Shown: in pieces, positions 1 through 64,000 of the stretch | Layout: every line of letters begins with the position of its first letter | How positions within the stretch are numbered: the first letter of the stretch is position 1 | Source: Bacteroidales bacterium | GTDB taxonomy: Bacteria > Bacteroidota > Bacteroidia > Bacteroidales > UBA10428 | Reading direction: 5' to 3' | Assembly: GCA_016931575.1 (NCBI GenBank) | Contig: JAFGEO010000071.1 | Coordinates: 1-64,000 of the forward strand | Length of the DNA: 64,000 nucleotides | Notes under the pieces: generated by a model | Database searches by the model: none | What the model saw: the letters and a program-made list of their open reading frames with translations, nothing else | Told to the model about the DNA's origin: nothing | Translations under genes and position numbers: made by a program

Positions 1-198
1 CTGCGGGAAATATTCATGATCATGAAAGGAATTAACAATAACCAAAAAGAAATCGGTATTGATTCCCTCTGATTCACATACTTCCCGAATAGTACGGTCT
101 TTGAAACCAAGCTGAATATCGAACCGGTTAAGAATCGGCAGGAGCAGGTAATTCTGGTGAATGAGCTCTGCCATTTTCATAGAGGCTGTGAATGGCAT
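1..198 (-). CDS. DUF542/ScdA-like N-terminal domain protein, 3'-truncated by window edge
   Basis: Only the first 66 codons lie in the window, reading leftward from an ATG at 198 and still open at base 1. The visible part (MKMAELIHQN near residue 7, then LNRFDIQLGF and VCESEGINTDFF) resembles the DUF542/ScdA N-terminal module. In Bacteroidota this module precedes hemerythrin-like or LuxR-type regulatory domains, as in RIC/YtfE-type nitrosative-stress proteins. The part that would separate these options is missing, so the function is left open. The adjacent minus-strand gene, a cation transporter upstream on this strand, ends 133 bases away and is probably a separate unit. Confidence 0.6.
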   Translation of the reverse strand, partial: MPFTASMKMAELIHQNYLLLPILNRFDIQLGFKDRTIREVCESEGINTDFFLVIVNSFHDHEYFPQ

Positions 199-331
199 AT
201 TCCTGTTTTTATTATTGATTTTCAGACTTCCGAAGTGAAATTAATACATCTGTGTCTTAGTTACAGGAAGAAAGGGAAAATCTTTCAATCTTTATCCGCG
301 CATTTAAATAGCACATCCTGGTCAGCTAGGC

Positions 332-1306
332 TTAACGGGTGAATTTTTTTCTTACAGAATTGCCTGCGGTGCTTCTTTTCGGTGCATGCAATTCCTTTTT
401 CGAAATGCCAATGGCCTGTTCATCTATATGATAACCAAAAGGTTCTACGTGAAGAATCACATCCAGCACTTCGTAGGAGAGGTTGTCACGAATGCTCTTT
501 TCAATCTCGTGGGAAATATCATGCGCATCTTTAAGACTCATCTTTCCGTCTGCTTCGACATCGATGTTGATCATCAGTCTATGACCCACTTTCCGGATCC
601 TCATCCGGTGGGGGTTCCTTACTTCCGGAAAGCTCTCAACCAGTGAAAAAACCTGTTCGTAGATTTTCTTTTCGATGTTGCCGTCCATCAATTCCAGGTT
701 GGTTTCAATAAATATCCGTACGGCAACCCAAATGACCCAGAGGCTGACAAAAAAAGCCACGAAGGTGTCAAGGACAGGCAATCTGAAAATATGTGTAAAT
801 ATCAGACCAGCCAATACCGAAGAGGAGATGACCACATCGCCCTGCATATTTTTGGCATTCGCCTGAAGCATTTTGCTATCTACTTTCTTTCCGACATAGG
901 CCTGGTACCAGGCAAGCATAAACTTCCCCATGATGGAAACCACAATGGCAACTATCGCCAGCTTGCCAGGCATTTCAGAAGTGCTGCCCTCAATGAACCT
1001 GTTGATAGTGGAAATGGCCAGCTGGGCACCGGCAAAAAAGATGATAAAGGCCAGGGCAAGTGTCGCATTGGGCTCTGCCTTCCCATAGCCATACGGAAAC
1101 CTGACGCTGGGCGGTTTTGTGAGCAGATAGGCTATAAACAGTGTCATAACAGATATAAGAACATCGCCGGTTGAATCTATCCCGTCAGCGATCACCGACA
1201 GGCTGCCGGAAAGCGAACCTGCCACCAGTTTAAACAGGGCAAGAACCGCATTGCCAACTATGGCAACCCAGGAAGCACGTTTTATTTGTCTGGCCCTGTC
1301 TGGCAT
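332..1306 (-). CDS. Cation diffusion facilitator family transporter
   Basis: A 324-residue inner-membrane metal/proton antiporter of the cation diffusion facilitator family. It has about six hydrophobic segments in residues 12-205, followed by a cytoplasmic ferredoxin-like domain (about 210-295) containing the family's HDISHEIE-type stretch. The transport site in helix 2 reads D44-x3-D48 and in helix 5 reads N153-x3-D157. Zinc transporters of the family normally have HxxxD at these places, so manganese, iron or another metal is more likely than zinc. The start at 1306 gives a normal family N-terminus. It is divergent from the sensor kinase at 1481. The family assignment is firm and the substrate is unknown. 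Confidence 0.9.
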   Translation of the reverse strand: MPDRARQIKRASWVAIVGNAVLALFKLVAGSLSGSLSVIADGIDSTGDVLISVMTLFIAYLLTKPPSVRFPYGYGKAEPNATLALAFIIFFAGAQLAISTINRFIEGSTSEMPGKLAIVAIVVSIMGKFMLAWYQAYVGKKVDSKMLQANAKNMQGDVVISSSVLAGLIFTHIFRLPVLDTFVAFFVSLWVIWVAVRIFIETNLELMDGNIEKKIYEQVFSLVESFPEVRNPHRMRIRKVGHRLMINIDVEADGKMSLKDAHDISHEIEKSIRDNLSYEVLDVILHVEPFGYHIDEQAIGISKKELHAPKRSTAGNSVRKKFTR

Positions 1307-1480
1307 ATTGTCTGATTTTTCAAAGCGTAAAAGTAATTCTTTCGCCGGAATGGGAAAAGAACCTGCATCAATTTACCCGCTGTGGTATGCCAGGACAGGG
1401 GAAATATACCCTTAAAATGGCTTGATAACAAAAAATTAACTTTTAAGAAACGGATATGCGGGGGCAGATCATTATTTTTG

Positions 1481-2539
1481 ATGCAAAGTATGGATCTAAT
1501 GAGGACTACCACCCCAAAGCAACTTGCCATCCTGATTTCTCTTGCGACCTCCATCGTTCTGGCTGCTTCCAGCATCATTTTGAACTCCCTGAAAGGGGAG
1601 AACCTGCTGGTATGGATCCTGTTCCTGGCCTTAGCGGTATTTTTCCTGGTATACCTGATCGTGTTTTACTCCATCAACCGGTTCATCATAAAGAAGATAA
1701 AGCCAATTTTTAAAGTCATTCGTGATACAAACATACCGGATGAGGAACTCCTGAATTCCGTGGAAGACAGGGATCTGATCGACGATGTCCAGAATGATGT
1801 AACCCTCTGGGCACGTAAAAAGGCCAGGGAGATATCGCAACTCAGACAGCTTGAACGATACCGCAGGGAATTCCTGGGGGATGTTTCACATGAATTGAAA
1901 ACACCCGTATTTAACATTCAGGGATATGTTTCAACGCTGCTTGACGGGGGACTGGAAGATGAAAGCATCAACCGGCATTACCTGGAAAGAACTGAAAAAA
2001 GTGTAAACCGCCTTATTTCCATCATTACCGACCTGGAAAGCATCTCACGACTTGAATCCGGGGAGTTGCAAATGGAATATTCCCGCTTCGACATCACGAA
2101 GCTTGTTGAGGAGGTCTTCGATGAACTTGAGATGAAAGCAAAGAAGGTCAATATCATGCTGAAACTGGATCGCGGAGGGGAGAAAGCCATATGGGTTCGT
2201 GCAGACCGCCACCGGATACTTGAAGTGATGAACAACCTTGTCGGGAATTCAATCAAGTACGGGAAAGAGGGGGGACAAACCACCGTTTCCTTCCTCGATA
2301 TGGATGATCATCTCATGGTGGATATAACCGACAATGGTATCGGGATTTCCGGGAAGGATCTTCCCAGGATCTTTGAACGGTTCTACCGCACCGATAAAAG
2401 CCGTTCCCGCGAGATGGGAGGGACCGGGCTGGGGCTCGCCATCGTGAAACATATTATTGAGGCCCACAAACAGACTGTGAACGTGCAGAGTAAGCCCGAC
2501 AAAGGTACTTCATTCTCATTTACTCTTCAAAAGGCTTAA
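1481..2539 (+). CDS. Sensor histidine kinase, orphan, PhoR/BaeS-like architecture
   Basis: A membrane sensor kinase of about 352 residues. Two hydrophobic segments near the N-terminus enclose only a few residues, so there is almost no periplasmic sensor. A short linker follows, then a HisKA domain with VSHELKTP (phospho-acceptor His near residue 137), then a HATPase domain with N box NNLVGNSIKYG, G1 box DNGIGI, F box RIFERFYR and G2 box GGTGLGLAIV. An upstream in-frame start at 1382 would add 33 residues of non-conserved, charged sequence. ATG codons at 1481, 1490 or 1499 fit better. No response regulator is adjacent, so the partner lies elsewhere. With so small an external domain it may sense a membrane or protein-interaction signal. 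Confidence 0.85.
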   Translation: MQSMDLMRTTTPKQLAILISLATSIVLAASSIILNSLKGENLLVWILFLALAVFFLVYLIVFYSINRFIIKKIKPIFKVIRDTNIPDEELLNSVEDRDLIDDVQNDVTLWARKKAREISQLRQLERYRREFLGDVSHELKTPVFNIQGYVSTLLDGGLEDESINRHYLERTEKSVNRLISIITDLESISRLESGELQMEYSRFDITKLVEEVFDELEMKAKKVNIMLKLDRGGEKAIWVRADRHRILEVMNNLVGNSIKYGKEGGQTTVSFLDMDDHLMVDITDNGIGISGKDLPRIFERFYRTDKSRSREMGGTGLGLAIVKHIIEAHKQTVNVQSKPDKGTSFSFTLQKA

Positions 2540-2599
2540 GCAAGTACACGATCTGCTAAATTCACTGATTATCAAAAACTTCACTTCATTTTATTTTAA

Positions 2600-2630
2600 T
2601 TGGTTTTTTCTGATCATAAATCTATCTTTG
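2600..2630 (+). promoter_or_regulatory. Bacteroidota-type sigma-A promoter of ileS
   Basis: TTG at 2600-2602, a 20-base spacer, then TATCTTTG at 2623-2630 match the Bacteroidota housekeeping promoter (TTG-N19/20-TAnnTTTG). Initiation would fall a few bases after 2630, leaving a leader of about 30 bases before the ATG at 2667. This argues against the TTG at 2628 as the start codon. Confidence 0.75.
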
Positions 2631-2666
2631 TGCATTTTTAAGCAGGATCATCAAAAGCAGAGTTCC

Positions 2667-5600
2667 ATGAGTGTTAAGTTTCCTGAATACAAGCCATTAG
2701 ATCTTTCAGCGATTAACGAGGAGATCCGGAAAGTGTGGGAAGAGAAAAATGTCTTTCAACAAAGTCTTGATATACGCAAAGGCGCAAAGCCTTTCATCTT
2801 TTATGAAGGACCCCCATCCGCAAACGGGAAACCCGGGATCCATCACGTGATATCGCGAACCATCAAAGATATTTTTTGCCGGTATAAAACGCAGAAGGGA
2901 TTCCTTGTGGAGCGTAAGGCAGGGTGGGATACCCATGGATTGCCGGTGGAGCTGAGTGTGGAGAAAGCCCTGAATATTACTAAAGAAGATATTGGTAAAA
3001 AGATCAGTGTGGAGGAGTATAACAGTAACTGCCGCAGGGAGGTTATGAAATATACCCGTGAGTGGGAAGACCTGACTGCCCGGATGGGTTACTGGGTAAA
3101 TATGGATGATCCTTATATTACCTATGATAACCGCTACATCGAATCGGTCTGGCATTTGCTGCAGCTACTGTACAAAAAGGGTTTGCTGTATAAAGGCTAT
3201 ACCATCCAGCCCTATTCACCCGCAGCCGGAACGGGACTGAGTTCTCACGAGCTGAACCAGCCCGGTTGTTATCGTGATGTGAAAGACACCACCTGTGTAG
3301 CTCAATTCAGGGTTATTAACAACGATCGGTCGGCTTCAATTTTCGCTTCTCCCGATGAGGAGCTTTATTTCCTGGCCTGGACGACGACCCCCTGGACGCT
3401 TCCTTCCAATACAGCTCTTGCCGTGGGAGGTAGCATCAGGTATGTAAAGGTCAGGTCCTTTAATCCCTATACCGGGTCCCCCATGAGCGCTATTCTTGCC
3501 AGGGACCTGATGAGCGTGTACTTCGACCCGAAGAACGCTGAACTGCCCATGGATTCCTATGAAACCGGGAACAAACATATTCCCTATGAGGTATTGGCCG
3601 AGTATTCCGGCAATGATTTGAAGGGTATTCAGTACGAACAGCTCATCGACTGGGTGAAGCCTGAAGGTAAGGCATTTGAGGTACTCCCTGGTGACTTTGT
3701 GACTACTGAAGACGGAACGGGAATCGTCCATATCGCCCCCACTTTTGGTGCGGATGACTACCGCGTTGCGGCCAAATATGATGTTGCTGCACTGCTGGTT
3801 ACCGATAAGGAAGGAAATGCTGCGCCGCTCGTCGACCGTAAGGGGAGATTCTTCAGAATCGAAGACCTGGATGGTAATTTCGTGAAAGAACAGGTGAACC
3901 AGGATACCTACCGGGAATTTGCCGGCAGATATGTAAAAAACAGTTATGATGAGAATCTGAGCGAAGATGACGCCACCATTGATGTGGACCTTGTGGTCAT
4001 GCTCAAAATGCAAAATAAAGCCTTCCGTATCGAGAAACATACCCATAATTATCCCCACTGCTGGAGAACGGATAAGCCGGTATTGTATTACCCCCTCGAT
4101 TCATGGTTCATTAAGACCACTGCCCTGAAAGACCGGTTGATTGAGCTGAACAAAACAATCAACTGGAAACCTGAATCTACCGGTACCGGACGTTTCGGGA
4201 TGTGGCTGGAGAATTTGGTGGACTGGAACCTGTCCCGTTCGCGCTACTGGGGCACGCCCCTGCCCATCTGGCGCACAGAGGATGGGACTGAAGAGCTGTG
4301 TATCGGCTCAGTTGAAGAACTCAGTAAGGAAATTGATAAGGCCGTTAATGCAGGTATGATGGATGAAAACCCGCTGACTGCAAAGGGTTTTGTCAGCGGT
4401 GATTTTTCGAAGGAAAACTACGAGAAGATCGACCTGCATAAAAATACTTTCGATAAGGATGCCATTACTAAAAAACACCATGTTGTCCTGGTTTCGGATT
4501 CCGGAAAACCCATGTACAGGGAAGAAGACCTGATCGATGTCTGGTTTGATTCGGGAGCCATGCCATACGCACAATTCCACTATCCCTTTGCGATCAGCGA
4601 AGAAGAATTTGGCAAAAGGTTCCCGGCTGATTTTATTGCTGAAGGGGTTGACCAGACCCGCGGATGGTTCTTTACCCTGCATGCGATCGCTTCCATGCTC
4701 TTTGATTCAGTTGCCTACAAGAACATCATCAGTAATGGACTGGTGCTTGACAAGAGTGGCAACAAGATGTCCAAGCGGCTTGGAAATGCAGTGGATCCTT
4801 TTGAGACCATAGAGAAATATGGTTCCGACCCGCTGCGCTGGTACATGATCACCAATGCGCAACCCTGGGATAACCTGAAATTTGACCTGGACGGGATAGA
4901 AGAAGTGAAAAGGAAATTCTTCGGGACACTCTACAACACCTATTCCTTCTTTGCCTTGTATGCCAATGTCGATAAATACGACCATTCCCATGCTGAGGTT
5001 CCTGTTGGCGAAAGACCTGAAATTGACCGGTGGATCATCTCCCTGCTAAATTCCTTAATCAAGGAGGTTGGTGAACATTACGAAAATTATGAACCCACCA
5101 AAGCCGGCAGGGCGATACAGGAATTCGTAATTGAAAACCTCAGCAACTGGTATGTACGTCTCAACCGCAAGCGATTCTGGGGGGGTGAGTTTGACAAGGA
5201 TAAAATTGCTGCTTATCAGACGCTCTATACTTGTCTGGAGGTTGTATCTGTCCTTATGTCGCCCATCGCACCTTTCTATGCCGACAAGATTTTTAGTGAT
5301 CTGAATGCATGTAGCCGGAAGCATAGCCTTGATTCAGTTCATCTCATTGATTTTCCTGATTACCGGGAAGAGCATATCGACCTGGATCTCGAAGAACGGA
5401 TGATGATCGCACAAAGCATTTCTTCCATGGTTCTGGGGCTTCGCCGGAAAGTGAATATAAAAGTGCGCCAGCCCCTTGGTAAACTGATGGTCCCGATAAG
5501 TGATCTGCACTTCGAGGATCAGTTGAGAGCCGTTTCAGGCCTTGTTCTTTCCGAGGTTAATGTGAAGGAGTTGGAGTACCTCAAAGATACCGCTGGTGTT

Positions 5601-6137
5601 CTGGTGAAGAAGATTAAACCAAACTTCAAAGTACTGGGTCCCAGGTATGGAAAGATCATGAAGCAACTGGCAGCTGCCATTGCCGGGATGGACCAAAACG
5701 CGATTGCTGACTTTGAAAGCCGGGGCGAATGTGAGATCCGGGTGGAGGATCAGGATGCCAGGCTAACACTCGAAGATGTGGAAATCGTATCGGAAGATAT
5801 TCCCGGATGGCTCGTTGCAAACGAAGGAAAACTGACTGTAGCCCTGGATGTTACCATTAGCGATCAACTCCGTGAGGAGGGAATCGCACGCGAATTTGTG
5901 AACCGGATCCAAAACCTCAGAAAAGGCAAAGGACTTGAAGTGACGGACCGGATTGAAGTTAAAATCGGGATGCATGATTCCATTAATTCTGCCGTGAAAA
6001 ATTTCAATAAGTATATCGGTGAACAGACCCTGGCCAAACGGGTTGAACTTGTTGACAGGAAAGAGCTGGAAAGCAGGACTGATCCGGAAATAATTGATGA
6101 TGAGATAGAGACCTATATCCTGGTTGATAAGATTTGA
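2667..6137 (+). CDS. ileS: Isoleucyl-tRNA synthetase
   Basis: A 1156-residue class I aminoacyl-tRNA synthetase that charges tRNA-Ile. The HIGH-type motif is GIHH within PPSANGKPGIHH (about residues 50-60), the editing-domain signature WTTTPWTLPSN follows, and the KMSKR loop starts at residue 700. The length and the absence of the C-terminal CxxC zinc motifs indicate the long, eukaryote-like IleS2 type. That type is common in Bacteroidota and is usually less sensitive to mupirocin. The start at 2667 follows a promoter at 2600-2630. It is followed after 59 bases by the DksA-like gene, possibly cotranscribed. Confidence 0.97.
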   Translation: MSVKFPEYKPLDLSAINEEIRKVWEEKNVFQQSLDIRKGAKPFIFYEGPPSANGKPGIHHVISRTIKDIFCRYKTQKGFLVERKAGWDTHGLPVELSVEKALNITKEDIGKKISVEEYNSNCRREVMKYTREWEDLTARMGYWVNMDDPYITYDNRYIESVWHLLQLLYKKGLLYKGYTIQPYSPAAGTGLSSHELNQPGCYRDVKDTTCVAQFRVINNDRSASIFASPDEELYFLAWTTTPWTLPSNTALAVGGSIRYVKVRSFNPYTGSPMSAILARDLMSVYFDPKNAELPMDSYETGNKHIPYEVLAEYSGNDLKGIQYEQLIDWVKPEGKAFEVLPGDFVTTEDGTGIVHIAPTFGADDYRVAAKYDVAALLVTDKEGNAAPLVDRKGRFFRIEDLDGNFVKEQVNQDTYREFAGRYVKNSYDENLSEDDATIDVDLVVMLKMQNKAFRIEKHTHNYPHCWRTDKPVLYYPLDSWFIKTTALKDRLIELNKTINWKPESTGTGRFGMWLENLVDWNLSRSRYWGTPLPIWRTEDGTEELCIGSVEELSKEIDKAVNAGMMDENPLTAKGFVSGDFSKENYEKIDLHKNTFDKDAITKKHHVVLVSDSGKPMYREEDLIDVWFDSGAMPYAQFHYPFAISEEEFGKRFPADFIAEGVDQTRGWFFTLHAIASMLFDSVAYKNIISNGLVLDKSGNKMSKRLGNAVDPFETIEKYGSDPLRWYMITNAQPWDNLKFDLDGIEEVKRKFFGTLYNTYSFFALYANVDKYDHSHAEVPVGERPEIDRWIISLLNSLIKEVGEHYENYEPTKAGRAIQEFVIENLSNWYVRLNRKRFWGGEFDKDKIAAYQTLYTCLEVVSVLMSPIAPFYADKIFSDLNACSRKHSLDSVHLIDFPDYREEHIDLDLEERMMIAQSISSMVLGLRRKVNIKVRQPLGKLMVPISDLHFEDQLRAVSGLVLSEVNVKELEYLKDTAGVLVKKIKPNFKVLGPRYGKIMKQLAAAIAGMDQNAIADFESRGECEIRVEDQDARLTLEDVEIVSEDIPGWLVANEGKLTVALDVTISDQLREEGIAREFVNRIQNLRKGKGLEVTDRIEVKIGMHDSINSAVKNFNKYIGEQTLAKRVELVDRKELESRTDPEIIDDEIETYILVDKI

Positions 6138-6196
6138 CGGGATATCGTTCATATATCAATATTTTTTATACTTTTAGATACTTAAACAATACGACT

Positions 6197-6574
6197 ATGG
6201 CTGAAAAGACAAGATATACAGACGAGGAGCTTTCAGAATTTAAACAAATAATTCTTGAGAAGCTCGATAAGGCCAAGAAAGATTATGAATTGCTGAAAAG
6301 TGCCATAACTCAGAGCGAAAGTAACGATACACAGGATACTTCTCCCACTTTTAAGGTCCTTGAAGAGGGAGCTGCAACTTTGTCAAAGGAAGAATCCGGG
6401 AAACTGGCCCAGCGACAACTGAAATTTATTCAACACCTCCAGGCAGCGCTTGTCAGGATTGAGAATAAAACTTATGGGGTTTGCCGTGAGACCGGCAAGC
6501 TGATCTCTAAGGAAAGGCTCCGTGCTGTACCTCATGCGACATTATCCATAGATGCCAAGCAAAAGCAAAAATAA
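6197..6574 (+). CDS. TraR/DksA-type regulator lacking most zinc ligands
   Basis: A 125-residue protein: a helical coiled-coil region (about residues 10-90), then the C-terminal DksA/TraR signature YGVCRETGKLI with KERLRAVPHAT. Proteins of this family bind the RNA polymerase secondary channel. Canonical DksA has four zinc-binding cysteines. Only the one in YGVC remains here, and the others are replaced by Thr and Ser. This zinc-less form is widespread in Bacteroidota. The start at 6197 is preferred over a longer frame from 6134 because the latter overlaps the ileS stop and has no family similarity. It sits between ileS and lspA, with a strong terminator directly after it. Confidence 0.85.
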   Translation: MAEKTRYTDEELSEFKQIILEKLDKAKKDYELLKSAITQSESNDTQDTSPTFKVLEEGAATLSKEESGKLAQRQLKFIQHLQAALVRIENKTYGVCRETGKLISKERLRAVPHATLSIDAKQKQK

Positions 6575-6590
6575 AAGGCCCAGCGCCGGG

Positions 6591-6624
6591 AAATGTTTGG
6601 AGAATCCTCCAAACATTTTTTATT
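6591..6624 (+). terminator. Rho-independent terminator after the DksA-like gene
   Basis: A perfect 12-bp stem (AAATGTTTGGAG at 6591-6602 pairing with 6607-6618) with a 4-base loop, followed by a T-rich run to about 6624. It would end the ileS-dksA-like transcript and isolate lspA. Confidence 0.85.
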
Positions 6625-6669
6625 TATAAGCCTTTTTCTATTTTTGGCATAATTTTTAGCAACTAGCTC

Positions 6670-7473
6670 ATGTCCATAAAACTTAGGTCACTCCTCATAA
6701 TATCAGTATCAGCGGTTGCCGTTGTTTTACTGATCATTTTATTATTCAATCACATCGTTTCCAACTCAATAGGAAATCCCCGGAATATAAATTTCATTAT
6801 CTACCTGACAGTAAACCTTGGGCTGGCTGTAAGCCTGGCACTTTCACTGATGGGATTGCATACCGGGAATCGGTACTATTATGTCTGGGCAGTGATACTC
6901 GGCGTCCTCGTATTCGATCAGGGTCTCAAAATTCTGATCAAAACGAATATGACCCTGGGCTATAAACCCGTTTTCGGGGATTGGTTCATCATTAATTTTA
7001 TCGAAAATCCGGGGATGGCATTTGGAGTCGACATACCCACCAAATTTGGCAAGCCCCTCCTGACAATTTTCAGGCTGGTTGCGGCTTTCTTTATTGCCTG
7101 GTACCTGCGCTCCCTGATCAAAAAAGAGGCCCCGACAGGCTTCATCATCTGCCTCTCCTTCATTTTTGTCGGTGCGATCGGTAATATCTTTGATTCCCTC
7201 TTTTATGGGATCATGTTCAACGAAAGCACCAGAACGGCTGTCGCAACCATCTTTCCTGATGATGGCGGATATGCACATGTTCTGTATGGGAAAGTTGTGG
7301 ATATGTTCTACTTCCCCATTATTAAGGGTCACTACCCGGATTGGGTACCCCGCCTGGGCGGCCAGGATTTTACCTTCTTTAATGCAATCTTCAATGTTGC
7401 TGATGCAGCGATTTCTGTGGGCGTGGCAAGCATACTTATCTTTCAGCGTAAATACCTAAAGACTTTCAGCTAG
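6670..7473 (+). CDS. lspA: Lipoprotein signal peptidase, extended Bacteroidota form
   Basis: An inner-membrane aspartic peptidase that removes signal peptides from diacylglyceryl-prolipoproteins (type II signal peptidase). Motifs in order are FDQGLK, ENPGMAFG, GNIFDS, VVDMF and FNVADAAIS. The aspartates of VVDMF and FNVAD are the catalytic pair. At 267 residues it is far longer than the E. coli enzyme (164). There are two extra hydrophobic segments in the first 65 residues, and an insertion of about 25 residues (TAVATIFPDDGGY region) between GNIFDS and VVDMF. Such enlargements are known in Bacteroidota. Lipoprotein substrates in this window include the proteins at 19097 and 26298. Confidence 0.93.
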   Translation: MSIKLRSLLIISVSAVAVVLLIILLFNHIVSNSIGNPRNINFIIYLTVNLGLAVSLALSLMGLHTGNRYYYVWAVILGVLVFDQGLKILIKTNMTLGYKPVFGDWFIINFIENPGMAFGVDIPTKFGKPLLTIFRLVAAFFIAWYLRSLIKKEAPTGFIICLSFIFVGAIGNIFDSLFYGIMFNESTRTAVATIFPDDGGYAHVLYGKVVDMFYFPIIKGHYPDWVPRLGGQDFTFFNAIFNVADAAISVGVASILIFQRKYLKTFS

Positions 7474-7543
7474 TTCCTGATAACAATCCAATTCTTTTCC
7501 GGTGAGTATTTTTGTTCCGGTTCATATTTCGGCAGGAAAATGC

Positions 7544-7551
7544 TATTTTTG
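7544..7551 (+). promoter_or_regulatory. Candidate -7 element for the ROK kinase gene
   Basis: TATTTTTG matches the TAnnTTTG element and lies 29 bases before the ATG at 7581. The upstream element is imperfect (TTC at 7521-7523, spacer 20). Confidence 0.5.
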
Positions 7552-7580
7552 TGGCCACAATAATAAGAAATTTTTGGAGT

Positions 7581-8543
7581 ATGAGGGACGTCGTCATTGG
7601 GATTGATATCGGTGGTACATTTACCAAATATGGCATTATCGATAAAACAGGACATTGCCTGAAGGAGAATTTTACCAGTACAGATAAATATCAGGAGTTT
7701 GATATGTTTCTGGAAAATCTTCAGACAGAGATAGAAGAATCGCTTGTATCCATCACTGAACGGGTTGAGGTTAAGGCAATCGGTATTGGAGCTCCCAACG
7801 GGAATTATTATAGCGGGACCATTGAAAATGCACCTAACCTTAACTGGAAAGGCATTGTGCCTTTTGTTGAACGCTTCAAGACCTTCTTCCCAAATATTCC
7901 TGTTGTTCTCACCAATGATGCCAATGCAGCCGCTTTGGGTGAGATGATCTATGGCGGCGCCAAAGGGATGAAGGATTTCATCGTCATTACGCTCGGCACA
8001 GGATTAGGCAGTGGGATAGTGGTTGACGGGAAGCTGGTGTATGGTCATGATGGCTTTGCGGGGGAGCTGGGACATATCAATGTGAAACACCGTGGGCGTG
8101 AATGCGGATGCGGAAAGAGGGGATGCCTGGAGACTTATGTTTCGGCTACCGGATTGAAACGTACTGTGCTGAAGTTGATGGCCGAGCGGATCACTGAAAG
8201 CGAACTCAGGGACTACAGCTTTAACGACCTCACCTCAAAAATGGTTTCTGAAGCAGCAAAAAAGGGCGACGAAATTGCACTCGAAGCTTTCGAAATAACC
8301 GGCCGTATCCTGGGTGTGAAACTGGCTGATGCCGTAACCTGTACAAGCCCTGAAGCAATATTCCTCTTTGGCGGTCTGGCACGTGCAGGCGACCTGTTAC
8401 TCAATCCGACCAGAAAGTATATGGAAGAAAACCTATTCCCGGTATACCGCGGAAAAGTTAAACTGATACTCTCCGACCTGAAAGAAACAAATGCCGCAGT
8501 TCTGGGCGCTTCAGCCCTGGCCTGGAAGGAATTGGAAAAGTAG
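7581..8543 (+). CDS. ROK family sugar kinase, probably glucokinase
   Basis: A cytoplasmic ATP-dependent sugar kinase of the ROK family, 320 residues. The N-terminal ATP-binding motif is GIDIGGTFTKYG. The central part has LGTGLGSGIV and GELGH, followed by the zinc-binding ROK signature CGCGKRGCLE. The full motif set indicates an active enzyme. Glucose is the commonest substrate in this branch, but N-acetylhexosamines or allose cannot be excluded. There is no DNA-binding domain, so it is a kinase and not a ROK repressor. A start 69 bases upstream is unlikely because it would place the candidate promoter inside the gene. Confidence 0.88.
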   Translation: MRDVVIGIDIGGTFTKYGIIDKTGHCLKENFTSTDKYQEFDMFLENLQTEIEESLVSITERVEVKAIGIGAPNGNYYSGTIENAPNLNWKGIVPFVERFKTFFPNIPVVLTNDANAAALGEMIYGGAKGMKDFIVITLGTGLGSGIVVDGKLVYGHDGFAGELGHINVKHRGRECGCGKRGCLETYVSATGLKRTVLKLMAERITESELRDYSFNDLTSKMVSEAAKKGDEIALEAFEITGRILGVKLADAVTCTSPEAIFLFGGLARAGDLLLNPTRKYMEENLFPVYRGKVKLILSDLKETNAAVLGASALAWKELEK

Positions 8544-8593
8544 TTTTTTTTCCTTTACTTATACCTTCGTTTCAGAGTTAAAATCTGGATAAG

Positions 8594-8974
8594 ATGGAAG
8601 AATTCCTGAAAGGTAAACAAATCCTTGTTGTTGAGGATGAGGAAATTAACTGGTTTTTAATCCGGGATATCCTGGAAGAACAGATGGCGATCCTCACCTG
8701 GGCAGAAATTGGACAGAAAGCCGTTGATATGATCAGGGAAGGGCAGCTTTTTGATGTGGTCCTAATGGATATAAACCTCCCAGCTATGGACGGTCTTCAG
8801 GTTACCCGCGAGATTCTTAAAATACACCCGCAGATTCCGGTCATTGCTCAAACTGCTTACGCCCTCGACGAAGAGATCGGAAAGGTATACGAAGCCGGTT
8901 GCTGCGGTCACGTGTTAAAACCCTTTACCATAGATGAATTGATCGCCGTCCTGAGGAAGGTCCTCACGGACTAA
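8594..8974 (+). CDS. Single-domain response regulator (CheY-like receiver)
   Basis: A 126-residue stand-alone receiver domain. It shows the acidic pocket VVEDEE near residues 14-19, phospho-acceptor Asp59 in LMDINLP, the switch Thr in AQTAY and Lys109 in LKPF. There is no output domain, so it would act by protein contact, either in a phosphorelay or as the partner of a hybrid kinase. It starts 50 bases after the ROK kinase gene on the same strand and may share its transcript. No kinase is adjacent. Candidates within the window are the orphan kinase at 1481 and the hybrid at 46747. Confidence 0.88.
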   Translation: MEEFLKGKQILVVEDEEINWFLIRDILEEQMAILTWAEIGQKAVDMIREGQLFDVVLMDINLPAMDGLQVTREILKIHPQIPVIAQTAYALDEEIGKVYEAGCCGHVLKPFTIDELIAVLRKVLTD

Positions 8975-8976
8975 TT

Positions 8977-9636
8977 TTAAACTTTTCCTGCTGCCTCGTT
9001 TAAAAAAAACACAAAAGGATTCGCCAGCCTGAAAAGCCGCATGATATCGCTGAAGCTTTCTTCACTCCGGATTTGTTCATCACTTCGCATGGCGATCAGA
9101 CCATAATTTTTGAATTTCAGGTGCTCAATTCCCGGAAATTCTTTGTCAAATCCCTTTGGGGCGGTTTTAAGTTTTTCACCTGAAACACCTCCAAATTCTT
9201 CCACTATGTCCGGACTCTCCACAATTTCAAGGTATTCCTGGAAGTGCTCCACAATATCGGAACGTATGGCCCGCAACACCTCTGAAGGGGGCATGTAAAT
9301 CCCTGCAGCCACAAAGCTGCCTCCTGGTTCAACGTGCAGGTAGTATCCTGCCTTGACGGATTTTTTACCCCCGGGGGTTAAAAACGCGCCAAAATTGGTT
9401 TTATAAGGGGATTTGTCTTTCGAAAACCTGACATCCCGGAAGATCCTGAAAATGCAATCTTTTGGAATGAGGCCAAGCAGGCTTTTATCGAATTTACTGG
9501 TCTCGTACAGCATGATCTCCGTGATCTGTTCAAATTCTTCCTGCGCTTCCTGATACAGTTTTTTATTGGCATGGTACCATTCACGGTGGTTGTTTTTCTT
9601 CAGCAATTCAAGAAAGGCATACGATTTTTCAAGCAT
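8977..9636 (-). CDS. DUF2461 domain protein (TIGR02453 family)
   Basis: A cytoplasmic protein of about 219 residues belonging to DUF2461, a conserved family of unknown biochemical function. Recognisable segments are FLELLKKNNHREWYHANK at the N-terminus, then IFRDVRFSKDKSPYKTNFGA and the YYLHVEPGGSF strand. The longer reading from 9684 adds 16 residues that family members lack, and family proteins normally begin close to the Met at 9636. It is convergent with the response regulator (2 bases between stops) and divergent from ispD. Confidence 0.8.
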   Translation of the reverse strand: MLEKSYAFLELLKKNNHREWYHANKKLYQEAQEEFEQITEIMLYETSKFDKSLLGLIPKDCIFRIFRDVRFSKDKSPYKTNFGAFLTPGGKKSVKAGYYLHVEPGGSFVAAGIYMPPSEVLRAIRSDIVEHFQEYLEIVESPDIVEEFGGVSGEKLKTAPKGFDKEFPGIEHLKFKNYGLIAMRSDEQIRSEESFSDIMRLFRLANPFVFFLNEAAGKV

Positions 9637-9777
9637 GGTATCGAAATGTGGGGTTGAATATTCGAAATTAAGATAAAATAGCATTCGCTTAATAATTAAT
9701 ATATTTGATTCTTAAAATCCGGAGAATATCTGCAGGCTCACAAATCGGATTGAGCTGGCACTGAATAAAAGGATAGC

Positions 9778-10440
9778 ATGAACAGATTGGCACTCATTGT
9801 TGCAGGAGGTAGCGGACAACGCATGATGACGGAAATACCCAAGCAGTTTTTATTGCTTCGCGAACTTCCGGTTTTAATGCATACCCTGAATGTTTTCCAT
9901 AGTTTCGACCCGAAAATGAAACTGAGGCTTGTGCTGCCTGAGGCTCAGATAGCAAACTGGGAGTCCTTATGTGAGCGATATAATTTCAGGCTTAGACCAG
10001 AAATCATTCCGGGCGGGGAAACACGTTTTCATTCTGTTCTTAATGGCTTGGAGGGTATTCCGGATGGAATTGTTGTGGCTATCCACGATGGGGTACGCCC
10101 CCTGGTAAGCCATCAGACCCTGGCCAGGTGTTTTGAGGAAGCCGAACGATCCGGTGCTGTGGTCCCCGTTTCAGAGATCAGGGAATCTGTCAGGAAGCTG
10201 GAAGGTGAAGTTACCCTTGCGGTAAACCGGTCGGAATATCTGCTGGTACAAACCCCGGCGGCTTTTCATTCTGAAATCATCCGGAAGGCATACAGGCTTG
10301 AATATCGTGAGAGCTTTACAGACGATGCTTCTGTGGTAGAGGCTGCAGGTTATAAAATAACCATTACCCGGGGTAATCCTGAAAACATTAAGATTACTTC
10401 GCCAATGGACCTGAAAATTGCTGAAGCCCTGATGAGGTGA
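9778..10440 (+). CDS. ispD: 2-C-methyl-D-erythritol 4-phosphate cytidylyltransferase
   Basis: The third step of the methylerythritol phosphate pathway to isoprenoid precursors: transfer of CMP from CTP to methylerythritol phosphate, in the cytoplasm. The 220-residue protein has the nucleotide-binding start IVAGGSGQRM with EIPKQFLLL, the VAIHDGVRPLV motif, and the family's C-terminal DDASVVE and GNPENIKIT segments. Its length is normal. The gene stands alone in this window and converges on the DUF2807 gene with 2 bases between stops. Assignment to IspD over TarI-type cytidylyltransferases rests on overall length and the C-terminal motifs. Confidence 0.92.
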   Translation: MNRLALIVAGGSGQRMMTEIPKQFLLLRELPVLMHTLNVFHSFDPKMKLRLVLPEAQIANWESLCERYNFRLRPEIIPGGETRFHSVLNGLEGIPDGIVVAIHDGVRPLVSHQTLARCFEEAERSGAVVPVSEIRESVRKLEGEVTLAVNRSEYLLVQTPAAFHSEIIRKAYRLEYRESFTDDASVVEAAGYKITITRGNPENIKITSPMDLKIAEALMR

Positions 10441-10442
10441 GA

Positions 10443-11129
10443 CTATTCAGTGCTTTTTTCAATATTACCACCAAGCCTGGTTTGAAAGTCAGTAACTTCC
10501 GGCTCACACCGATAAAGGATGTGTGCATTTGCACTAGCGCTGGCTTTGAGCTGTTTATCTGCACATATTTTGGCAATCCCCAATAGTTTTGCACTGATAT
10601 CAATGTTCTCACTCTGTAAATTCAGAGCATCATAGATGGCTTTTGAATTAACTGAAACAAGCTGCGAGTCAGCATATCCTTTAACATCCAGTACGCTGCC
10701 CTCCATGAGCTGTGCATCCAGCTTTTTCACATCGATATCCAGGTAGGCCTTGCTTCCCATTTGCTGGTAGATAACCAGGCTATCGGTTTTCAGGATACCC
10801 GTGTTGTAAATATCTGCCTTGCCCGTAAGTTTAATGCTACTGAGCGAAGGAATCGATAGAATGGCCTTTACTTCCCCGTCGCAGTTGATGTTAGTCCTGA
10901 TCCTGAGTGTCAGCACTCCTTCTTCAATGGAGTGGGAGAAACAATCGATTTCCACATCGTCTGATTTTATCTCCAGACCGGGTTCATCCTGAATGCGTAT
11001 CTCCAGTTTAATATTACCGGTAACATCGATGGCATGCACATTTTCTAATCCGGATAGATTCTCCTGTCCTTTTGCCCCGAAAGGGATGCACAGTATCGCA
11101 ATCAGTGTAAGTATGGCAGTTTTTCTCAT
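10443..11129 (-). CDS. Secreted GIN-domain protein (DUF2807)
   Basis: A 228-residue protein with a signal peptide (basic MRK, hydrophobic core, likely cleavage after GAKG near residue 21). The rest is the repetitive beta structure of DUF2807, the putative auto-transporter adhesin head GIN domain, recognised by the ENVHAIDVTGNIKLEI opening and regular short strands such as SSIKLTGKADI and DAQLMEGSVLDVKGYAD. Family members are periplasmic or surface proteins of unknown role, very common in Bacteroidota. No membrane anchor or T9SS tail is visible. It is probably monocistronic. Confidence 0.82.
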   Translation of the reverse strand: MRKTAILTLIAILCIPFGAKGQENLSGLENVHAIDVTGNIKLEIRIQDEPGLEIKSDDVEIDCFSHSIEEGVLTLRIRTNINCDGEVKAILSIPSLSSIKLTGKADIYNTGILKTDSLVIYQQMGSKAYLDIDVKKLDAQLMEGSVLDVKGYADSQLVSVNSKAIYDALNLQSENIDISAKLLGIAKICADKQLKASASANAHILYRCEPEVTDFQTRLGGNIEKSTE

Positions 11130-11494
11130 AATCGTATCGTTTAGAATAAAACTAGTGAAGTAGCTAAGGTAGAAACAATGCTGAATATCCTGTAAAAATA
11201 AGGATCAATCCGAAAAGTTGGGAGGAAAGCGAGCTGTTCCGGTAAAAAAGTTATTCAATGACATGGGGACGTTGGCATGAGCTGGTTTGAGAGATGGAGA
11301 AAGTTTTGTCAATCGATAAGTTTAAACTCTCTCAACAATTCTAAACATTTTTTGTCTTAACCAAATGGTAAAAGGAGTCAATGAAACATCAAATTTCTAC
11401 AGAATATGCCAGATCAAAAAATAGAGACCTTCCCTGGCAGACCACAAAAAAAGGGCCTGTCAGGCCCTTAAAAGATAAAAACGGTGAGGTATTG
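11130..11494. other. Non-coding stretch between two minus-strand genes
   Basis: It holds the upstream region of the DUF2807 gene and, at its right end, the terminator of the small LExWM-repeat gene. A 64-codon plus-strand frame from 11381 runs through that terminator and into the antisense of the next gene, so I do not count it as a gene. I see no tRNA, repeat or clear promoter here. Confidence 0.6.
11446..11469 (-). terminator. Rho-independent terminator of the LExWM-repeat gene
   Basis: Read on the minus strand, AAGGGCC and GGCCCTT form a GC-rich stem of 7 bp (extendable inward), directly followed by a run of T. It lies 26 bases after the stop of the gene ending at 11495 and points the same way. 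Confidence 0.85.
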
Positions 11495-11815
11495 CTAGTT
11501 GGTTTTCCAACCGGATGGGTCATTCATCCAGCTCTCGAGCTCTACTTCCTGTTCTGTAAGTTGGTTGCTCCATGATTTGTCAGTTGGCTGTATCATCCAG
11601 CTTTCAAGGACCACTTCCGATTCTTCTGTTTCGGTTTCCATGGTTTTCCCGGCTGCCGACCACGTTGCGGGTTCAAACATCCAGTTTTCTAAAACATACT
11701 CTATGGAAGAGGCATCACTTGATAAGGCAGATGTCGCTTTCTTGTGTCCCGGGTCTGATGCAAAAGTCAGCAGGGGAATTGTCAGGAGCAGGAATACTAG
11801 AGTTCTTGTTTTCAT
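11495..11815 (-). CDS. Small secreted protein with three LE[NS]WM repeats
   Basis: A 106-residue protein with a classical signal peptide (MKTRTLVFLLLTIPLLTFA, cleavage after residue 19). The mature part, about 87 residues, is acidic and contains three copies of one short motif: VLENWMFEPATW (41-52), VLESWMIQPTDKSW (69-82) and ELESWMNDPSGW (92-103). The copies are separated by charged, Thr/Glu-rich linkers. I do not recognise an enzymatic or binding domain. The regular motif-linker design suggests either a repeated ligand-binding peptide or a precursor cut into similar peptides; this is inference. The start at 11815 gives the best signal peptide, while the frame extends 11 codons upstream. It is followed by a terminator and divergent from gldA. 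Confidence 0.7.
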   Translation of the reverse strand: MKTRTLVFLLLTIPLLTFASDPGHKKATSALSSDASSIEYVLENWMFEPATWSAAGKTMETETEESEVVLESWMIQPTDKSWSNQLTEQEVELESWMNDPSGWKTN

Positions 11816-12080
11816 CGTTTTAATCTTTTTTGTTGAAATTGTTTTCATAGTTCTGGTTCGAATAAGCTATTACATTATCTGTGCCAAATCTTATAAAAAA
11901 CTAGTAAACAGAGATATAGGCTTAATAATTTAGCTTGCTGTTTAAATTAGTTGATCGATAAGCGAACAGAGCTTGTTCGATATCGCACAGATTATAATTT
12001 CTGAACGGATAAAACTAAAATTAGTTACATTCGTATAGCTATATTTAACATGACTTTAATCACGTTTACCACTAGCAACT

Positions 12081-12998
12081 ATGTCTATTGAAATACAATC
12101 ACTTACCAGGTCTTTCGGTGAACAAAAAGCCGTAAATGAACTATCCTTTTCTGTTAATAAAGGGGAGGTGGTTGGTTTTCTGGGTCCTAATGGTTCAGGC
12201 AAGTCAACCACTATGCGTTGTGTTTGTGGGATCCTTCCTTATGATCAAGGCGTGATTACCGTGGAAGGGTTGGATGTTCAGAAGAATCCGCTGGATATCA
12301 AAAGGATGATCGGATACCTGCCGGAGCACAACCCGCTTCCCCTTGATATGTACATAAAGGAATACCTAAAGTATGTGGATGGATTTTACAGCAAGGCACA
12401 GGGGCGGAACGAAAGGGTGGAGCAGATCATTGAGCACACCGGGCTAAAGCTTGAGCAACATAAACGCATTGGCCAGCTTTCAAAAGGATACAGGCAACGG
12501 GTAGGACTTGCTCAGGCAATGATTCATGATCCGGAGGTCCTGATACTGGATGAACCAACTACCGGACTGGACCCAAACCAGATTATCGAAATCCGGAACC
12601 TGATATCCGGAATTGCCAAAAACAAGACGGTTATCCTTTCCACACACATTCTGCAGGAAGTGGAAGCGATCTGTGACCGGGTAGTTGTACTGAATAAAGG
12701 GATCCTTGTTGCTGACGGGACGACGGCAGATCTTACCTGGAATTCGAAAAGAAGAGAACAATCCGTCTTTGTTGAGTTCAGGGATGAGGTAGATCCCGGA
12801 TTATTGGAGAAGATGGGACAGATCGGTAAAATCCGGACCGTAAACCAGCATTCGTATGTTCTCGAAGGTACAGCAGAAAAAGACCTGAGAGAAAGTCTTT
12901 TTCTTTTTGCCATCAAACACAAACTGGTGATTTTGGGACTGCAGAAGAAATCTGACAACCTGGAGGAAGCTTTTCGCGCATTGACACAGCAAAACTAA
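12081..12998 (+). CDS. gldA: GldA-type ABC transporter ATP-binding protein
   Basis: A 305-residue ATPase subunit of an ABC transporter, closest to gliding-motility GldA. Walker A is GPNGSGKST (35-43), the signature is LSKGYRQ (133-139), Walker B is VLILDEP (153-159) and the switch His is in LSTHILQEVE. A C-terminal domain of about 90 residues follows. In gliding Bacteroidota GldA works with the GldF and GldG membrane proteins, but neither is nearby, so the partners must lie elsewhere. A weak promoter-like TACATTCG occurs at 12026-12033. The name follows sequence resemblance, and a general drug- or lipid-export role cannot be excluded. Confidence 0.8.
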   Translation: MSIEIQSLTRSFGEQKAVNELSFSVNKGEVVGFLGPNGSGKSTTMRCVCGILPYDQGVITVEGLDVQKNPLDIKRMIGYLPEHNPLPLDMYIKEYLKYVDGFYSKAQGRNERVEQIIEHTGLKLEQHKRIGQLSKGYRQRVGLAQAMIHDPEVLILDEPTTGLDPNQIIEIRNLISGIAKNKTVILSTHILQEVEAICDRVVVLNKGILVADGTTADLTWNSKRREQSVFVEFRDEVDPGLLEKMGQIGKIRTVNQHSYVLEGTAEKDLRESLFLFAIKHKLVILGLQKKSDNLEEAFRALTQQN

Positions 12999-13000
12999 TC

Positions 13001-13031
13001 TTGCCAGTTGCTAAAAAAAGGAATAAATTTG
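13001..13031 (+). promoter_or_regulatory. Bacteroidota-type promoter of metK
   Basis: TTG at 13001-13003, exactly 20 bases, then TAAATTTG at 13024-13031. The leader to the ATG at 13059 would be only about 20 bases, too short to contain a SAM riboswitch. Confidence 0.75.
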
Positions 13032-13058
13032 GAATCTTTAACATAAACACTTTAAGAA

Positions 13059-14309
13059 ATGAGCTATTTATTTACATCCGAATCAGTATCAGAAGGGCAT
13101 CCTGATAAAGTCGCCGACCAAATAAGTGATGCACTGTTAGATGAATTCTTAAGGCAGGATCCTGAATCAAAGGTTGCATGTGAAACGCTGGTAACTACTG
13201 GTTTGGTGGTACTAAGCGGTGAGGTTAAAACCCATGCTTACGTTGACGTTCAAAAAATTGCCCGTGAGGTAATTAAAGATATTGGATATACCAATTCAGA
13301 CTATATGTTCGAAGGAGATTCCTGCGGAGTGATCTCTGCCATACATGAGCAGTCTCCGGATATTAACCGTGGCGTTGTAAGGGTTAGTGAAGAAGACCAG
13401 GGAGCCGGCGACCAGGGGTTAATGTTTGGGTATGCCTGTAAGGAAACTGATCATTATATGCCTTTGTCGCTAGAATTGTCGCACCTTCTGCTTCAGGTTC
13501 TTGCTGACATCCGCAGGGAAGGAAAAGAAATGACCTACCTGCGCCCCGACTCAAAATCGCAGGTTACGGTTGAATATGATGACAGCAATCAGCCTGCACG
13601 GATACATACCATCGTTGTTTCGACGCAGCATGATGAGTTTGATACTGATGAAAAAATGCAGGCTAAAATCAAGAGCGATGTGCAGAGTATTTTGATCCCC
13701 AGGGTAAAAGCCATGCTTCCCAAGCGCCTTCAGGCATTTTTTAAGGAAGAGTATATCCTTCACGTAAATCCTACCGGAAAATTTGTCATCGGTGGCCCTC
13801 ACGGGGATACTGGTCTGACCGGCAGAAAGATCATCGTAGATACCTACGGTGGTAAAGGGGCTCATGGAGGTGGGGCTTTTTCAGGAAAAGACAGTTCGAA
13901 AGTTGACCGTTCGGCAGCATATGCTGCCCGTCATATAGCCAAGAATATGGTAGCTGCCGGCATTGCCGAGGAAGTACTGGTTCAGGTTGCCTATGCCATC
14001 GGAGTGGCAAAACCTGTAGGGATCTTTGTGAATACCCATGGTACAGCAAAGGTGGGCATGGATGATGGAAAGATTGCACAGAAAATTGAACAGATTTTCG
14101 ACCTCAGACCAGCTGCAATTGTCAAGCGACTGGGCCTAAAATATCCTATTTTCAGGGCAACTTCTGCCTATGGCCACATGGGTCGGCAAGCTGAAACCCG
14201 AGAAGTGAAGCTTGAAGTTGACGGTAAAAAAATCAGCAAAAAGGTTGAGTTCTTTGCCTGGGAAAAACTGGACTTTGTTGACACGCTGAAAAAAGAATTT
14301 AACATCTAG
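13059..14309 (+). CDS. metK: S-adenosylmethionine synthase
   Basis: A cytoplasmic enzyme making S-adenosylmethionine from methionine and ATP. The 416-residue protein shows the family's signatures in order: [13 protein letters not shown] near the N-terminus, [12 protein letters not shown] at about residues 116-127, the phosphate loop [19 protein letters not shown] at about 270, and the C-terminal [13 protein letters not shown]. Length is somewhat above the E. coli enzyme (384). It has its own promoter and a hairpin after its stop, so it is probably monocistronic. A likely consumer of its product in this window is the methyltransferase at 53414. Confidence 0.97.
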
Positions 14310-14316
14310 AAGTATT

Positions 14317-14346
14317 CATAATCCCTGCTGTATGGCAGGGATTATG
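14317..14346. terminator. Hairpin after metK
   Basis: A perfect 12-bp stem (CATAATCCCTGC at 14317-14328 with 14335-14346) and 6-base loop, starting 7 bases after the metK stop. There is no T run, so it is either a weak terminator or a 3'-end stabiliser. It lies 24 bases before the next start codon and could also affect that gene's leader. Confidence 0.55.
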
Positions 14347-14369
14347 CTTAAAACGAATTACGTCAGACT

Positions 14370-15665
14370 ATGAGTATTTCTGCAAAACTATTTAGCAAAG
14401 AACAAAAATTATCAGTTATTGGTCTTGGGTACGTCGGATTGCCAATCGCACTTGAATTTGCCAGGAAATTTCCGGTAATAGGCTTTGATATTAATGAGAA
14501 GCGGGTCAACCTGATGAAAAAAGGTATCGATCCCAGCAAAGAGCTTACTGCGGAGGCATTTGAGAATGTTGACATTAGCTTTACCTCCAGCATCGAAGAT
14601 CTGAAAGCAGCTACTTTTCATGTCGTTGCTGTTCCTACTCCAATTGACAGGAATAATCTACCCGACCTGAGAGCTCTGAAGTCAGCTTCGAGAACCGCTG
14701 GGAAAGCCCTAAAGAAAGGTGATTATGTGGTTTTTGAGTCCACCGTTTTTCCAGGGGCTACGGAAGAGATCTGCATCCCTATTATGGAGGAGGAATCGGG
14801 GCTGAATTTTCCGGCCGACTTTAAAGTTGGGTATTCACCGGAGCGTATTAATCCGGGGGACCAGGTACACACCCTGACCAATGTTGTGAAGGTGACTTCG
14901 GGATGTGATGCCGAAGCGGGTGAGGAGATCGCCAAAGTGTACGAAAGCATTATTACTGCCGGTATCCACCGGGCACCAAGCATCAAGGTTGCAGAAGCTG
15001 CAAAGATCATTGAGAATACACAGCGCGACCTTAACATAGCCCTGATGAATGAGCTTTCTCTCATCTTTCACAAAATGGGTATCAATACCTACGATGTTCT
15101 GAAAGCTGCCGGTACAAAATGGAATTTCCTGAATTTCTTTCCGGGACTGGTCGGTGGGCACTGTATAGGGGTTGATCCTTATTACCTGACCTTCAAAGCG
15201 AACGAACTGGGGCATTTTGCCCAGGTAATTACTGCCGGGAGGTCTGTTAATGACGGCATGAGCAAATTTATTGCCACCGAACTGGTCAAAGGGCTTATCA
15301 AAGCCGGGAAAAACGTAATTAAATGCCGCGTACTGGTTATGGGAGTTACCTTCAAGGAAGATGTCAGTGACATCCGGAATTCCAAGGTGGCAGACGTCAT
15401 TGGTGAACTGAACGCCTATGGGATCCCTGTGGATGTCGTTGACCCCTATGCTGATGCAGAGGAGGTCATGGAGGAATATGGTATAAGGATGAGCAGTAAA
15501 ATTGAGGGATGTTATCAGGCCATCATCATGGCGGTTTCTCATAAGGATTATATAGCGCTAGACGATGCTTTTTTCAACACACACCTTGAAAATGGGGGAA
15601 TTCTTTTCGATGTAAAAGGCTTGTACAGGAGGCTCTCGGATAAGGTTAGCTATATGAGTTTGTAG
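14370..15665 (+). CDS. UDP-N-acetylhexosamine 6-dehydrogenase (WbpA/WbpO/TviB group)
   Basis: A 431-residue NAD-dependent nucleotide-sugar 6-dehydrogenase that oxidises C6 of a UDP-HexNAc to the uronate. Domains: Rossmann NAD site VIGLGYVGLPIALEF (about 16-30), central dimerisation helix region, catalytic Cys in GGHCIGVDPYYL (about 259-270), and a UDP-binding C-terminal domain with GVTFKEDVSDIRNSK. These motifs place it nearer WbpA/WbpO/TviB than UDP-glucose dehydrogenase. The next gene encodes a WbpB/WlbA-like enzyme that acts on UDP-GlcNAcA, so UDP-GlcNAc is the most likely substrate. It starts the nucleotide-sugar cluster. Confidence 0.88.
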   Translation: MSISAKLFSKEQKLSVIGLGYVGLPIALEFARKFPVIGFDINEKRVNLMKKGIDPSKELTAEAFENVDISFTSSIEDLKAATFHVVAVPTPIDRNNLPDLRALKSASRTAGKALKKGDYVVFESTVFPGATEEICIPIMEEESGLNFPADFKVGYSPERINPGDQVHTLTNVVKVTSGCDAEAGEEIAKVYESIITAGIHRAPSIKVAEAAKIIENTQRDLNIALMNELSLIFHKMGINTYDVLKAAGTKWNFLNFFPGLVGGHCIGVDPYYLTFKANELGHFAQVITAGRSVNDGMSKFIATELVKGLIKAGKNVIKCRVLVMGVTFKEDVSDIRNSKVADVIGELNAYGIPVDVVDPYADAEEVMEEYGIRMSSKIEGCYQAIIMAVSHKDYIALDDAFFNTHLENGGILFDVKGLYRRLSDKVSYMSL

Positions 15666-15751
15666 GCCCGCGAATATTTCCCCGACTCATATACATCACT
15701 CATCAAGGAATTGCTAATGTTCCTCATACTAATTTCCAATATGTATTAGGG

Positions 15752-16738
15752 ATGATTAATTTAACTGCACATTTAATGGGTACGCAAGAAACAAATAGTA
15801 TAAAAAACTTTGCCGTAATTGGTGTAGGCGGATACATTGCTATTCGCCATCTAAAGGCGATCAAGGAAACAGGAAATGCATTGCTGGCATCTCTTGACCC
15901 TTGTGACAGTGTCGGGATCATTGACAGTTTCTTTCCCGACTGTAATTTTTTTGTTGAATTTGAACGGTTCGACCGGCATATCGATAAGCTCAGAAGAAAC
16001 GGGACACAGTTGGATTATGTCAGCATTTGTTCCCCAAATTACCTTCATGATGCACATATCCGGTTTGCTTTGCGGGCAGGTGCCAGTGCAATTTGTGAAA
16101 AACCTCTGGTGCTGAACCCGTGGAATGTTGACGCTATCGCTGAGATCGAGAAAGAATACGATAAGAAGATCTACAATATTCTCCAGCTCCGGCTGCATCC
16201 TTCCATCATGGAGCTTAAGCAAAAGATGGATGCCGCGCCCCAGGATAAAATTCATGATATCGAGCTGACCTACATTACCAGCCGCGGTAAATGGTATTAT
16301 ATTTCATGGAAAGGGGATATCCATAAGTCCGGTGGTATCGCTACCAACATTGGAGTGCATTTCTTTGATATGCTCATCTGGATTTTTGGTCCCGTGAAGA
16401 AAAATTTGGTCCATGTGATGGAAGGGAATAAAGCTTCGGGTTACCTTGAACTGGAAAGGGCACGGGTGAAGTGGTTCCTGAGCCTCGATTATTCCGATAT
16501 TCCTGCTGAAGCCAGGGGCAGGGGCATGAGAACATACCGCTCCATTCTGCTGGATAATCATGAGATAGAATTTAGCGGTGGTTTTACAGATCTGCATACT
16601 ACCAGCTATGAAAAAATACTTGCCGGAGAGGGTTTTTCTCTTCAGGAAGCCAAACCTTCAATCGAAACCGTCTATACAATACGTAATGCAACACCCATTG
16701 GGTTAAAGGGCGAATATCACCCAATGTGTAAGAAATGA
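15752..16738 (+). CDS. wbpB: UDP-N-acetylglucosaminuronate 3-dehydrogenase (WbpB/WlbA-like)
   Basis: A 328-residue Gfo/Idh/MocA-family oxidoreductase. It has an N-terminal Rossmann fold ([18 protein letters not shown]), the CEKPL motif with the Lys typical of the family, and the WlbA-type stretch [16 protein letters not shown] around residues 190-206. WlbA/WbpB oxidises C3 of UDP-GlcNAcA before transamination to a 2,3-diamino uronate. The aminotransferase, acetyltransferase and epimerase that would complete that route are not in the window. An alternative start is the Met at 15776. It lies 86 bases after the 6-dehydrogenase and 22 bases before gmd, in line with one transcript. Confidence 0.85.
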
Positions 16739-16760
16739 ACAAATTCTAAATTCGAAAAAT

Positions 16761-17879
16761 ATGACCAAAAAAGTAGCTTTAATTACCGGAGTAACAGGTC
16801 AGGATGGTGCATACCTGGCAGAATATCTGCTTAAAAAAGGATATGTTGTCCATGGTACCAAAAGGAGAAGCTCCCTGTTTAATACCGATCGTATCGATCA
16901 CCTTTATCTGGATCCTCATGTGGAAAACAGGAACTTCGTTCTGCATTACGCTGACCTTACCGATTCGACCAATCTTATCCGGATCATTCAGGAGGTTCAA
17001 CCTGATGAGATATATAACCTCGCAGCTATGAGCCACGTCAGGGTTAGTTTTGATACTCCTGAGTATACCGGAAACGCTGATGGTCTTGGGACACTTCGTC
17101 TTCTTGAAGCTGTTCGCATTCTTGGGCTTGTTGAGAAAACCAAAATCTACCAGGCATCAACTTCCGAATTATACGGACTGGTGCAGGAAGTACCCCAGAG
17201 TGAAAAAACACCCTTTTATCCCAGGAGTCCTTATGCGGTGGCAAAGATGTATGCCTACTGGATCACGGTAAATTATCGTGAAGCCTATAACATGTTTGCC
17301 AGCAACGGGATCTTGTTTAATCATGAATCGCCCATTCGGGGGGAAACTTTCGTGACCCGTAAAATTACCAGGGCGGTAGCCAGAATTGCCCTGGGATTGC
17401 AGGAAAGGCTCTTTTTAGGTAACCTGGATTCAAAACGTGACTGGGGCCATGCAAAAGATTATGTCAAAGGAATGTACCTGATCCTTCAGCATGATAAGCC
17501 CGATGATTTTGTTCTGGCAACAGGCATCACAACTAAAATCCGTGATTTTGTTTCCATGTCCTTCGCTGAGGTTGGAATCGAACTGGAATTCAAAGGGGAA
17601 GGTGCAAATGAGAAAGGCTACATTGCTGCCTGTAACAATCCTGAATACCAGCTTCCGAAAGGGAAAGAGGTCCTCGCTGTAGATCCGGTGTATTTCCGTC
17701 CTACGGAGGTTGATCTGTTGATCGGTGATCCTACCAAAGCAAATACAGTATTGGGATGGAAACCTGAGTATGATCTTGCCGGACTTGTTAAGGATATGGT
17801 TGCTTCAGATCTTAAACTGATGAAGAAAGACCAGTACCTTCGGGAAGGTGGTTACCAAACGCTAAACTATTTTGAATAG
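16761..17879 (+). CDS. gmd: GDP-mannose 4,6-dehydratase
   Basis: The first step of GDP-L-fucose synthesis: GDP-mannose to GDP-4-keto-6-deoxymannose, in the cytoplasm. A 372-residue extended short-chain dehydrogenase. It shows the NADP site [15 protein letters not shown] at the N-terminus, STSELYG with catalytic Ser/Thr and Glu near residue 135, [10 protein letters not shown] with the catalytic Tyr and Lys, and the family stretch [16 protein letters not shown]. The length is normal. It is followed by a terminator-like hairpin and then fcl, the next pathway enzyme. Confidence 0.96.
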
Positions 17880-17890
17880 CAGAACAGAAT

Positions 17891-17924
17891 AAAAGGGGGA
17901 TGTTCAACATGCCCCTTTCTTTTA
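17891..17924 (+). terminator. Terminator-like hairpin between gmd and fcl
   Basis: AAAGGGG and CCCCTTT (17892-17898 with 17912-17918) pair around an inner ATGT/ACAT stem with one mismatch, followed by CTTTTAT. It lies between two genes of one pathway, so it may cause partial termination and lower fcl expression. Confidence 0.6.
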
Positions 17925-17947
17925 TACAATAACAGAAACACGTTCAA

Positions 17948-19054
17948 ATGGAAAAGAACAGCAAAATATATATTGCGGGTCATTTGGGACTGGTAGGAAG
18001 TGCGCTGGTCAGAAACCTGACAAAAAAGGGATATACCAATATCATTGGCCGAAGTATCGATGAGCTTAATCTGGGAGATTACCAGGCGGTGGACAGGTTC
18101 CTTGGGCAGGAAAAACCTGACTATGTGATCCTGGCAGCCGCAAAAGTGGGGGGTATCGTAGCAAACAATACCTACCGGGGCCAGTTTATCTATGAAAACC
18201 TGCAGATACAGAATAATGTCATTCATCTCAGCTATGTGCATGGAGTGAAAAAGCTGCTCTTCCTGGGAAGTAGTTGTATCTACCCAAAAGCCTGTCCTCA
18301 GCCGATCATGGAGGAATACCTGCTTACCGATCCGCTGGAATATACCAACGAACCCTATGCTATCGCTAAAATTGCCGGCATCAAATTGTGCGAAAGCTAC
18401 AACCTTCAATATAATACCAACTTTATTGCTGTAATGCCCACCAATCTTTTCGGGCCGAATGATAATTACGATCTCGAAAAATCGCATGTTCTGCCTGCCC
18501 TGATCCGGAAGATGCACCTCGGTAAATGTCTAGATAACAGCGATTGGGGAGCCATCAGAAAGGATTTCAACAAAAGACCGGTTGAGGGTGTTGATGGGAA
18601 GGCTTCAGAAGAAGCTCTGCTTGGTATGCTCGCAAAATATGGAATAACCAAAGATGCTGGCGGGGCAAAAGTAAGCCTTTGGGGAACAGGATCCCCAAAA
18701 CGTGAGTTTCTGTACTCCGACGATATGGCGGATGCCTGCGTGTATGTTATGGAAAATGTAGACTTTGCTGATCTGGTAGAAAACCGGAAAAAAAGCCTTG
18801 GGGAGATTGCCGAAAAAGAAATACGCAATACCCATATCAATATTGGTACCGGAAGGGATCTGACGATCAGGGAACTGGCTGAGAAAGTCAAGTCGATCTC
18901 AGGTTTTGCAGGTGAACTGGTCTGGGATTCTTCCAAGCCTGACGGAACCATGCAAAAATTGTTGAACGTAGATAAAATTCATGACCTGGGCTGGAAAGAG
19001 ACTGTTAGTCTCGATGCAGGGATTACCAAAATTTACGCCGATTACCAGGAATAA
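17948..19054 (+). CDS. fcl: GDP-L-fucose synthase (epimerase/reductase)
   Basis: Converts GDP-4-keto-6-deoxymannose to GDP-L-fucose by 3,5-epimerisation and NADPH reduction. It has the Rossmann motif GHLGLVGSALVRNL, SSCIYPKACPQPI with the catalytic Ser and Cys, YAIAKIAGIKL with the catalytic Tyr and Lys, and NLFGPNDNYD. At 368 residues it is about 45 longer than the E. coli enzyme. The extra sequence sits around residues 195-235 (DWGAIRKDFN to GMLAKYGIT), a form I associate with Bacteroidota homologues. Together with gmd it completes GDP-fucose supply for surface polysaccharide or glycoprotein. Confidence 0.95.
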   Translation: MEKNSKIYIAGHLGLVGSALVRNLTKKGYTNIIGRSIDELNLGDYQAVDRFLGQEKPDYVILAAAKVGGIVANNTYRGQFIYENLQIQNNVIHLSYVHGVKKLLFLGSSCIYPKACPQPIMEEYLLTDPLEYTNEPYAIAKIAGIKLCESYNLQYNTNFIAVMPTNLFGPNDNYDLEKSHVLPALIRKMHLGKCLDNSDWGAIRKDFNKRPVEGVDGKASEEALLGMLAKYGITKDAGGAKVSLWGTGSPKREFLYSDDMADACVYVMENVDFADLVENRKKSLGEIAEKEIRNTHINIGTGRDLTIRELAEKVKSISGFAGELVWDSSKPDGTMQKLLNVDKIHDLGWKETVSLDAGITKIYADYQE

Positions 19055-19095
19055 CTTAGTGATCCGATGACATAGAGTCATCGGATCACTAAGTT
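19053..19095. terminator. Perfect 19-bp inverted repeat between convergent genes
   Basis: AACTTAGTGATCCGATGAC at 19053-19071 is repeated inverted at 19077-19095 with a 5-base loop. It begins within the fcl stop codon and ends 2 bases before the stop of the minus-strand gene at 19097. Neither side has a T run, so termination would depend on the stem alone. It is probably a bidirectional terminator or transcript-end stabiliser. Confidence 0.7.
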
Positions 19096-19096
19096 G

Positions 19097-20374
19097 CTAA
19101 AGGCAGTTTGTATTTGCCTCTCCCGGTGTTCCATAATCGCCCGCCAGGAAGGTAGTGCCGCTGGCACACCAGTTTGATCCAAGCAGGGCATCATTCACAT
19201 CCTTTACGGCAGGATCAAGCTGAACCGACTGGCCTGTCAGAGAGCCCGGAAACCCCGAAGCACCATAGTCCACCCTGCAGATTACTTCCCCGTTGATGCC
19301 ATCGGTTCCATAGTGATTCAGGTAAATGACATCGCCGCTATTCAGCAACGAGATGTTGCTGTAAACATAATCTACCTCCGCAGCTGCTCCGGCAGAGCGT
19401 CCCAGGAGGAGGACCCCGCCGGGCGCCAGGGGGAGGTCTTCGGAAATCACATGGGTATCATTCGTTGAGCCCCGGCGTATTACCAGTCCCTGAAGGTTCA
19501 CCGTTTCTGTTGAAACATTGGTAATTTCAATGTATTCACCCTCTGCATCACCTATGGCACTTGGATTGTACATGATCTCGGTAATCAGGAGCTCGCCACT
19601 CATCGGAAGTTCTTCGTCTGTTATGCTGACTACCTCGGTTTCAAAGGACTCATCCACCAGGATGGCAATGCTCCCGCTCCCGTTTTCTGCCGAAACGCTG
19701 ATCGCTATTTCATAGTGTTTTCCGGGTGTCGCATCCGGAATACTGCCTGTAAGGCTTAATTCCCGGAGTGCCCCTGCTTCATCGGTGTACAACAGACCGG
19801 CCACGATGGCCAACGGGCCTTCATCGAAATAGCCTGCCCGGATTTCGTCTGAGGAGAATGTCAGACTGCCACCGGAATTGCTTACTGTTGTTTCATAGCT
19901 TTCGAACCTGCTGATTACAGATGCATCGTAGACTACTGTCACGCGGATATTTGCCAGCGAGCAGGTCAGCGATACTTCCGTTGTTTCACCTTCCCGGATG
20001 GTAAAGGTCTCAGAAGTTCCTGAGTAATACTCATTCTCAAAGGCTGCCGGCGCACTATTGTTGGAATGGGCAATAACATAGTAGCTGCCGGCGGGAAGTT
20101 CAATGGTTTCAGGCAGCTCTGCTGCCCTGGGATAGCTGAGCGCCTCAGTCCCTGACTCGCTGTAAATCGTTACAACAAACTCCTCAGGTTCTGCGGCCTT
20201 CAGATGGCGAAATACATCTTCAGCAGATACGGATATTCCTACCCGAAGTCCCAGTTTACCTGTGGGGAGCGATTCCCGTCCGGTGGGGGTCGAACAGGTG
20301 GTAAACAAGAATACAGCCAAAGTAATGAAAATGGCTTCCCACACGGAAATGACTAAATAACAGATTGATTTCAT
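19097..20374 (-). CDS. Lipoprotein with DUF4493-like and lamin-tail domains
   Basis: A 425-residue predicted lipoprotein. The signal peptide ends in a lipobox with the acceptor Cys at residue 27 (LFTTC). After it comes a DUF4493-like beta domain (about 40-260: GKLGLRVGISVSAEDV, then EFVVTIYSESG, then ELPAGSYYVIAHS). A lamin-tail domain follows (about 270-420: LLITEIMYNPS, EYIEITNVS, APGGVLLLGRS). Lamin-tail domains in secreted bacterial proteins are often attached to nucleases or surface adhesins, but no catalytic domain is present here. The start at 20374 gives the best signal sequence, while the frame extends 21 codons further. It is convergent with fcl. Role unknown, probably at the cell surface. 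Confidence 0.75.
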   Translation of the reverse strand: MKSICYLVISVWEAIFITLAVFLFTTCSTPTGRESLPTGKLGLRVGISVSAEDVFRHLKAAEPEEFVVTIYSESGTEALSYPRAAELPETIELPAGSYYVIAHSNNSAPAAFENEYYSGTSETFTIREGETTEVSLTCSLANIRVTVVYDASVISRFESYETTVSNSGGSLTFSSDEIRAGYFDEGPLAIVAGLLYTDEAGALRELSLTGSIPDATPGKHYEIAISVSAENGSGSIAILVDESFETEVVSITDEELPMSGELLITEIMYNPSAIGDAEGEYIEITNVSTETVNLQGLVIRRGSTNDTHVISEDLPLAPGGVLLLGRSAGAAAEVDYVYSNISLLNSGDVIYLNHYGTDGINGEVICRVDYGASGFPGSLTGQSVQLDPAVKDVNDALLGSNWCASGTTFLAGDYGTPGEANTNCL

Positions 20375-20594
20375 GCTAAATAAATTAAGATTACATATAA
20401 CGTTTATCAGGAACCAAGATATGGGGCGTTTGGGCACTCCACAAGCACAAGTGGGATTATTTTATAATTCATACTGATTCTAAACAAAGGATTCGAATTG
20501 GTTCTCAATCCCTAAGCCATGAATTTCATCAGGAAGGAAGAGGATTTCTCTGACATTTTCTTCCTGAAAGTGTTCGTATTGAAATAATTGCCAC

Positions 20595-20602
20595 TATTTT
20601 TG
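20595..20602 (+). promoter_or_regulatory. Candidate -7 element of asnS
   Basis: TATTTTTG fits TAnnTTTG and lies 24 bases before the ATG at 20627. The upstream element is TTC (20573-20575) at a spacer of 19, one base off consensus. Confidence 0.5.
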
Positions 20603-20626
20603 CAGGAAATTTCAGGATAAGTGCTT

Positions 20627-22057
20627 ATGAAACGGACGAAAATAAAAGAACTTTTACAACATGGCAAAACCGGTGAAGAGGTACTGGTTAAAGGATGGGT
20701 ACGAACCTTCCGAAGCAATCGCTTTATCCATATAAACGACGGTTCCAGCATTACGAATTTTCAGGCAGTTGTTGATTTTGAAAAGCATGATGAGAATCAG
20801 CTGAAGCGTATCACAACCGGGGCATGTGTGGCATTACAGGGAAAACTGGTTGAATCCCTTGGGAAAGGGCAATCGCTTGAGCTGGCTGTGGATAATTTTG
20901 AGATACTGGGAGACAGCGATCCGAACACCTATCCTCTTCAGCCAAAGAAACACAGTCTCGAATTTCTGCGTTCTATTGCACACCTCCGGCCCCGCACAAA
21001 TACTTTCGGGGCGATCCTCCGTGTGCGCCATGCCCTGGCTTTTGCCATTCATAAATACTTCAATGAAAAAGGATTTTTTTACCTCCATACCCCCATCATC
21101 ACCGGGTCGGATTGTGAGGGGGCTGGTGAGATGTTCAGGGTAACCACTCTGGATCTCAATAATATCCCAAAAAATGATGACGGATCAATCAATTATGGCG
21201 ATGATTTTTTTGGCAGAGAAACCAATCTGACTGTTTCCGGACAATTGGAAGGGGAATTGGGAGCCATGGCGATCTCTGATATCTATACCTTCGGGCCTAC
21301 CTTCAGAGCCGAAAATTCCAATACCCCCAGGCACCTTGCTGAATTCTGGATGATCGAGCCGGAAATGGCTTTTTATGATCTTAAGGATAACATGGACCTG
21401 GCCGAGGACTTTCTGAAATATTTAATCCGGTATGCGCTTAATAACTGTCTTGACGATCTTGAATTCCTTAGTGCGAGGCAGAAAGAAGAGGAACAGAGTA
21501 AACCTCAGGACCAACGGTCAATGGAGCTGATCGAAAAGCTGAAATTTATCCTGGAAAACGATTTCCAGCGACTGACTTATACGGAGGCTATTGAGATTCT
21601 TGAAAATTCCAAACCCAATAAAAAAGGTCAGTTCCAGTTCCCAATTAACGGATTCGGTACGGATCTTCAGAGTGAACATGAGCGGTACCTCGTTGAAAAG
21701 CACTTCAAACGACCTGTGATCCTGGTTGATTATCCAAAAGAGATCAAGGCATTTTATATGAAGCAAAATCCGGATGGTAAAACCGTTCGGGCTATGGATA
21801 TTCTCTTCCCGGCAATCGGAGAAATTGTTGGCGGCTCACAGCGTGAAGAGGATTATTCCAAACTGGTCACACGCATTAAAGAACTGGGACTTCGGGAAAG
21901 CGATTTCTCGTGGTACCTGGATACCCGGAAATTTGGGTCAGCACCACACTCGGGCTTTGGTCTTGGTTTCGAACGTATGGTCCAGTTTGTCACCGGCATG
22001 GCAAATATCCGTGACGTGATCCCTTTTCCCCGGACTCCAAAAAATGCAGAATACTAA
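20627..22057 (+). CDS. asnS: Asparaginyl-tRNA synthetase
   Basis: A class II synthetase charging tRNA-Asn, 476 residues from the ATG at 20627 (a GTG two codons upstream is less likely). The N-terminal OB-fold anticodon-binding domain is seen as [20 protein letters not shown]. The catalytic core has motif 2 with [22 protein letters not shown] and motif 3 [10 protein letters not shown] near the C-terminus, followed by the AsnS ending [16 protein letters not shown]. These endings separate it from aspartyl- and lysyl-tRNA synthetases. A strong terminator follows. Confidence 0.96.
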
Positions 22058-22136
22058 CCGGGATCTGCCTTACGGACCTGTTACCTGCCCGGACTGTTCC
22101 TGCAGTGAAATTAAAACGGCATAATATCTGAGCTTT

Positions 22137-22162
22137 GCCCTGTTTTTCAGGGCTTTTTTTTT
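22137..22162 (+). terminator. Rho-independent terminator after asnS
   Basis: GCCCTG (22137-22142) and CAGGGC (22148-22153) form a stem around TTTTT, followed at once by nine T residues. Confidence 0.9.
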
Positions 22163-22200
22163 ATTTTTATAAAGACGATTTGGTATAAGAGTGAAGTAAG

Positions 22201-23658
22201 ATGCTGAAACAAAACTTACAACAGAAACTCCTGCAAAAGCTTTCTCCACAGCAGATACAACTTATCAAGCTGCTGGAAATTCCTACTATGCAGCTGGAGC
22301 AGCGGATCAAGGCCGAACTGGAGGAAAATCCCGTGCTGGAGGAAGGGCGGGATGAGGATGATTTTGAGATATCCGAACTGCAGGAGGATCGGGAAAGTGA
22401 GAAAGACAAGGATAATGAGGAGTTTTCGATTGAAGATTACCTGAATGATGAGGATATACCTTCATACAGACTGAATGCCAGCAATTATTCAAAAGATGAT
22501 AAACGGGAAGAAATCCCTTTCTCTACCGGAACAAGCTTTCATGAATTTCTGGAAGCACAATTGGGCCTGCGCAAGCTTGGGGAAGTAGAACATGCACTGG
22601 CAGAGTATCTGATCGGGAATATCGATGAGGATGGTTATCTGCGGAGAGAGTTAAGCGCAGTTGTAGATGACCTTGCTTTTTCTCTGAATGTTTCGACCAC
22701 CGAGGACCAACTTCTGGAGATTCTCCGGGTAATACAGGATTTTGACCCGGTGGGGGTAGGGGCCCGTGACCTCCGTGAATGTCTGCTTCTGCAAATAAGA
22801 AGTAAAAACCTGGATCTTCCGGAAATAGCGCTTTCCGAAAAAATCATCCGACACCATTTTGAAGAATTTACCCGTAAGCACTATGATAAAATCCAGAACC
22901 GGTTGGGGGTAAGTGAGGAAGAACTTAAGCATGCCATGGAGGAAATCCTCAGGCTGAACCCAAAACCGGGCAGCTCTTTCAGTGACCCACAGAATAAAAC
23001 CAGTTATGCTATTATCCCTGATTTTATGCTCGATAATGACGACGGGGAACTTTCCGTATCACTCAACTCAAGGAATACTCCGGAACTCAGGGTGAGCAGG
23101 ACCTATTCTGAGTTGCTTCATAGCTATGCCAGCAGCAAGGATAAGCCTTCCAGCGAACAGAAGGAAGCCATCACTTTTGTTAAACAAAAGCTGGACTCGG
23201 CCAAATGGTTTATTGATGCAATCAAACAAAGACAGAATACACTATTACTGACGATGAATGCCATCATAGAATATCAGCAACGTTACTTTCAGGAAGGCGA
23301 TGAGACCATGTTGAGACCAATGATCCTTAAAGATATCGCTGATAAGACAGGTCTGGATATTTCTACAATCTCCAGGGTGGCAAACAGTAAATATATACAG
23401 ACGCATTTCGGAATTTTCCCCCTGAAATATTTCTTCTCAGAAGGACTGAGCACAGAAAACGGGGAAGAAGTTTCAAGTCGGGAAATAAAATCGATTCTGC
23501 AGGAATGCATCAGTAAGGAGGAGAAACGCAGACCTCTTACCGATGATAAGCTTGCTGCAATACTTCAGGAAAAAGGCTATCACATTGCCCGACGGACAGT
23601 AGCAAAATACCGGGAACAACTAAACCTGCCGGTCGCCCGTCTGAGAAAGGAATTGTAA
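22201..23658 (+). CDS. rpoN: RNA polymerase sigma-54 factor
   Basis: The alternative sigma factor that recognises -24/-12 promoters and needs an AAA+ enhancer-binding activator. The 485-residue protein has the Gln/Leu-rich activator-contact region at the N-terminus (LSPQQIQLIKLLEIPTMQLE), an acidic linker (about 45-90), a core-binding domain with DFDPVGVGARDLRECL, and the helix-turn-helix region. The RpoN box starts at residue 463 (ARRTVAKYRE), with the ending LNLPVARLRKEL. No enhancer-binding protein gene is in the window, and I found no convincing -24/-12 promoter upstream of any gene here. Confidence 0.95.
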   Translation: MLKQNLQQKLLQKLSPQQIQLIKLLEIPTMQLEQRIKAELEENPVLEEGRDEDDFEISELQEDRESEKDKDNEEFSIEDYLNDEDIPSYRLNASNYSKDDKREEIPFSTGTSFHEFLEAQLGLRKLGEVEHALAEYLIGNIDEDGYLRRELSAVVDDLAFSLNVSTTEDQLLEILRVIQDFDPVGVGARDLRECLLLQIRSKNLDLPEIALSEKIIRHHFEEFTRKHYDKIQNRLGVSEEELKHAMEEILRLNPKPGSSFSDPQNKTSYAIIPDFMLDNDDGELSVSLNSRNTPELRVSRTYSELLHSYASSKDKPSSEQKEAITFVKQKLDSAKWFIDAIKQRQNTLLLTMNAIIEYQQRYFQEGDETMLRPMILKDIADKTGLDISTISRVANSKYIQTHFGIFPLKYFFSEGLSTENGEEVSSREIKSILQECISKEEKRRPLTDDKLAAILQEKGYHIARRTVAKYREQLNLPVARLRKEL

Positions 23659-23749
23659 TATGGTAACCTTCAAAACAGGCATTGTATGCCACCAGGATTT
23701 GAGCCGGTAAAGAACCCCGGCAGCCTTTTGGAATTAAAATATTTCTCAC

Positions 23750-24382
23750 ATGCGAACAGCAAAAGTACTGTATTATCTGTTACATCCACTTCTGATGCCC
23801 CTCCTGGGAGTTGCCCTGATACTTAACCTGGAACTGAATACTGAATTTTGGACACGGATCGAAGACTTCATTTATCGTCTGGTTCTCCTCTGCACCCTGG
23901 TGCTTCCGATAACTTTGTTCTTTTCCCTGTTTGTTCTCAAATTAATCAATGAAGTAGCTATCGAAAGGGCAAGCGAAAGGAAAATATACCTTGCTTTTAC
24001 TGCATTCTGTTACTACCTGGGGCATTTCCTTATGGGCAGGTTTCTTACTGATCCAATCATCACCCGTTATCCGGCACTAAATCTCATCAGTATTTTCTTG
24101 CTGGCTTGTGTTTTTGTTTGCCTTGCCCTGCTGAGTATCTCATTTTTCTGGGAACTTTCCCCGCATATGGCCTCCTCAGGGGGTATTGTTGGACTATTGT
24201 TCTTTATTAACCTGGTTTTATCCGTCGACCTGACCTTGTATATCTCCCTCGCATTTTTAATCTCGGGGATTGCAGGCAGCCTGTTAATTATTCTCCGGGA
24301 TCAGAAGCTGATCCAGTTGTTGACAGGATGGTTTCTGGGTTTCTTAGTGGTAACAGTAAGCCTGTTTGTATTTCATAGTTGA
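23750..24382 (+). CDS. Polytopic membrane protein, uncharacterised, possibly PAP2-related
   Basis: A 210-residue protein with about six hydrophobic segments and few charged residues. The stretch ELSPHMASSGGIVGLL in the fourth to fifth segment recalls the SxH part of PAP2-type phosphatases, but the remaining PAP2 motifs (KxxxxxxRP and SRxxxxxHxxxD) are not visible, so catalysis is doubtful. Bacteroidota carry many proteins of this shape. It begins 91 bases after rpoN. Its stop codon directly abuts the end of the convergent glycosyltransferase gene, with no bases between. Confidence 0.7.
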   Translation: MRTAKVLYYLLHPLLMPLLGVALILNLELNTEFWTRIEDFIYRLVLLCTLVLPITLFFSLFVLKLINEVAIERASERKIYLAFTAFCYYLGHFLMGRFLTDPIITRYPALNLISIFLLACVFVCLALLSISFFWELSPHMASSGGIVGLLFFINLVLSVDLTLYISLAFLISGIAGSLLIILRDQKLIQLLTGWFLGFLVVTVSLFVFHS

Positions 24383-25498
24383 TTATTCCAGCGTATCCAG
24401 AAAATCCCGAACAGCTTGTTTAAGCAAAACAGCGGATAAGGAGTAATGGGGTATAATACCAGGTAAATTGTCAGGGGAGCAATTCAGGAAATCCGCCAGC
24501 TTTAAAGTATCCTGTGAAGACTTCAGGAATAACTTTTTATCTGCCAGGTAGCTGGCCAGGTATTCCTGTTCACTTTGCCCCGGGGTTGGTATGAGTAGGG
24601 CACTTCTGCCTAAAGTAGTCAGGTCCATGATTGTGCTGTACCCAGCCCTGCATAGTATTGTATCAGCCTCCAGGATAAGCCGCTGAAGGTCTTCCGTGCT
24701 AACATGATTGTACCAACCCTCCTCACAGGGCAGATCCTGGGTTGGAAGTCCCCGGATTACCCTGTACGAGTATTTGTCAGGGAGGGCTCTCAGCTCAGAA
24801 CGGATGAGGTTTTCAAAAAGGCTGCGCTGATTTTCCGGGCCTGAAATCAGAACCAGGATTTTTTTGTGAGCAGGCGAAGACTGCTTCCTGTCAGGAATCG
24901 CCATCCCGCTGAAACGGGACAGTATGCCAATATATTCTGGATGGATGTTCTTCAGCCTGGTATGTGATAATTTTCCGGCCAGATTGTCCTCTCCGGGTAA
25001 ATCCGGTACCCAGCAGTGGTCAAATTTACGGATCAGTCGGTGATTAATACGGTTTACCCATCCTTCGAACCTTTTCAGAGAGCGGGGGACCTGGATATTC
25101 AGTTGGTGAGTGATGAAGATGCCCGGAACTTTCCGGTTCCGCAGGGCGTAGCAGTTGTCAGAGATAACCGCATCCGGGCTTTCAGTTCGAAGAAGTTTCT
25201 TCAGTGCCAGATATTCCCTGGCCAGGTACAGCAAGATCCCCGGCAGCTGAAGGAAAAGGCTGGGAACCTGCGATTTACTGGTACTCAGCCTGATCTTCAG
25301 ATAGGGAAGATTAACTACTTTCAGATCGGGGAATTCCGAAACCAGGATTTTTTGTTGGTCGGGGCCTCCTGAGATAATAATTTCGGCTTCCGCTTCCCGG
25401 AACTCACGGATAACAGGGAGCAATCGGGTGGCATGTCCGAGTCCCCAGCTGAGAGGTACTACCAGGATTTTTTTCTTCGTATGCTGGGCTGAAGGCAT
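24383..25498 (-). CDS. Glycosyltransferase of the MurG/UGT (GT-B) type
   Basis: A 371-residue GT-B-fold glycosyltransferase. The N-terminal acceptor domain starts with VVPLSWGLGHATRLLPVIREF, a glycine-rich loop typical of MurG-like enzymes. The C-terminal donor domain contains ILVLISGPENQR and CRAGYSTIMDLTTLGRSALLIPTPGQSEQEYLA, whose Gly, Ser and Glu residues match the nucleotide-sugar site of this superfamily. Substrates cannot be read from the sequence. Its ATG overlaps the stop of the radical SAM gene by one base (TAATG), indicating translational coupling and a shared transcript. Confidence 0.82.
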   Translation of the reverse strand: MPSAQHTKKKILVVPLSWGLGHATRLLPVIREFREAEAEIIISGGPDQQKILVSEFPDLKVVNLPYLKIRLSTSKSQVPSLFLQLPGILLYLAREYLALKKLLRTESPDAVISDNCYALRNRKVPGIFITHQLNIQVPRSLKRFEGWVNRINHRLIRKFDHCWVPDLPGEDNLAGKLSHTRLKNIHPEYIGILSRFSGMAIPDRKQSSPAHKKILVLISGPENQRSLFENLIRSELRALPDKYSYRVIRGLPTQDLPCEEGWYNHVSTEDLQRLILEADTILCRAGYSTIMDLTTLGRSALLIPTPGQSEQEYLASYLADKKLFLKSSQDTLKLADFLNCSPDNLPGIIPHYSLSAVLLKQAVRDFLDTLE

Positions 25499-26280
25499 TA
25501 TGCAGATACACTGACAGCTAATCCGAGCTGTTTAACCCTTTCGGCGATTTCATTTAAGCTTTTTTCACTGATCCTTTCAATGCTTTCAATGGGTGTGTCG
25601 CGGGCAATGGTATAAACCATTACCAGTTCGGGTCGGATCTGATCCAGCAGCTTAAGCCACTCACTGATCTCATGATCGGTGGTGTTATCAAATGGGGTTC
25701 CCTGGTATGTTCCCCTGACAAAGAGGGTTTGAAGGGTAAGACCAGATGTGAATTTTTTCAGGTTCCGGACGAGTTTCTCCACTGAAAAATTTCCCAGCGG
25801 GCAATTCATGATCCGGACAGTCTCCTCCAGGGCAGAATCCAGCTTCAGGATATTATAATCAACTTTATGCAGGGCATTGAAAATTTTTTCGTTGCTTATC
25901 AGGGTAGCATTTGAGAGAACAGCAATTTTGGCTTCCGGATAATATTTTCTGCTGATGGTGATTGTATCATCGATGATTTCAGGAAATTCAGGGTGAAGGG
26001 TGGGTTCACCATTGCCGGCAAAAGTGACCGTATCGATTTGCTTGCCCCGCTTCAGGTAATCAGCAAGGAAGGTATTGAGTCGTGCAGCAATTTCTGTTCG
26101 TGCCGGCAGATCAGCCTTATACTTAACATAATTCTTGTCGGTTAAGCCGCATTCGCAATACAGACAGTTGAAGTTGCAGTATTTTTGTTTTACAGGCAGC
26201 AGGTTAATACCCAACGAGCTTCCCAGTCTGCGGCTTTTAACGGGTCCGAATACTATTTCATCAAACAGAAAAGTTGGCAT
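25498..26280 (-). CDS. Radical SAM protein
   Basis: A 260-residue radical S-adenosylmethionine enzyme. The cluster motif is C35-x3-C39-x2-C42 in KYCNFNCLYCECG. Downstream are the SAM-binding GNGEPTLHPEF and LSNATLI strands of the TIM-barrel core. There is no additional C-terminal iron-sulphur domain. Small stand-alone enzymes of this type are common in Bacteroidota, with unknown substrates. It lies 17 bases after the DUF4296 gene and overlaps the glycosyltransferase start. The three genes look like one operon, which suggests a shared pathway, but the sequence does not reveal it. Confidence 0.85.
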   Translation of the reverse strand: MPTFLFDEIVFGPVKSRRLGSSLGINLLPVKQKYCNFNCLYCECGLTDKNYVKYKADLPARTEIAARLNTFLADYLKRGKQIDTVTFAGNGEPTLHPEFPEIIDDTITISRKYYPEAKIAVLSNATLISNEKIFNALHKVDYNILKLDSALEETVRIMNCPLGNFSVEKLVRNLKKFTSGLTLQTLFVRGTYQGTPFDNTTDHEISEWLKLLDQIRPELVMVYTIARDTPIESIERISEKSLNEIAERVKQLGLAVSVSA

Positions 26281-26297
26281 AATACTAACTTGGAGTT

Positions 26298-27071
26298 TTA
26301 CTTTGTTCTCTCTGCATTTTTCAAGGATACTCGCAAGTTTCTTAATTCCAGTTCTTTAAAAAAGACTGAGTCAGTATTTTCCTGGCTGGGAATGATGATT
26401 CGCATCCTTGAATAGCGGGGATTGTTCATTTCTTTAATAAAGGAATATTCCCGGGGCCGGTTATGATCAGACTTAATAATAGGTTCCCGGGCGATATAAA
26501 TCCTTGAGTCGGGAGTATCGTTATCCGGATCATAAAAGTAAGCTTCCAGAACCGGGTTGACGGATTCATCAGCAGTGCTGAGCTTTGCTTCGGCAACAAG
26601 AACAAAAGTACCGGTTGTATCAACGGCTATATCAAAAGGTTCAGGATAATCCAGGGTGTCTCCCATAATATTGAATCTGGGTTCTTTTGACCTCCAAAGC
26701 TGAAAGGTCCTGGATGACTGGATTGAGCTATAGGCTTCTTTTGCCTGATCCGATCTTTTACTCAGTTCCGCAAAGACTTTGTTATATACTTTAACGTATT
26801 TATCCGGTCTGTCGGTATAGTACTCAAAAGTGTTTTTCATTTGCTGATAGGTATAGCCGTGCTCTTTAAGTACCGTTCTATACAGAAGGGTAGAATCCAG
26901 CTCCCCAAAACTTCTGTTGATGTCGTGATTCATTGCCATGGCATCGGTGATATGCATATCCACCAGGAGTTTTACAAAATCTCCCTCGGGAATGATATTC
27001 ATGTCAGCTTTGTTCATCTGACATGACAACACGTGAAGGGCAATGAGTAAAGCTAAGAGGGTTCTTCTCAT
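26298..27071 (-). CDS. DUF4296 domain lipoprotein
   Basis: A 257-residue predicted lipoprotein: short basic start, hydrophobic core and lipobox HVLSC with the acceptor Cys at residue 17. The N-terminal part (about 27-115; EGDFVKLLVDMHITDAMA, then YRTVLKEHGYTYQQMKNTFEYY) is the DUF4296 module, which is restricted to Bacteroidota. The C-terminal half is a predicted beta domain with no recognised family. It is the first gene of a three-gene minus-strand operon with the radical SAM protein and glycosyltransferase. A -7 element is found 18 bases upstream. Confidence 0.8.
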   Translation of the reverse strand: MRRTLLALLIALHVLSCQMNKADMNIIPEGDFVKLLVDMHITDAMAMNHDINRSFGELDSTLLYRTVLKEHGYTYQQMKNTFEYYTDRPDKYVKVYNKVFAELSKRSDQAKEAYSSIQSSRTFQLWRSKEPRFNIMGDTLDYPEPFDIAVDTTGTFVLVAEAKLSTADESVNPVLEAYFYDPDNDTPDSRIYIAREPIIKSDHNRPREYSFIKEMNNPRYSRMRIIIPSQENTDSVFFKELELRNLRVSLKNAERTK

Positions 27072-27088
27072 CCTGAGTCGTTTGAGCG

Positions 27089-27096
27089 CAAAGTTA
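27089..27096 (-). promoter_or_regulatory. Candidate -7 element of the DUF4296 operon
   Basis: On the minus strand this reads TAACTTTG, an exact TAnnTTTG, 18 bases before the ATG at 27071. I find no TTG at the proper distance upstream. Confidence 0.45.
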
Positions 27097-27181
27097 AAGT
27101 ATACTCCCGTAACTTCTGATGGCGGAAGGCATTTTTCTAAAAAACCTGACTGACGGTGTTTAAAGAATTCCTGTTTTTGCT

Positions 27182-28105
27182 TTAATACTCCTTGATATCA
27201 TTGAACTTGAATCCAAACATCAATTCATGACTGCCATAATGAAATGTTCGGAGTTTGTTGATGCCGATATCGTAGGAATAGCCGATTTCGATCTTCCGTT
27301 TGATGGTAACGCCGGCAAGGATATTTATTGCATCCTGGCTTCTGAAAGAGACACCTGCCCAGATTTTGGTGTTCTCCCATTTACGTTTCCCATACCAGTA
27401 GCGGACATTTATATCCACCTGCATGGGTGTAGCAGGTGATTGCCGTAAGATGACCGTTGGTTCAATCGCCATTTCCTGGTTGATGAAGTATTTATAACCC
27501 CCGTGGATGTAAAAATTTCGCGATAGCCGGCTCAATCCCGTCACCGTATCTGCTTCCTCACCGATATTCAGCCGGTTTCCAAACAGGTGAGTGGATGCCA
27601 ATCCAACATGGTAAGTGGTTGAGTATAAATAAACACCCACTGATGCATCCGGAGCAAAATCAGTAAAGGTTTGACCCTGGTAAACCGGATCCCATTCACC
27701 GTACTTTTCCGTCCCTTCAATCTTGAATTGCAGAATTCCAACGGATAACCCCATGGCAATTTTCAGATCTTCTGCGAGATTGTAATTGTATGCATAGGAA
27801 GCCATCAGAGTGGTCTTACTGGTTAATCCCCAGGTTTCGTGCGCAATAAACCCGCCAAATCCCATGGGTTTAGAGACCGTAGGGCCATACATGCTCAGCA
27901 CATTATTCACCGGAGGATCCGGTAAAACTGTCCACTGTAGCCTGCTGTTCGCAATAACCTGATAGTAGGGATAGGTCCCCGCCAGGGCAGGATTGATTAA
28001 GAACGGGTTTGTCATGAACTGGGTGTACAGAGGGTCAGTTTGTGAGCTGACCTTCAGGACACAGTTAATTACCAGTATTGAAATAATAACTAATTTTTTC
28101 ATCAT
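27182..28105 (-). CDS. PorP/SprF family T9SS-associated outer-membrane protein
   Basis: A 307-residue predicted outer-membrane beta-barrel of the PorP/SprF family. It has a signal peptide ending near residue 21 (KVSSQ), then the family opening DPLYTQFMTNPFLINPALAGT and GFGGFIAHETWGL, with repeated aromatic-ended strands and the ending HELMFGFKFND. SprF of Flavobacterium johnsoniae is needed for secretion of the adhesin SprB. This gene overlaps the stop of the giant adhesin gene by 4 bases (ATGA), as expected for a dedicated partner. It probably helps export or anchor that adhesin. It is the last gene of the operon. Confidence 0.9.
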   Translation of the reverse strand: MMKKLVIISILVINCVLKVSSQTDPLYTQFMTNPFLINPALAGTYPYYQVIANSRLQWTVLPDPPVNNVLSMYGPTVSKPMGFGGFIAHETWGLTSKTTLMASYAYNYNLAEDLKIAMGLSVGILQFKIEGTEKYGEWDPVYQGQTFTDFAPDASVGVYLYSTTYHVGLASTHLFGNRLNIGEEADTVTGLSRLSRNFYIHGGYKYFINQEMAIEPTVILRQSPATPMQVDINVRYWYGKRKWENTKIWAGVSFRSQDAINILAGVTIKRKIEIGYSYDIGINKLRTFHYGSHELMFGFKFNDIKEY

Positions 28106-31100
28106 CTCACGATTGTAACGGTTCCGGTGATTGGGTCTTGTTCTCCGTCATTTGGATTGATTACGAAGTAATAGCTTCCGACAGGCAGATCTTTTCCATT
28201 TTTCTGCGACCTGCCGTCAAAAGTGTGATAAATATCGATTCCGTAAGGTTTACTGTAGAATACCTGCTGTCCCCACCTATTGAAGATAAGCACTTCCAGA
28301 TCGGGATACTGAATGGCATTCGGTATTATCCACATATCATTATGCCCGTCATTATTGGGTGTAAACACTTCGTAAAGCTCTTCAATGGTTTGCTGGAGTA
28401 CTACAAATACTGTATCGGATTCATAACATCCAAAACTTGTTGTTCCGAATACGGTAACGATCTGGTACATGGTAGGCGTCAGGGTAACAAGCCTTGCCGT
28501 TTCATCATCAAACAGATCTGCAGCCTGCCAGAGGTATGCCTGATATCCTTCTGTCGCCGCAAGCTCAAGCGGCTTGGTTTCCGGGCTGAATATGCTGTCA
28601 TTCAGACGATATTCCTCGGTTGTGATCGACATGCCGATGGTATCAAACACGGTGAGTTCTATTTCGTCGTAATCCATACAACGATCATTCCATGCTTCAA
28701 GTCTGAATAACCTGGGGCCGTTAATGGTAGCTGTTACGTCTATCTCGTTAGCATTTTCCGGGTAATCGAGCAGTGTATCCGGACTCCACAAGCTGTGGGT
28801 GGTATTGTTACTATACCGCGCAAGGAGATGCCAGTTGGAGCCAAAACAGAGGGTTTGATCCTCTGATGAAGGATATGCCTGGAGTTCTGTTTGTGTATAA
28901 TCGCCCATCGGATCCTCGGGGTAGATCTCTATCCAGGCACCGATGGTATCCTGACCGATCAGGTGTGTCGTGTCAACGATTGTACATCCGTTCCGGTCAC
29001 TGATGCTTACCACATAGGTTCCGCGTGTCAGGCCGGTCCTCGTGGAATCCCGCGAATCCGTATCATCCCAGATGTAAGTGAACCCGCCTGCACCTCCTGA
29101 TGATTCGTAAGAGATTGCCCCATTGTTTGACACTGTCCCGTCGAGCTTAAACTCATGACAATCTACATTGGTTCTTTGCTTCTCAATATCGATTGGCGGG
29201 GGTGAACTGACGGTAACAAGGGTATCAAACCTGCGCGAAGTGACATCCTCAACGCGGACCAGATACGTCCCCGGGAACACCGAGGGAAGCGTTCTGAAAT
29301 TATCGTATACATCGTTGTACTGCAATTCACCATCGAGGTAAATATCATACGGTGCCGTTCCATCATTGATCCAGATACGGATCTCTCCGGATGGGTCATC
29401 GTAACAGTCTGCATCGTAGGCTACCACCAGCACATCAAGATCGTTCCTTCCAACAATTATGGTTGAATCCCACGCACATCCCTCGGAGTCTTCAAGGTGT
29501 ACATCGTAGGCTCCTTCTGCAAGGTCTTCAAAGAGCAGGATGGTATCCAGTGGCCCACCGTCAAATGAGACGAGGTATTCATTTGGAGGAGGGAATGGTG
29601 CACCTCCTGAGGGGAATAGTTCTATGGCGCCAAGGTTGTCCCCTTCAACATTGGTAACGACCGGATTACCAAGAAGCTGAGGAGGGCTGAGCATTGTGGT
29701 GTCCCTGGAATGTTCACAACCCAGGGCATCCCGGTAGTAAACCGTGTAGTTGCCTCCCATAAGCCCTGTAAACTGGTTCGCAGGCTGGTAGGTGATCCCA
29801 TCCAGCGAATATTCATAGGGTGGTATACCACCGGCAACATTCACCAGAATCTCTCCGTTGGTATTGGTGTAACATCCTGTAACCGGAGTCAGTATGAGGC
29901 TGGTTAATGTGAGGACAGGTGGATCTGTCAGGGTAATCGTTGCCCAGCTGTCGGTACACAGGCGGGCATCGGTTACAGAGATATCATAACTCCCCGCACT
30001 CCGGGCGATGTATGCTGTGTCGGTGACACCTGTTATTTCGGTAATGCCATTGACCAGGATGTCATATGGCGGAGTCCCTCCGGTTACCACTACAGTAAAC
30101 ATTCCATCATCACCATTACAAACCACTGAATCTATGATAATGGTATCAATTTCCAGTGGTACGGGAACGCCAAGGATCAGGGTATCACTTATCAGGGTAT
30201 CACAATTATTGGCATCCGTGAGTTTTACAACATAGCTGCCTGGTGCAAGACCTGTAAATTCCCCCGTGCTATTAGTAATTCCCGGAGGATCTAAAATAAA
30301 TGTATAAGGCTGTGTTCCTCCACCGGCCGTTGCAACAATTCTTCCATTGTTATCTCCTGTACAGAAAACACTATCCGTTACCAGGGCGCTTCCGAGAACC
30401 AGGGCGCTCGGTTCATAGATGGTAAGTGTTGTATCGCGGTAGCAGCCTTTTGCATCCTCAATCTGAATGGTGTATGTGCCTGCACCCAAGCCGGAGAAAT
30501 ACCCGGAATCTGCTGCTTCCGATTCAATATCTGGAAGGAGCGTGTAGCGGCGACTTCCTGTTCCACCACTGGCTTTTACGCTGATGAAACCATCTGCTAC
30601 TCCGTTACAGGCAAGCGTATCGGTCATGTTGATGTCATCAATGTTTATTGATGGGGGCTCAAGGACAGTAACATTTGCTACTCCTGAACATCCCAGTGCA
30701 TCATAGACGGTTACTTCATAATCCCCTGCACATAAAATCACGCTGTCTTTTCCGTTTCCACCTATCGGCGCAGGGCTCCAGACATAGGTATTATATGGGG
30801 GGACACCGCCGGTTGTGGTAACCAGGGCAACGGCATCGCATTCACCCGGACAACTTACCTGCAGGTCGCGCTGAATAAGTATCTCATTCATTCTGTCATC
30901 ACGGATGGGTGACAATATCGCTCCGGAGGAATAATTAACCGAAGTCAACAGGTTGGTGGCCGTTGCGGTATCAATAAACGAGATGGTGGCATTGGAGATA
31001 AATCCGTCGATACCCCCTGTTCCAAAGTCGGCGGTATCATTTAAAGCCACTGCCCATCCTCCCTCAGCGGGATTCATGGTATATAGCTGACTCCAGTCAC

Positions 31101-34100
31101 CGGTTGCAGCAAACTGACCGTTGATCGGAAGAGGTTCGGTACACAGGTCGAGTGTGTCTGCAAGGGTAAGTTCAGTGGTAAAGCATAAGTTATTTACATC
31201 CCCTCCTCCGAGGAAGTTAAAACAGGGTGGAAGGAAGAAGTTAGTCTCAAGAAGTCCGCGTTTAAGTGTGAAGTGCTGCCCATTCGGACTGCGGAGATAG
31301 AAGCCAAGATCTTCGATATACTGGTGTCCGGTTGTACTTAGGCATACCTCTATCTCTGTGTTAGGACCAATCAGGAAGGGAGCCGGGGCTCCAATGAGGG
31401 GCTGTATCGGTCCCGGAAGATAAATTACAGCCGTATCGGTAGCATTACCGCATCCTCCGATGCCGGAGGCCCTTAAAACGATCTTAACTGATCCATCGGC
31501 AATATCATCGGCTCCCGGAGTATAAACCGGATTCAGGATATTTGTTGAACTGAAAGTACCATCACCCAATGTTACCCATTGGATGCCGTCACTATTTGTA
31601 GTATCGGCATTTACCACCTGATAAGTGCCTCCATAACAAAGGCTTGTATCAGGACCTGCATAGGAAGTGGGGGAGCCAATGACACTCACGGTTGCTGTTC
31701 CTGTTCCGACACAACCTCCATCATCCGTTACCGTTAAGGTCAGACCGTAATTTCCGGCAACCGGAGAGTTAAAGACGGTCGGGACAGCATTGTTTGGAGT
31801 GAGGTATACAGCACCTGTACCTGTCCACACATAGGTGTCATAGCTTCCCGTACCACCACCCACGAGGGCATTGATAAGCAGATCCTCATTTGTACAGGTA
31901 TTTCCTGCATTCGGCATGATCGTAACGGTTGGAATGTCGCTTATAATGACCGTTGTATTGGCCGAGTTAATACAACCGTTAACGTCAGTGACCGTAAGGG
32001 TATACATTCCGGCCATAGCCGGAGTGGCTGTTGTAGAGACAACAGGGGATTGTACTGCGCTAGCAAATCCATCAGGTCCGGTCCAGCTGTATGTGGTCAT
32101 CAAGTCTGGTCCGCCGGTGAGGCTTAGGGATGTGCCTTCACAAACCGGGCTGTTGCTGCTGGCAGTGGCAGTTGGCAGTGGGTTAATATCCACCACAACG
32201 CTGCCGTTCATGGATTCCTGGCATCCTGTTATGGTATTGACTGCCTCAATAGTATAAGTTCCTCCTGCGGTTACATTGATGAAGGTAATTGCACTTCCTG
32301 TGCCGGGTAATAGTATGCCTGTGGGATTGCCATCCAGGTAAAGTTCGTAAGTAAGGTTTAGTTCACTGCCGGAGAGGGTGATGTTCACTCCTGTACCACC
32401 AGAGCAGTAACTGCCTCCACCACCCACATTGTAAACGGTTGGAAGAGGATCGATCGATATGTTTGCGCTGCCACTCATGGTTTGCTGGCAGGTTGTGGCA
32501 GTGTTTGTTGCTACAATGGTGTAAGCACCTGCAGTGGTTACATTCGTGAAGCTGATGGCATTTCCGGTGCCGGCAACGACAGTACCTGTCGGATTTCCGG
32601 CGAGGTAAAGTTCATAGTTCACTCCCGACTCACTGTCGGAGAGGGTGATGTTTACTCCTGTACCACCGGCACAATAACTTCCGCCACCTCCTACATTGTA
32701 AACCGTTGGAAGTGGATCAATGGATACCGCAGCACTTCCTGACATGTTATTCTGACATCCCGTGGTGGCATTAGTAGCCACGACCGTATAGGTACCAGCA
32801 GCCGTAATATTTGTAAAGCTGATAGCATTTCCTGTACCGGCAACAATCGTTCCGGTAGGGGCACCACCAAGATAGAGCTCATAGTTTACTCCAGCCTCAC
32901 TGTCGGAGAGGGTGATGTTTACTCCAGTTCCACCAGAGCAGTAACTGCCTCCACCACCCACATTGTAAACCGTTGGAAGGGGATCGATAGATACTACGGC
33001 ACTTCCGGACATGTTATTCTGACATCCTGTAATGGTATTGGTAGCCACTATAGTATATGTACCAGCTGTCGTAATATTTGTAAAGCTGATAGCATTTCCT
33101 GTGCCGGCAACGACAGTACCTGTCGGATTTCCGGCGAGGTAAAGTTCATAGTTCACTCCCGATTCACTGTCAGAGAGGGTGATATTCACTCCCGTGCCTC
33201 CTGAGCAGTAGCTTCCACCACCTCCTGTATTATAGGCTATTGGCAATGGGTCGATGGATACTACAGCACTGCCGTTCATTGTTCTCTGGCATCCGGTACT
33301 GTTTATTTCAGCTACTATAGTATAGGTGCCTGCCGTTGTAATATTATCAAAGCTGAGAGGATTTCCATTTCCGGACAGGGAAGTACCTGTCGGATTTCCG
33401 TTAAGATAGAGGTAATACCTAGTTGCCGATTGACTGTCCGAAAGGGTAATGCTAACACCAGTACCTCCGGCACAATAGCTTCCGCCTCCACCTACATCAT
33501 AGCTGTCTGGAAGGGGGTTGATCGATACGTTAACACTCCCTGACATTCCATTCTGGCATCCGGTATTGATATTTGTTGCACTGACGGTATAAGTACCTGC
33601 AGTGAACTGACTGCCAAAGCTGATAGCAGCTCCAGTTCCGGATACAGTATTTCCGGTGGTAAGTCCGTTCCGGAATAATTCGTAATCGACATTGGTCTCA
33701 CTACCACTCAGTCCAACAACGACACCTGCATCGGCACAGCCTGAACCGCCTCCGGTAACACTATACGCCGTCGGCAGGGGATCAATAGAGACAACAGCAC
33801 TGCCTGACATGGTATTCTGACAACCTGTGCCAGTGTTAGTAGCTACAATGGTATAGGTACCCGCCGTTGTGATGTTGGGGAATGAAATGGCATTTCCTGT
33901 GCCAGCGATGATGTTGCCAGTAGGGGCACCAGCGAGGTAGAGCTCATAGTTTACTCCCGATTCAGTGTCGGACAGGGTGATGCTCACCCCTGTTCCTCCG
34001 GCGCAATAGCTTCCTCCTCCACCAACAGAATAAACTGTTGGAAGCGGATTGACAGAAACATTCACCGAGCCGTTCATGGTTTGCTGGCATCCGCTGGAGG

Positions 34101-36027
34101 TATTGCTTGCCAGAATTGTATAGGTTCCGGCGGTGGTAACATTCGTGAAAGTAAGTGCACTTCCGCTTCCGGCCAGGATGGTTCCTGTGGGAGAACCACC
34201 ACGGTAGAGCTCATAGTTAATTCCCGACTCACTGTCGGATAGGGTGATGTTCACCCCGGTACCTCCGGCACAGTAGCCTCCTCCACCTCCGATGTTATAG
34301 ACAGAGGGGAGTGGATTGATTGAAACAGCCACACTTCCATTCATGGCCTGCTGACATCCGCTGCCTGCATTGGTAGCCATGATAGTATAGGTCCCGGCAA
34401 TAGTAATATTCGCGAAGGATATTGCATTTCCTGTACCGGCTGCAATAGTCCCCGTTGGGGCACCCCCCAGGTATAATTCGTAGTTTACTCCTGATTCGCT
34501 GTCTGAAAGCGTGATGTTAACACCGGTGCCTCCGGCACAGTAGCTTCCGCCGCCACCTACATTATATACAGTTGGTAGTGGATTAACAGCAACCACGGCA
34601 TTACCGCTCATGGTCTGCTGGCAGCCTGTGCCGGCATTGGTAGCCCAGATGGTATACGTTCCTGCGGTGGTAATATTCGGGAAAGAAACCGGATTGCCTG
34701 TTCCGGCTATGATATTTCCTGTTGGTGAACCTCCCAGGTATAGTTCATAGTTTATGCCTGATTCAGTGTCAGACAGAGTAATCGTTACTCCGGTGCCTCC
34801 GGCACAGTAACTTCCACCACCCCCAACATTGTATTGTGTTGGCAGTGGATTAATGCTGACAGCTGCGCTTCCGCTCATAGTTGCCTGGCATCCGGTTGAA
34901 CCATTGGTTGCAAGGATGGTATAGGTACCTGCGGCTGTGACATTGGTAAAACTGAGGGCTGATCCGGTTCCGTTCTGGCTGGTGCCGGTTGGTGAACCAC
35001 CCAGGTAAAGTTCATAGCTTATTCCGGACTGGCTACCGGAAAGTGTGATGCTTACACCGGCTCCACCGGCACAGTAACTTCCGCCGCCTCCCACATTGTA
35101 GACAGTTGGAAGGGGATTAACGGTGATCTCCACAATATTGGAATAGGCACTACCACAGATGGCATCGGTAGCGACTCTTCGGAGATAGGTAGTCTGAGCC
35201 AGTACCGGAGGATCGTAGCTGACATTGTTTATGCCAAGCGGGGTCCAGGGTGCTGCACCAGTCGTTGATGATTCCCAGTTATAAGTAAAGCTTTCTGTAC
35301 CTCCGGCTCCCGGAGAAGAACTGGTGATCGCACCGGGATTCTGCCCCGTACAAACTGCCGGATCTGATGCAAGGATGCTTCCTCCTGTAACAGGGTCTGG
35401 GACACTGGGGTGAGAAAGCGGGTATACAAAGCCTTCTACCTGGTCACTATACGAACTGGTATCACAATTATAGGAGTCATTTACAGTTACGCTGTAGATA
35501 CCGGGTGCAGAAGCAGTAGTGAACTGTTGGCCACTGACACCGCCTGGATTCCAGACATAGGTGTAAGGGGGGTTCCCCCCTGATGCATTTGCCTGAAGGA
35601 CAGCATCGTTCCAGCCATAACAGGTAGGGCCGCTGACAACGGTAATCGCATCAGCTGTCAGTACCTTAACCTGGACATTGGAAAGGGTGATCCACTGTCC
35701 TTCAACATCTGAAGAGTTCAGGTCGACAGCCACAACATAGTATGTCCCGGCAGCGACCTCCAGGAATGTGTATGAATCCAGGTCCTCGGTTGTTTCCTCG
35801 TAGCTGATCAGGCCGGCAGTGGGGGGGAAAGGAGGTTTATTGTATAATCCATAGAAAACATCGCCGGTCCGGTTAACCGTGGAAACGGTGATCTGTCCGT
35901 ATCCTACGCGACAACTAATATCATCAGTATTCACTGATGTAATACTAAATTGTCCGTAAGTATTGAGGCCTAACAGGATAATGCCCAGCAATAAAAATAT
36001 TTTGCGATATCTAGAATTCCTTTCCAT
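28102..36027 (-). CDS. Giant SprB-like repeat adhesin with type B T9SS sorting domain
   Basis: About 2641 residues. Order: signal peptide (about 1-26, ending TYGQ); an N-terminal region with one SprB-like module (about 135-190, SGGNPPYTYVWN); eleven tandem 88-89-residue repeats (305-1282); Ig/PKD-like modules (about 1283-1530); a proprotein-convertase P-like domain (about 1538-1690, DLGFYLRSPNGQHFTL); eight SprB-type repeats (about 1724-2357, each with a Cys and a GGTPPY-like core); a linker; and the gliding-motility-associated C-terminal domain from about 2552 (VFTPNNDGHNDMW, IFNRWGQQVF, GTVTIVR end). That last domain directs type B T9SS export. The protein is predicted to be a filamentous cell-surface adhesin. 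The frame reaches 36066, but the ATG at 36027 gives a proper signal peptide and removes overlap with the preceding gene. It is coupled to the PorP/SprF gene. Confidence 0.93.
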   Translation of the reverse strand: MERNSRYRKIFLLLGIILLGLNTYGQFSITSVNTDDISCRVGYGQITVSTVNRTGDVFYGLYNKPPFPPTAGLISYEETTEDLDSYTFLEVAAGTYYVVAVDLNSSDVEGQWITLSNVQVKVLTADAITVVSGPTCYGWNDAVLQANASGGNPPYTYVWNPGGVSGQQFTTASAPGIYSVTVNDSYNCDTSSYSDQVEGFVYPLSHPSVPDPVTGGSILASDPAVCTGQNPGAITSSSPGAGGTESFTYNWESSTTGAAPWTPLGINNVSYDPPVLAQTTYLRRVATDAICGSAYSNIVEITVNPLPTVYNVGGGGSYCAGGAGVSITLSGSQSGISYELYLGGSPTGTSQNGTGSALSFTNVTAAGTYTILATNGSTGCQATMSGSAAVSINPLPTQYNVGGGGSYCAGGTGVTITLSDTESGINYELYLGGSPTGNIIAGTGNPVSFPNITTAGTYTIWATNAGTGCQQTMSGNAVVAVNPLPTVYNVGGGGSYCAGGTGVNITLSDSESGVNYELYLGGAPTGTIAAGTGNAISFANITIAGTYTIMATNAGSGCQQAMNGSVAVSINPLPSVYNIGGGGGYCAGGTGVNITLSDSESGINYELYRGGSPTGTILAGSGSALTFTNVTTAGTYTILASNTSSGCQQTMNGSVNVSVNPLPTVYSVGGGGSYCAGGTGVSITLSDTESGVNYELYLAGAPTGNIIAGTGNAISFPNITTAGTYTIVATNTGTGCQNTMSGSAVVSIDPLPTAYSVTGGGSGCADAGVVVGLSGSETNVDYELFRNGLTTGNTVSGTGAAISFGSQFTAGTYTVSATNINTGCQNGMSGSVNVSINPLPDSYDVGGGGSYCAGGTGVSITLSDSQSATRYYLYLNGNPTGTSLSGNGNPLSFDNITTAGTYTIVAEINSTGCQRTMNGSAVVSIDPLPIAYNTGGGGSYCSGGTGVNITLSDSESGVNYELYLAGNPTGTVVAGTGNAISFTNITTAGTYTIVATNTITGCQNNMSGSAVVSIDPLPTVYNVGGGGSYCSGGTGVNITLSDSEAGVNYELYLGGAPTGTIVAGTGNAISFTNITAAGTYTVVATNATTGCQNNMSGSAAVSIDPLPTVYNVGGGGSYCAGGTGVNITLSDSESGVNYELYLAGNPTGTVVAGTGNAISFTNVTTAGAYTIVATNTATTCQQTMSGSANISIDPLPTVYNVGGGGSYCSGGTGVNITLSGSELNLTYELYLDGNPTGILLPGTGSAITFINVTAGGTYTIEAVNTITGCQESMNGSVVVDINPLPTATASSNSPVCEGTSLSLTGGPDLMTTYSWTGPDGFASAVQSPVVSTTATPAMAGMYTLTVTDVNGCINSANTTVIISDIPTVTIMPNAGNTCTNEDLLINALVGGGTGSYDTYVWTGTGAVYLTPNNAVPTVFNSPVAGNYGLTLTVTDDGGCVGTGTATVSVIGSPTSYAGPDTSLCYGGTYQVVNADTTNSDGIQWVTLGDGTFSSTNILNPVYTPGADDIADGSVKIVLRASGIGGCGNATDTAVIYLPGPIQPLIGAPAPFLIGPNTEIEVCLSTTGHQYIEDLGFYLRSPNGQHFTLKRGLLETNFFLPPCFNFLGGGDVNNLCFTTELTLADTLDLCTEPLPINGQFAATGDWSQLYTMNPAEGGWAVALNDTADFGTGGIDGFISNATISFIDTATATNLLTSVNYSSGAILSPIRDDRMNEILIQRDLQVSCPGECDAVALVTTTGGVPPYNTYVWSPAPIGGNGKDSVILCAGDYEVTVYDALGCSGVANVTVLEPPSINIDDINMTDTLACNGVADGFISVKASGGTGSRRYTLLPDIESEAADSGYFSGLGAGTYTIQIEDAKGCYRDTTLTIYEPSALVLGSALVTDSVFCTGDNNGRIVATAGGGTQPYTFILDPPGITNSTGEFTGLAPGSYVVKLTDANNCDTLISDTLILGVPVPLEIDTIIIDSVVCNGDDGMFTVVVTGGTPPYDILVNGITEITGVTDTAYIARSAGSYDISVTDARLCTDSWATITLTDPPVLTLTSLILTPVTGCYTNTNGEILVNVAGGIPPYEYSLDGITYQPANQFTGLMGGNYTVYYRDALGCEHSRDTTMLSPPQLLGNPVVTNVEGDNLGAIELFPSGGAPFPPPNEYLVSFDGGPLDTILLFEDLAEGAYDVHLEDSEGCAWDSTIIVGRNDLDVLVVAYDADCYDDPSGEIRIWINDGTAPYDIYLDGELQYNDVYDNFRTLPSVFPGTYLVRVEDVTSRRFDTLVTVSSPPPIDIEKQRTNVDCHEFKLDGTVSNNGAISYESSGGAGGFTYIWDDTDSRDSTRTGLTRGTYVVSISDRNGCTIVDTTHLIGQDTIGAWIEIYPEDPMGDYTQTELQAYPSSEDQTLCFGSNWHLLARYSNNTTHSLWSPDTLLDYPENANEIDVTATINGPRLFRLEAWNDRCMDYDEIELTVFDTIGMSITTEEYRLNDSIFSPETKPLELAATEGYQAYLWQAADLFDDETARLVTLTPTMYQIVTVFGTTSFGCYESDTVFVVLQQTIEELYEVFTPNNDGHNDMWIIPNAIQYPDLEVLIFNRWGQQVFYSKPYGIDIYHTFDGRSQKNGKDLPVGSYYFVINPNDGEQDPITGTVTIVR
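32182..35115 (-). repeat. Eleven tandem 267-bp units inside the adhesin gene
   Basis: Each unit encodes 89 residues (the sixth has 88 and is the most divergent): PLPTVYNVGGGGSYC, then ITLSDSESGVNYELYL, then AGTYTIVATN, then GCQ and SVVVSI-like endings. Every unit has two cysteines, one after GGGGS-Y or a variant and one in the GCQ or TCQ position. DNA identity is high in places: bases 32567-32628 and 33101-33162 are identical over 62 bases and exactly two units (534 bp) apart. This indicates recent duplication or gene conversion. Confidence 0.95.
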
Positions 36028-36052
36028 AGAATGTAATTTTCGGTGTTTCTTT

Positions 36053-36397
36053 TTAGCGGCTTTCAACCCTTACTTTCTGACAATCCATATTTTCTTCGGC
36101 ATCCATTACACAAACATGGTAATCGCCCGGCTCCAGATCCTGAAATCGGTAGGTGGTCTCATAAACATCGGAGATAGTCTGAAAGGATTGAGCTCCTTTC
36201 CAGGGTTCACTCTCGAACAACATAATGGTATATCCGGGGTAATCACCCCTTATGGTAATGACCAGAGCATCTTCGGGATTTGCAAGAGCTGATTGACTGG
36301 CTGATTCAGCAGTTATTTCCAGGTGGTCCTGGGCTTGTAGAGAATAGGCTGTACAAAATATCAGTACCAGGGTCGTAAAGAGTATCTTTTTCATCAT
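36053..36397 (-). CDS. Small secreted SprB-repeat-like protein
   Basis: A 114-residue protein with a signal peptide (MMKKILFTTLVLIFC, cleavage near LQAQ at residue 22). The mature part is a single beta-rich module (ITAESA, ALVITIRGDYPGYTIMLFE, YRFQDLEPGDYHVCVMDAEE) that resembles one SprB-type repeat in its closing GDYHVCVMDAEENMDC. It lacks a T9SS tail or lipobox, so it should be periplasmic or released. It lies 14 bases downstream of the 36412 gene and ends 25 bases before the adhesin's chosen start. It is therefore probably made together with the adhesin and may be an accessory or cap subunit; this is inference. Confidence 0.72.
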   Translation of the reverse strand: MMKKILFTTLVLIFCTAYSLQAQDHLEITAESASQSALANPEDALVITIRGDYPGYTIMLFESEPWKGAQSFQTISDVYETTYRFQDLEPGDYHVCVMDAEENMDCQKVRVESR

Positions 36398-36411
36398 AGG
36401 TTGTTCTTTTT

Positions 36412-37002
36412 CTATTCAGTTTTCTTCAAGGCATTTTTAACCAGCGGAACGGAGATGTATACTGGCCCACAGTTTTTGCTGTCATTGATCTCGCAGCGGT
36501 ATATGCCCATGCATACATTGCTTACCGAAGGCTCGGATATGGAACCGGCATTTTCGCTCCACCTGTAAGTGTAGGGAGGATTTCCCCCCTCCGGGCTAAC
36601 GGAAAGTACCCCATCACATGAAGCTTCGCTGGCAGGGACTTTGTCTATTTTTATCCTGCCAGCCAAAAGTGGTTCGGGTTCGGTTATTTCAACCCGGGCT
36701 TCAGTAATAACTTCAGCATCTTCCAGGAGACGGATCAAGATATTTCCTGCTGTCAGATGTTTGTACTCAAGATCAGTATCTTCAGAAACAGTGGCGAAAA
36801 GGGTGTCAGCGTTTGCTTCTTTTACTATCATCAGGGTATAAGGGGTATTGATATTTTTGAGTTCCAGCACCATCCTGCCATCATCTGCACCGAAACACGT
36901 AACGGAGTTAACCGATGCCTTTAATGCCGGTTCACTGCATATTGCCGGGGATATTACTGTGAGAAGCAGGATGATCGATATGGTATGTCTCTGAGAAACC
37001 AT
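36412..37002 (-). CDS. Secreted protein with two SprB-like repeats
   Basis: A 196-residue protein from the Met at 37002, whose signal peptide ends near PAICS (residue 23). The frame continues 20 codons upstream without a better start. Two SprB-like modules follow. The first begins SVNSVTCFGADDGRM and closes with ARVEITEPEPL. The second begins KVPASEASCDGVLSVSPEGGNPPYTYRW and closes YRCEINDSKNCGPV. These match the repeat type found in the C-terminal third of the giant adhesin. No sorting tail or anchor is visible. It is the first gene of the four-gene operon ending with the PorP/SprF gene. Confidence 0.75.
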   Translation of the reverse strand: MVSQRHTISIILLLTVISPAICSEPALKASVNSVTCFGADDGRMVLELKNINTPYTLMIVKEANADTLFATVSEDTDLEYKHLTAGNILIRLLEDAEVITEARVEITEPEPLLAGRIKIDKVPASEASCDGVLSVSPEGGNPPYTYRWSENAGSISEPSVSNVCMGIYRCEINDSKNCGPVYISVPLVKNALKKTE

Positions 37003-37286
37003 GCTATTGACCCCGTGAAAGTTAATTTCGGAAACCCCTTTTATATTTTTATTTGTACGCACCTCAAACTAATTAGGTTACAGATCAATCCCCCTCATCT
37101 TCAGTCCCTCAAATTCTTAAAAATATAGAAAAAGCAGGTGCGCGAGAGACCTTTGCATCCCGGAACATTCTCCCGGAGGTTTAAGAGCATTCATAAAAAT
37201 CAATGAATCAACGCATTAGCAACAATATACCATGAACTGCGTTGTTAATAAATAATTGATTGTCAGTTGAGAAAACCCAGGATTTC

Positions 37287-38501
37287 TTACTTTTCTATCT
37301 GCAGGTGCCTCTTGGTGATAAAACGTATCGGGTACCAGGAGGCAACAAATCCTATGATCAGGACTGAAAATAATACCAGGATAATATCACTCAAAATAAC
37401 TTTTATGGGATAGGCATCGATAACAAAGGCTTCTGCCCCAGCAAGTTTAACTATTCCGAACTCCTGCTGGATATAGCAGATGATGGTTCCGATAATCAGA
37501 CCGGAAATTGCCCCGAGTAAGGAGATGATCAATCCTTCAATAAGGAAAGTCCTCTTGATCTTTCGGAGGGGCATCCCCAGGTACCGTAGAGTGTTGATAT
37601 CGTTCTTCTTTTCAATAATCAACATTGACAAGGTCCCGACAACATTAAAAGAAGAGACCAGCAGGATGAAGACAAGAATGAAGAATATGGCCCATTTCTC
37701 ACTTCTCATGGTCCGGTAGAGGAGGTCGTTTTGCTGAAGCCTGTTCTTTACCGTAAGTTTTTTCCCTACTATCTGCTGGACAGACTCCTGAAGCCTGGGC
37801 AAAGATACTCCGGGGCGCACTTTTATTTCAATGGCGGAAATCTCCTTCGGGTACTCGAACAGTTCCCGGGCAAATTCTATTGGCACGAGGATGTATTTTG
37901 ATTCTATTTCAGCATGGGATGAGAATGAACCGGAAGGGACAATCGATCTGTAGGTAAGATTGCGTTCAGGGATGCTGAATGATTTCTCAGTACGCTTAAC
38001 GGCAATTATTTTCATACTGTCAGGATTTGACAGCAGTACATTCAGGTTTCTTTCAAATGCCCGGCCAATGTAGGCAGAATCTTTCTCTACACTGTAGTTA
38101 CCGTTCCAAAGCATGGTATCAATGCCGGTTACCTCCTCGTAGTGCTCATCGACACCCCTGACGGTAGCAATGGTTTGCCGGTCCTGGTAAATTATCAGGG
38201 CATTTTCTTCGATAATCTCAGAAATATTCAGGATGTCTTTATGATTTTTAAGTTTCGCAATCCCTGCTTCATCGATCGTGAAACTTTTCCCCTGTTTTGG
38301 GACCACTTCAAAGTCGGCATAGAACGTACTGAAAAGTTCCTTGACAACTCCGTCAAAGCCATTGAATACGGAAAGGACCGTTATAAATGCAATGGTTCCT
38401 ACTGCAATTCCGACGATAGATATCGCCGATATGATATTGATTGCATTATGTGATTTCTTTGCAAATACATATCGGCGCGCTATATAAAATGGAAAGTTCA
38501 A
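37287..38501 (-). CDS. FtsX-type ABC permease, LolC/LolE-like
   Basis: A 404-residue inner-membrane permease of the MacB/FtsX superfamily. It has an N-terminal amphipathic start and first transmembrane helix (YVFAKKSHNAINIISAISIVGIAVGTIAFI), a large periplasmic domain (about 50-265), then three further helices (about 270-390) with the LRYLGMPLRKIKRTFLIEGL coupling region. Proteins of this type with this N-terminus belong to the LolC/LolE group, which extracts lipoproteins from the inner membrane. No ATPase gene is adjacent. It begins 2 bases after rbfA ends, so the two genes are cotranscribed. Confidence 0.85.
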   Translation of the reverse strand: MNFPFYIARRYVFAKKSHNAINIISAISIVGIAVGTIAFITVLSVFNGFDGVVKELFSTFYADFEVVPKQGKSFTIDEAGIAKLKNHKDILNISEIIEENALIIYQDRQTIATVRGVDEHYEEVTGIDTMLWNGNYSVEKDSAYIGRAFERNLNVLLSNPDSMKIIAVKRTEKSFSIPERNLTYRSIVPSGSFSSHAEIESKYILVPIEFARELFEYPKEISAIEIKVRPGVSLPRLQESVQQIVGKKLTVKNRLQQNDLLYRTMRSEKWAIFFILVFILLVSSFNVVGTLSMLIIEKKNDINTLRYLGMPLRKIKRTFLIEGLIISLLGAISGLIIGTIICYIQQEFGIVKLAGAEAFVIDAYPIKVILSDIILVLFSVLIIGFVASWYPIRFITKRHLQIEK

Positions 38502-38503
38502 CC

Positions 38504-38839
38504 TCAGGGATTCAATAAGTGGTCAATATTATCAATGTAATCCAGGGAATCGTCCAGGAAAAACTGAATCTCAGGGACTTTTTTAAGCTGGTGTCTTAAC
38601 TTTTGTCCTAACGCATTCCTGTACAAACCAATGTGCTTGTTCAGCTCATTAAGGATTTCTTCGGAATTACCAGAGGGAAAAACACTGATATAAATTCTGG
38701 CTGTTCCCAGGTCAGGAGTTACCCTGGTTTTTGTAACCGTCAGCATCCTGCCTTTCTGAATTGCGGTAGGGTGTTGCCGGATTATTTCAGCAATATCCTT
38801 TTGGATTTGCTTGGAAACCTTATCTTTTCTCGTACTCAT
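38504..38839 (-). CDS. rbfA: 30S ribosome-binding factor A
   Basis: A 111-residue KH-like protein needed for maturation of the 16S rRNA 5' end and for cold growth. It has the family opening RKDKVSKQIQKDIAEII, the central VTVTKTRVTPDLGTARIYISVFP-like strands, and the ending VPEIQFFLDDSLDYIDNIDHLL. The Met at 38839 is the right family start. The 24 codons upstream in frame are non-conserved and include a candidate promoter. It is the first gene of a two-gene operon with the LolC/E-like permease. Confidence 0.92.
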   Translation of the reverse strand: MSTRKDKVSKQIQKDIAEIIRQHPTAIQKGRMLTVTKTRVTPDLGTARIYISVFPSGNSEEILNELNKHIGLYRNALGQKLRHQLKKVPEIQFFLDDSLDYIDNIDHLLNP

Positions 38840-38859
38840 TGCTTTTTCTTCTGAAAGCA

Positions 38860-38867
38860 CAAAATTA
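38860..38867 (-). promoter_or_regulatory. Candidate -7 element of rbfA
   Basis: On the minus strand this reads TAATTTTG, an exact TAnnTTTG, 20 bases before the rbfA ATG at 38839. No matching TTG is found at 19-20 bases upstream. Confidence 0.5.
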
Positions 38868-39028
38868 CAAGAAAAAATGGGATTTGAAGGCTTGGGAGGT
38901 AAATAGAACACCTCCGGAATTAAAGGCTGAAACCTCGGCGGGCATTGAGAAATCCGGCATATTCATCAATGAAATAAGGTTGATTACGTAATTTTGGCAC
39001 TTATTTTGTCATGCTAATAAAGAAGGAG

Positions 39029-39058
39029 TTGCATAATTTGATGCAATCATTATCTTTG
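39029..39058 (+). promoter_or_regulatory. Bacteroidota-type promoter of the TPR gene
   Basis: TTG at 39029-39031, a 19-base spacer and TATCTTTG at 39051-39058 match the phylum consensus exactly. The leader to the ATG at 39097 is about 30 bases. Confidence 0.78.
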
Positions 39059-39096
39059 TCAATTCTAAAATGTAAATTACTAAAAGCCTGAATATT

Positions 39097-40107
39097 ATGT
39101 TGAAGATTAAAGATTATTTCAAGTTTCTGGTTGTTCTGGTAGCCGTATTTGTTGTAAGCAATCTGGCTGCTCAGGATATTGATGATGCCAAAAACCTGGC
39201 AAGAGAAGGTAAAACAGCCCTGGATGCAGAGCAGTTTGACGTTGCAGCACTTAAGATGGAAGAGAGTATCGATATTCTTGAGGATCTGTGGGAAGAGGAA
39301 GAAGATGAAGAAGCCGAAGCTATGATGAAGAAGTTGAAACAAATGATGCCGAACATTTACCTGAAAGCGGGTCTTGCATTGGCCACTCAGGGAGAGCTTG
39401 ACGAGGCAATCAAAACACTGGAAAAGTGTAATTCTTCAGCCAGTTCAATGAATATGACGGATGTTCTTTCTAAATCACAGGGACTGATGTCTAAAATCTA
39501 TCTTAGCATTGCAGGTGACCAGTACACCAATGCCACTGCAGATGAAAGCAATACCGACATGGATCTGCTTAATAAATCTCTCGAAAATTCGAGTAAGGCA
39601 ATTGAGATGGATCCTGCAAGTATTGATGCATACAGACTTAAAGTTGGTATCCTCCTGATCACTGAGGATGGTGCTGCCCTTGCTGAAACTGTCCGTGCTC
39701 TTCAGACAGTGAATGGAAAAACTGCTGAAAAAAATGAAATTTCACTCATGGCTTCTACCTATTTTTATAATGAAGGGTTGAAAGCAAAACAGTCAACCAA
39801 TTATGAAGCAGCAATTGAAAAACTGAATCTTTGTATTGAGTTTGACAAGCAAAATACGGATGCCTACTACCTGCTCACCTTTATTTTTAATGCTCAAAGT
39901 GAATGGGAAAAGGCTATCGCCATCGCCAATGAAGGGCTGCTCTATGAAAAACCTGATAAGCAGGACCGCCTCTATTTTGAGCTGGGTACTGCTTACTACA
40001 AGACAGGTGATAAATCCGCTGCCTGTGATGCGTATTCAAAAGTAGTTTCCGGAAAATTCTCTGACCGGGCAAAGTATGAAATGAAAGAAGTTGTGAAGTG
40101 CGATTAA
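39097..40107 (+). CDS. Secreted/periplasmic TPR protein
   Basis: A 336-residue protein with a signal peptide (about 1-25, ending NLAAQ) and a helical repeat body. A very acidic stretch (EEEEDEEAEA, about 67-76) precedes tetratricopeptide-like repeats, clearest at ALATQGELDEAIKTLEKC, NYEAAIEKLNLCIEFDKQNTDAYYLL, SEWEKAIAIANEGL and YFELGTAYYKTGDKSAACDAYSKV. Such proteins act as scaffolds; the partner is unknown. It has a textbook promoter and terminator of its own, so it is monocistronic and probably well expressed. Confidence 0.85.
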   Translation: MLKIKDYFKFLVVLVAVFVVSNLAAQDIDDAKNLAREGKTALDAEQFDVAALKMEESIDILEDLWEEEEDEEAEAMMKKLKQMMPNIYLKAGLALATQGELDEAIKTLEKCNSSASSMNMTDVLSKSQGLMSKIYLSIAGDQYTNATADESNTDMDLLNKSLENSSKAIEMDPASIDAYRLKVGILLITEDGAALAETVRALQTVNGKTAEKNEISLMASTYFYNEGLKAKQSTNYEAAIEKLNLCIEFDKQNTDAYYLLTFIFNAQSEWEKAIAIANEGLLYEKPDKQDRLYFELGTAYYKTGDKSAACDAYSKVVSGKFSDRAKYEMKEVVKCD

Positions 40108-40125
40108 AAAATAGTTGCTACTGAC

Positions 40126-40161
40126 AAAAAGCTGCAGTATCTTTTCTGCAGCTTTTTTTTG
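40126..40161 (+). terminator. Rho-independent terminator after the TPR gene
   Basis: AAAAAGCTGCAG (40126-40137) pairs with CTGCAGCTTTTT (40146-40157) around an 8-base loop, and the T run continues to about 40160. Confidence 0.9.
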
Positions 40162-40181
40162 CGTTATAAGTAATCTTTCGA

Positions 40182-40868
40182 ATGAAAAATCTGAACATTA
40201 AGAACTGGGCATCCGATGATCGTCCCAGGGAAAAATTGCTTGGGAAAGGGGCACAGAATCTTTCTGATGCTGAAATCCTGGGTATACTGCTCGGGAGCGG
40301 TACTCCCGGCCAATCTGCTGTGGAACTTGGCCGTAAGGTACTCAGCATGGCTGAAAACCATCTCGGACTGCTGGGTAAGATGAATGTAAATGAGCTGATC
40401 CGTATTAAGGGCATCGGAATGGCGAAGGCGGTAAATATCGTTGCAGCAATGGAACTGGCCCGGCGAGTCGGCGGTGTTTCCCTTCCGGAGAAAGCACCCA
40501 TCCGCTCCAGTACAGATGCCTATCATGGGATCTGTTCTGTACTTTGCGATCTGCCACATGAAGAATTTTGGGTGATCTACCTGAACAAGGCAAACCGGAT
40601 CATTGAAACTTACAAGTGCAGTCAGGGAGGTATTGCCGGAACGGTGATCGACATCAGGCTGATTCTTCGGAGGGGGATTGAAGTACTGGCCAGCTCCCTG
40701 ATCATTGCCCACAACCATCCTTCCGGAAATGAGCAGCCCAGCGAAAGTGACAAAGGCATCACAAAGAAGTTAAGTCAGGCAGCTGATCAAATGGATATCA
40801 AGCTCCTCGATCACCTGATTATTGCTGGCAGGAAATATTTCAGCTTTGCCGATGAGGGACTGCTTTAG
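40182..40868 (+). CDS. radC: RadC family JAB-domain protein
   Basis: A 228-residue protein with an N-terminal helix-hairpin-helix region (LSDAEILGILLGSGT, then VNELIRIKGIGMAKAVNIVAAMEL) and a C-terminal JAMM metalloprotease-like domain. The metal-site motif is AHNHPSGNEQPSESD (about residues 174-188), with the upstream Glu in EEFWVIYL. The family is historically called DNA repair protein RadC, but that role is disputed and the biochemical activity is not established. The length is normal and all metal ligands are present. It converges on folK with 8 bases between stops. Confidence 0.92.
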   Translation: MKNLNIKNWASDDRPREKLLGKGAQNLSDAEILGILLGSGTPGQSAVELGRKVLSMAENHLGLLGKMNVNELIRIKGIGMAKAVNIVAAMELARRVGGVSLPEKAPIRSSTDAYHGICSVLCDLPHEEFWVIYLNKANRIIETYKCSQGGIAGTVIDIRLILRRGIEVLASSLIIAHNHPSGNEQPSESDKGITKKLSQAADQMDIKLLDHLIIAGRKYFSFADEGLL

Positions 40869-40876
40869 CCATCAAG

Positions 40877-41359
40877 TCATAATTTCCTTACCCAACAGGT
40901 ATCCCGGCATTCCGATAACAGGGCCGAGATGCTTTTTTTCAGCAGGGGATGAACCAGTTCCGGCACTAACTCGTTTAGAGGTTCAAGGACAAAGCGCCTC
41001 AGGTGAAGCCTGGGATGAGGCAGTATCAGGTCCCTGGTTTCCAGGATTAAATCACCATACAGCAAGATGTCAATATCAATCTCCCTGGTTTCATATCCAG
41101 GCTTTTTTCTGATCCTCCCCAGAGATTTCTCGATGTTGAGGCAGACTTCCAGGATTTCTTCCGGGAGAAGGGCTGATTCGATTGCCAGAACCCGGTTGAG
41201 AAATGTTTCACTGGCCTTAAAACCCCAGGGTTCGGTTTCGTAAAGTTCTGATCGACTGATTGAAGGACCAAGCCTTTCAGCAAGTGCTTCTTCAGCTTTT
41301 TTCAACTTAACATTTTTATCGGGTACATTACTGCCGAGCAGCAGGACTATTAAAGCCAT
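40877..41359 (-). CDS. folK: 2-amino-4-hydroxy-6-hydroxymethyldihydropteridine pyrophosphokinase
   Basis: The folate-synthesis enzyme that pyrophosphorylates hydroxymethyldihydropterin with ATP. The 160-residue protein shows the family motifs: LLLGSNVPDK at the start, ETEPWGFKASETFLNRV with the pterin-site residues, and REIDIDILLYGD followed by LPHPRLHLRRFVLEPL, which holds the Mg-binding aspartates. The length is normal. It is divergent from sppA with 107 bases between them. No other folate gene is near. Confidence 0.95.
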   Translation of the reverse strand: MALIVLLLGSNVPDKNVKLKKAEEALAERLGPSISRSELYETEPWGFKASETFLNRVLAIESALLPEEILEVCLNIEKSLGRIRKKPGYETREIDIDILLYGDLILETRDLILPHPRLHLRRFVLEPLNELVPELVHPLLKKSISALLSECRDTCWVRKL

Positions 41360-41466
41360 GGAATCAGGATTAATAACCTCAGGTTCCTGATTTTTTTTCA
41401 GGGACGTTTTCTAGCCCGTAAAAATAGACTAATTTTAACTCAGTTCTTCACTAATAGCTAACCAGG

Positions 41467-43227
41467 ATGAAAAGTTTCTTTAAAAATGTTTTTGCCACCG
41501 TAGTAGGAATAATTATTTCAACGATATTTCTGGTTCTTATCGGGATTGGAATAGTGGCCATCATAGTTGCACGGCAGAACAGGGCCGTTGAAATTGAACC
41601 GAAAACCATCCTGGTCATGGAACTGGATAATAGCATTGTTGAGCGTAAACCTTCCCTTTCCTTCGATATCATGAAACTCTCAACAGAAAGTAAGACAGGG
41701 CTGAACATTATCCTTTCCGATATAAAAAAAGCCCGGAAGGATGCCAACATTAAGGGAATATTCCTTAACCTGAGTGTAGTTACTGCGGGGATTGGAACCA
41801 TTGAAGAAATCCGGAATGCCTTGTTGGAGTTCAGGAAATCCGGAAAGTTTGTTATCGCTTACGGGGAAACGTTTTCCCAGGGAGCCTATTACCTGGCAAC
41901 TGCCGCCGACGAGGTGTATATGAGTCCGGTGGGCATGATGGAATGGACAGGTCTGAGGGCCCAGAGCCCATTCTTCAAAGGAACCCTCGACAAACTGGAT
42001 ATTGAGGTTACCTTAATACGTCACGGTAAATTTAAAAGTGCGGGAGAGACCTACACCCGGGATGGATTTAGCACAGAAAACAGGGAACAGATCCACCGCC
42101 TGATCAGTTCATACTGGGACCATATTCTTAATAATGTCGGGGAAGCCAGAGGGTTGGAAAGGGATGAACTAAACGAAATTGCAGATAAACTTCTGGTCGG
42201 GAGCACACAGGCAGCCTATGAAAAGGGCCTTATCGACAGCCTTCTGTATGAAGATCAGGTGATTGGCATCCTGAAACGAAAAGCAGGGCTCAAATCGGCT
42301 GACGAATTGAGGACTGTTGATCCGGAGGATTATTTCAAAGTCCCGGAAACTAAAAAATTTAAGGGTGTAGCTGAGGAAAAGATTGCTGTAATTTATGCCG
42401 AAGGTGATATAGTTTCCGGAGAGGGTGACGAACAGAACATTGGTTCCGCAAGATTTGCCAAGGCTATCAGGACTGCCAGAGAGGATAAAACTGTCCGGGC
42501 TGTAGTCCTTCGTATAAACTCACCAGGTGGAAGCGCTATTGCTTCGGAAGCGATCTGGAGAGAATTACTTCTCACAAAACAGGCAAAACCGCTGGTGGTC
42601 TCCATGGGGAGCATGGCAGCATCCGGAGGGTACTATATCGCCTGCATGGCCGATTCGATTTTTGCACAGCCTACAACACTCACCGGTTCCATAGGGGTAT
42701 GGGGGGTGTATCTGAATACGGAGGGCCTGTTTGATAAAATTGGAGTGAGTTTTGATGTTGACAAAACCAATTCATACGCCGATGCACTTTCCGGCGTAAG
42801 AAAAGCTACACCTTTTGAGATCAATTTTTGGCAGGCAACCGTTGATAGTATGTATACCACTTTTGTGAAACGCGTAGATCAGGGCAGGGAACTGACATTC
42901 GATGAAATCGATGCCCTGGGTCAGGGAAGGGTCTGGTCAGGGAAGGATGCTCTCGAAAATGGTCTGGTTGACAGGATGGGAGGCTTGTATGACGCTATCG
43001 AAGCAGCCAGAAAATTAGCAAAACTTGGAGATAGGTACCGGCTCCTTGAACTACCTGAACTTGAAAGCCCGCTTGAGGTAATCCTTGGCAGATTTCTAAA
43101 AAATAATGCTGTGGAGGCCATGGAACAGGAGATAGGGATCAATATGGAGTATCTCAGATTGCTTAAAAAACTCTACATGAACCAGGGCATCATGTGCAGG
43201 CTGCCGTATGACCTGACGGTTTATTAG
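41467..43227 (+). CDS. sppA: Signal peptide peptidase SppA, long (67K) type
   Basis: A 586-residue inner-membrane serine peptidase that degrades cleaved signal peptides. An N-terminal membrane anchor (about 7-32) is followed by two tandem S49 peptidase domains. The catalytic pair is Lys190 in GKFKSAGE of the first domain and Ser386 in SMAASGGYY of the second, as in the E. coli SppA arrangement. The stretch TTLTGSIGVWGVY after the Ser is also conserved. The two-domain length distinguishes it from the short SppA of Gram-positives. It is followed by a 211-base gap before lpxK. Confidence 0.94.
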   Translation: MKSFFKNVFATVVGIIISTIFLVLIGIGIVAIIVARQNRAVEIEPKTILVMELDNSIVERKPSLSFDIMKLSTESKTGLNIILSDIKKARKDANIKGIFLNLSVVTAGIGTIEEIRNALLEFRKSGKFVIAYGETFSQGAYYLATAADEVYMSPVGMMEWTGLRAQSPFFKGTLDKLDIEVTLIRHGKFKSAGETYTRDGFSTENREQIHRLISSYWDHILNNVGEARGLERDELNEIADKLLVGSTQAAYEKGLIDSLLYEDQVIGILKRKAGLKSADELRTVDPEDYFKVPETKKFKGVAEEKIAVIYAEGDIVSGEGDEQNIGSARFAKAIRTAREDKTVRAVVLRINSPGGSAIASEAIWRELLLTKQAKPLVVSMGSMAASGGYYIACMADSIFAQPTTLTGSIGVWGVYLNTEGLFDKIGVSFDVDKTNSYADALSGVRKATPFEINFWQATVDSMYTTFVKRVDQGRELTFDEIDALGQGRVWSGKDALENGLVDRMGGLYDAIEAARKLAKLGDRYRLLELPELESPLEVILGRFLKNNAVEAMEQEIGINMEYLRLLKKLYMNQGIMCRLPYDLTVY

Positions 43228-43438
43228 TTTTCCACTGCAGTTTAGTCAGAAGATCCCCCGGGGAGAGGTTCATACAGACTGGGAGATGAAATATGGAATT
43301 TTCCCTCTGAATTAAAAGGTGTGTGGGGATACAACCATTTCGGGCATTCTGCGTATGAGAATAATTACCGTGCAAACAGGTGATAACCTGCGTTTGCAGC
43401 CGAAAACAGAAGGAAAACTTCTCACATAGAACTGTATA

Positions 43439-44548
43439 ATGGCATCCAGAAAGCTAAGACATACCTTATTTTTTTTACTTTATCCTCTATCCATACTTTT
43501 CAGGTTCATAACGTCTGTCCGGAATAAGTTATTTGATCTGAAGATCCTGAAATCTGAAAGTTTTGATTTCCCGGTTATTTCTGTTGGGAATATTACAGTG
43601 GGTGGTACCGGGAAAACCCCTCATGTGGAATACCTGCTGGGTTTGTTGCAGGAAAAATTCAGGATTGCTTTCCTGAGCCGGGGATACAAAAGGAAAACCA
43701 GGGGGTTTATCCTTGCTGATGGTCAGGCAAGCCCTGCCAGTATAGGCGATGAACCCTACCAGGTCTATTCCAAATTCAAAAAGGTTAAAGTGGCTGTGGA
43801 TGAGGACAGGGTACACGGAATAAGGTCTCTCAGGAATGCCGACAAGGGTGTGCAGTGCGTAATTCTTGATGATGCCTATCAGCATCGGAGGGTCCAGGCG
43901 GGAGTTTCTATCCTCCTGATCGATTATCATCGCCCCATGCATAAGGATTTTTTACTGCCTTTCGGGGATCTCCGGGAAAGCCGTCACGGAATCCACCGGG
44001 CAAATATCGTCATCGTGACCAAGGTGCCACATGAAATAAAACCAATTGAGAAGCGCTTGTGGATCAAGGAACTGGACCTGTTCCCCTATCAGTTCCTGTA
44101 TTTTACTACCTTCAGGTATAGCGACCTGCTACCGGTTTTTAAGTCATCGAAACATAAACTACCGCTTAATGAATTCCGCACCGGAAAATATAGTGTTTTG
44201 CTGGTTACCGGTATTGCCAATACCATCCCGCTCGAACAGGAGATGATTAAATACAGCTCCCATTTTGAACATCTTCGCTATGCAGACCATCATTCTTTTA
44301 CAGCTCCCGACCTAAAGAAAATCAAAGCGAAACTGGAGGATATTCCCGGAAAATACAAGATCGTTATTACCACAGAGAAAGATGCAGTTAAATTGAGTAC
44401 TTTGCCGATGACAGAGAAGGGTATTGGAGGGAAAATATATTATCTTCCCGCGAAAATAGAATTCCTGGATAACAAAGGGAAACAATTTGATGAAACCATC
44501 TATGACTTTGTTGCAAAGAATAAAAGAATCAGCAGATTACATACTTGA
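43439..44548 (+). CDS. lpxK: Tetraacyldisaccharide 4'-kinase
   Basis: An inner-membrane-associated kinase that adds the 4'-phosphate to lipid A precursor. The 369-residue protein begins with a hydrophobic anchor (about 8-25) and has the P-loop VGGTGKTPHVEYLL (about 55-68), the SRGYKRKTRGF motif, GDEPYQVYSKF and the LDDAYQHRRV segment typical of LpxK. It shows that this organism makes lipid A. The 3' end overlaps the start of the purine nucleoside phosphorylase gene by about 47 bases, so the two may be cotranscribed despite unrelated functions. Confidence 0.95.
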   Translation: MASRKLRHTLFFLLYPLSILFRFITSVRNKLFDLKILKSESFDFPVISVGNITVGGTGKTPHVEYLLGLLQEKFRIAFLSRGYKRKTRGFILADGQASPASIGDEPYQVYSKFKKVKVAVDEDRVHGIRSLRNADKGVQCVILDDAYQHRRVQAGVSILLIDYHRPMHKDFLLPFGDLRESRHGIHRANIVIVTKVPHEIKPIEKRLWIKELDLFPYQFLYFTTFRYSDLLPVFKSSKHKLPLNEFRTGKYSVLLVTGIANTIPLEQEMIKYSSHFEHLRYADHHSFTAPDLKKIKAKLEDIPGKYKIVITTEKDAVKLSTLPMTEKGIGGKIYYLPAKIEFLDNKGKQFDETIYDFVAKNKRISRLHT

Positions 44549-45350
44549 TAATATTTCCCTTCGTCCTGTGGCCGGTATCATTCTGGGTAGCGGACTGGGC
44601 TCATTTGCGGAAGAAATCACTATCCTTAAAGAGATCTCCTTTTCCGCTGTTCCTCATTTTCCGGCAGCAGGCGTGGAGGGACACAAAGGAGCCCTGCTTC
44701 TTGGAACGCTAAATGATATTCCAGTCGTTGTTATGCAGGGCCGTGTACATTTCTATGAGGGTTTCACGGTGGATGAGGTCTGCTATCCTGTCAGGGTGAT
44801 GAAATACCTGGGAATTGAAAAGCTATTTCTGACAAATGCAGCCGGAGGCATGAATCCCGAGTTTGAGATCGGTGATATTATGATCATTGAGGATCATATC
44901 AACCTGATGCCGAACCCCCTCATCGGTAAAAATGAAGCTGAACTGGGACCCCGCTTCCCGGATATGTCAACAGCATATGATCCTGCATTGAAAGAGCTTG
45001 CCGGGCGGATTGCCACCAGGCAGTCGCTGAAGGTTCGCAAAGGAGTGTATGTTGGCGTTACCGGGCCAAGCTATGAGACACCGGCAGAATATAAATTCTT
45101 TAGGATCATTGGGGGCGATGCTGTAGGAATGTCGACTGTTGCTGAAGTCATCGTCGCCCGCCATATGGGCATTAAATGTTTTGCACTAAGCGTAATTACC
45201 GACCTCGGAGTACCGGGAAGGATGGAGTTCCTGACACACGATATGGTTCGGGCTGCTGCAGCTCAGGCGGAGCCCAAAATGGCTCAACTTCTGAAGGAAT
45301 TGATCAGAATATGTCCTTATTCGGCAGATAATACTGTTCATCATACCTGA
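44502..45350 (+). CDS. punA: Purine nucleoside phosphorylase (first copy)
   Basis: A trimeric-type phosphorylase splitting purine nucleosides with phosphate, for salvage; 282 residues from the ATG at 44502. Motifs are GIILGSGLGSF (phosphate loop), MQGRVHFYEGF, TNAAGGMNP, GPSYETPAEY and GDAVGMSTVAEVIVARH. At the place of human PNP Asn243 there is Asp (SVITDLG), and a His aligning with human His257 is present (THDMV). In human PNP, the Asn243-to-Asp exchange widens base use to 6-aminopurines, so adenosine use is possible. Further in-frame starts lie at 44487-44490. It overlaps lpxK. Confidence 0.93.
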   Translation: MTLLQRIKESADYILDNISLRPVAGIILGSGLGSFAEEITILKEISFSAVPHFPAAGVEGHKGALLLGTLNDIPVVVMQGRVHFYEGFTVDEVCYPVRVMKYLGIEKLFLTNAAGGMNPEFEIGDIMIIEDHINLMPNPLIGKNEAELGPRFPDMSTAYDPALKELAGRIATRQSLKVRKGVYVGVTGPSYETPAEYKFFRIIGGDAVGMSTVAEVIVARHMGIKCFALSVITDLGVPGRMEFLTHDMVRAAAAQAEPKMAQLLKELIRICPYSADNTVHHT

Positions 45351-45458
45351 TTTCTTCAACATTTGTTAGTTTTGTGCCACATTTTCTAATCGGCTTACTT
45401 TCATGTTATAACCCGCTTGTGAGTAATGCGAGATTCAGCAGGGTACAAATTAAAATTT

Positions 45459-45466
45459 TACGTTCG
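45459..45466 (+). promoter_or_regulatory. Candidate -7 element of trpS
   Basis: TACGTTCG differs from TAnnTTTG at one base and lies 20 bases before the ATG at 45487. It supports that ATG over the GTG at 45466, which the element would overlap. No good upstream TTG is visible. Confidence 0.4.
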
Positions 45467-45486
45467 TGAATAATAAAACAGATCTA

Positions 45487-46560
45487 ATGAAGAATGAGCT
45501 TAACTATTCATCCTATGATATTGCAATCAAAAGAAGCGATGAGTTAGAAAAGGATTTACAAATAAACCCTCATAAGCATAGGGTACTGACCGGAGACAGA
45601 CCAACCGGAAATTTACATATCGGGCATTACTTTGGTTCCTTGCAGAATAGAGTTCGCTTGCAGAACCTTGGAGTTGAGACGTACATCCTGATTGCAGATT
45701 ATCAGGTATTAACAGACCGGGATGTTTTTGCAGATATTTCTAAATACGTACTTGAACTGACAATTGATTATTTAGCATGCGGATTGGACCCTCAAAAAAG
45801 TAATACCTATATATTTCCCCATAGTCATATCCCGGAACTGAACCAGTTAACCATTCCGTTTTTGTCATTAGTTTCTAATGCTGAACTTAATAGGAATCCT
45901 ACGATTAAGGAAGAAATTGCTGCATCAGGGCAGAACATCATTAACGCCGGGATGTATACCTATCCTGTTCATCAGGCAGCGGATATTTTATTTTGTAAAA
46001 GTGATGTAGTTCCTGTAGGTAAAGACCAATTGCCTCATATTGAAATGACTAGAACGATTGCAAAACGGTTTAATAATAAATTTAAGGCAAGGGTTTTCAG
46101 AGATCCCGTCGGCTTACTCAGTGAAGTCCCTGTTATTTTGGGCCTGGATGGTAATCAGAAGATGAGCAAAAGCCGGAATAATAGCATTATGATCAAGGCT
46201 ACTGAAGATGAGACCAATAAATTAATAAAATCGGCAAAAACAGATTCTGAACGATTGATAGAATATGATCCGATAAACAGACCTGAGGTTGCTAATTTAT
46301 TAAGACTTAGTAGTCTTTGCTTAAATCAAACCCCTGAGAGTATTGCAGAGGAGATTGGAAATCAAGGTGCCGGAAAGTTAAAACAGATTACTTCCGAAGC
46401 CTTAAATGCTCATTTTAAGGAAATCAGGATCAGGAGGAAACAGCTGGAAGAAGACAAAACATTCGTTAAAGAGATTTTAAATGCCGGAATCAGACAAGCC
46501 AGGGAAGTGGCTATCGAAACGCTATCAGAAGTTCGTAAGGCAATGAATATGGAATTGTAG
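45487..46560 (+). CDS. trpS: Tryptophanyl-tRNA synthetase with atypical composition
   Basis: A class I synthetase charging tRNA-Trp, 357 residues. HIGH is at 44-47 (GNLHIGHYFGSL) and KMSKS at 225-229. It has an N-terminal extension of about 30 residues and the stretch LTGDRPTGNLH, which recalls TrpS forms of Gram-positive bacteria more than short E. coli-like TrpS. The gene is AT-rich: three sampled 60-base lines have 30-40% GC, against 50% in a line of the upstream punA. Codon choice favours TTA and AGA, whereas neighbours favour CTG and CGG. Recent acquisition by horizontal transfer is likely. It has its own candidate promoter and sits between unrelated genes. Confidence 0.94.
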   Translation: MKNELNYSSYDIAIKRSDELEKDLQINPHKHRVLTGDRPTGNLHIGHYFGSLQNRVRLQNLGVETYILIADYQVLTDRDVFADISKYVLELTIDYLACGLDPQKSNTYIFPHSHIPELNQLTIPFLSLVSNAELNRNPTIKEEIAASGQNIINAGMYTYPVHQAADILFCKSDVVPVGKDQLPHIEMTRTIAKRFNNKFKARVFRDPVGLLSEVPVILGLDGNQKMSKSRNNSIMIKATEDETNKLIKSAKTDSERLIEYDPINRPEVANLLRLSSLCLNQTPESIAEEIGNQGAGKLKQITSEALNAHFKEIRIRRKQLEEDKTFVKEILNAGIRQAREVAIETLSEVRKAMNMEL

Positions 46561-46563
46561 CCA

Positions 46564-46596
46564 GCCCCAAATAAAAAGCCCCGTTTTTAGCGGGGC
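46564..46596 (-). terminator. Rho-independent terminator of the hybrid kinase gene
   Basis: GCCCCG and CGGGGC (46578-46583 with 46591-46596) pair around a 7-base loop. The T run (46577-46571, read on the minus strand) follows on the minus side, so it serves the gene ending at 46747. Two more GC hairpins are packed beside it: GGGGCCGGCCCC at 46592-46603 and CCCGAA/TTCGGG up to 46616. These could stop trpS transcripts from the other side. Confidence 0.75.
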
Positions 46597-46746
46597 CGGC
46601 CCCGAATTGCTTCGGGTATATTGAGGAAGAACTGTTGACAGATAAAAAACAAGATTCATGCCAAAACTGATATCCACCGGCATGCTTTTCCTGCACAATT
46701 TCTACTAAACATGTAAGCAGTAACTTAATCTGGAAAGTAGGGCAGC

Positions 46747-47928
46747 TTAGGCTTTTTTAAGATGAAGCATTACTGAAGCCCCCGCTTTGGTATTGCATAT
46801 TTTGATTTTTCCCCCGAGCAAGTCGATGATTTTTTTTGCTGTGGCCAGTCCCAGACCAAAACCGTGACTGCGATGCTCCAGGTTATCCGCCTTAAAGAGT
46901 TCGAACAGGTTCGAGAGCGCCATGCCGGAAAACCCGGGACCCTGATCCTGGATATCCAGAGTGAAAAACTGGATATTATCCCTTCCCTGAACTGAAATCT
47001 CCCCATTAACCGGAGAATATTTGACGGCATTGTCCAGTACGATATGGATACACCTGGAAAGGAGTTGGGGTTCAGCCATGACAAAGATCTTTTCGTCTAT
47101 TCCGGAATAGTTAATGGTGATATTCTTCTTTTGCGAAAGTTCCACGGGAATGGCCCGTTGCAGACAGCCGGAAAACTGAGTTTTGCTGATGTTTATTTTA
47201 TTGTCTTTGGTTCTGAGTTCGGTGAGCAAGAGGGTAATTTCAGAAACATTGATCAGACGGGATACCAGGTCATTGATCGACTTTAAGTTTTTATTTTCTT
47301 CACCGCAGCCCTCTTCCAGGATCGCGGTATGCGCAAGGATCCCGTTCAGGGGAGTCCTCAACTCGTGATTAATATGGGCGATAAAATCATCTTTGGCAAA
47401 GTCCAGTGCCGAGAGTTCCTCATACATTTGAGAAAGTTTTTTATTGGCGGAGGACAGTTCCTGGTTAGTTTTTATCAGTTCCCGGGTGCGCTGTTCCACC
47501 ATTTCTTCCAGGTGAAGGTTAACCTCTTGTAATTGTTTGGTTTTAAGCCCCAGCTCAAGGTGTGTTCTGACCCTTGATACTAATTCATTCAGGTTAAACG
47601 GTTTGGTAATGTAGTCTATGGCACCCAGCTCAAATCCCTGGAGAATATCCTCCTGCTGCACTTTCGCGGTCAGGAAAATAATGGGTATATCGACAGTTTT
47701 CGGATCTGCCTTTAGGATTTTGCACACTTCAAAACCATCGATAATTGGCATGGATACATCCAGCAGTATCAGGTCCGGAATACGTTGGCTAATGAACTCC
47801 AGGGTTGATTGTCCATTGTAAACTCCTTGTATTTCAATATCATCCATCGTGCCAAGGATGTCGGTCAGAAATTCAACATTAGAAGGAATATCATCGACAA
47901 TTAGCACAAGTGATTTGGTCGACTCCAT
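46747..47928 (-). CDS. Receiver-histidine kinase hybrid (cytoplasmic)
   Basis: A 393-residue soluble signalling protein. The N-terminal receiver domain (about 5-120) has VLIVDDIPSNVEFL, the phospho-acceptor Asp in LILLDVSMP, LTAK and TKPF. A coiled coil follows (about 125-185). The HisKA domain has INHELRTPLNGIL, and the HATPase domain has NAVKYSPV, DQGPGFSG and HGFGLGLATAKKI. Receiver-first hybrids without a membrane sensor usually take phosphate from, or pass it to, another protein. The start at 47928 is preferred because the 45 codons upstream are non-conserved. It has its own terminator. The single-domain regulator at 8594 is one conceivable partner. Confidence 0.88.
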   Translation of the reverse strand: MESTKSLVLIVDDIPSNVEFLTDILGTMDDIEIQGVYNGQSTLEFISQRIPDLILLDVSMPIIDGFEVCKILKADPKTVDIPIIFLTAKVQQEDILQGFELGAIDYITKPFNLNELVSRVRTHLELGLKTKQLQEVNLHLEEMVEQRTRELIKTNQELSSANKKLSQMYEELSALDFAKDDFIAHINHELRTPLNGILAHTAILEEGCGEENKNLKSINDLVSRLINVSEITLLLTELRTKDNKINISKTQFSGCLQRAIPVELSQKKNITINYSGIDEKIFVMAEPQLLSRCIHIVLDNAVKYSPVNGEISVQGRDNIQFFTLDIQDQGPGFSGMALSNLFELFKADNLEHRSHGFGLGLATAKKIIDLLGGKIKICNTKAGASVMLHLKKA

Positions 47929-48208
47929 CGCAAATCCGGTTTTTGAGCTGATCTCTAAATTACATTTTTTACCTGTGTAATAAAAAGTGGACGCTTTATT
48001 TTTTTTACAAACCAGGGGATAGTACAATACTGGCAGCCGTATTTCAGAAGTATTATTCGGCAAGGATTAGAACAAGCTCCGGCTTCCTTTGTTAATAGAG
48101 TTAATAATCTGAAGATTTTCACCAACTGACAGTAGAAATTGAGCAGAGGAACAATCAGATTTAAAAGATTAGCAATCATAAAAAAAGCAGTCTGAAAGGA
48201 GTTGGATC

Positions 48209-48505
48209 ATGAGAAAAATTATGGTTGAAGCCGATCTTATTTCTGAGATCAGCAACGATTTAATAAACCTGATACCTCATCAGAGAGCTCATATTAATCA
48301 GCTGATGAAAAGCGGGATCATTTTTAATTATTCCCTTGCATTGGACAGAAGGAAGCTGTGGGTGATCCTTCAGGCTGCTTCTGTGGATGAAGCCAAAAAA
48401 ATTGTTCAGGCATTCCCGATCAGCAATTATGTGCAATTCAGGATTTACGACTTACTATTTCACAATTCCAATGCAAGCATACAACCCCAATTCTGGCTAA
48501 ACTAA
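48209..48505 (+). CDS. Small YciI/muconolactone-isomerase-like dimeric barrel protein
   Basis: A 98-residue protein probably folding as a ferredoxin-like dimeric alpha/beta barrel: MRKIMVEADL first strand, a helix with LIPHQRAHINQLMKSGII, strand YSLALDRRKLWVILQAAS, helix VDEAKKIVQAFPI and last strand YVQFRIYDLLFH. The layout matches YciI and muconolactone-isomerase-like proteins. Active-site residues cannot be assigned, so the function is unknown. It has an AAAGGAG ribosome-binding-like sequence 9 bases before the ATG, unusual in this phylum. The pirin gene begins 20 bases downstream, so the two are probably cotranscribed. Confidence 0.72.
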   Translation: MRKIMVEADLISEISNDLINLIPHQRAHINQLMKSGIIFNYSLALDRRKLWVILQAASVDEAKKIVQAFPISNYVQFRIYDLLFHNSNASIQPQFWLN

Positions 48506-48525
48506 AGAAAAAAGAAGGGAAGAAA

Positions 48526-49224
48526 ATGGAGATTATCAGATCGGAAGACAGAGGATTTTTTAATCACGATTGGTTGGTTACATACCATACCTTCAGCTTT
48601 GCAGGATACTATAATCCTAACCGGATAAATTTTGGGATGCTGCGGGTGTTTAACGATGACGAAATAGCGGGGCAGATGGGTTTTGACACCCATCCGCATG
48701 ATAACATGGAGATAATCACTATACCGATAGCCGGGAAATTACGACACAAGGATTCTTCCGGTGAGGGAGGGGTGCTGGAGGCCGGTGATGTGCAGGTCAT
48801 GTCGGCAGGAACCGGGATTACCCATTCTGAGAGCAATCCGGGCGATGAGACTCTGCGGTTGTTCCAGATCTGGATTTTTCCTGAAAGGATCAACCTTGCT
48901 CCCCGATACGAACAAAAGAAATTTGAAAATCCCGGGTGGAATACTATTCAACTGCTGGTTTCACCCGACTCTAAGGAAGGCAGTCTGAGAATTTTTCAGA
49001 AGGCCTTCCTTTCCCGTCTTTCGCTTCAACAGGGCAGGGGTTTCATTTATGAATCGTACCGCCCGGACAACGGGGTTTTCGTATTTCAGGTTGAAGGAGA
49101 AAGCACCCTCAATAATCAGGAGCTTCACCGACGGGACACCGTACTTCTTGATCCCATGGAATCAGTAATTATCAACGCTGTCAGTGATTCCAGCTTTATT
49201 TTTATAGAAGTGCCCATGGATTAG
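48526..49224 (+). CDS. Pirin family protein (YhaK-like)
   Basis: A 232-residue bicupin of the pirin family. The N-terminal cupin carries the metal-site residues His56 and His58 (DTHPHDNMEI) and His100 and Glu102 (GITHSESN). The sequence RSEDRGFFNHDWLVTYHTFSFAGYYNP at the start is typical of YhaK-type pirins. Some pirins are quercetin dioxygenases and some are redox-sensitive regulators; neither can be chosen from sequence. It is preceded by the small barrel protein. The pairing suggests a small metabolic or detoxification unit, which is inference. Confidence 0.9.
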   Translation: MEIIRSEDRGFFNHDWLVTYHTFSFAGYYNPNRINFGMLRVFNDDEIAGQMGFDTHPHDNMEIITIPIAGKLRHKDSSGEGGVLEAGDVQVMSAGTGITHSESNPGDETLRLFQIWIFPERINLAPRYEQKKFENPGWNTIQLLVSPDSKEGSLRIFQKAFLSRLSLQQGRGFIYESYRPDNGVFVFQVEGESTLNNQELHRRDTVLLDPMESVIINAVSDSSFIFIEVPMD

Positions 49225-49350
49225 TGCTTTTTAGTAGTTTTACAGGAGTACTTTTCCGGCCCATCGCCCCAGGGGAATACCTCCAGGAGGTTCAAGGGGG
49301 ATTTTGGATCGGCCGGCGCATTAACTTTTTTCAATTAAAGCACTAACATC

Positions 49351-50160
49351 ATGGAACAAAAAATTATGGAAACCAGGGCGTTTCTTGAAAAAGCGGGAAT
49401 AAAAAAACCTGAAATTGGGATTGTTCTCGGTACGGGTTTAGGTAAACTGGTTAAGGAAATAAGCATTGAGAAGGAGATTGATTATGAAGAAATTCCTCAC
49501 TTCCCGGTCTCAACGGTTGAATCGCATCACGGAAAGCTGATCTATGGTACCCTGGAAGGTAAAAAGATCCTGGCTATGCAGGGCAGGTTTCATTATTACG
49601 AGGGCTATAGCCTGCAGGAGGTGACTTTTCCGATCAGGGTTATGAAATTCCTGGGAGTTAAAAAACTCCTGCTCTCCAATGCTGCGGGTGCCATGAACCC
49701 TGCCTTCAAAAAAGGCTCTTTGATGCTACTGGACGACCATATAAACTTCCTGCCTGAAAATCCTTTACGAGGGGTGAACAATGATAAACTGGGACCCCGG
49801 TTCCCCGATATGAGCCAACCCTATTCCGAAGAGCTAAACGCTTTATTCGTTGAAGTTGCGGGTGAGGAGAACATCCTTCTTGAGAAAGGGATCTACGTGG
49901 CCGTAATGGGACCCAACCTGGAAACCCGCGCAGAATACAGGATGTTCCGAAACTATGCCGATGCTGTTGGTATGTCAACGGTACCAGAAGTGATTGTTGC
50001 AAACCATATGGGACTTCCCTGTGCTGCAATTTCGGTGCTAACTGACGAGTGCGACCCGGACAACCTGAAACCTACCGGTCTGGCAGAAATTCTTGCCGTT
50101 GCCGGGAAAGCAGAAGTGGATCTGATCCGCCTGTTCAGAGGGGTGATAAGAAAGCTTTAA
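49351..50160 (+). CDS. Purine nucleoside phosphorylase (second copy)
   Basis: A 269-residue homologue of the phosphorylase at 44502, with GIVLGTGLGKL, MQGRFHYYEGY, SNAAGAMNP, GPNLETRAEY and ADAVGMSTVPEVIVANH. The position of human Asn243 is again Asp (SVLTDECDPDN), and the segment after it (KPTGLAEI) has no His matching human His257. Phosphate and sugar site motifs are intact, so it should be active, perhaps with a different base or sugar preference from the first copy. It lies alone between the pirin and serB, converging on serB with 17 bases between. Confidence 0.92.
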   Translation: MEQKIMETRAFLEKAGIKKPEIGIVLGTGLGKLVKEISIEKEIDYEEIPHFPVSTVESHHGKLIYGTLEGKKILAMQGRFHYYEGYSLQEVTFPIRVMKFLGVKKLLLSNAAGAMNPAFKKGSLMLLDDHINFLPENPLRGVNNDKLGPRFPDMSQPYSEELNALFVEVAGEENILLEKGIYVAVMGPNLETRAEYRMFRNYADAVGMSTVPEVIVANHMGLPCAAISVLTDECDPDNLKPTGLAEILAVAGKAEVDLIRLFRGVIRKL

Positions 50161-50177
50161 TTCCAGGCAGGAAACGC

Positions 50178-51404
50178 CTAATATTTTCCATCGATTTCCC
50201 GGTCTCTGAATCCCATCAGGTAAAGGATTCCATCTAGGCCAATGGTCGATAGTGCATGTTTGGCATTTTCCTTGACTTTAGGTTTGGCATGGAAAGCAAT
50301 GCCGAGTCCTGCAATGTTCAGCATGGGCAGGTCATTGGCCCCGTCCCCAACGGCAATCACCTGCTCCAGATGGATGTCTTCCTTGAAGGCGAGTTTTTTC
50401 AGGAGTTCGGCCTTCATTTCTCCATCCACAATATCTCCGACATAGCGGCCGGTAAGCCTTCCGTCTTCAATTTCGAGTTCGTTGGCAAAAATATAGTCGA
50501 TCCCGAAGCGGTTCTGCAGGTACCTGCCGAAATATGTGAAACCACCGGAAAGGATAGCGGTCTTAAAGCCATATTTTTTCAGGATCCTGAATAATCGGTC
50601 GGCACCCTCAGTTACCGGAAGGTTCTCGGCAACATTCTTCATGACCGACTCATCCAGGCCCTTGAGCAGGGAAATACGTTTTTTAAAGCTTTCGCTGAAG
50701 TCGATTTCACCCCGCATGGCCGACTCGGTTATGGCGTGTACTTCATCGCCCACACCGGCCAGTCTTGCCAGTTCAACGATCACCTCAGTCTGGATAAGGG
50801 TGGAATCCATATCGAAACACACCAGCCTGCGCGTACGCCTGAAAATGTTATCGTTCTGGAAGGCAATGTCAGCCCCGATTTCTCGGGCACCATCCATAAA
50901 TTGCTGCCGCATCTGAAGCGCATCAACCGGATTTCCCCTGACGGAAAACTGGATGCAGGCTTTCCCATTGCTCCCGGTTTCGCCCAGTGGGATACGGCCT
51001 GTCAGGCGTGTTATGCTGTCGATGTTAAGTCCCTGCTTGTAGACGATCTGGCTGACTTTTGCCAGCTGCCGGGCTGATATTTTTCTTGAAATCAGGGAAA
51101 TGATATACCGGTCTTTTCCCTGAAGGTTGACCCAGGCTGTATAATTTTTCCCGGAAATAGGGGTGAACTTTGCCTGTACATTCAGCTCGTAAGCTTTGAA
51201 GAGCACATCCTTGAGAACGGGCGACGATTCAGATTCGGCAGGTAACTCAAAGAGAATACCCAGTGAAAGCTGATCGTGGATTACTGCCTGCCCGATGTCC
51301 AGGATATTCACCTTGTAGCCCGAAAGGATCTCAGTCAGGGAGGTTGTCAGGCCCGGCTTATCATCACCGTTGATATTCAACAGGATTACTTCTCTATCTT
51401 TCAT
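50178..51404 (-). CDS. serB: Phosphoserine phosphatase with N-terminal ACT domains
   Basis: The last step of serine synthesis, removing phosphate from phosphoserine. The 408-residue protein has two ACT-like regulatory regions (about 5-175; LLNINGDDKPGLTTSL and YIISLISRKISARQLAKVSQI) and a HAD phosphatase domain with nucleophile motif CFDMDSTLIQTE, AILSGGFTYFG and AVGDGANDLPML. ACT domains suggest serine feedback. The N-terminal ATG overlaps the stop of the DUF3352 gene by 4 bases. It is the last gene of a four-gene minus-strand operon. Confidence 0.95.
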   Translation of the reverse strand: MKDREVILLNINGDDKPGLTTSLTEILSGYKVNILDIGQAVIHDQLSLGILFELPAESESSPVLKDVLFKAYELNVQAKFTPISGKNYTAWVNLQGKDRYIISLISRKISARQLAKVSQIVYKQGLNIDSITRLTGRIPLGETGSNGKACIQFSVRGNPVDALQMRQQFMDGAREIGADIAFQNDNIFRRTRRLVCFDMDSTLIQTEVIVELARLAGVGDEVHAITESAMRGEIDFSESFKKRISLLKGLDESVMKNVAENLPVTEGADRLFRILKKYGFKTAILSGGFTYFGRYLQNRFGIDYIFANELEIEDGRLTGRYVGDIVDGEMKAELLKKLAFKEDIHLEQVIAVGDGANDLPMLNIAGLGIAFHAKPKVKENAKHALSTIGLDGILYLMGFRDREIDGKY

Positions 51405-53398
51405 TCCACTTGTTCTATGTTGTCACGAAATGTTTTCTTGTCAAGGACGTTTTTATCCAAATCATACAGAACCCATTCTCCTTCCCGCATACCGTCATTA
51501 TATTTTCCCTTAACACGAATATTTCCGTTAAGGTGGTACTCGTTGTATTTTCCGTTCAGAAGGCCTTTTTTCAGATCAACTTTTATGCGGACCGCCCCAT
51601 TGGGATAATTTTTAACGATTTTGGATGCATCCAGGTTATCAATTATTATTTCGGGCTCAAACCAGATGCTGTAACTGTTAATCAGGCTCTCGGGCAGTAT
51701 GGTGAATGTGTTCAGGAGGTAGCGGTCATCGTAATATGCTTTCTTGTACTCCTCAGGATTCCGGGTAAACCGGGTGTGGAATTTTGAATGCAGCAAGCCG
51801 TCCACAGCATCTAACTGGACACCCAGCCTTGGGAATGACAGGAAGTAGGGCTTATCCTCCTGGAATTCTTTCCACTTATCTTTTGAAACATACTCTTCCA
51901 GGAGAGTGAAAAGAACTGGTACATCCAGGTAAGTGTAAACGGTATTCTTTTCTTTGAATTGCTTCGAAAAGACGGCAAAATCACTTGAATTTATCAGGGT
52001 ATTATTCGCCCGGTAATCATCAATAATATTTTTCAGGGTCTGCGGGTGATTACTGAATACAACATATTTATCAATAATGGTATAGTAAGGTTTTTCAATT
52101 TTATCCAGGAGGTTACCAAAGAGGAGTTTGAACAGTCCCGGGAAGGAAATATAACGAATGGCATACCCGTGGTACTCAATACCTTTTATCTTGATGAAAT
52201 ATTTCTGATGGATCTGTTTGGCCAGGTAGTTGAGTTTCTCAGCTGGAAGAGTTGCATCCACTGCCGGCATAATAATTGCAAATTCATTCATCCTGCCAAG
52301 GTTTGAGGGCTTGGTCTGCAACAGGATGATCTCATCGTCGATCCAGCTTAGAAAGTCCTTTTTGACAGAGAGTTTTAACTTTTTTTCCAGTTTGGACTGC
52401 TGATCGAGGAACTCAGCCCGTTCCTGTTCATCGAGAATAGCGATCGATCGGTCATAAAAATCTCCGGCATCATCAAAGTGGATCTGTACCATGGAAGCAA
52501 ATCGGGAAGGGATAACGGCCCCGCTTTTCAGGGTACCCTGACCGGCTTCCACGATCGTAGTGAAAAATGAGGTGCTTTTGCTATTGACGCTGGAGTAGCC
52601 ATCCATGGAGATCTCCCCGTTGGATTTCAGATCGAACCGGAAGGCTGAATAGAGGAGATCCTCGTCCAGGTCCCTGGTCAGGTCTGATGATTTCCCCATT
52701 TCACTTTCAAGGTATTTCCCGAAATACTTATAGTTGATATACAGGTTCAGTAATCCTGTTCCCGCCACTTTCTCCCGGACATCCAGGAAATTTACATCCC
52801 TTCCCAGGGCTTTTCTGCTTTCTTCATCAATAGATGCTTCCACAAGGTTAAGATTGGTGGAAACGACACCCTTATCCAGGACAAAACTAAAAAAATACAT
52901 TTCCCCATCCTCCGTGTCAAGCACTTCGTAAATGGTTTTACCCTTATGACTGGTCTGGGTAATCCTGTAATCGCTGCCCAGGAAAGCAGACAGAAGGGTT
53001 TCGGGAGAGCGTAGTTTGGTTATCCGGCCCAGGTTAATGATATAGAGGTAGTCATTCTTTCCCGGTTCGTACTCGTGCAAGCTTATCAGTACATTTCTTT
53101 CACCCATCAGCCGGAAGAAAAGTTTATTCTCATGGAACAGTGAATCGAGGTATCTGATATCATCATCCAGTTCGGCAAGTGAAGGATTAGTTTTCAGTTT
53201 TTCCCAGGCATTGCAGGTAACAAAGGTTTCCCAGGCTGTAAAAGGTTGATCGCTTTCAATGATGAGGGAAGCGTTCGGCGGCACAAGGTAGACCGACTGG
53301 TACTTGGATTTTGGGGAGAAAAAATAGAGGTAAGCAAGGAAAATTGCTGCCGCGCAGATCACCAGCAGGATAAGAAGGTATTTCAGGAATTTTTTCAT
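51401..53398 (-). CDS. DUF3352-like envelope protein with C-terminal MORN repeats
   Basis: A 665-residue protein with an N-terminal membrane anchor (about 6-28), then a long extracytoplasmic domain resembling DUF3352 (VPPNASLIIESDQPFTAWETF; many beta strands; RFASMVQIHFDDAGDFYD). The C-terminus carries two to three MORN_2-type repeats (about 605-660: YPNGAVRIKVDLKKGLLNGKY, YHLNGNIRVKGKYNDGMREGEW, YDLDKNVLDKKTF). Neither part has a known activity, and fusion of the two is uncommon. It overlaps serB by 4 bases and follows the methyltransferase gene after 15 bases, so translation of serB is probably coupled to this gene. Confidence 0.72.
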   Translation of the reverse strand: MKKFLKYLLILLVICAAAIFLAYLYFFSPKSKYQSVYLVPPNASLIIESDQPFTAWETFVTCNAWEKLKTNPSLAELDDDIRYLDSLFHENKLFFRLMGERNVLISLHEYEPGKNDYLYIINLGRITKLRSPETLLSAFLGSDYRITQTSHKGKTIYEVLDTEDGEMYFFSFVLDKGVVSTNLNLVEASIDEESRKALGRDVNFLDVREKVAGTGLLNLYINYKYFGKYLESEMGKSSDLTRDLDEDLLYSAFRFDLKSNGEISMDGYSSVNSKSTSFFTTIVEAGQGTLKSGAVIPSRFASMVQIHFDDAGDFYDRSIAILDEQERAEFLDQQSKLEKKLKLSVKKDFLSWIDDEIILLQTKPSNLGRMNEFAIIMPAVDATLPAEKLNYLAKQIHQKYFIKIKGIEYHGYAIRYISFPGLFKLLFGNLLDKIEKPYYTIIDKYVVFSNHPQTLKNIIDDYRANNTLINSSDFAVFSKQFKEKNTVYTYLDVPVLFTLLEEYVSKDKWKEFQEDKPYFLSFPRLGVQLDAVDGLLHSKFHTRFTRNPEEYKKAYYDDRYLLNTFTILPESLINSYSIWFEPEIIIDNLDASKIVKNYPNGAVRIKVDLKKGLLNGKYNEYHLNGNIRVKGKYNDGMREGEWVLYDLDKNVLDKKTFRDNIEQVE

Positions 53399-53413
53399 GG
53401 GATATCAGGATAA

Positions 53414-54139
53414 TCAGGATTTCTTTCTTAACATTCCAAGATAATCATAATGCTCCCCCTCTGCAAGCAATATTGCTTCAAATCCATTTTTTTCCGAGAG
53501 GGATTCCAGCGTTCCGAAATCAATAAACAGCCACTTGAAGTAATCTCCGCAGACTTTCCTGAAACACATCTGGTACTGCATCTCCCCGTAATAGTTTTTG
53601 TTCAGACTTTCCCAGCAGGGTTCATCCTCCTCCTCGTAAAGAAAAGTAAGGTCTGAGGAATCAAAGATCGCATATCCACCCGGAGCCAACAGGTCGGAAA
53701 GCTGCCTGAAAAAACTTTCCAGACCTTCCAGATCACCGGCAATACCGATCCCGTTCATAAGCATAAGGATCACATCAAATTGTACTCCTGAATACTCGTA
53801 GAAGTCCTGGTTTATAATCTTTTTTATACCCCGTTCATTCATGATGTTGCAACATTGCTCCGAGATTTCCAGTGCGGTCACCTCAATTCCGGCTTCCTGC
53901 AGGGGGAGACTGTGACATCCAACACCGGCACCGACATCCAGGACTTTGCCCCGGCAATGTTCCAGGGCCAGTTTTTCCAGCTCCGGCATTTGATCTTTTG
54001 ACCGGAAGAGGTACTCAGGGAGGATTACATCATCCGCAGCGATATCAGAATGAATACGGATGGGACTTTTCTCACCCGTACGAAAATAGCTCATTGCGGC
54101 AAGGCCAAGAGCGTCTTTCTCAGGAGGCAGTGTTTGCAT
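53414..54139 (-). CDS. Class I SAM-dependent methyltransferase
   Basis: A 241-residue Rossmann-fold methyltransferase. The SAM motif I is VLDVGAGVGCHSLPL (about 67-81), the acidic motif II is VTALEISEQCC, and the motif around FDVILMLMNGIGIAGDLEGLESF suits a small-molecule enzyme. The PGGYAIFDSSD strand follows. No substrate can be assigned. It is the second gene of the minus-strand operon: the cyclase gene ends 9 bases before it and the DUF3352 gene begins 15 bases after it. Confidence 0.85.
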   Translation of the reverse strand: MQTLPPEKDALGLAAMSYFRTGEKSPIRIHSDIAADDVILPEYLFRSKDQMPELEKLALEHCRGKVLDVGAGVGCHSLPLQEAGIEVTALEISEQCCNIMNERGIKKIINQDFYEYSGVQFDVILMLMNGIGIAGDLEGLESFFRQLSDLLAPGGYAIFDSSDLTFLYEEEDEPCWESLNKNYYGEMQYQMCFRKVCGDYFKWLFIDFGTLESLSEKNGFEAILLAEGEHYDYLGMLRKKS

Positions 54140-54148
54140 AGATACAGA

Positions 54149-54793
54149 TTAGGAGGTTAATGCACAAATTCGGCTGAGTGAGGCATCGGCCCCTCTCAGG
54201 TTCAATGGGAAGCAGAATAAGGTAAAGGGAGATGATAAAGTCTGGTTTAGTCGGGTAAGGTTTTCAAGAAGGAGGATATCCTTTCTGAGAATTTTTTTGT
54301 GGATTGGGTAATGCGTGTCCTCAGGTAGATCAAAGGAGGGGGCATCGATTCCGAGTCCTTTAAGGGGTAATCCGGCAAGAAGGTCCGCCGCCTCATCGGA
54401 AAGCACAGGATAATCCCGGAAATAGGCATCTGTCCCCCATTTTTCATCTGCAGCGGTGTAGAGAAGCAGGAATTCAGGGATAGTGCCCCCGAGAACCTCT
54501 TCAATCAGACCGGCAGGGATTTCACGCGTATTGCTGCAGTCCAGGGTACAAGCCCTTCCAACGAAATGGTCCAGGGGGAACTCATCCAGGCTTTTACCTT
54601 CTTTAATCAGGTGTGAAGGGGCATCGATATGCGTACCGGTATGCGATCCGAAGGAATACTGTGTGAGACGATAGCCTTCGATCTCAATGCTTGCTTCAGT
54701 GATGAATTTAAGGGGTGGATCGCCGGGATATACCAGGGTTTCCCTTGAGACCTGGTGGCTAAGGTCAATGAGCATATTTCCCGATATTTTCAT
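54149..54793 (-). CDS. Cyclase/kynurenine-formamidase-like hydrolase
   Basis: A 214-residue member of the metal-dependent cyclase family that includes kynurenine formamidase and isatin hydrolase. The metal motif HxGTHxDxPxH is complete (His51, His55, Asp57, His61), with the upstream YPGDPP loop and a downstream GIDAPSFD. The substrate is unknown, since no tryptophan-catabolism genes are nearby. An upstream in-frame start at 54844 would overlap the divergent TfoX-like gene at 54819, so the Met at 54793 is preferred. It is the first gene of the operon ending in serB. Confidence 0.85.
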   Translation of the reverse strand: MKISGNMLIDLSHQVSRETLVYPGDPPLKFITEASIEIEGYRLTQYSFGSHTGTHIDAPSHLIKEGKSLDEFPLDHFVGRACTLDCSNTREIPAGLIEEVLGGTIPEFLLLYTAADEKWGTDAYFRDYPVLSDEAADLLAGLPLKGLGIDAPSFDLPEDTHYPIHKKILRKDILLLENLTRLNQTLSSPFTLFCFPLNLRGADASLSRICALTS

Positions 54794-54818
54794 AATTTCA
54801 CCACATTGAGCTGTAAAA

Positions 54819-55094
54819 ATGGAAAAACTTAGTGACTTACCCAATATCGGAACAGCTCTTGAAAAGAAATTAATTCAGGCTGGCATACATTCTCCCTCTG
54901 AATTAATCGCCACAGGCAGCTGCAATGCTTTTATCAGGCTTCATACAGTGGATGCCACAGCTTGCATTAATTCTCTGTATGCACTCGAAGGTGCGGTTCA
55001 GGGAATCCAATGGCATCAACTGGACAAGCTGACAAAATCCGACTTGCTCCGATTTTATCGCAGGATTCGTTCAGAACAGGAACCTATTCTGTGA
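54819..55094 (+). CDS. Stand-alone TfoX C-terminal domain protein
   Basis: A 91-residue protein matching only the C-terminal helix-hairpin-helix domain of TfoX/Sxy competence regulators: LSDLPNIGTALEKKLIQAGIHSPSEL, then GSCNAFIRL, LYALEGAVQGIQWHQL and SDLLRFYRRI. The N-terminal TfoX domain is absent and the gene has a normal start, so it is a genuine small form and not a fragment. Such forms occur in several bacteria, often of unknown role. It is divergent from the cyclase gene, with only 25 bases between starts, so the two promoters must overlap. Confidence 0.8.
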   Translation: MEKLSDLPNIGTALEKKLIQAGIHSPSELIATGSCNAFIRLHTVDATACINSLYALEGAVQGIQWHQLDKLTKSDLLRFYRRIRSEQEPIL

Positions 55095-55137
55095 TCAGAT
55101 TTTATTATTAGGATAGATTACATGATGAAAGTCGCTC

Positions 55138-55446
55138 CTACTCATCATCTTCATCAGACATATCATCTGCAATCTGCAGGTTTTCGAGACTTTCGAAATT
55201 TTGACCATCTGAATTATCCCCACTGGAGTCATCCTCTTCATCATCGGCAGGAAGCGCGCTTTTCGGCATTCTGATCAGATAATAAGTATCGTCAGTTTCC
55301 AGAGTCAAACCTGAAGCCAATTCTCCGGTTGGAGTCTGAAATGTGATCAGGTTATCATCAAATCCGTCTGGATATTCCTGTCTGATTAAGGCAAGCAGTT
55401 CATCTGATAACTGCTCAAACTTTTTTATGATTCTTTTTTTTCCCAC
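55138..55446 (-). CDS. Small acidic protein, conserved hypothetical
   Basis: A 102-residue protein with a basic start (MGKKRIIKK), a predicted helix FEQLSDELLALIRQEYPDG, then beta strands (LITFQTPTGELASGLTLETDDTYYLIRM). The C-terminal tail of about 35 residues is mostly Asp, Glu and Ser. I take it as a Bacteroidota-specific family of unknown function. The acidic tail suggests contact with a basic partner such as a nucleoprotein, which is inference. A TACATTTG element at 55506-55513 (minus strand) may be its -7 box, giving a leader of about 60 bases. Confidence 0.7.
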   Translation of the reverse strand: MGKKRIIKKFEQLSDELLALIRQEYPDGFDDNLITFQTPTGELASGLTLETDDTYYLIRMPKSALPADDEEDDSSGDNSDGQNFESLENLQIADDMSDEDDE

Positions 55447-55610
55447 TTCAATTAAGAAAAAAACAATTAAACCAAAGCACCTTTTTAAGTTGTTCTTACT
55501 GTGATCAAATGTATGTAAATTTTTTTTTCAAAAAATAGCACCAAAGGAGTAAAAATTGATGATTTTTATTACCAAAAAACATAAAATCTTCATAGTTAGT
55601 GGAATAGAAA

Positions 55611-55644
55611 GAAAAAAAACTTACATAGGAGGAAAAAAAACTTA
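55611..55644. repeat. Direct repeat GAAAAAAAACTTA, two copies 21 bp apart
   Basis: The 13-base sequence occurs at 55611-55623 and again at 55632-55644. The 21-base period is two helical turns, so both A-tracts lie on one face of the DNA and should bend it or form paired binding sites. Confidence 0.7.
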
Positions 55645-55783
55645 ACTAATGCCGGAATGATATGTTAATCCCGGTTTCCCTAAGTTAGATATTGTCACAT
55701 ATTCTGACTTACATTCACGGTTATGTTGCGGTAGTTTTACCGCAGACTGGTTTGTCTGTGAGGCTATTTGAGACAGGATAGAC

Positions 55784-55813
55784 TTGTAGACTACCTCCTT
55801 TTTTATATATTTG
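55784..55813 (+). promoter_or_regulatory. Bacteroidota-type promoter of the chorismate mutase gene
   Basis: TTG at 55784-55786, a 19-base spacer and TATATTTG at 55806-55813 match the phylum consensus exactly. The ATG at 55842 lies 28 bases downstream. Confidence 0.75.
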
Positions 55814-55841
55814 CATCGCTTTTTAATGAATATTCAGTATT

Positions 55842-56138
55842 ATGAGGCAACCTACGGATTGTGAGAGCATTGAGCAGGTGCGAGAAGCTATAGATAACAT
55901 CGATCGTGAAATAATCGGGCTTTTAGGGAAACGATTCCTGTATGTGAAGGAAGTGATTCGGTTTAAAGAGCCAAATACCAAAAGTGTTGTTGCCAGGGAG
56001 CGTTTCGATGCAGTGATCAGCAGTCGTCGGAAATTAGCTGAAGAGGCCGGGCTGAATGGAGATATTATTGAAAAGATCTACCGCGATTTGTTAAACCATT
56101 TTATAGAAGAGGAACTTAAACTGATCAAAAATAAGTGA
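55842..56138 (+). CDS. AroQ-class chorismate mutase, PchB-like
   Basis: A 98-residue all-helical protein of the AroQ chorismate mutase fold. The opening PTDCESIEQVREAIDNIDREII with LLGKRFLYVKEVIRFK matches small stand-alone mutases and isochorismate-pyruvate lyases (PchB). The Arg and Lys residues of the active site are present. Chorismate-to-prephenate conversion or a lyase reaction are both possible. It is not fused to a DAHP synthase or dehydratase, and no aromatic biosynthesis gene is near. The next gene, 19 bases downstream, encodes a DRE-TIM aldolase, so the two probably work in one pathway. Confidence 0.82.
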   Translation: MRQPTDCESIEQVREAIDNIDREIIGLLGKRFLYVKEVIRFKEPNTKSVVARERFDAVISSRRKLAEEAGLNGDIIEKIYRDLLNHFIEEELKLIKNK

Positions 56139-56157
56139 TCAAAAAATTTATTCTACC

Positions 56158-57108
56158 ATGTACAGAGAAGAAATAAAGGTGCTGGATTGTACCATTCGTG
56201 ATGGCGGTCTGATGAACAAATGGCAGTTCCCGGACGAATATGTTAAAGCCGTTTACAATGCCTGTGTCGAATCCGGTGTGGATTACATGGAAATTGGGTA
56301 CAAAAGTTCAGAGAAAGCTTTTTCCCGTAGTGAGGTGGGAGCCTGGAAGTTCTGTGATGATAAGGATATCCGGAAGGTAATCGGGGAGAACGATACTAAG
56401 CTTAAGCTGTCAGCCATGGCTGATATCGGAAGGATTGAACCTGAAGATATTGCTCCTGCTGAGGACAGCATGCTCGATATGATCAGGGTAGCCGCCTATG
56501 TACATCAGATTGATAAAGCTATCTGGCTGGCTGAACACTGTCAGGATAAAGGGTACGAAGTGACTATAAACCTGATGGCTGTTTCGAATGTTATGGAAAG
56601 GGACCTGGAGGAAGCGCTGGAGGATGTAGGTAAGTCGAAAGTACCAATCTTTTACCTGGTAGACAGCTTCGGCAGTATGTATTGTGAACAAATTGAAAGG
56701 CTGGTAAAGAAGTACCAGAAATTCCTTCCGGGAAAAACAATTGGCGTTCACATGCACAACAATATGCAACTGGCTTTCTCGAATACTGTGACCGGCATCA
56801 TACATAACTGTAACTTCCTGGATGCAACCTTTATGGGGATAGGCCGGGGTGCAGGAAACTGTCCGATTGAGATCCTGATGTCCTTCCTGAAGAATCCAAA
56901 ATATAAGATTAAGCCAATCCTTGGTGTAATTCAGGATTATATGATCGATATGCAGAAGGAAATTGACTGGGGTTACCACATTCCCTATCTGATCACCGGG
57001 GCCTTGAACCAGCATCCCCGGAGTGCCCTGAAATGGATGGATAATCCGGAAACGAAAAATGACTTTGTAACTTTCTATAAGCAGGTAACCGATAAGGAAG
57101 ACCTGTAG
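56158..57108 (+). CDS. DRE-TIM metallolyase (HMGL-like aldolase domain)
   Basis: A 316-residue TIM-barrel metal-dependent carbon-carbon lyase or synthase. The family signature is LDCTIRDGG (about 9-17), with the metal-site Asp10 and catalytic Arg14. The second signature is GVHMHNNMQLAFSNT, whose two His residues bind the metal. Glycine-rich GIGRGAGNCPIE closes the barrel. It resembles 4-hydroxy-2-oxovalerate aldolase-type proteins, but lacks the regulatory domain of isopropylmalate synthases. The substrate is unknown. It is cotranscribed with the chorismate mutase-like gene and followed by a strong terminator. Confidence 0.82.
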   Translation: MYREEIKVLDCTIRDGGLMNKWQFPDEYVKAVYNACVESGVDYMEIGYKSSEKAFSRSEVGAWKFCDDKDIRKVIGENDTKLKLSAMADIGRIEPEDIAPAEDSMLDMIRVAAYVHQIDKAIWLAEHCQDKGYEVTINLMAVSNVMERDLEEALEDVGKSKVPIFYLVDSFGSMYCEQIERLVKKYQKFLPGKTIGVHMHNNMQLAFSNTVTGIIHNCNFLDATFMGIGRGAGNCPIEILMSFLKNPKYKIKPILGVIQDYMIDMQKEIDWGYHIPYLITGALNQHPRSALKWMDNPETKNDFVTFYKQVTDKEDL

Positions 57109-57129
57109 GTCATCCTTTTAATAAATACT

Positions 57130-57165
57130 AAAAGCTGCCTGGCAAATCCGGGCAGCTTTTTTATT
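57130..57165 (+). terminator. Rho-independent terminator after the aldolase gene
   Basis: AAAAGCTGCC (57130-57139) pairs with GGCAGCTTTT (57151-57160) around an 11-base loop. The T run continues to about 57163. Confidence 0.88.
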
Positions 57166-57187
57166 ACCGGCCTTGAATTCTGTCCGC

Positions 57188-57892
57188 TTACTGTGTTTTC
57201 CGAATGAGCAGGAGGTAGGCTGCCCCCAGGTACAAGAGGTTGCAAATGATTCCAATGCCAACATGCATACCAAAGGAAAGTGGCTGTTGATAGGCTGTAA
57301 AACTGGCGAAAACCCAGAAAAAAGGAATAATTCCGATCAGATAGCGCAGCGGACTGGCAATAAAAATAGCTGCCAGGGGAGCCATGATAAACATGTTCAA
57401 TCCTTTAAAATAGGTTGCCCCTTCGATCTTATTGTTTGAAATGCTGACGATCAACAGTGTATTTGCCGGTCCGGAGATGGCTGCCAGCACCGATAAACTC
57501 ACAATTTGAAAAATGTTCAAATCTAGCATCCCTGATGCAGGAATGAAAGATGCACACAGAACGAACCCAAGCAAAAACATGAATAAGATCCGGATTCCGA
57601 TCAGCTGTTTAAAGGTAAAGGGAAGAATCCTGAATACATCAAACAGGTGCTGGTCCTTCTCATCCAACATCACGAACGCCATAAGGAAACCCGAGAGAGC
57701 GGTAATCAGGATGGAAAAGACGGCCAGGATAAGGGGCCTGTACTCAACCATTACCGGAAAGTAGGGTTCATAAAGCGGGGGGGCAATGCGCAGGATCACC
57801 AGCATGGCCAGCGGGGCGATTAAAATTGCCAGCATGGAAGGATCCCGGAAGATGTTTTTCAGGTCGTATCGGAAAATGGTGAGTGTTTTCAT
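57188..57892 (-). CDS. ABC-2 type exporter permease (second subunit)
   Basis: A 234-residue inner-membrane protein with about six hydrophobic segments and the ABC-2 permease outline: cytoplasmic start TIFRYDLKNIFRDP, then alternating helices, with MLDEKDQHLFDVFRILP as the typical cytoplasmic loop after helix 2. It begins within the stop of the preceding permease gene (ATGA overlap). Together with that permease and the ATPase it forms a complete exporter, similar in layout to the Rv2686c-2688c type fluoroquinolone exporters. The substrate here is unknown. It is the last gene of the TetR-controlled operon. Confidence 0.82.
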   Translation of the reverse strand: MKTLTIFRYDLKNIFRDPSMLAILIAPLAMLVILRIAPPLYEPYFPVMVEYRPLILAVFSILITALSGFLMAFVMLDEKDQHLFDVFRILPFTFKQLIGIRILFMFLLGFVLCASFIPASGMLDLNIFQIVSLSVLAAISGPANTLLIVSISNNKIEGATYFKGLNMFIMAPLAAIFIASPLRYLIGIIPFFWVFASFTAYQQPLSFGMHVGIGIICNLLYLGAAYLLLIRKTQ

Positions 57893-58578
57893 TGGTACAT
57901 CTTTTTTTCAAATTGCCTGCGGGCGAAAATATAACTCAAATAGGTCCAGAGTGCCAGGTAGGCTATATCTGCAAGTTGCATCAGCGAGGTATGTTTGTCA
58001 AAGGAATCACTCAGCAGGTTTAAGGTGGCCTGGGTAGGGATGATATACAAAAAGTCCCAACGGGTCAGTCCGAAATAGTTCAGGAGCGGTAATACCGTTG
58101 GTGCGGTGAACAGGGGGATCAGTACTATGTATTGTGTGAAGGTATCCACCCACATGACACCTCCGACACCAATAAACGTGAAGATCAGAGAAGTCAGGAT
58201 CACCGAAATGAAAAAGCTGTGTGGGTGAAAATCCAGTCCCTGGGTGGAAACTGCAATTGCTGAACTGCAGATCAGTGCAGGAACCAGCAGGGCAAGGGCT
58301 TTTGCCCAGAGGTATTCGCCGGTTTGCATCGGGGTGACGACCTGAGCCTCAAGGGTATTGTCCCCTTTCTCAAACAGGACCATGACACCGATGAAAATGA
58401 ATCCCATGGCGGTAGGATCAAGGAAGACGAACAAGGTAGTGATAACATCTGTTTGCAGCCAGGAGAGCAGCAGGAGTATGGCGATATAAAAAGCAGCAAT
58501 GATGAAGGCAATGGTCAGGATCTGGTATTTTGCCAGTAACCTGAGTTGCCAGAAGGTGAAGCGAAGTATTTTTTGCAT
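57889..58578 (-). CDS. ABC-2 type exporter permease (first subunit)
   Basis: A 229-residue inner-membrane protein with about six hydrophobic segments. The start LRFTFWQLRLLAKYQI, the long first helix, and the loop GDNTLEAQVVTPMQTGEYLWAKAL between helices are the marks of small ABC-2 exporter permeases of this type. It pairs with the second permease, whose ATG overlaps its stop by 4 bases. It lies 6 bases after the ATPase gene. The two half-size permeases would form one channel. Confidence 0.83.
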   Translation of the reverse strand: MQKILRFTFWQLRLLAKYQILTIAFIIAAFYIAILLLLSWLQTDVITTLFVFLDPTAMGFIFIGVMVLFEKGDNTLEAQVVTPMQTGEYLWAKALALLVPALICSSAIAVSTQGLDFHPHSFFISVILTSLIFTFIGVGGVMWVDTFTQYIVLIPLFTAPTVLPLLNYFGLTRWDFLYIIPTQATLNLLSDSFDKHTSLMQLADIAYLALWTYLSYIFARRQFEKKMYQ

Positions 58579-58584
58579 GGCGTC

Positions 58585-59436
58585 CTAGTTTAAGTTCCTG
58601 CCGGTGACCTTGATGAAGATATCATCCAGACCCGCTTCCTTGCTGTGAATAGCCACAATATTTTCCCTGCGCAGGAGCTCGAGGAAATCCTTGTTTTCGC
58701 CCAGCTTGTCAAGGGAATATTCTACACTCTGTATCTTTTCTGAACCATATTCCACTTTTACGATCCGTTTGCCATTGAGAAGCTTTAGCCTGCGCGGACT
58801 GTCGGTTACCACCAGGTTTCCGTCGGATATGAAAGAAACCCGGTCACAGAGTTCCTCGGCATCATGCATGTTATGTGTGGTAAGGAAGATTGTCTTGCCC
58901 CTGGCTTTCTGATCAAGAATAATGTCCTTCAGGTTTCTTGCATTTGCCGGATCAAGCCCGGATGTAGGCTCATCCAGGAACAGGATTTCGGGATCGTGCA
59001 TGATCGCACGGATGAAGTTGAGCCTCACCTTCATTCCCTTTGAGTATTCACCGGTCTTTTTCTTTGCATCTTTCTCCAACCCGACCATCCTGAGCAGGTC
59101 CATGGGAGGTATCAGGCTCCCTGAGTAGAAACTTCCAAAAAAACGGAGGTTTTCAAGGGCTGTAAGTTTTGAGTAGTGATTTGGCAATTCAAAACCTACG
59201 CCAATGTGGTTATAGAATTCCGAAGACCAGTGTTTGAGGTCTTTCCCGGCCAGTTGTACTTCCCCACGGAAATTCCGCAGTAGTTTGGTCAGGATTTTCT
59301 GTGTGGTGCTTTTCCCGGCCCCGCTGGGTCCCAGAAAGCCGAAAATTTCTCCCCTGGCAATTTCAAAACTGATGTTCCGGATGGTGTCGCCGGAAGATCC
59401 GGGATACGCAAATTCGAGGTTTTTAACGTGTATCAT
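58585..59436 (-). CDS. ABC transporter ATP-binding protein (exporter)
   Basis: A 283-residue ATPase with Walker A GPSGAGKST (36-44), Q-loop region VGFELPNHYSKLTALENL, signature YSKGMKVRLNF, Walker B ILFLDEPTSGLDP and the switch His in TTHNMHDAEEL. A C-terminal domain of about 70 residues is typical of drug or lipid exporters of the ABC-2 class. The 5' end overlaps the TetR gene by 14 bases, so it is translated from the same message. It supplies energy to the two permeases that follow. Confidence 0.9.
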   Translation of the reverse strand: MIHVKNLEFAYPGSSGDTIRNISFEIARGEIFGFLGPSGAGKSTTQKILTKLLRNFRGEVQLAGKDLKHWSSEFYNHIGVGFELPNHYSKLTALENLRFFGSFYSGSLIPPMDLLRMVGLEKDAKKKTGEYSKGMKVRLNFIRAIMHDPEILFLDEPTSGLDPANARNLKDIILDQKARGKTIFLTTHNMHDAEELCDRVSFISDGNLVVTDSPRRLKLLNGKRIVKVEYGSEKIQSVEYSLDKLGENKDFLELLRRENIVAIHSKEAGLDDIFIKVTGRNLN

Positions 59437-60100
59437 GGTCTTGGTTTTTTGAAATGATCCCGCCCTCCAGCAGTTTGGTGAAAGCGAGGATCATCCCTTC
59501 AAATTCTGATTTATGTAAGCTGTAAAGCGGTTTCCCTTCCTTAATGTTTTTCAGTAAGTCATCATCGAATTTAATGGACAGGTAATCATACATGCCTATT
59601 TGTACCTGGATGATATGCAGGGCAATAAAATCCAGGTCGATATCTTTGCGTACTTCATCCTGAAACCATTCTGTGATAATACCTTTGGTCATCTCAAACA
59701 GTTTTCGTTTAAACATCATTTCAAGGTTCCCAATTTCCTCATTGTCCCTTTCCCGGAAAACCCGGTACTGAAAAGCGGTTTCAAGCGGATGATCCAATTC
59801 GAACTCGATTTTGTCCTTCCAGTTCAGCAAAAGCAGCTTTGTGAGCGTCATGCCCGGTTCCTGAATCCGCTTTTCAATGGTACTGAAGCGTGTGGATGTT
59901 GAACTTTCGATCAGATAAAAGTACAAGTCCTTTTTTGAGCTGAAGTACCTGTAAAAGCTACCTTTTGCCAATCCGAGTTCCTTAATGATCCTGGAAAGCG
60001 ATGCCGAAGTGTAATCGTTCAGAATAAACTCCCGATAGGCAAGCTCACGAATCTGCTGTTGCCTTTCAGGTTTTAGGTTATGGAAGGTTTTTTTTGCCAT
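59423..60100 (-). CDS. TetR/AcrR family transcriptional regulator
   Basis: A 225-residue repressor-type protein. The N-terminal helix-turn-helix (about 31-57: YTSASLSRIIKELGLAKGSFYRYFSSKKDLY) is well conserved. The remainder is the helical ligand-binding domain. It is the first gene of the operon with the ATPase and two permeases, a usual autoregulated exporter arrangement in which ligand binding releases the repressor. An inverted repeat just upstream is the likely operator. The start at 60100 puts the repeat within 10-27 bases of the ATG. Confidence 0.92.
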   Translation of the reverse strand: MAKKTFHNLKPERQQQIRELAYREFILNDYTSASLSRIIKELGLAKGSFYRYFSSKKDLYFYLIESSTSTRFSTIEKRIQEPGMTLTKLLLLNWKDKIEFELDHPLETAFQYRVFRERDNEEIGNLEMMFKRKLFEMTKGIITEWFQDEVRKDIDLDFIALHIIQVQIGMYDYLSIKFDDDLLKNIKEGKPLYSLHKSEFEGMILAFTKLLEGGIISKNQDHDTR

Positions 60101-60109
60101 AGAATATTA

Positions 60110-60127
60110 AGCGACTACCTGGTCGCT
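60110..60127 (-). promoter_or_regulatory. Candidate TetR operator overlapping the promoter
   Basis: AGCGAC (60110-60115) and GTCGCT (60122-60127) form an inverted repeat around six bases, a size suited to a TetR dimer. On the minus strand a -7-like TATCTTAG (60126-60133) overlaps its edge, so occupancy would block transcription of the tetR-exporter operon. The divergent gene at 60201 lies 74 bases away and may share the control. Confidence 0.6.
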
Positions 60128-60200
60128 AAGATAGGATATTTTTTTTTCAGCATGCAACCTTTACCTTTTTTATTTTTCTTTAAGGCAAAAATCAAGATCC

Positions 60201-61385
60201 ATGAAAAGAATTTTTACCATTTTGGGCGTTCTTGCCCTGACACTTAATCTCCTCGCTAAAGGGGATTCCTTATCGGTTCGTCCCTTCCAGCTATCTGTGG
60301 TATATCCTTTAAGCACCGCCGGTGTTCATGCTGCTGATCAGGGATACACAATTTCGCTAAATCTGCTGTCCGGGGTAACCGGTGCTGCGCATGGCATTGA
60401 ACTAGGGGGAATAAGTAATGTCAACAAGTACTATAATAAAGGCATTCAATTTGGTGGCATCAGTAACATCAACGGGACTTATAACCAGGGTGTGCAGTTT
60501 GCCGGAATTTGCAATATCACCGGAACTTATTCCGGGGGCGCACAATTTGGCGGCATCTGTAATATCACCGGCGGAGGTGTCCATGGACTTCAGACCGCTG
60601 GCATTTCAAATGTTTCCGGGACAGACCTGACCGGGATACAGGCCGCCGGCATCTCAAATATTTCCGGGGGTACCTCAAGGGGTGCCCAGCTGGCCGGCAT
60701 AGGCAATGTAGCCGACAGTTTAATCGGGATCCAGGCTGCCGGAATCATAAACATCGCTGACGATGCAAAAGCCCTGCAGCTTGGAGGCATCGGAAATATC
60801 GCCGATGATGTAAACGGTGCCCAGGTGGGGGGCATATTTAATATTGCCGATGATGTGAAAGGGATGCAGTTGGCAGGGATTTTGAACATCTGTGACTCCA
60901 TTCACGGGGTTCCGATTGCCCTAATCAGCATCGTAGGAAAAAATGGATACCGTCGCCTTCAGGTTTGGACGAGCGAAGCTTTCCCCGTAAACGTCAGCTT
61001 TAAAACCGGAGTCCGTGCATTTTACACCATGTTCAGTTTAGGGTACCGGCCCGGGAACATCGAGAACAATACAGGCCTCGGATATGGTATTGGCACGAAC
61101 CATTCCATTGGGAAACGCTCCAGCCTGGAACTTGAGGCACATATGTACCATATCAACCATTTCCTGTGGGTGAACGAAGACAATTTTCTGTATACGCTGA
61201 AGCTTAATTATGAACGGCAAATATGGAATCGTTTATCTGTATTTGCAGGGCCAAGTATTAACATGATGATGGCCCGTCCTCTATCGGATGCAAGCTTGAT
61301 TGCACCTTCCTGGGCACGGGAAACCAGCACAGCAAACTATGACTGGCAGTACTGGGTTGGATTTAATGCAGGGGTACGCTTCTAA
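60201..61385 (+). CDS. Secreted LA_2272-type solenoid-repeat protein
   Basis: A 394-residue protein with a signal peptide (about 1-20, ending LLAKG). Residues about 65-252 are twelve units of 15-16 residues with the pattern G-[IVAL]-Q-x-[AG]-G-I-x-N-[IV], for example QFAGICNITGTYSGGA and QAAGIINIADDAKAL, predicted to form a beta-solenoid. The pattern is that of LA_2272-type surface repeat proteins. The remaining part (about 255-394; FKTGVRAFYTMFSLGYRPG, LELEAHMYHINHF, LSVFAGPSINMM, ending WVGFNAGVRF) has alternating strands and a terminal aromatic, like an outer-membrane beta-barrel or lid. Function unknown. It is divergent from the tetR operon. Confidence 0.8.
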   Translation: MKRIFTILGVLALTLNLLAKGDSLSVRPFQLSVVYPLSTAGVHAADQGYTISLNLLSGVTGAAHGIELGGISNVNKYYNKGIQFGGISNINGTYNQGVQFAGICNITGTYSGGAQFGGICNITGGGVHGLQTAGISNVSGTDLTGIQAAGISNISGGTSRGAQLAGIGNVADSLIGIQAAGIINIADDAKALQLGGIGNIADDVNGAQVGGIFNIADDVKGMQLAGILNICDSIHGVPIALISIVGKNGYRRLQVWTSEAFPVNVSFKTGVRAFYTMFSLGYRPGNIENNTGLGYGIGTNHSIGKRSSLELEAHMYHINHFLWVNEDNFLYTLKLNYERQIWNRLSVFAGPSINMMMARPLSDASLIAPSWARETSTANYDWQYWVGFNAGVRF

Positions 61386-61413
61386 AAAAGTTTCCGACCA
61401 ACAGTTCATCTTT

Positions 61414-61451
61414 AAAGTCCATGGTTCCGGTATCGGGGCCATGGACTTTTT
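61414..61451. terminator. Bidirectional terminator between convergent genes
   Basis: AAAGTCCATGG (61414-61424) pairs with CCATGGACTTT (61439-61449) around a 14-base loop. A T run follows on the plus side, and a shorter A/T-rich tail follows on the minus side, serving the solenoid-repeat gene and ung respectively. Confidence 0.82.
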
Positions 61452-62158
61452 TAGTGGTTGAACAGCGATGCTTCGGGCCTGGCGGTTGCCCAGTCGATGG
61501 GTGATTTCCCCTCCCGGATCAGGATTTCATTGGTTTTTGAAAAATGGCGGCAACCGAAAAAGCCATTATAGGCGGATAAAGGTGAGGGGTGGGCAGCTTT
61601 AAGGATGTGGTGTTTCGCCTTGTCGATCAGTGCTTCTTTTGCCTGGGCAAAGCGTCCCCAGAGGAGAAAAACCAATCCTTTTCGGTTTTCCGAAAGATTC
61701 CTGATCACAGCATCTGTAAACTGTTCCCATCCTTTCCCCTGGTGCGAGCCAGCCTGATTTGCCCTGACCGTCAGCGTGGCGTTCAGCAGCAGTACCCCTT
61801 GTTGCGCCCATTTGACAAGGCTTCCATGATTTGGGATTGGGAGTCCCAGATCCTGATGCAGTTCTTTAAAGATATTTACCAGGGATGGTGGGGGCATGAT
61901 ACCCTCAGGTACCGAAAAACATAATCCATGAGCCTGTCCCTGGCCATGGTAGGGATCCTGGCCCAGGATAACCACCTTAACCTCCTCAAACGGGATGCTG
62001 TTAAAAGCACTGAAAATTTCGCTTCCGGGAGGATATACAGCATGTTTTTTCTTCTCTTCAACCAGAAACTCCTTTAGATCTCCAAAATACGGGGCTTCAA
62101 ATTCCTTGAGCATGATGTTTTTCCAGCTTTCGTGGATATTGGGTTCTATTGGGGCCAT
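61451..62158 (-). CDS. ung: Uracil-DNA glycosylase
   Basis: A base-excision repair enzyme removing uracil from DNA. The 235-residue protein has the water-activating motif GQDPYHGQGQAHGLCFS (catalytic Asp68), the PPSLVNIFKEL segment, LLLNATLTVRA, and the HPSPLSAYNGFFGCRHFSKTN DNA-intercalation loop. All signature residues are present and the length is normal. The start overlaps the end of the Na/Pi cotransporter gene by 13 bases, so it is probably cotranscribed with it. Confidence 0.97.
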   Translation of the reverse strand: MAPIEPNIHESWKNIMLKEFEAPYFGDLKEFLVEEKKKHAVYPPGSEIFSAFNSIPFEEVKVVILGQDPYHGQGQAHGLCFSVPEGIMPPPSLVNIFKELHQDLGLPIPNHGSLVKWAQQGVLLLNATLTVRANQAGSHQGKGWEQFTDAVIRNLSENRKGLVFLLWGRFAQAKEALIDKAKHHILKAAHPSPLSAYNGFFGCRHFSKTNEILIREGKSPIDWATARPEASLFNH

Positions 62159-64000
62159 TTCCTGATGTTTTTATGATCACTTTTATATAATAGAATTCGT
62201 GAAGTGTTGGTGGCGTGGCTGCATATTACACGTAGCAAGGTAATGATCTCAAGATGAGTTTTGCTGCTTGCATGGGTTTTCTCAATGTTGTTCTTCAGGC
62301 GATCGTAGTGGTGCTGTTCCATCTCAAAGTATTCCTCCCGGAAAGTTTTGTACTGGATCTTTAACTTCCGGGCAGCTTTCAGGTCAAAATTCTCATACAC
62401 CTTTACAGCTTCGGTGAGGATAGTCAGTGTATGCTGATGATATCGGACAAGTTCTTCCTTACCCTCCTCTGAAAAGCTATAGTTTTTTTCATACCACGAT
62501 TTTGCTTTTTTCAATAACTGTTTGGAGATTACATCAGCGATTTGTTCATATTCGCGCACGGCATTCATCATGATGAAAGCTTCTTCTGCAGTGTCTGCAG
62601 CCAGGGTATTTTGACTGATAGTCAGTAAATACCCGGATATGGCATCCCTCAGGAAATCAATCTCTTCTTCGGCACGTGCCAGGGGGATAAATACCTTCGG
62701 ATCTTTGTCTGTGAAGGGATGAATGATCTTCTCAGTCATAAAATAGACTTTCTTCATCATGCGGATCAGCTCCTGTCGTGCAGCATCAAGGGCTACGATA
62801 GGGGCTTTCAGGAGCGCATCATCAATATACTTCAGGCTGAAAGGTTCTTCCGGTTCTTCCCTTGAGGGGTAGATCCAGGAAATGAATTTACTGAATGGTG
62901 TGGTGAAAGGGATGAAGAGAAGGCATAAGGCAAAGTTATAGATGGTATGCGCATTGGCGATTTGCCTGGGATTGGCATGAGCGGTATCGGATACGCCTGG
63001 ATCAAGCATCGTGATCAGCCCGGTAAACGGATTAATCAGGAAGAGGATGATCACTGCACCAACCAGTTTAAATAGTGTGTGCGCAAGGGCCACCTGCTTG
63101 GCTTCACGCGAGCCGTTAAGCGAGGCCAGAACTGCCGTTATGGATGTCCCGACATTGGCCCCGATAAGAAGGGCTATGGCTGCATCGAGTGATAGCAGGC
63201 CCTGCATGGAAAGAATGATCAGTATCCCGATGAAAGCGCTGCTACTTTGGATAAGTGCTGTAAAGAGAGCCCCTACGAGGATCCCCAGGACCGGATTCTG
63301 CATAGTAAGGATCACCCTCAAAAAAGGCTCATAATCACGTAGCGGATTCATTGATTCCGACATGATATGCATTCCGAAAAACAGGATCCCGAACCCCAAT
63401 ACCGCCCTTCCGATTTCCTTCACTGGCTGTTTTTTAACCATATATTGCATAGCGAGCCCAAGTGCCACAAATAACAGGGCATAATCCGTTATCTTAAAGG
63501 CGATGATCTGGGCCGTAATGGTTGTGCCGATCGCCGCCCCCATGATAACCCCGATCGTTTGTTTAAAACGCATCAGTTTCGAATTTACAAAGCTGACCAG
63601 CATGACGTTGGTGGCGCTGCTGCTTTGTATAATCATGGTCACAAAAGCCCCAAGACCCAGGGCAACAAAGCGGTTGTAGGTCAGCTTGCTCAGGATGTTC
63701 CTCATCCTGTTCCCGGCACTGTTTTGCATCCCCTCGCTCATCATGCTCATTCCCAGGAGGAAAAGTCCTAAGCCTCCAAAAAGTCCAATAATCAGAAGAA
63801 ATACCCAGTTTGATTTCCGGACATTCAGATGGATCATAACGGAAGTATCCGGGGAATCCGCCGCGGATATCTGAAAGCGAAATGTTCCGGGCTCAGCCAT
63901 GACTGCCGGAATGAAAGTAGCCATGCCCGCAGAGTCGGTAATAAGGATTTGTTTTTCCTGATATTCCGGGTCAACCGCCCACACGTGTAGGGGAAAATTT
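62146..64000 (-). CDS. Na/Pi cotransporter family protein, 5' part beyond the window
   Basis: The frame is open to the window end, so the start is not seen; at least 617 residues are present. The visible N-terminus is part of an extracytoplasmic Ig-like domain (DPEYQEKQILITDSAG to DTSVMIHLNV). The core has eight or so membrane helices with the paired QSSSA motifs of the Na/phosphate symporters (IIQSSSATN and LIQSSSAFIG). A C-terminal PhoU-like helical domain follows (about the last 200 residues). It imports or exports phosphate, or another anion, with sodium. Its 3' end overlaps ung by 13 bases. Confidence 0.9.
   Translation of the reverse strand, partial: NFPLHVWAVDPEYQEKQILITDSAGMATFIPAVMAEPGTFRFQISAADSPDTSVMIHLNVRKSNWVFLLIIGLFGGLGLFLLGMSMMSEGMQNSAGNRMRNILSKLTYNRFVALGLGAFVTMIIQSSSATNVMLVSFVNSKLMRFKQTIGVIMGAAIGTTITAQIIAFKITDYALLFVALGLAMQYMVKKQPVKEIGRAVLGFGILFFGMHIMSESMNPLRDYEPFLRVILTMQNPVLGILVGALFTALIQSSSAFIGILIILSMQGLLSLDAAIALLIGANVGTSITAVLASLNGSREAKQVALAHTLFKLVGAVIILFLINPFTGLITMLDPGVSDTAHANPRQIANAHTIYNFALCLLFIPFTTPFSKFISWIYPSREEPEEPFSLKYIDDALLKAPIVALDAARQELIRMMKKVYFMTEKIIHPFTDKDPKVFIPLARAEEEIDFLRDAISGYLLTISQNTLAADTAEEAFIMMNAVREYEQIADVISKQLLKKAKSWYEKNYSFSEEGKEELVRYHQHTLTILTEAVKVYENFDLKAARKLKIQYKTFREEYFEMEQHHYDRLKNNIEKTHASSKTHLEIITLLRVICSHATNTSRILLYKSDHKNIRKWPQ

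Follow-up and report, generated by a model that had tools for sequence, protein, structure and literature searches.

Bce-type modules of Firmicutes, which serve in peptide detoxification, combine an intramembrane kinase with an FtsX-like ABC transporter. For Bacteroidia, the accessible part of a 2025 computational study reports that FtsX-like "antimicrobial peptide transport" permeases are under sigma54 control (PMC12316311), such that this mode of control is already known and is not presented as new here; the accessible part of a 2011 paper (PMC3162934) contains no mention of "Bacteroid". A third point of reference is phage-shock-type (PSP) envelope stress, for which an arrangement of PadR and PspC genes (HAAS-PadR/PspC/ToastRack) is described in the accessible part of PMC11237479. 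A literature search, which missed most subscription journals, returned no paper on the proteins that concern us here, whose tandem tryptophan-methionine units led us to call them WM-repeat proteins.

The gene from which this work starts lies in a 64-kb stretch of a Bacteroidales genome, referred to hereafter as the window (Table 1). The earlier note had described three LE[NS]WM..P..W motifs in a 106-residue secreted-like protein, a description confirmed by translation and by shuffling: three E-x-W-M units arose in none of 200,000 shuffles of the mature part, and the window contains a single set of three spaced TGGATG units, and none of 100 shuffled windows has one. The signal peptide was judged from sequence alone, and an alternative in-frame ATG at 11848, 33 nt upstream, would extend the protein to 117 residues. 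Both features previously reported for the flanks also stand, namely a terminator of the gene's own (one terminator-like hairpin, against a mean of 0.5 in shuffles of the region) and divergence from a GldA-like ATPase gene (12081-12998), which matches GldA_ABC_ATP at E 8.4e-119 with 396.5 bits, just missing the curated cut-off of 402.6. This gldA-side position recurs in two genomes of the same genus (L029, L032). We discarded the idea of a link to the head-GIN (DUF2807) gene at 10443-11129, since at both of these loci the neighboring ORF looks different in its N-terminal sequence. No PadR- or PspC-type gene was found beside the window gene in the ORF list or by Pfam search of both neighbors. 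That the protein belongs to no known family is borne out by the database searches: NCBIfam gave no match at E ≤ 1, Pfam gave only a chance-level match to ATG13 (E 0.069) and none above a curated cut-off, and eight relatives were likewise without a Pfam match above the curated cut-off.

Table 1. Features of the window gene and its upstream and downstream regions (positions in the window)
Feature	Position	Strand	Remarks
WM-repeat protein gene	11495..11815	-	106 aa; N-terminal signal-peptide-like segment; relatives found
Motif copy 1, VLENWMFEPATW	11660..11695	-	Short type, W = 6th residue after M
Motif copy 2, VLESWMIQPTDKSW	11570..11611	-	Long type, W = 8th residue after M
Motif copy 3, ELESWMNDPSGW	11507..11542	-	Short type; near C-terminus, as in most of the family
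Intrinsic-terminator-like hairpin and T run	11451..11469	-	Hairpin scan
Sigma54-like box, TGGCACAGATAATG	11873..11886	-	GG of -24, TG of -12; next base T, not the canonical C
Palindrome, TGTGCGATATCGAACA	11974..11989	-	TGTNCG-N4-CGNACA, 0 mismatches; 103 bp before TGGCA box

Relatives exist in close genomes. With the window protein as query, matches were obtained in 10 of 60 genomes (own included); a search within its own genome returned one clear paralogue (C85) and weaker matches, and a profile built from 16 rows of two-repeat pieces (profile A1) recovered four family loci there: C103 (window), C85, and, each with only one E-x-W-M, C49 and C62. Profile searches matched 12 of 23 genomes in the window's taxonomic family, hereafter the home family (E ≤ 0.01), and 15 of 198 in its order (E ≤ 0.001), with the own genome included both times; phylum-wide, at a strict E ≤ 1e-5, the own genome alone was returned among 395. 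A DNA pattern of three spaced W-M units, which matched 55 of the 96 loci then in hand, gave at least 80 loci (L097-L176) when run over the genome collection. We kept 41 as members, the other 39 being duplicates of members or, by eye, chance or unrelated repeats; the remaining members are 44 locus ids kept by hand from another set of loci, several non-members being excluded by name. Membership as defined here comprises at least two E-x-W-M units, an acidic residue at -8 and an aromatic residue after the Met, all of which the window protein has. With identical sequences counted once, the curated set (drawn partly from the matches listed) holds 85 distinct proteins, window protein included, of two to eight copies each. 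Organism names, taken as given in the record labels, include Draconibacterium orientale, Mariniphaga anaerophila, Prolixibacter denitrificans, Mangrovibacterium marinum, Sunxiuqinia, Maribellus, and Carboxylicivirga; L100, also kept, is labeled Chitinophaga pinensis. WM-repeat proteins are a large undescribed family.

The family motif reads E-x2-[LIM]-x-[LIV]-E-x-W-M-x(5-7)-[WF] and lies in an acidic chain for which no global fold is predicted. The 302 repeats of the 85 proteins were selected by the looser pattern [EDN]-x-W-M, yet all 302 have E at -2; E or D occupies -8 in 287, an aromatic follows within 10 residues of the Met in 296, and the prevailing residues elsewhere are L/I/M at -5, L/I/V at -3, D/N at +3, and W/F at +7. 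Successive repeats lie a median of 26 residues apart. The tandem motifs with acidic spacers seen at the outset extend to the family, whose members are extremely acidic (per 100 aa, the median charge of the 85 is -13.4, compared with -1.2 in 93 control small secreted-like ORFs, with crude control filters and signal peptides crudely cut). The AlphaFold model of the window protein lacks a global fold (pLDDT 63.8, pTM 0.21), the blocks containing motifs 1, 2, and 3 scoring pLDDT 80, 71, and 84; an eight-copy relative was modeled at pLDDT 48 and pTM 0.17 with no clear gain at the motifs. Among the roles first suggested, that of a multivalent ligand fits best, in view of the missing global fold, the acidity and the higher confidence predicted locally around motifs 1 and 3 of the window protein, a gain that the eight-copy model does not show.

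The main clue, a shared upstream element, lay outside the earlier reader's view. This composite (type B) consists of the palindrome, mostly 103-105 bp before TGGCA[CT]-N6-TG. Counted as a palindrome with at most one mismatch plus TGGCA[CT], it is present in 33 of 82 usable upstream regions, window included (26 from the home family and 56 others, three under 120 nt having been dropped), versus 1 of 597 controls (Fisher p 1.9e-32); the controls are regions upstream of any ORF of at least 120 aa, some inside operons and part of them from other phyla. Members from the home family carry it in 17 of 26 cases, compared with 1 of 228 control genes from the genomes of that family (Fisher p 4.4e-19), and other members in 16 of 56. 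The spacing is 101-106 bp in 30 of the 33, and the outliers (73, 92, and 114 bp) lie about three, one, and one helical turns off ~104. The -24 box of the window gene is TGGCAC (11881-11886), and position 6 of TGGCA[CT] is a pyrimidine in all 33 composite members. At the -12 box, T is found in 30 of 33 and G, which played no part in selection, in 33 of 33; a C follows this G in only three, and since the canonical -12 TGC is therefore missing in 30 of 33, we name the composite box sigma54-like rather than sigma54. The palindrome at the window gene is the only such site (at most one mismatch) in the 64 kb. In the own genome, an exact palindrome precedes TGGCA at three of the four WM loci (window, C49, and C62, with spacings of 103, 104, and 93); taken alone, the palindrome is not rare and only slightly exceeds its reversed control there (five exact sites versus three), although three of the five precede WM genes.

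A second upstream arrangement (type A), GTAAC-N16/17-[AC]GTC, is found in 29 of 52 regions from outside the home family, in none of the 26 within it, and in 1 of 597 controls; its strict form, GTAAC-N16-CGTC, occurs in 19 regions from outside the home family, in none from within and in no control. The two types are almost exclusive (type A in 31 regions, type B in 33, both in one), such that thirty other members have type A without type B. Among cultured marine or sediment strains, Carboxylicivirga mesophila JCM 18290 and Prolixibacter denitrificans DSM 27267 carry WM genes of type B, and Draconibacterium orientale FH5T carries type A. Neither type was found in 20 of the 82 upstream regions of at least 120 nt, including that of the two-copy paralogue of the own genome (C85:7102; L024:7096-7470). 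Promoters of ECF sigma factors carry AAC at -35 and CGT at -10, which type A resembles in sequence, and we call it ECF-like; a literature search on this promoter sequence found nothing. The window gene scores low with an ECF-like promoter matrix. Two variant ECF readings, one of TGTAAC...CGTTCAG in the window and one of CGAAC-N16/17-CGTTCA (four sites in the own genome, none for the reversed control), were dropped because the palindrome/TGGCA composite explained the set. Long purine-rich leaders (with repeats like AAACAGAAAACAG) run from the ECF-like promoter to the start codon at L107, L132, L122, and L150 and are open in frame.

Most WM genes stand alone, with functionally mixed neighbors that vary by locus. 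Of the 41 named loci kept (among the matches listed), 13 have the WM gene immediately ahead of a PadR gene; a PspC-type protein is visible at 12 of these, and GTAAC-N16-CGT is present at all 13. The arrangement in these Prolixibacteraceae-type loci is a WM gene followed by PadR and PspC-LiaI-LiaF-TM-ToastRack genes, with DUF4252 in some; a Pfam check at L166 and L116 confirmed two PspC and two PadR proteins, with HAAS in one. No WM gene was found at the PspC operon of the own genome (C28) or at the PspC operons seen in the home family, and the WM proteins tested gave no match to a PSP domain. We considered whether small ORFs ahead of home-family PspC operons might be WM relatives and rejected this, the motif being absent from those inspected; at L219, L222, L223, L228, and L233, ORFs of ~80-105 aa with unrelated sequences and hydrophobic starts head such operons. 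Most PadR-linked operons and home-family PspC operons are preceded by a palindrome like GGTACTATGTATTGCATAGTACC, near a promoter of TTTG/TAxxTTTG type at L216, L222, L225, L231, L233, L101, L116, and L134; this palindrome is perhaps a PadR operator.

What else the composite precedes was read from an order-wide scan, which found it in 111 of 393 genomes, with the reversed-pattern control in 23 (by hand count). At 30 automatically chosen loci, 24 sites had a spacing of 100-105 bp where 96-116 was allowed. Over all 111 sites the figure is 101, a histogram that leans toward normal spacing because 79 of the loci were hand-picked from the scan with a preference for it. No ORF of at least 50 aa starts 10-200 nt after TGGCA at 17 of the 111 sites; the other 94 downstream ORFs were scanned with Pfam and gave HlyD in 12, MacB_PCD in 10, FtsX in 10, OEP/TolC in 6, the ABC ATPase domain (ABC_tran) in 2, and Peptidase_S46, Por_Secre_tail, and GH92 in 3 each. 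The three GH92 sites (L277-L279) lie inside a coding region and are presumably false. WM proteins follow 14 of the 111 sites. Genes for S46 peptidases and tricorn/DPP-like proteins come after the composite at L354, L366, L370, L350, and L352, so that the regulon seems to include envelope peptidases. DUF5916 genes follow it at L410 and L411, and a similar-looking gene lies beside the own-genome paralogue C85.

At five loci (L324, L325, L330, L331, and L332), the composite site lies between HlyD-led exporter genes and a divergent activator/kinase pair. Pfam identifies the L332 regulator as a response regulator that carries a sigma54-interaction domain and a Fis helix-turn-helix (HTH); those of L324 and L325 align with it, and those of L330 and L331 were assigned by sequence start. 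By hydropathy, the kinase has two N-terminal membrane segments with few residues between them. In the own genome, such a pair (C152) is divergent from ABC ATPase and TolC genes, and a palindrome with one mismatch lies 93 bp ahead of TGGCAT; neither HlyD nor an FtsX permease was seen beside this activator. The own-genome activator (L319:8054-9427) shares 69-72% identity with its counterparts at L324, L325, and L332, and its HTH is nearly the same as theirs. Sigma54 activators usually read GAFTGA; all four activators compared (C152, L324, L325, and L332) read GAFTDA. This GAFTDA and the absence of C from the -12 box of the putative promoters are two oddities, and they may belong together. The sigma54 gene itself (rpoN) lies in the window at 22201-23658, ~10 kb from the WM gene; Sigma54_DBD was found in 22 of 23 home-family genomes (in the own genome, within the window itself) and PF00158, the domain of enhancer-binding proteins, in 23 of 23.

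Other small secreted-like proteins were seen under the composite promoter. A second acidic tandem-motif family, with about three copies of EEEYIDDIPFDT, is represented at L300, L359, L360, L397, and L398 (the C-terminal part of the L397 protein weakly resembles TonB_C, at an E of 0.094 that falls below cut-off), and a literature search on this DDIPFDT-type motif found no relevant paper. Small acidic proteins with other repeats (VKYKPS, YKAPE, and LEENMxxAAG) were seen at L294, L412, L406, L298, and L346, and proteins with weak TonB_C matches, below cut-off, at L276, L292, L299, L349, and L356.

We tentatively read the WM protein as a secreted multivalent binder, an acidic and largely disordered string of short binding motifs made under envelope or antimicrobial-peptide stress, that is, as an envelope-stress effector, and hold this whole reading to be a little short of evenly balanced. 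Its parts differ in strength. WM genes and exporter genes very probably share a regulon. The WM gene is probably activated through RpoN, a step made less certain by the GAFTDA of the activators and the -12 C absent in 30 of 33. The regulon is also reasonably likely to have an envelope or antimicrobial-peptide theme: two separate circuits point to the envelope, in that a sister lineage wires the WM family to an ECF-like promoter and PspC genes. MacB-type transporters are, to our knowledge, not always antimicrobial-peptide pumps. On the proposed sequence of events, the conserved activator (C152 in the own genome) would, with its kinase, sense membrane perturbation, bind the palindrome ~104 bp upstream, and turn on the WM gene through RpoN; the WM protein would be cleaved by signal peptidase and either stay in the periplasm or leave the cell, and its negative charge and repeated Trp/Met-bearing motifs could bind and hold a cationic or amphipathic target. 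The bound target would most likely be the stress agent itself (the protein acting as decoy or sponge), and the co-regulated pump and peptidases would remove what had been captured. Such a decoy mechanism, an acidic Trp/Met array capturing cationic or amphipathic peptides, is in itself rather doubtful, with a specific docking role close behind.

The alternative that survives best would make the WM protein an adaptor or feedback ligand, in which each E-x-W-M...W docks on a particular protein of the envelope (the kinase, say, or a PspC/ToastRack protein or an outer-membrane assembly factor) and the array cross-links or tunes that machine. The strictness of the motif, with its Glu in 302 of 302 repeats and E/D at -8 in 287 of 302, points to a particular partner rather than to nonspecific binding by charge. 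Docking is also consistent with the higher local confidence that AlphaFold predicts around the first and third motifs of the window protein, with the 13 of 41 named loci directly before PadR (PspC) genes, and with an ordered M-to-W spacing in the home family, where the last repeat is short (6) in 24 of 26 and middle repeats are long (8) in 13 of 19. However, no one partner gene adjoins most members, the neighbors varying instead, and the PspC operons seen in the home family lack a WM gene; we consider this adaptor role unlikely.

Less probable again is an export substrate or, as also suggested at the outset, a precursor of secreted peptides; the protein would be cut, or exported whole, by the co-regulated MacAB-TolC-like pump and would act outside the cell as a signal, a bacteriocin-like peptide, or a surface peptide. 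Peptide precursors are often near-identical tandem copies, and some WM arrays (L010 and L385) are of this kind; this and the composite element common to WM and HlyD/MacB/TolC genes are compatible with such a role. Against it, the linkers vary, no conserved cleavage site was seen in the repeat profile, and most members end soon after the C-terminal repeat (the last W is a median of 11 residues from the stop), leaving the precursor role with little support. A structural or surface protein (adhesin, matrix, or amyloid-like) whose stress induction is incidental would account for the signal-peptide-like start and the repetitive build of two to eight copies, but a charge of about -13 per 100 aa and the lack of any strand in either low-confidence AlphaFold model (window protein and eight-copy relative) speak against an amyloid, and we regard this reading as very improbable. 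That the upstream elements are artefacts of chance or composition is hardly credible: the palindrome was indeed first noticed by eye in sequences later counted, but controls carry the composite in 1 of 597 cases, and independent support comes from the invariant -12 G, from the spacing of 100-105 in 24 of the 30 automatically chosen sites (96-116 allowed), and from a genome scan that led to coherent exporter genes.

Returning to the envelope-stress effector, a small protein that stood as an orphan now has a place in a large undescribed family, along with a candidate regulator, and, if the reading is true, acidic motif-array proteins would be a new type of effector in envelope-stress and antimicrobial-peptide responses. 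The DNA signature (palindrome ~104 bp before TGGCA[CT]-N6-TG) would then be usable for listing the regulon in Bacteroidales genomes and for finding further orphan secreted families through regulation, not sequence similarity. With more reserve, we raise a wider picture that is possible but on the unlikely side: Bacteroidales may possess a whole group of secreted tandem-motif proteins, acidic and disordered, whose motifs are interchangeable (WM, IDDIPFDT, KYKPS, YKAPE, and AAG). One conserved activator/kinase pair would wire them, via the sigma54-like element, to MacB-HlyD-TolC pumps and envelope peptidases, and in antimicrobial-peptide defence they would serve as swappable, target-specific capture arrays.

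Comparison with related and described systems places the WM family as follows. The other composite-driven families (EEEYIDDIPFDT, ELENIVKYKPS, EQASIMYKAPE, and LEENMxxAAG types) share with it a signal-peptide-like start, acidity, short repeats, and the same promoter, whereas their motif sequences are unrelated to WM. PSP systems are approached by the Prolixibacteraceae-type loci, in which WM genes precede PadR and PspC-LiaI-LiaF-ToastRack genes (DUF4252 in some); unlike PSP proteins, the WM proteins tested have no PSP domain, and the home-family PspC operons seen are without a WM gene. The composite matches sigma54 promoters in its TGGCA[CT] box, its -12 TG, the distant palindrome at near-constant distance, and the encoded RpoN and activators, and departs from them in lacking the -12 C in 30 of 33 and in activators that read GAFTDA. 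As in the sigma54-linked FtsX-like permeases of Bacteroidia, FtsX-like permease genes stand under the composite here; the secreted tandem-motif proteins and the palindrome are not mentioned in the accessible part of PMC12316311. With Bce-type modules, the present system has in common a kinase of two membrane segments and a very short loop that adjoins exporter genes, but it differs from them in its sigma54-activator-type regulator, its HlyD-TolC tripartite exporter, and its acidic tandem-motif secreted proteins.
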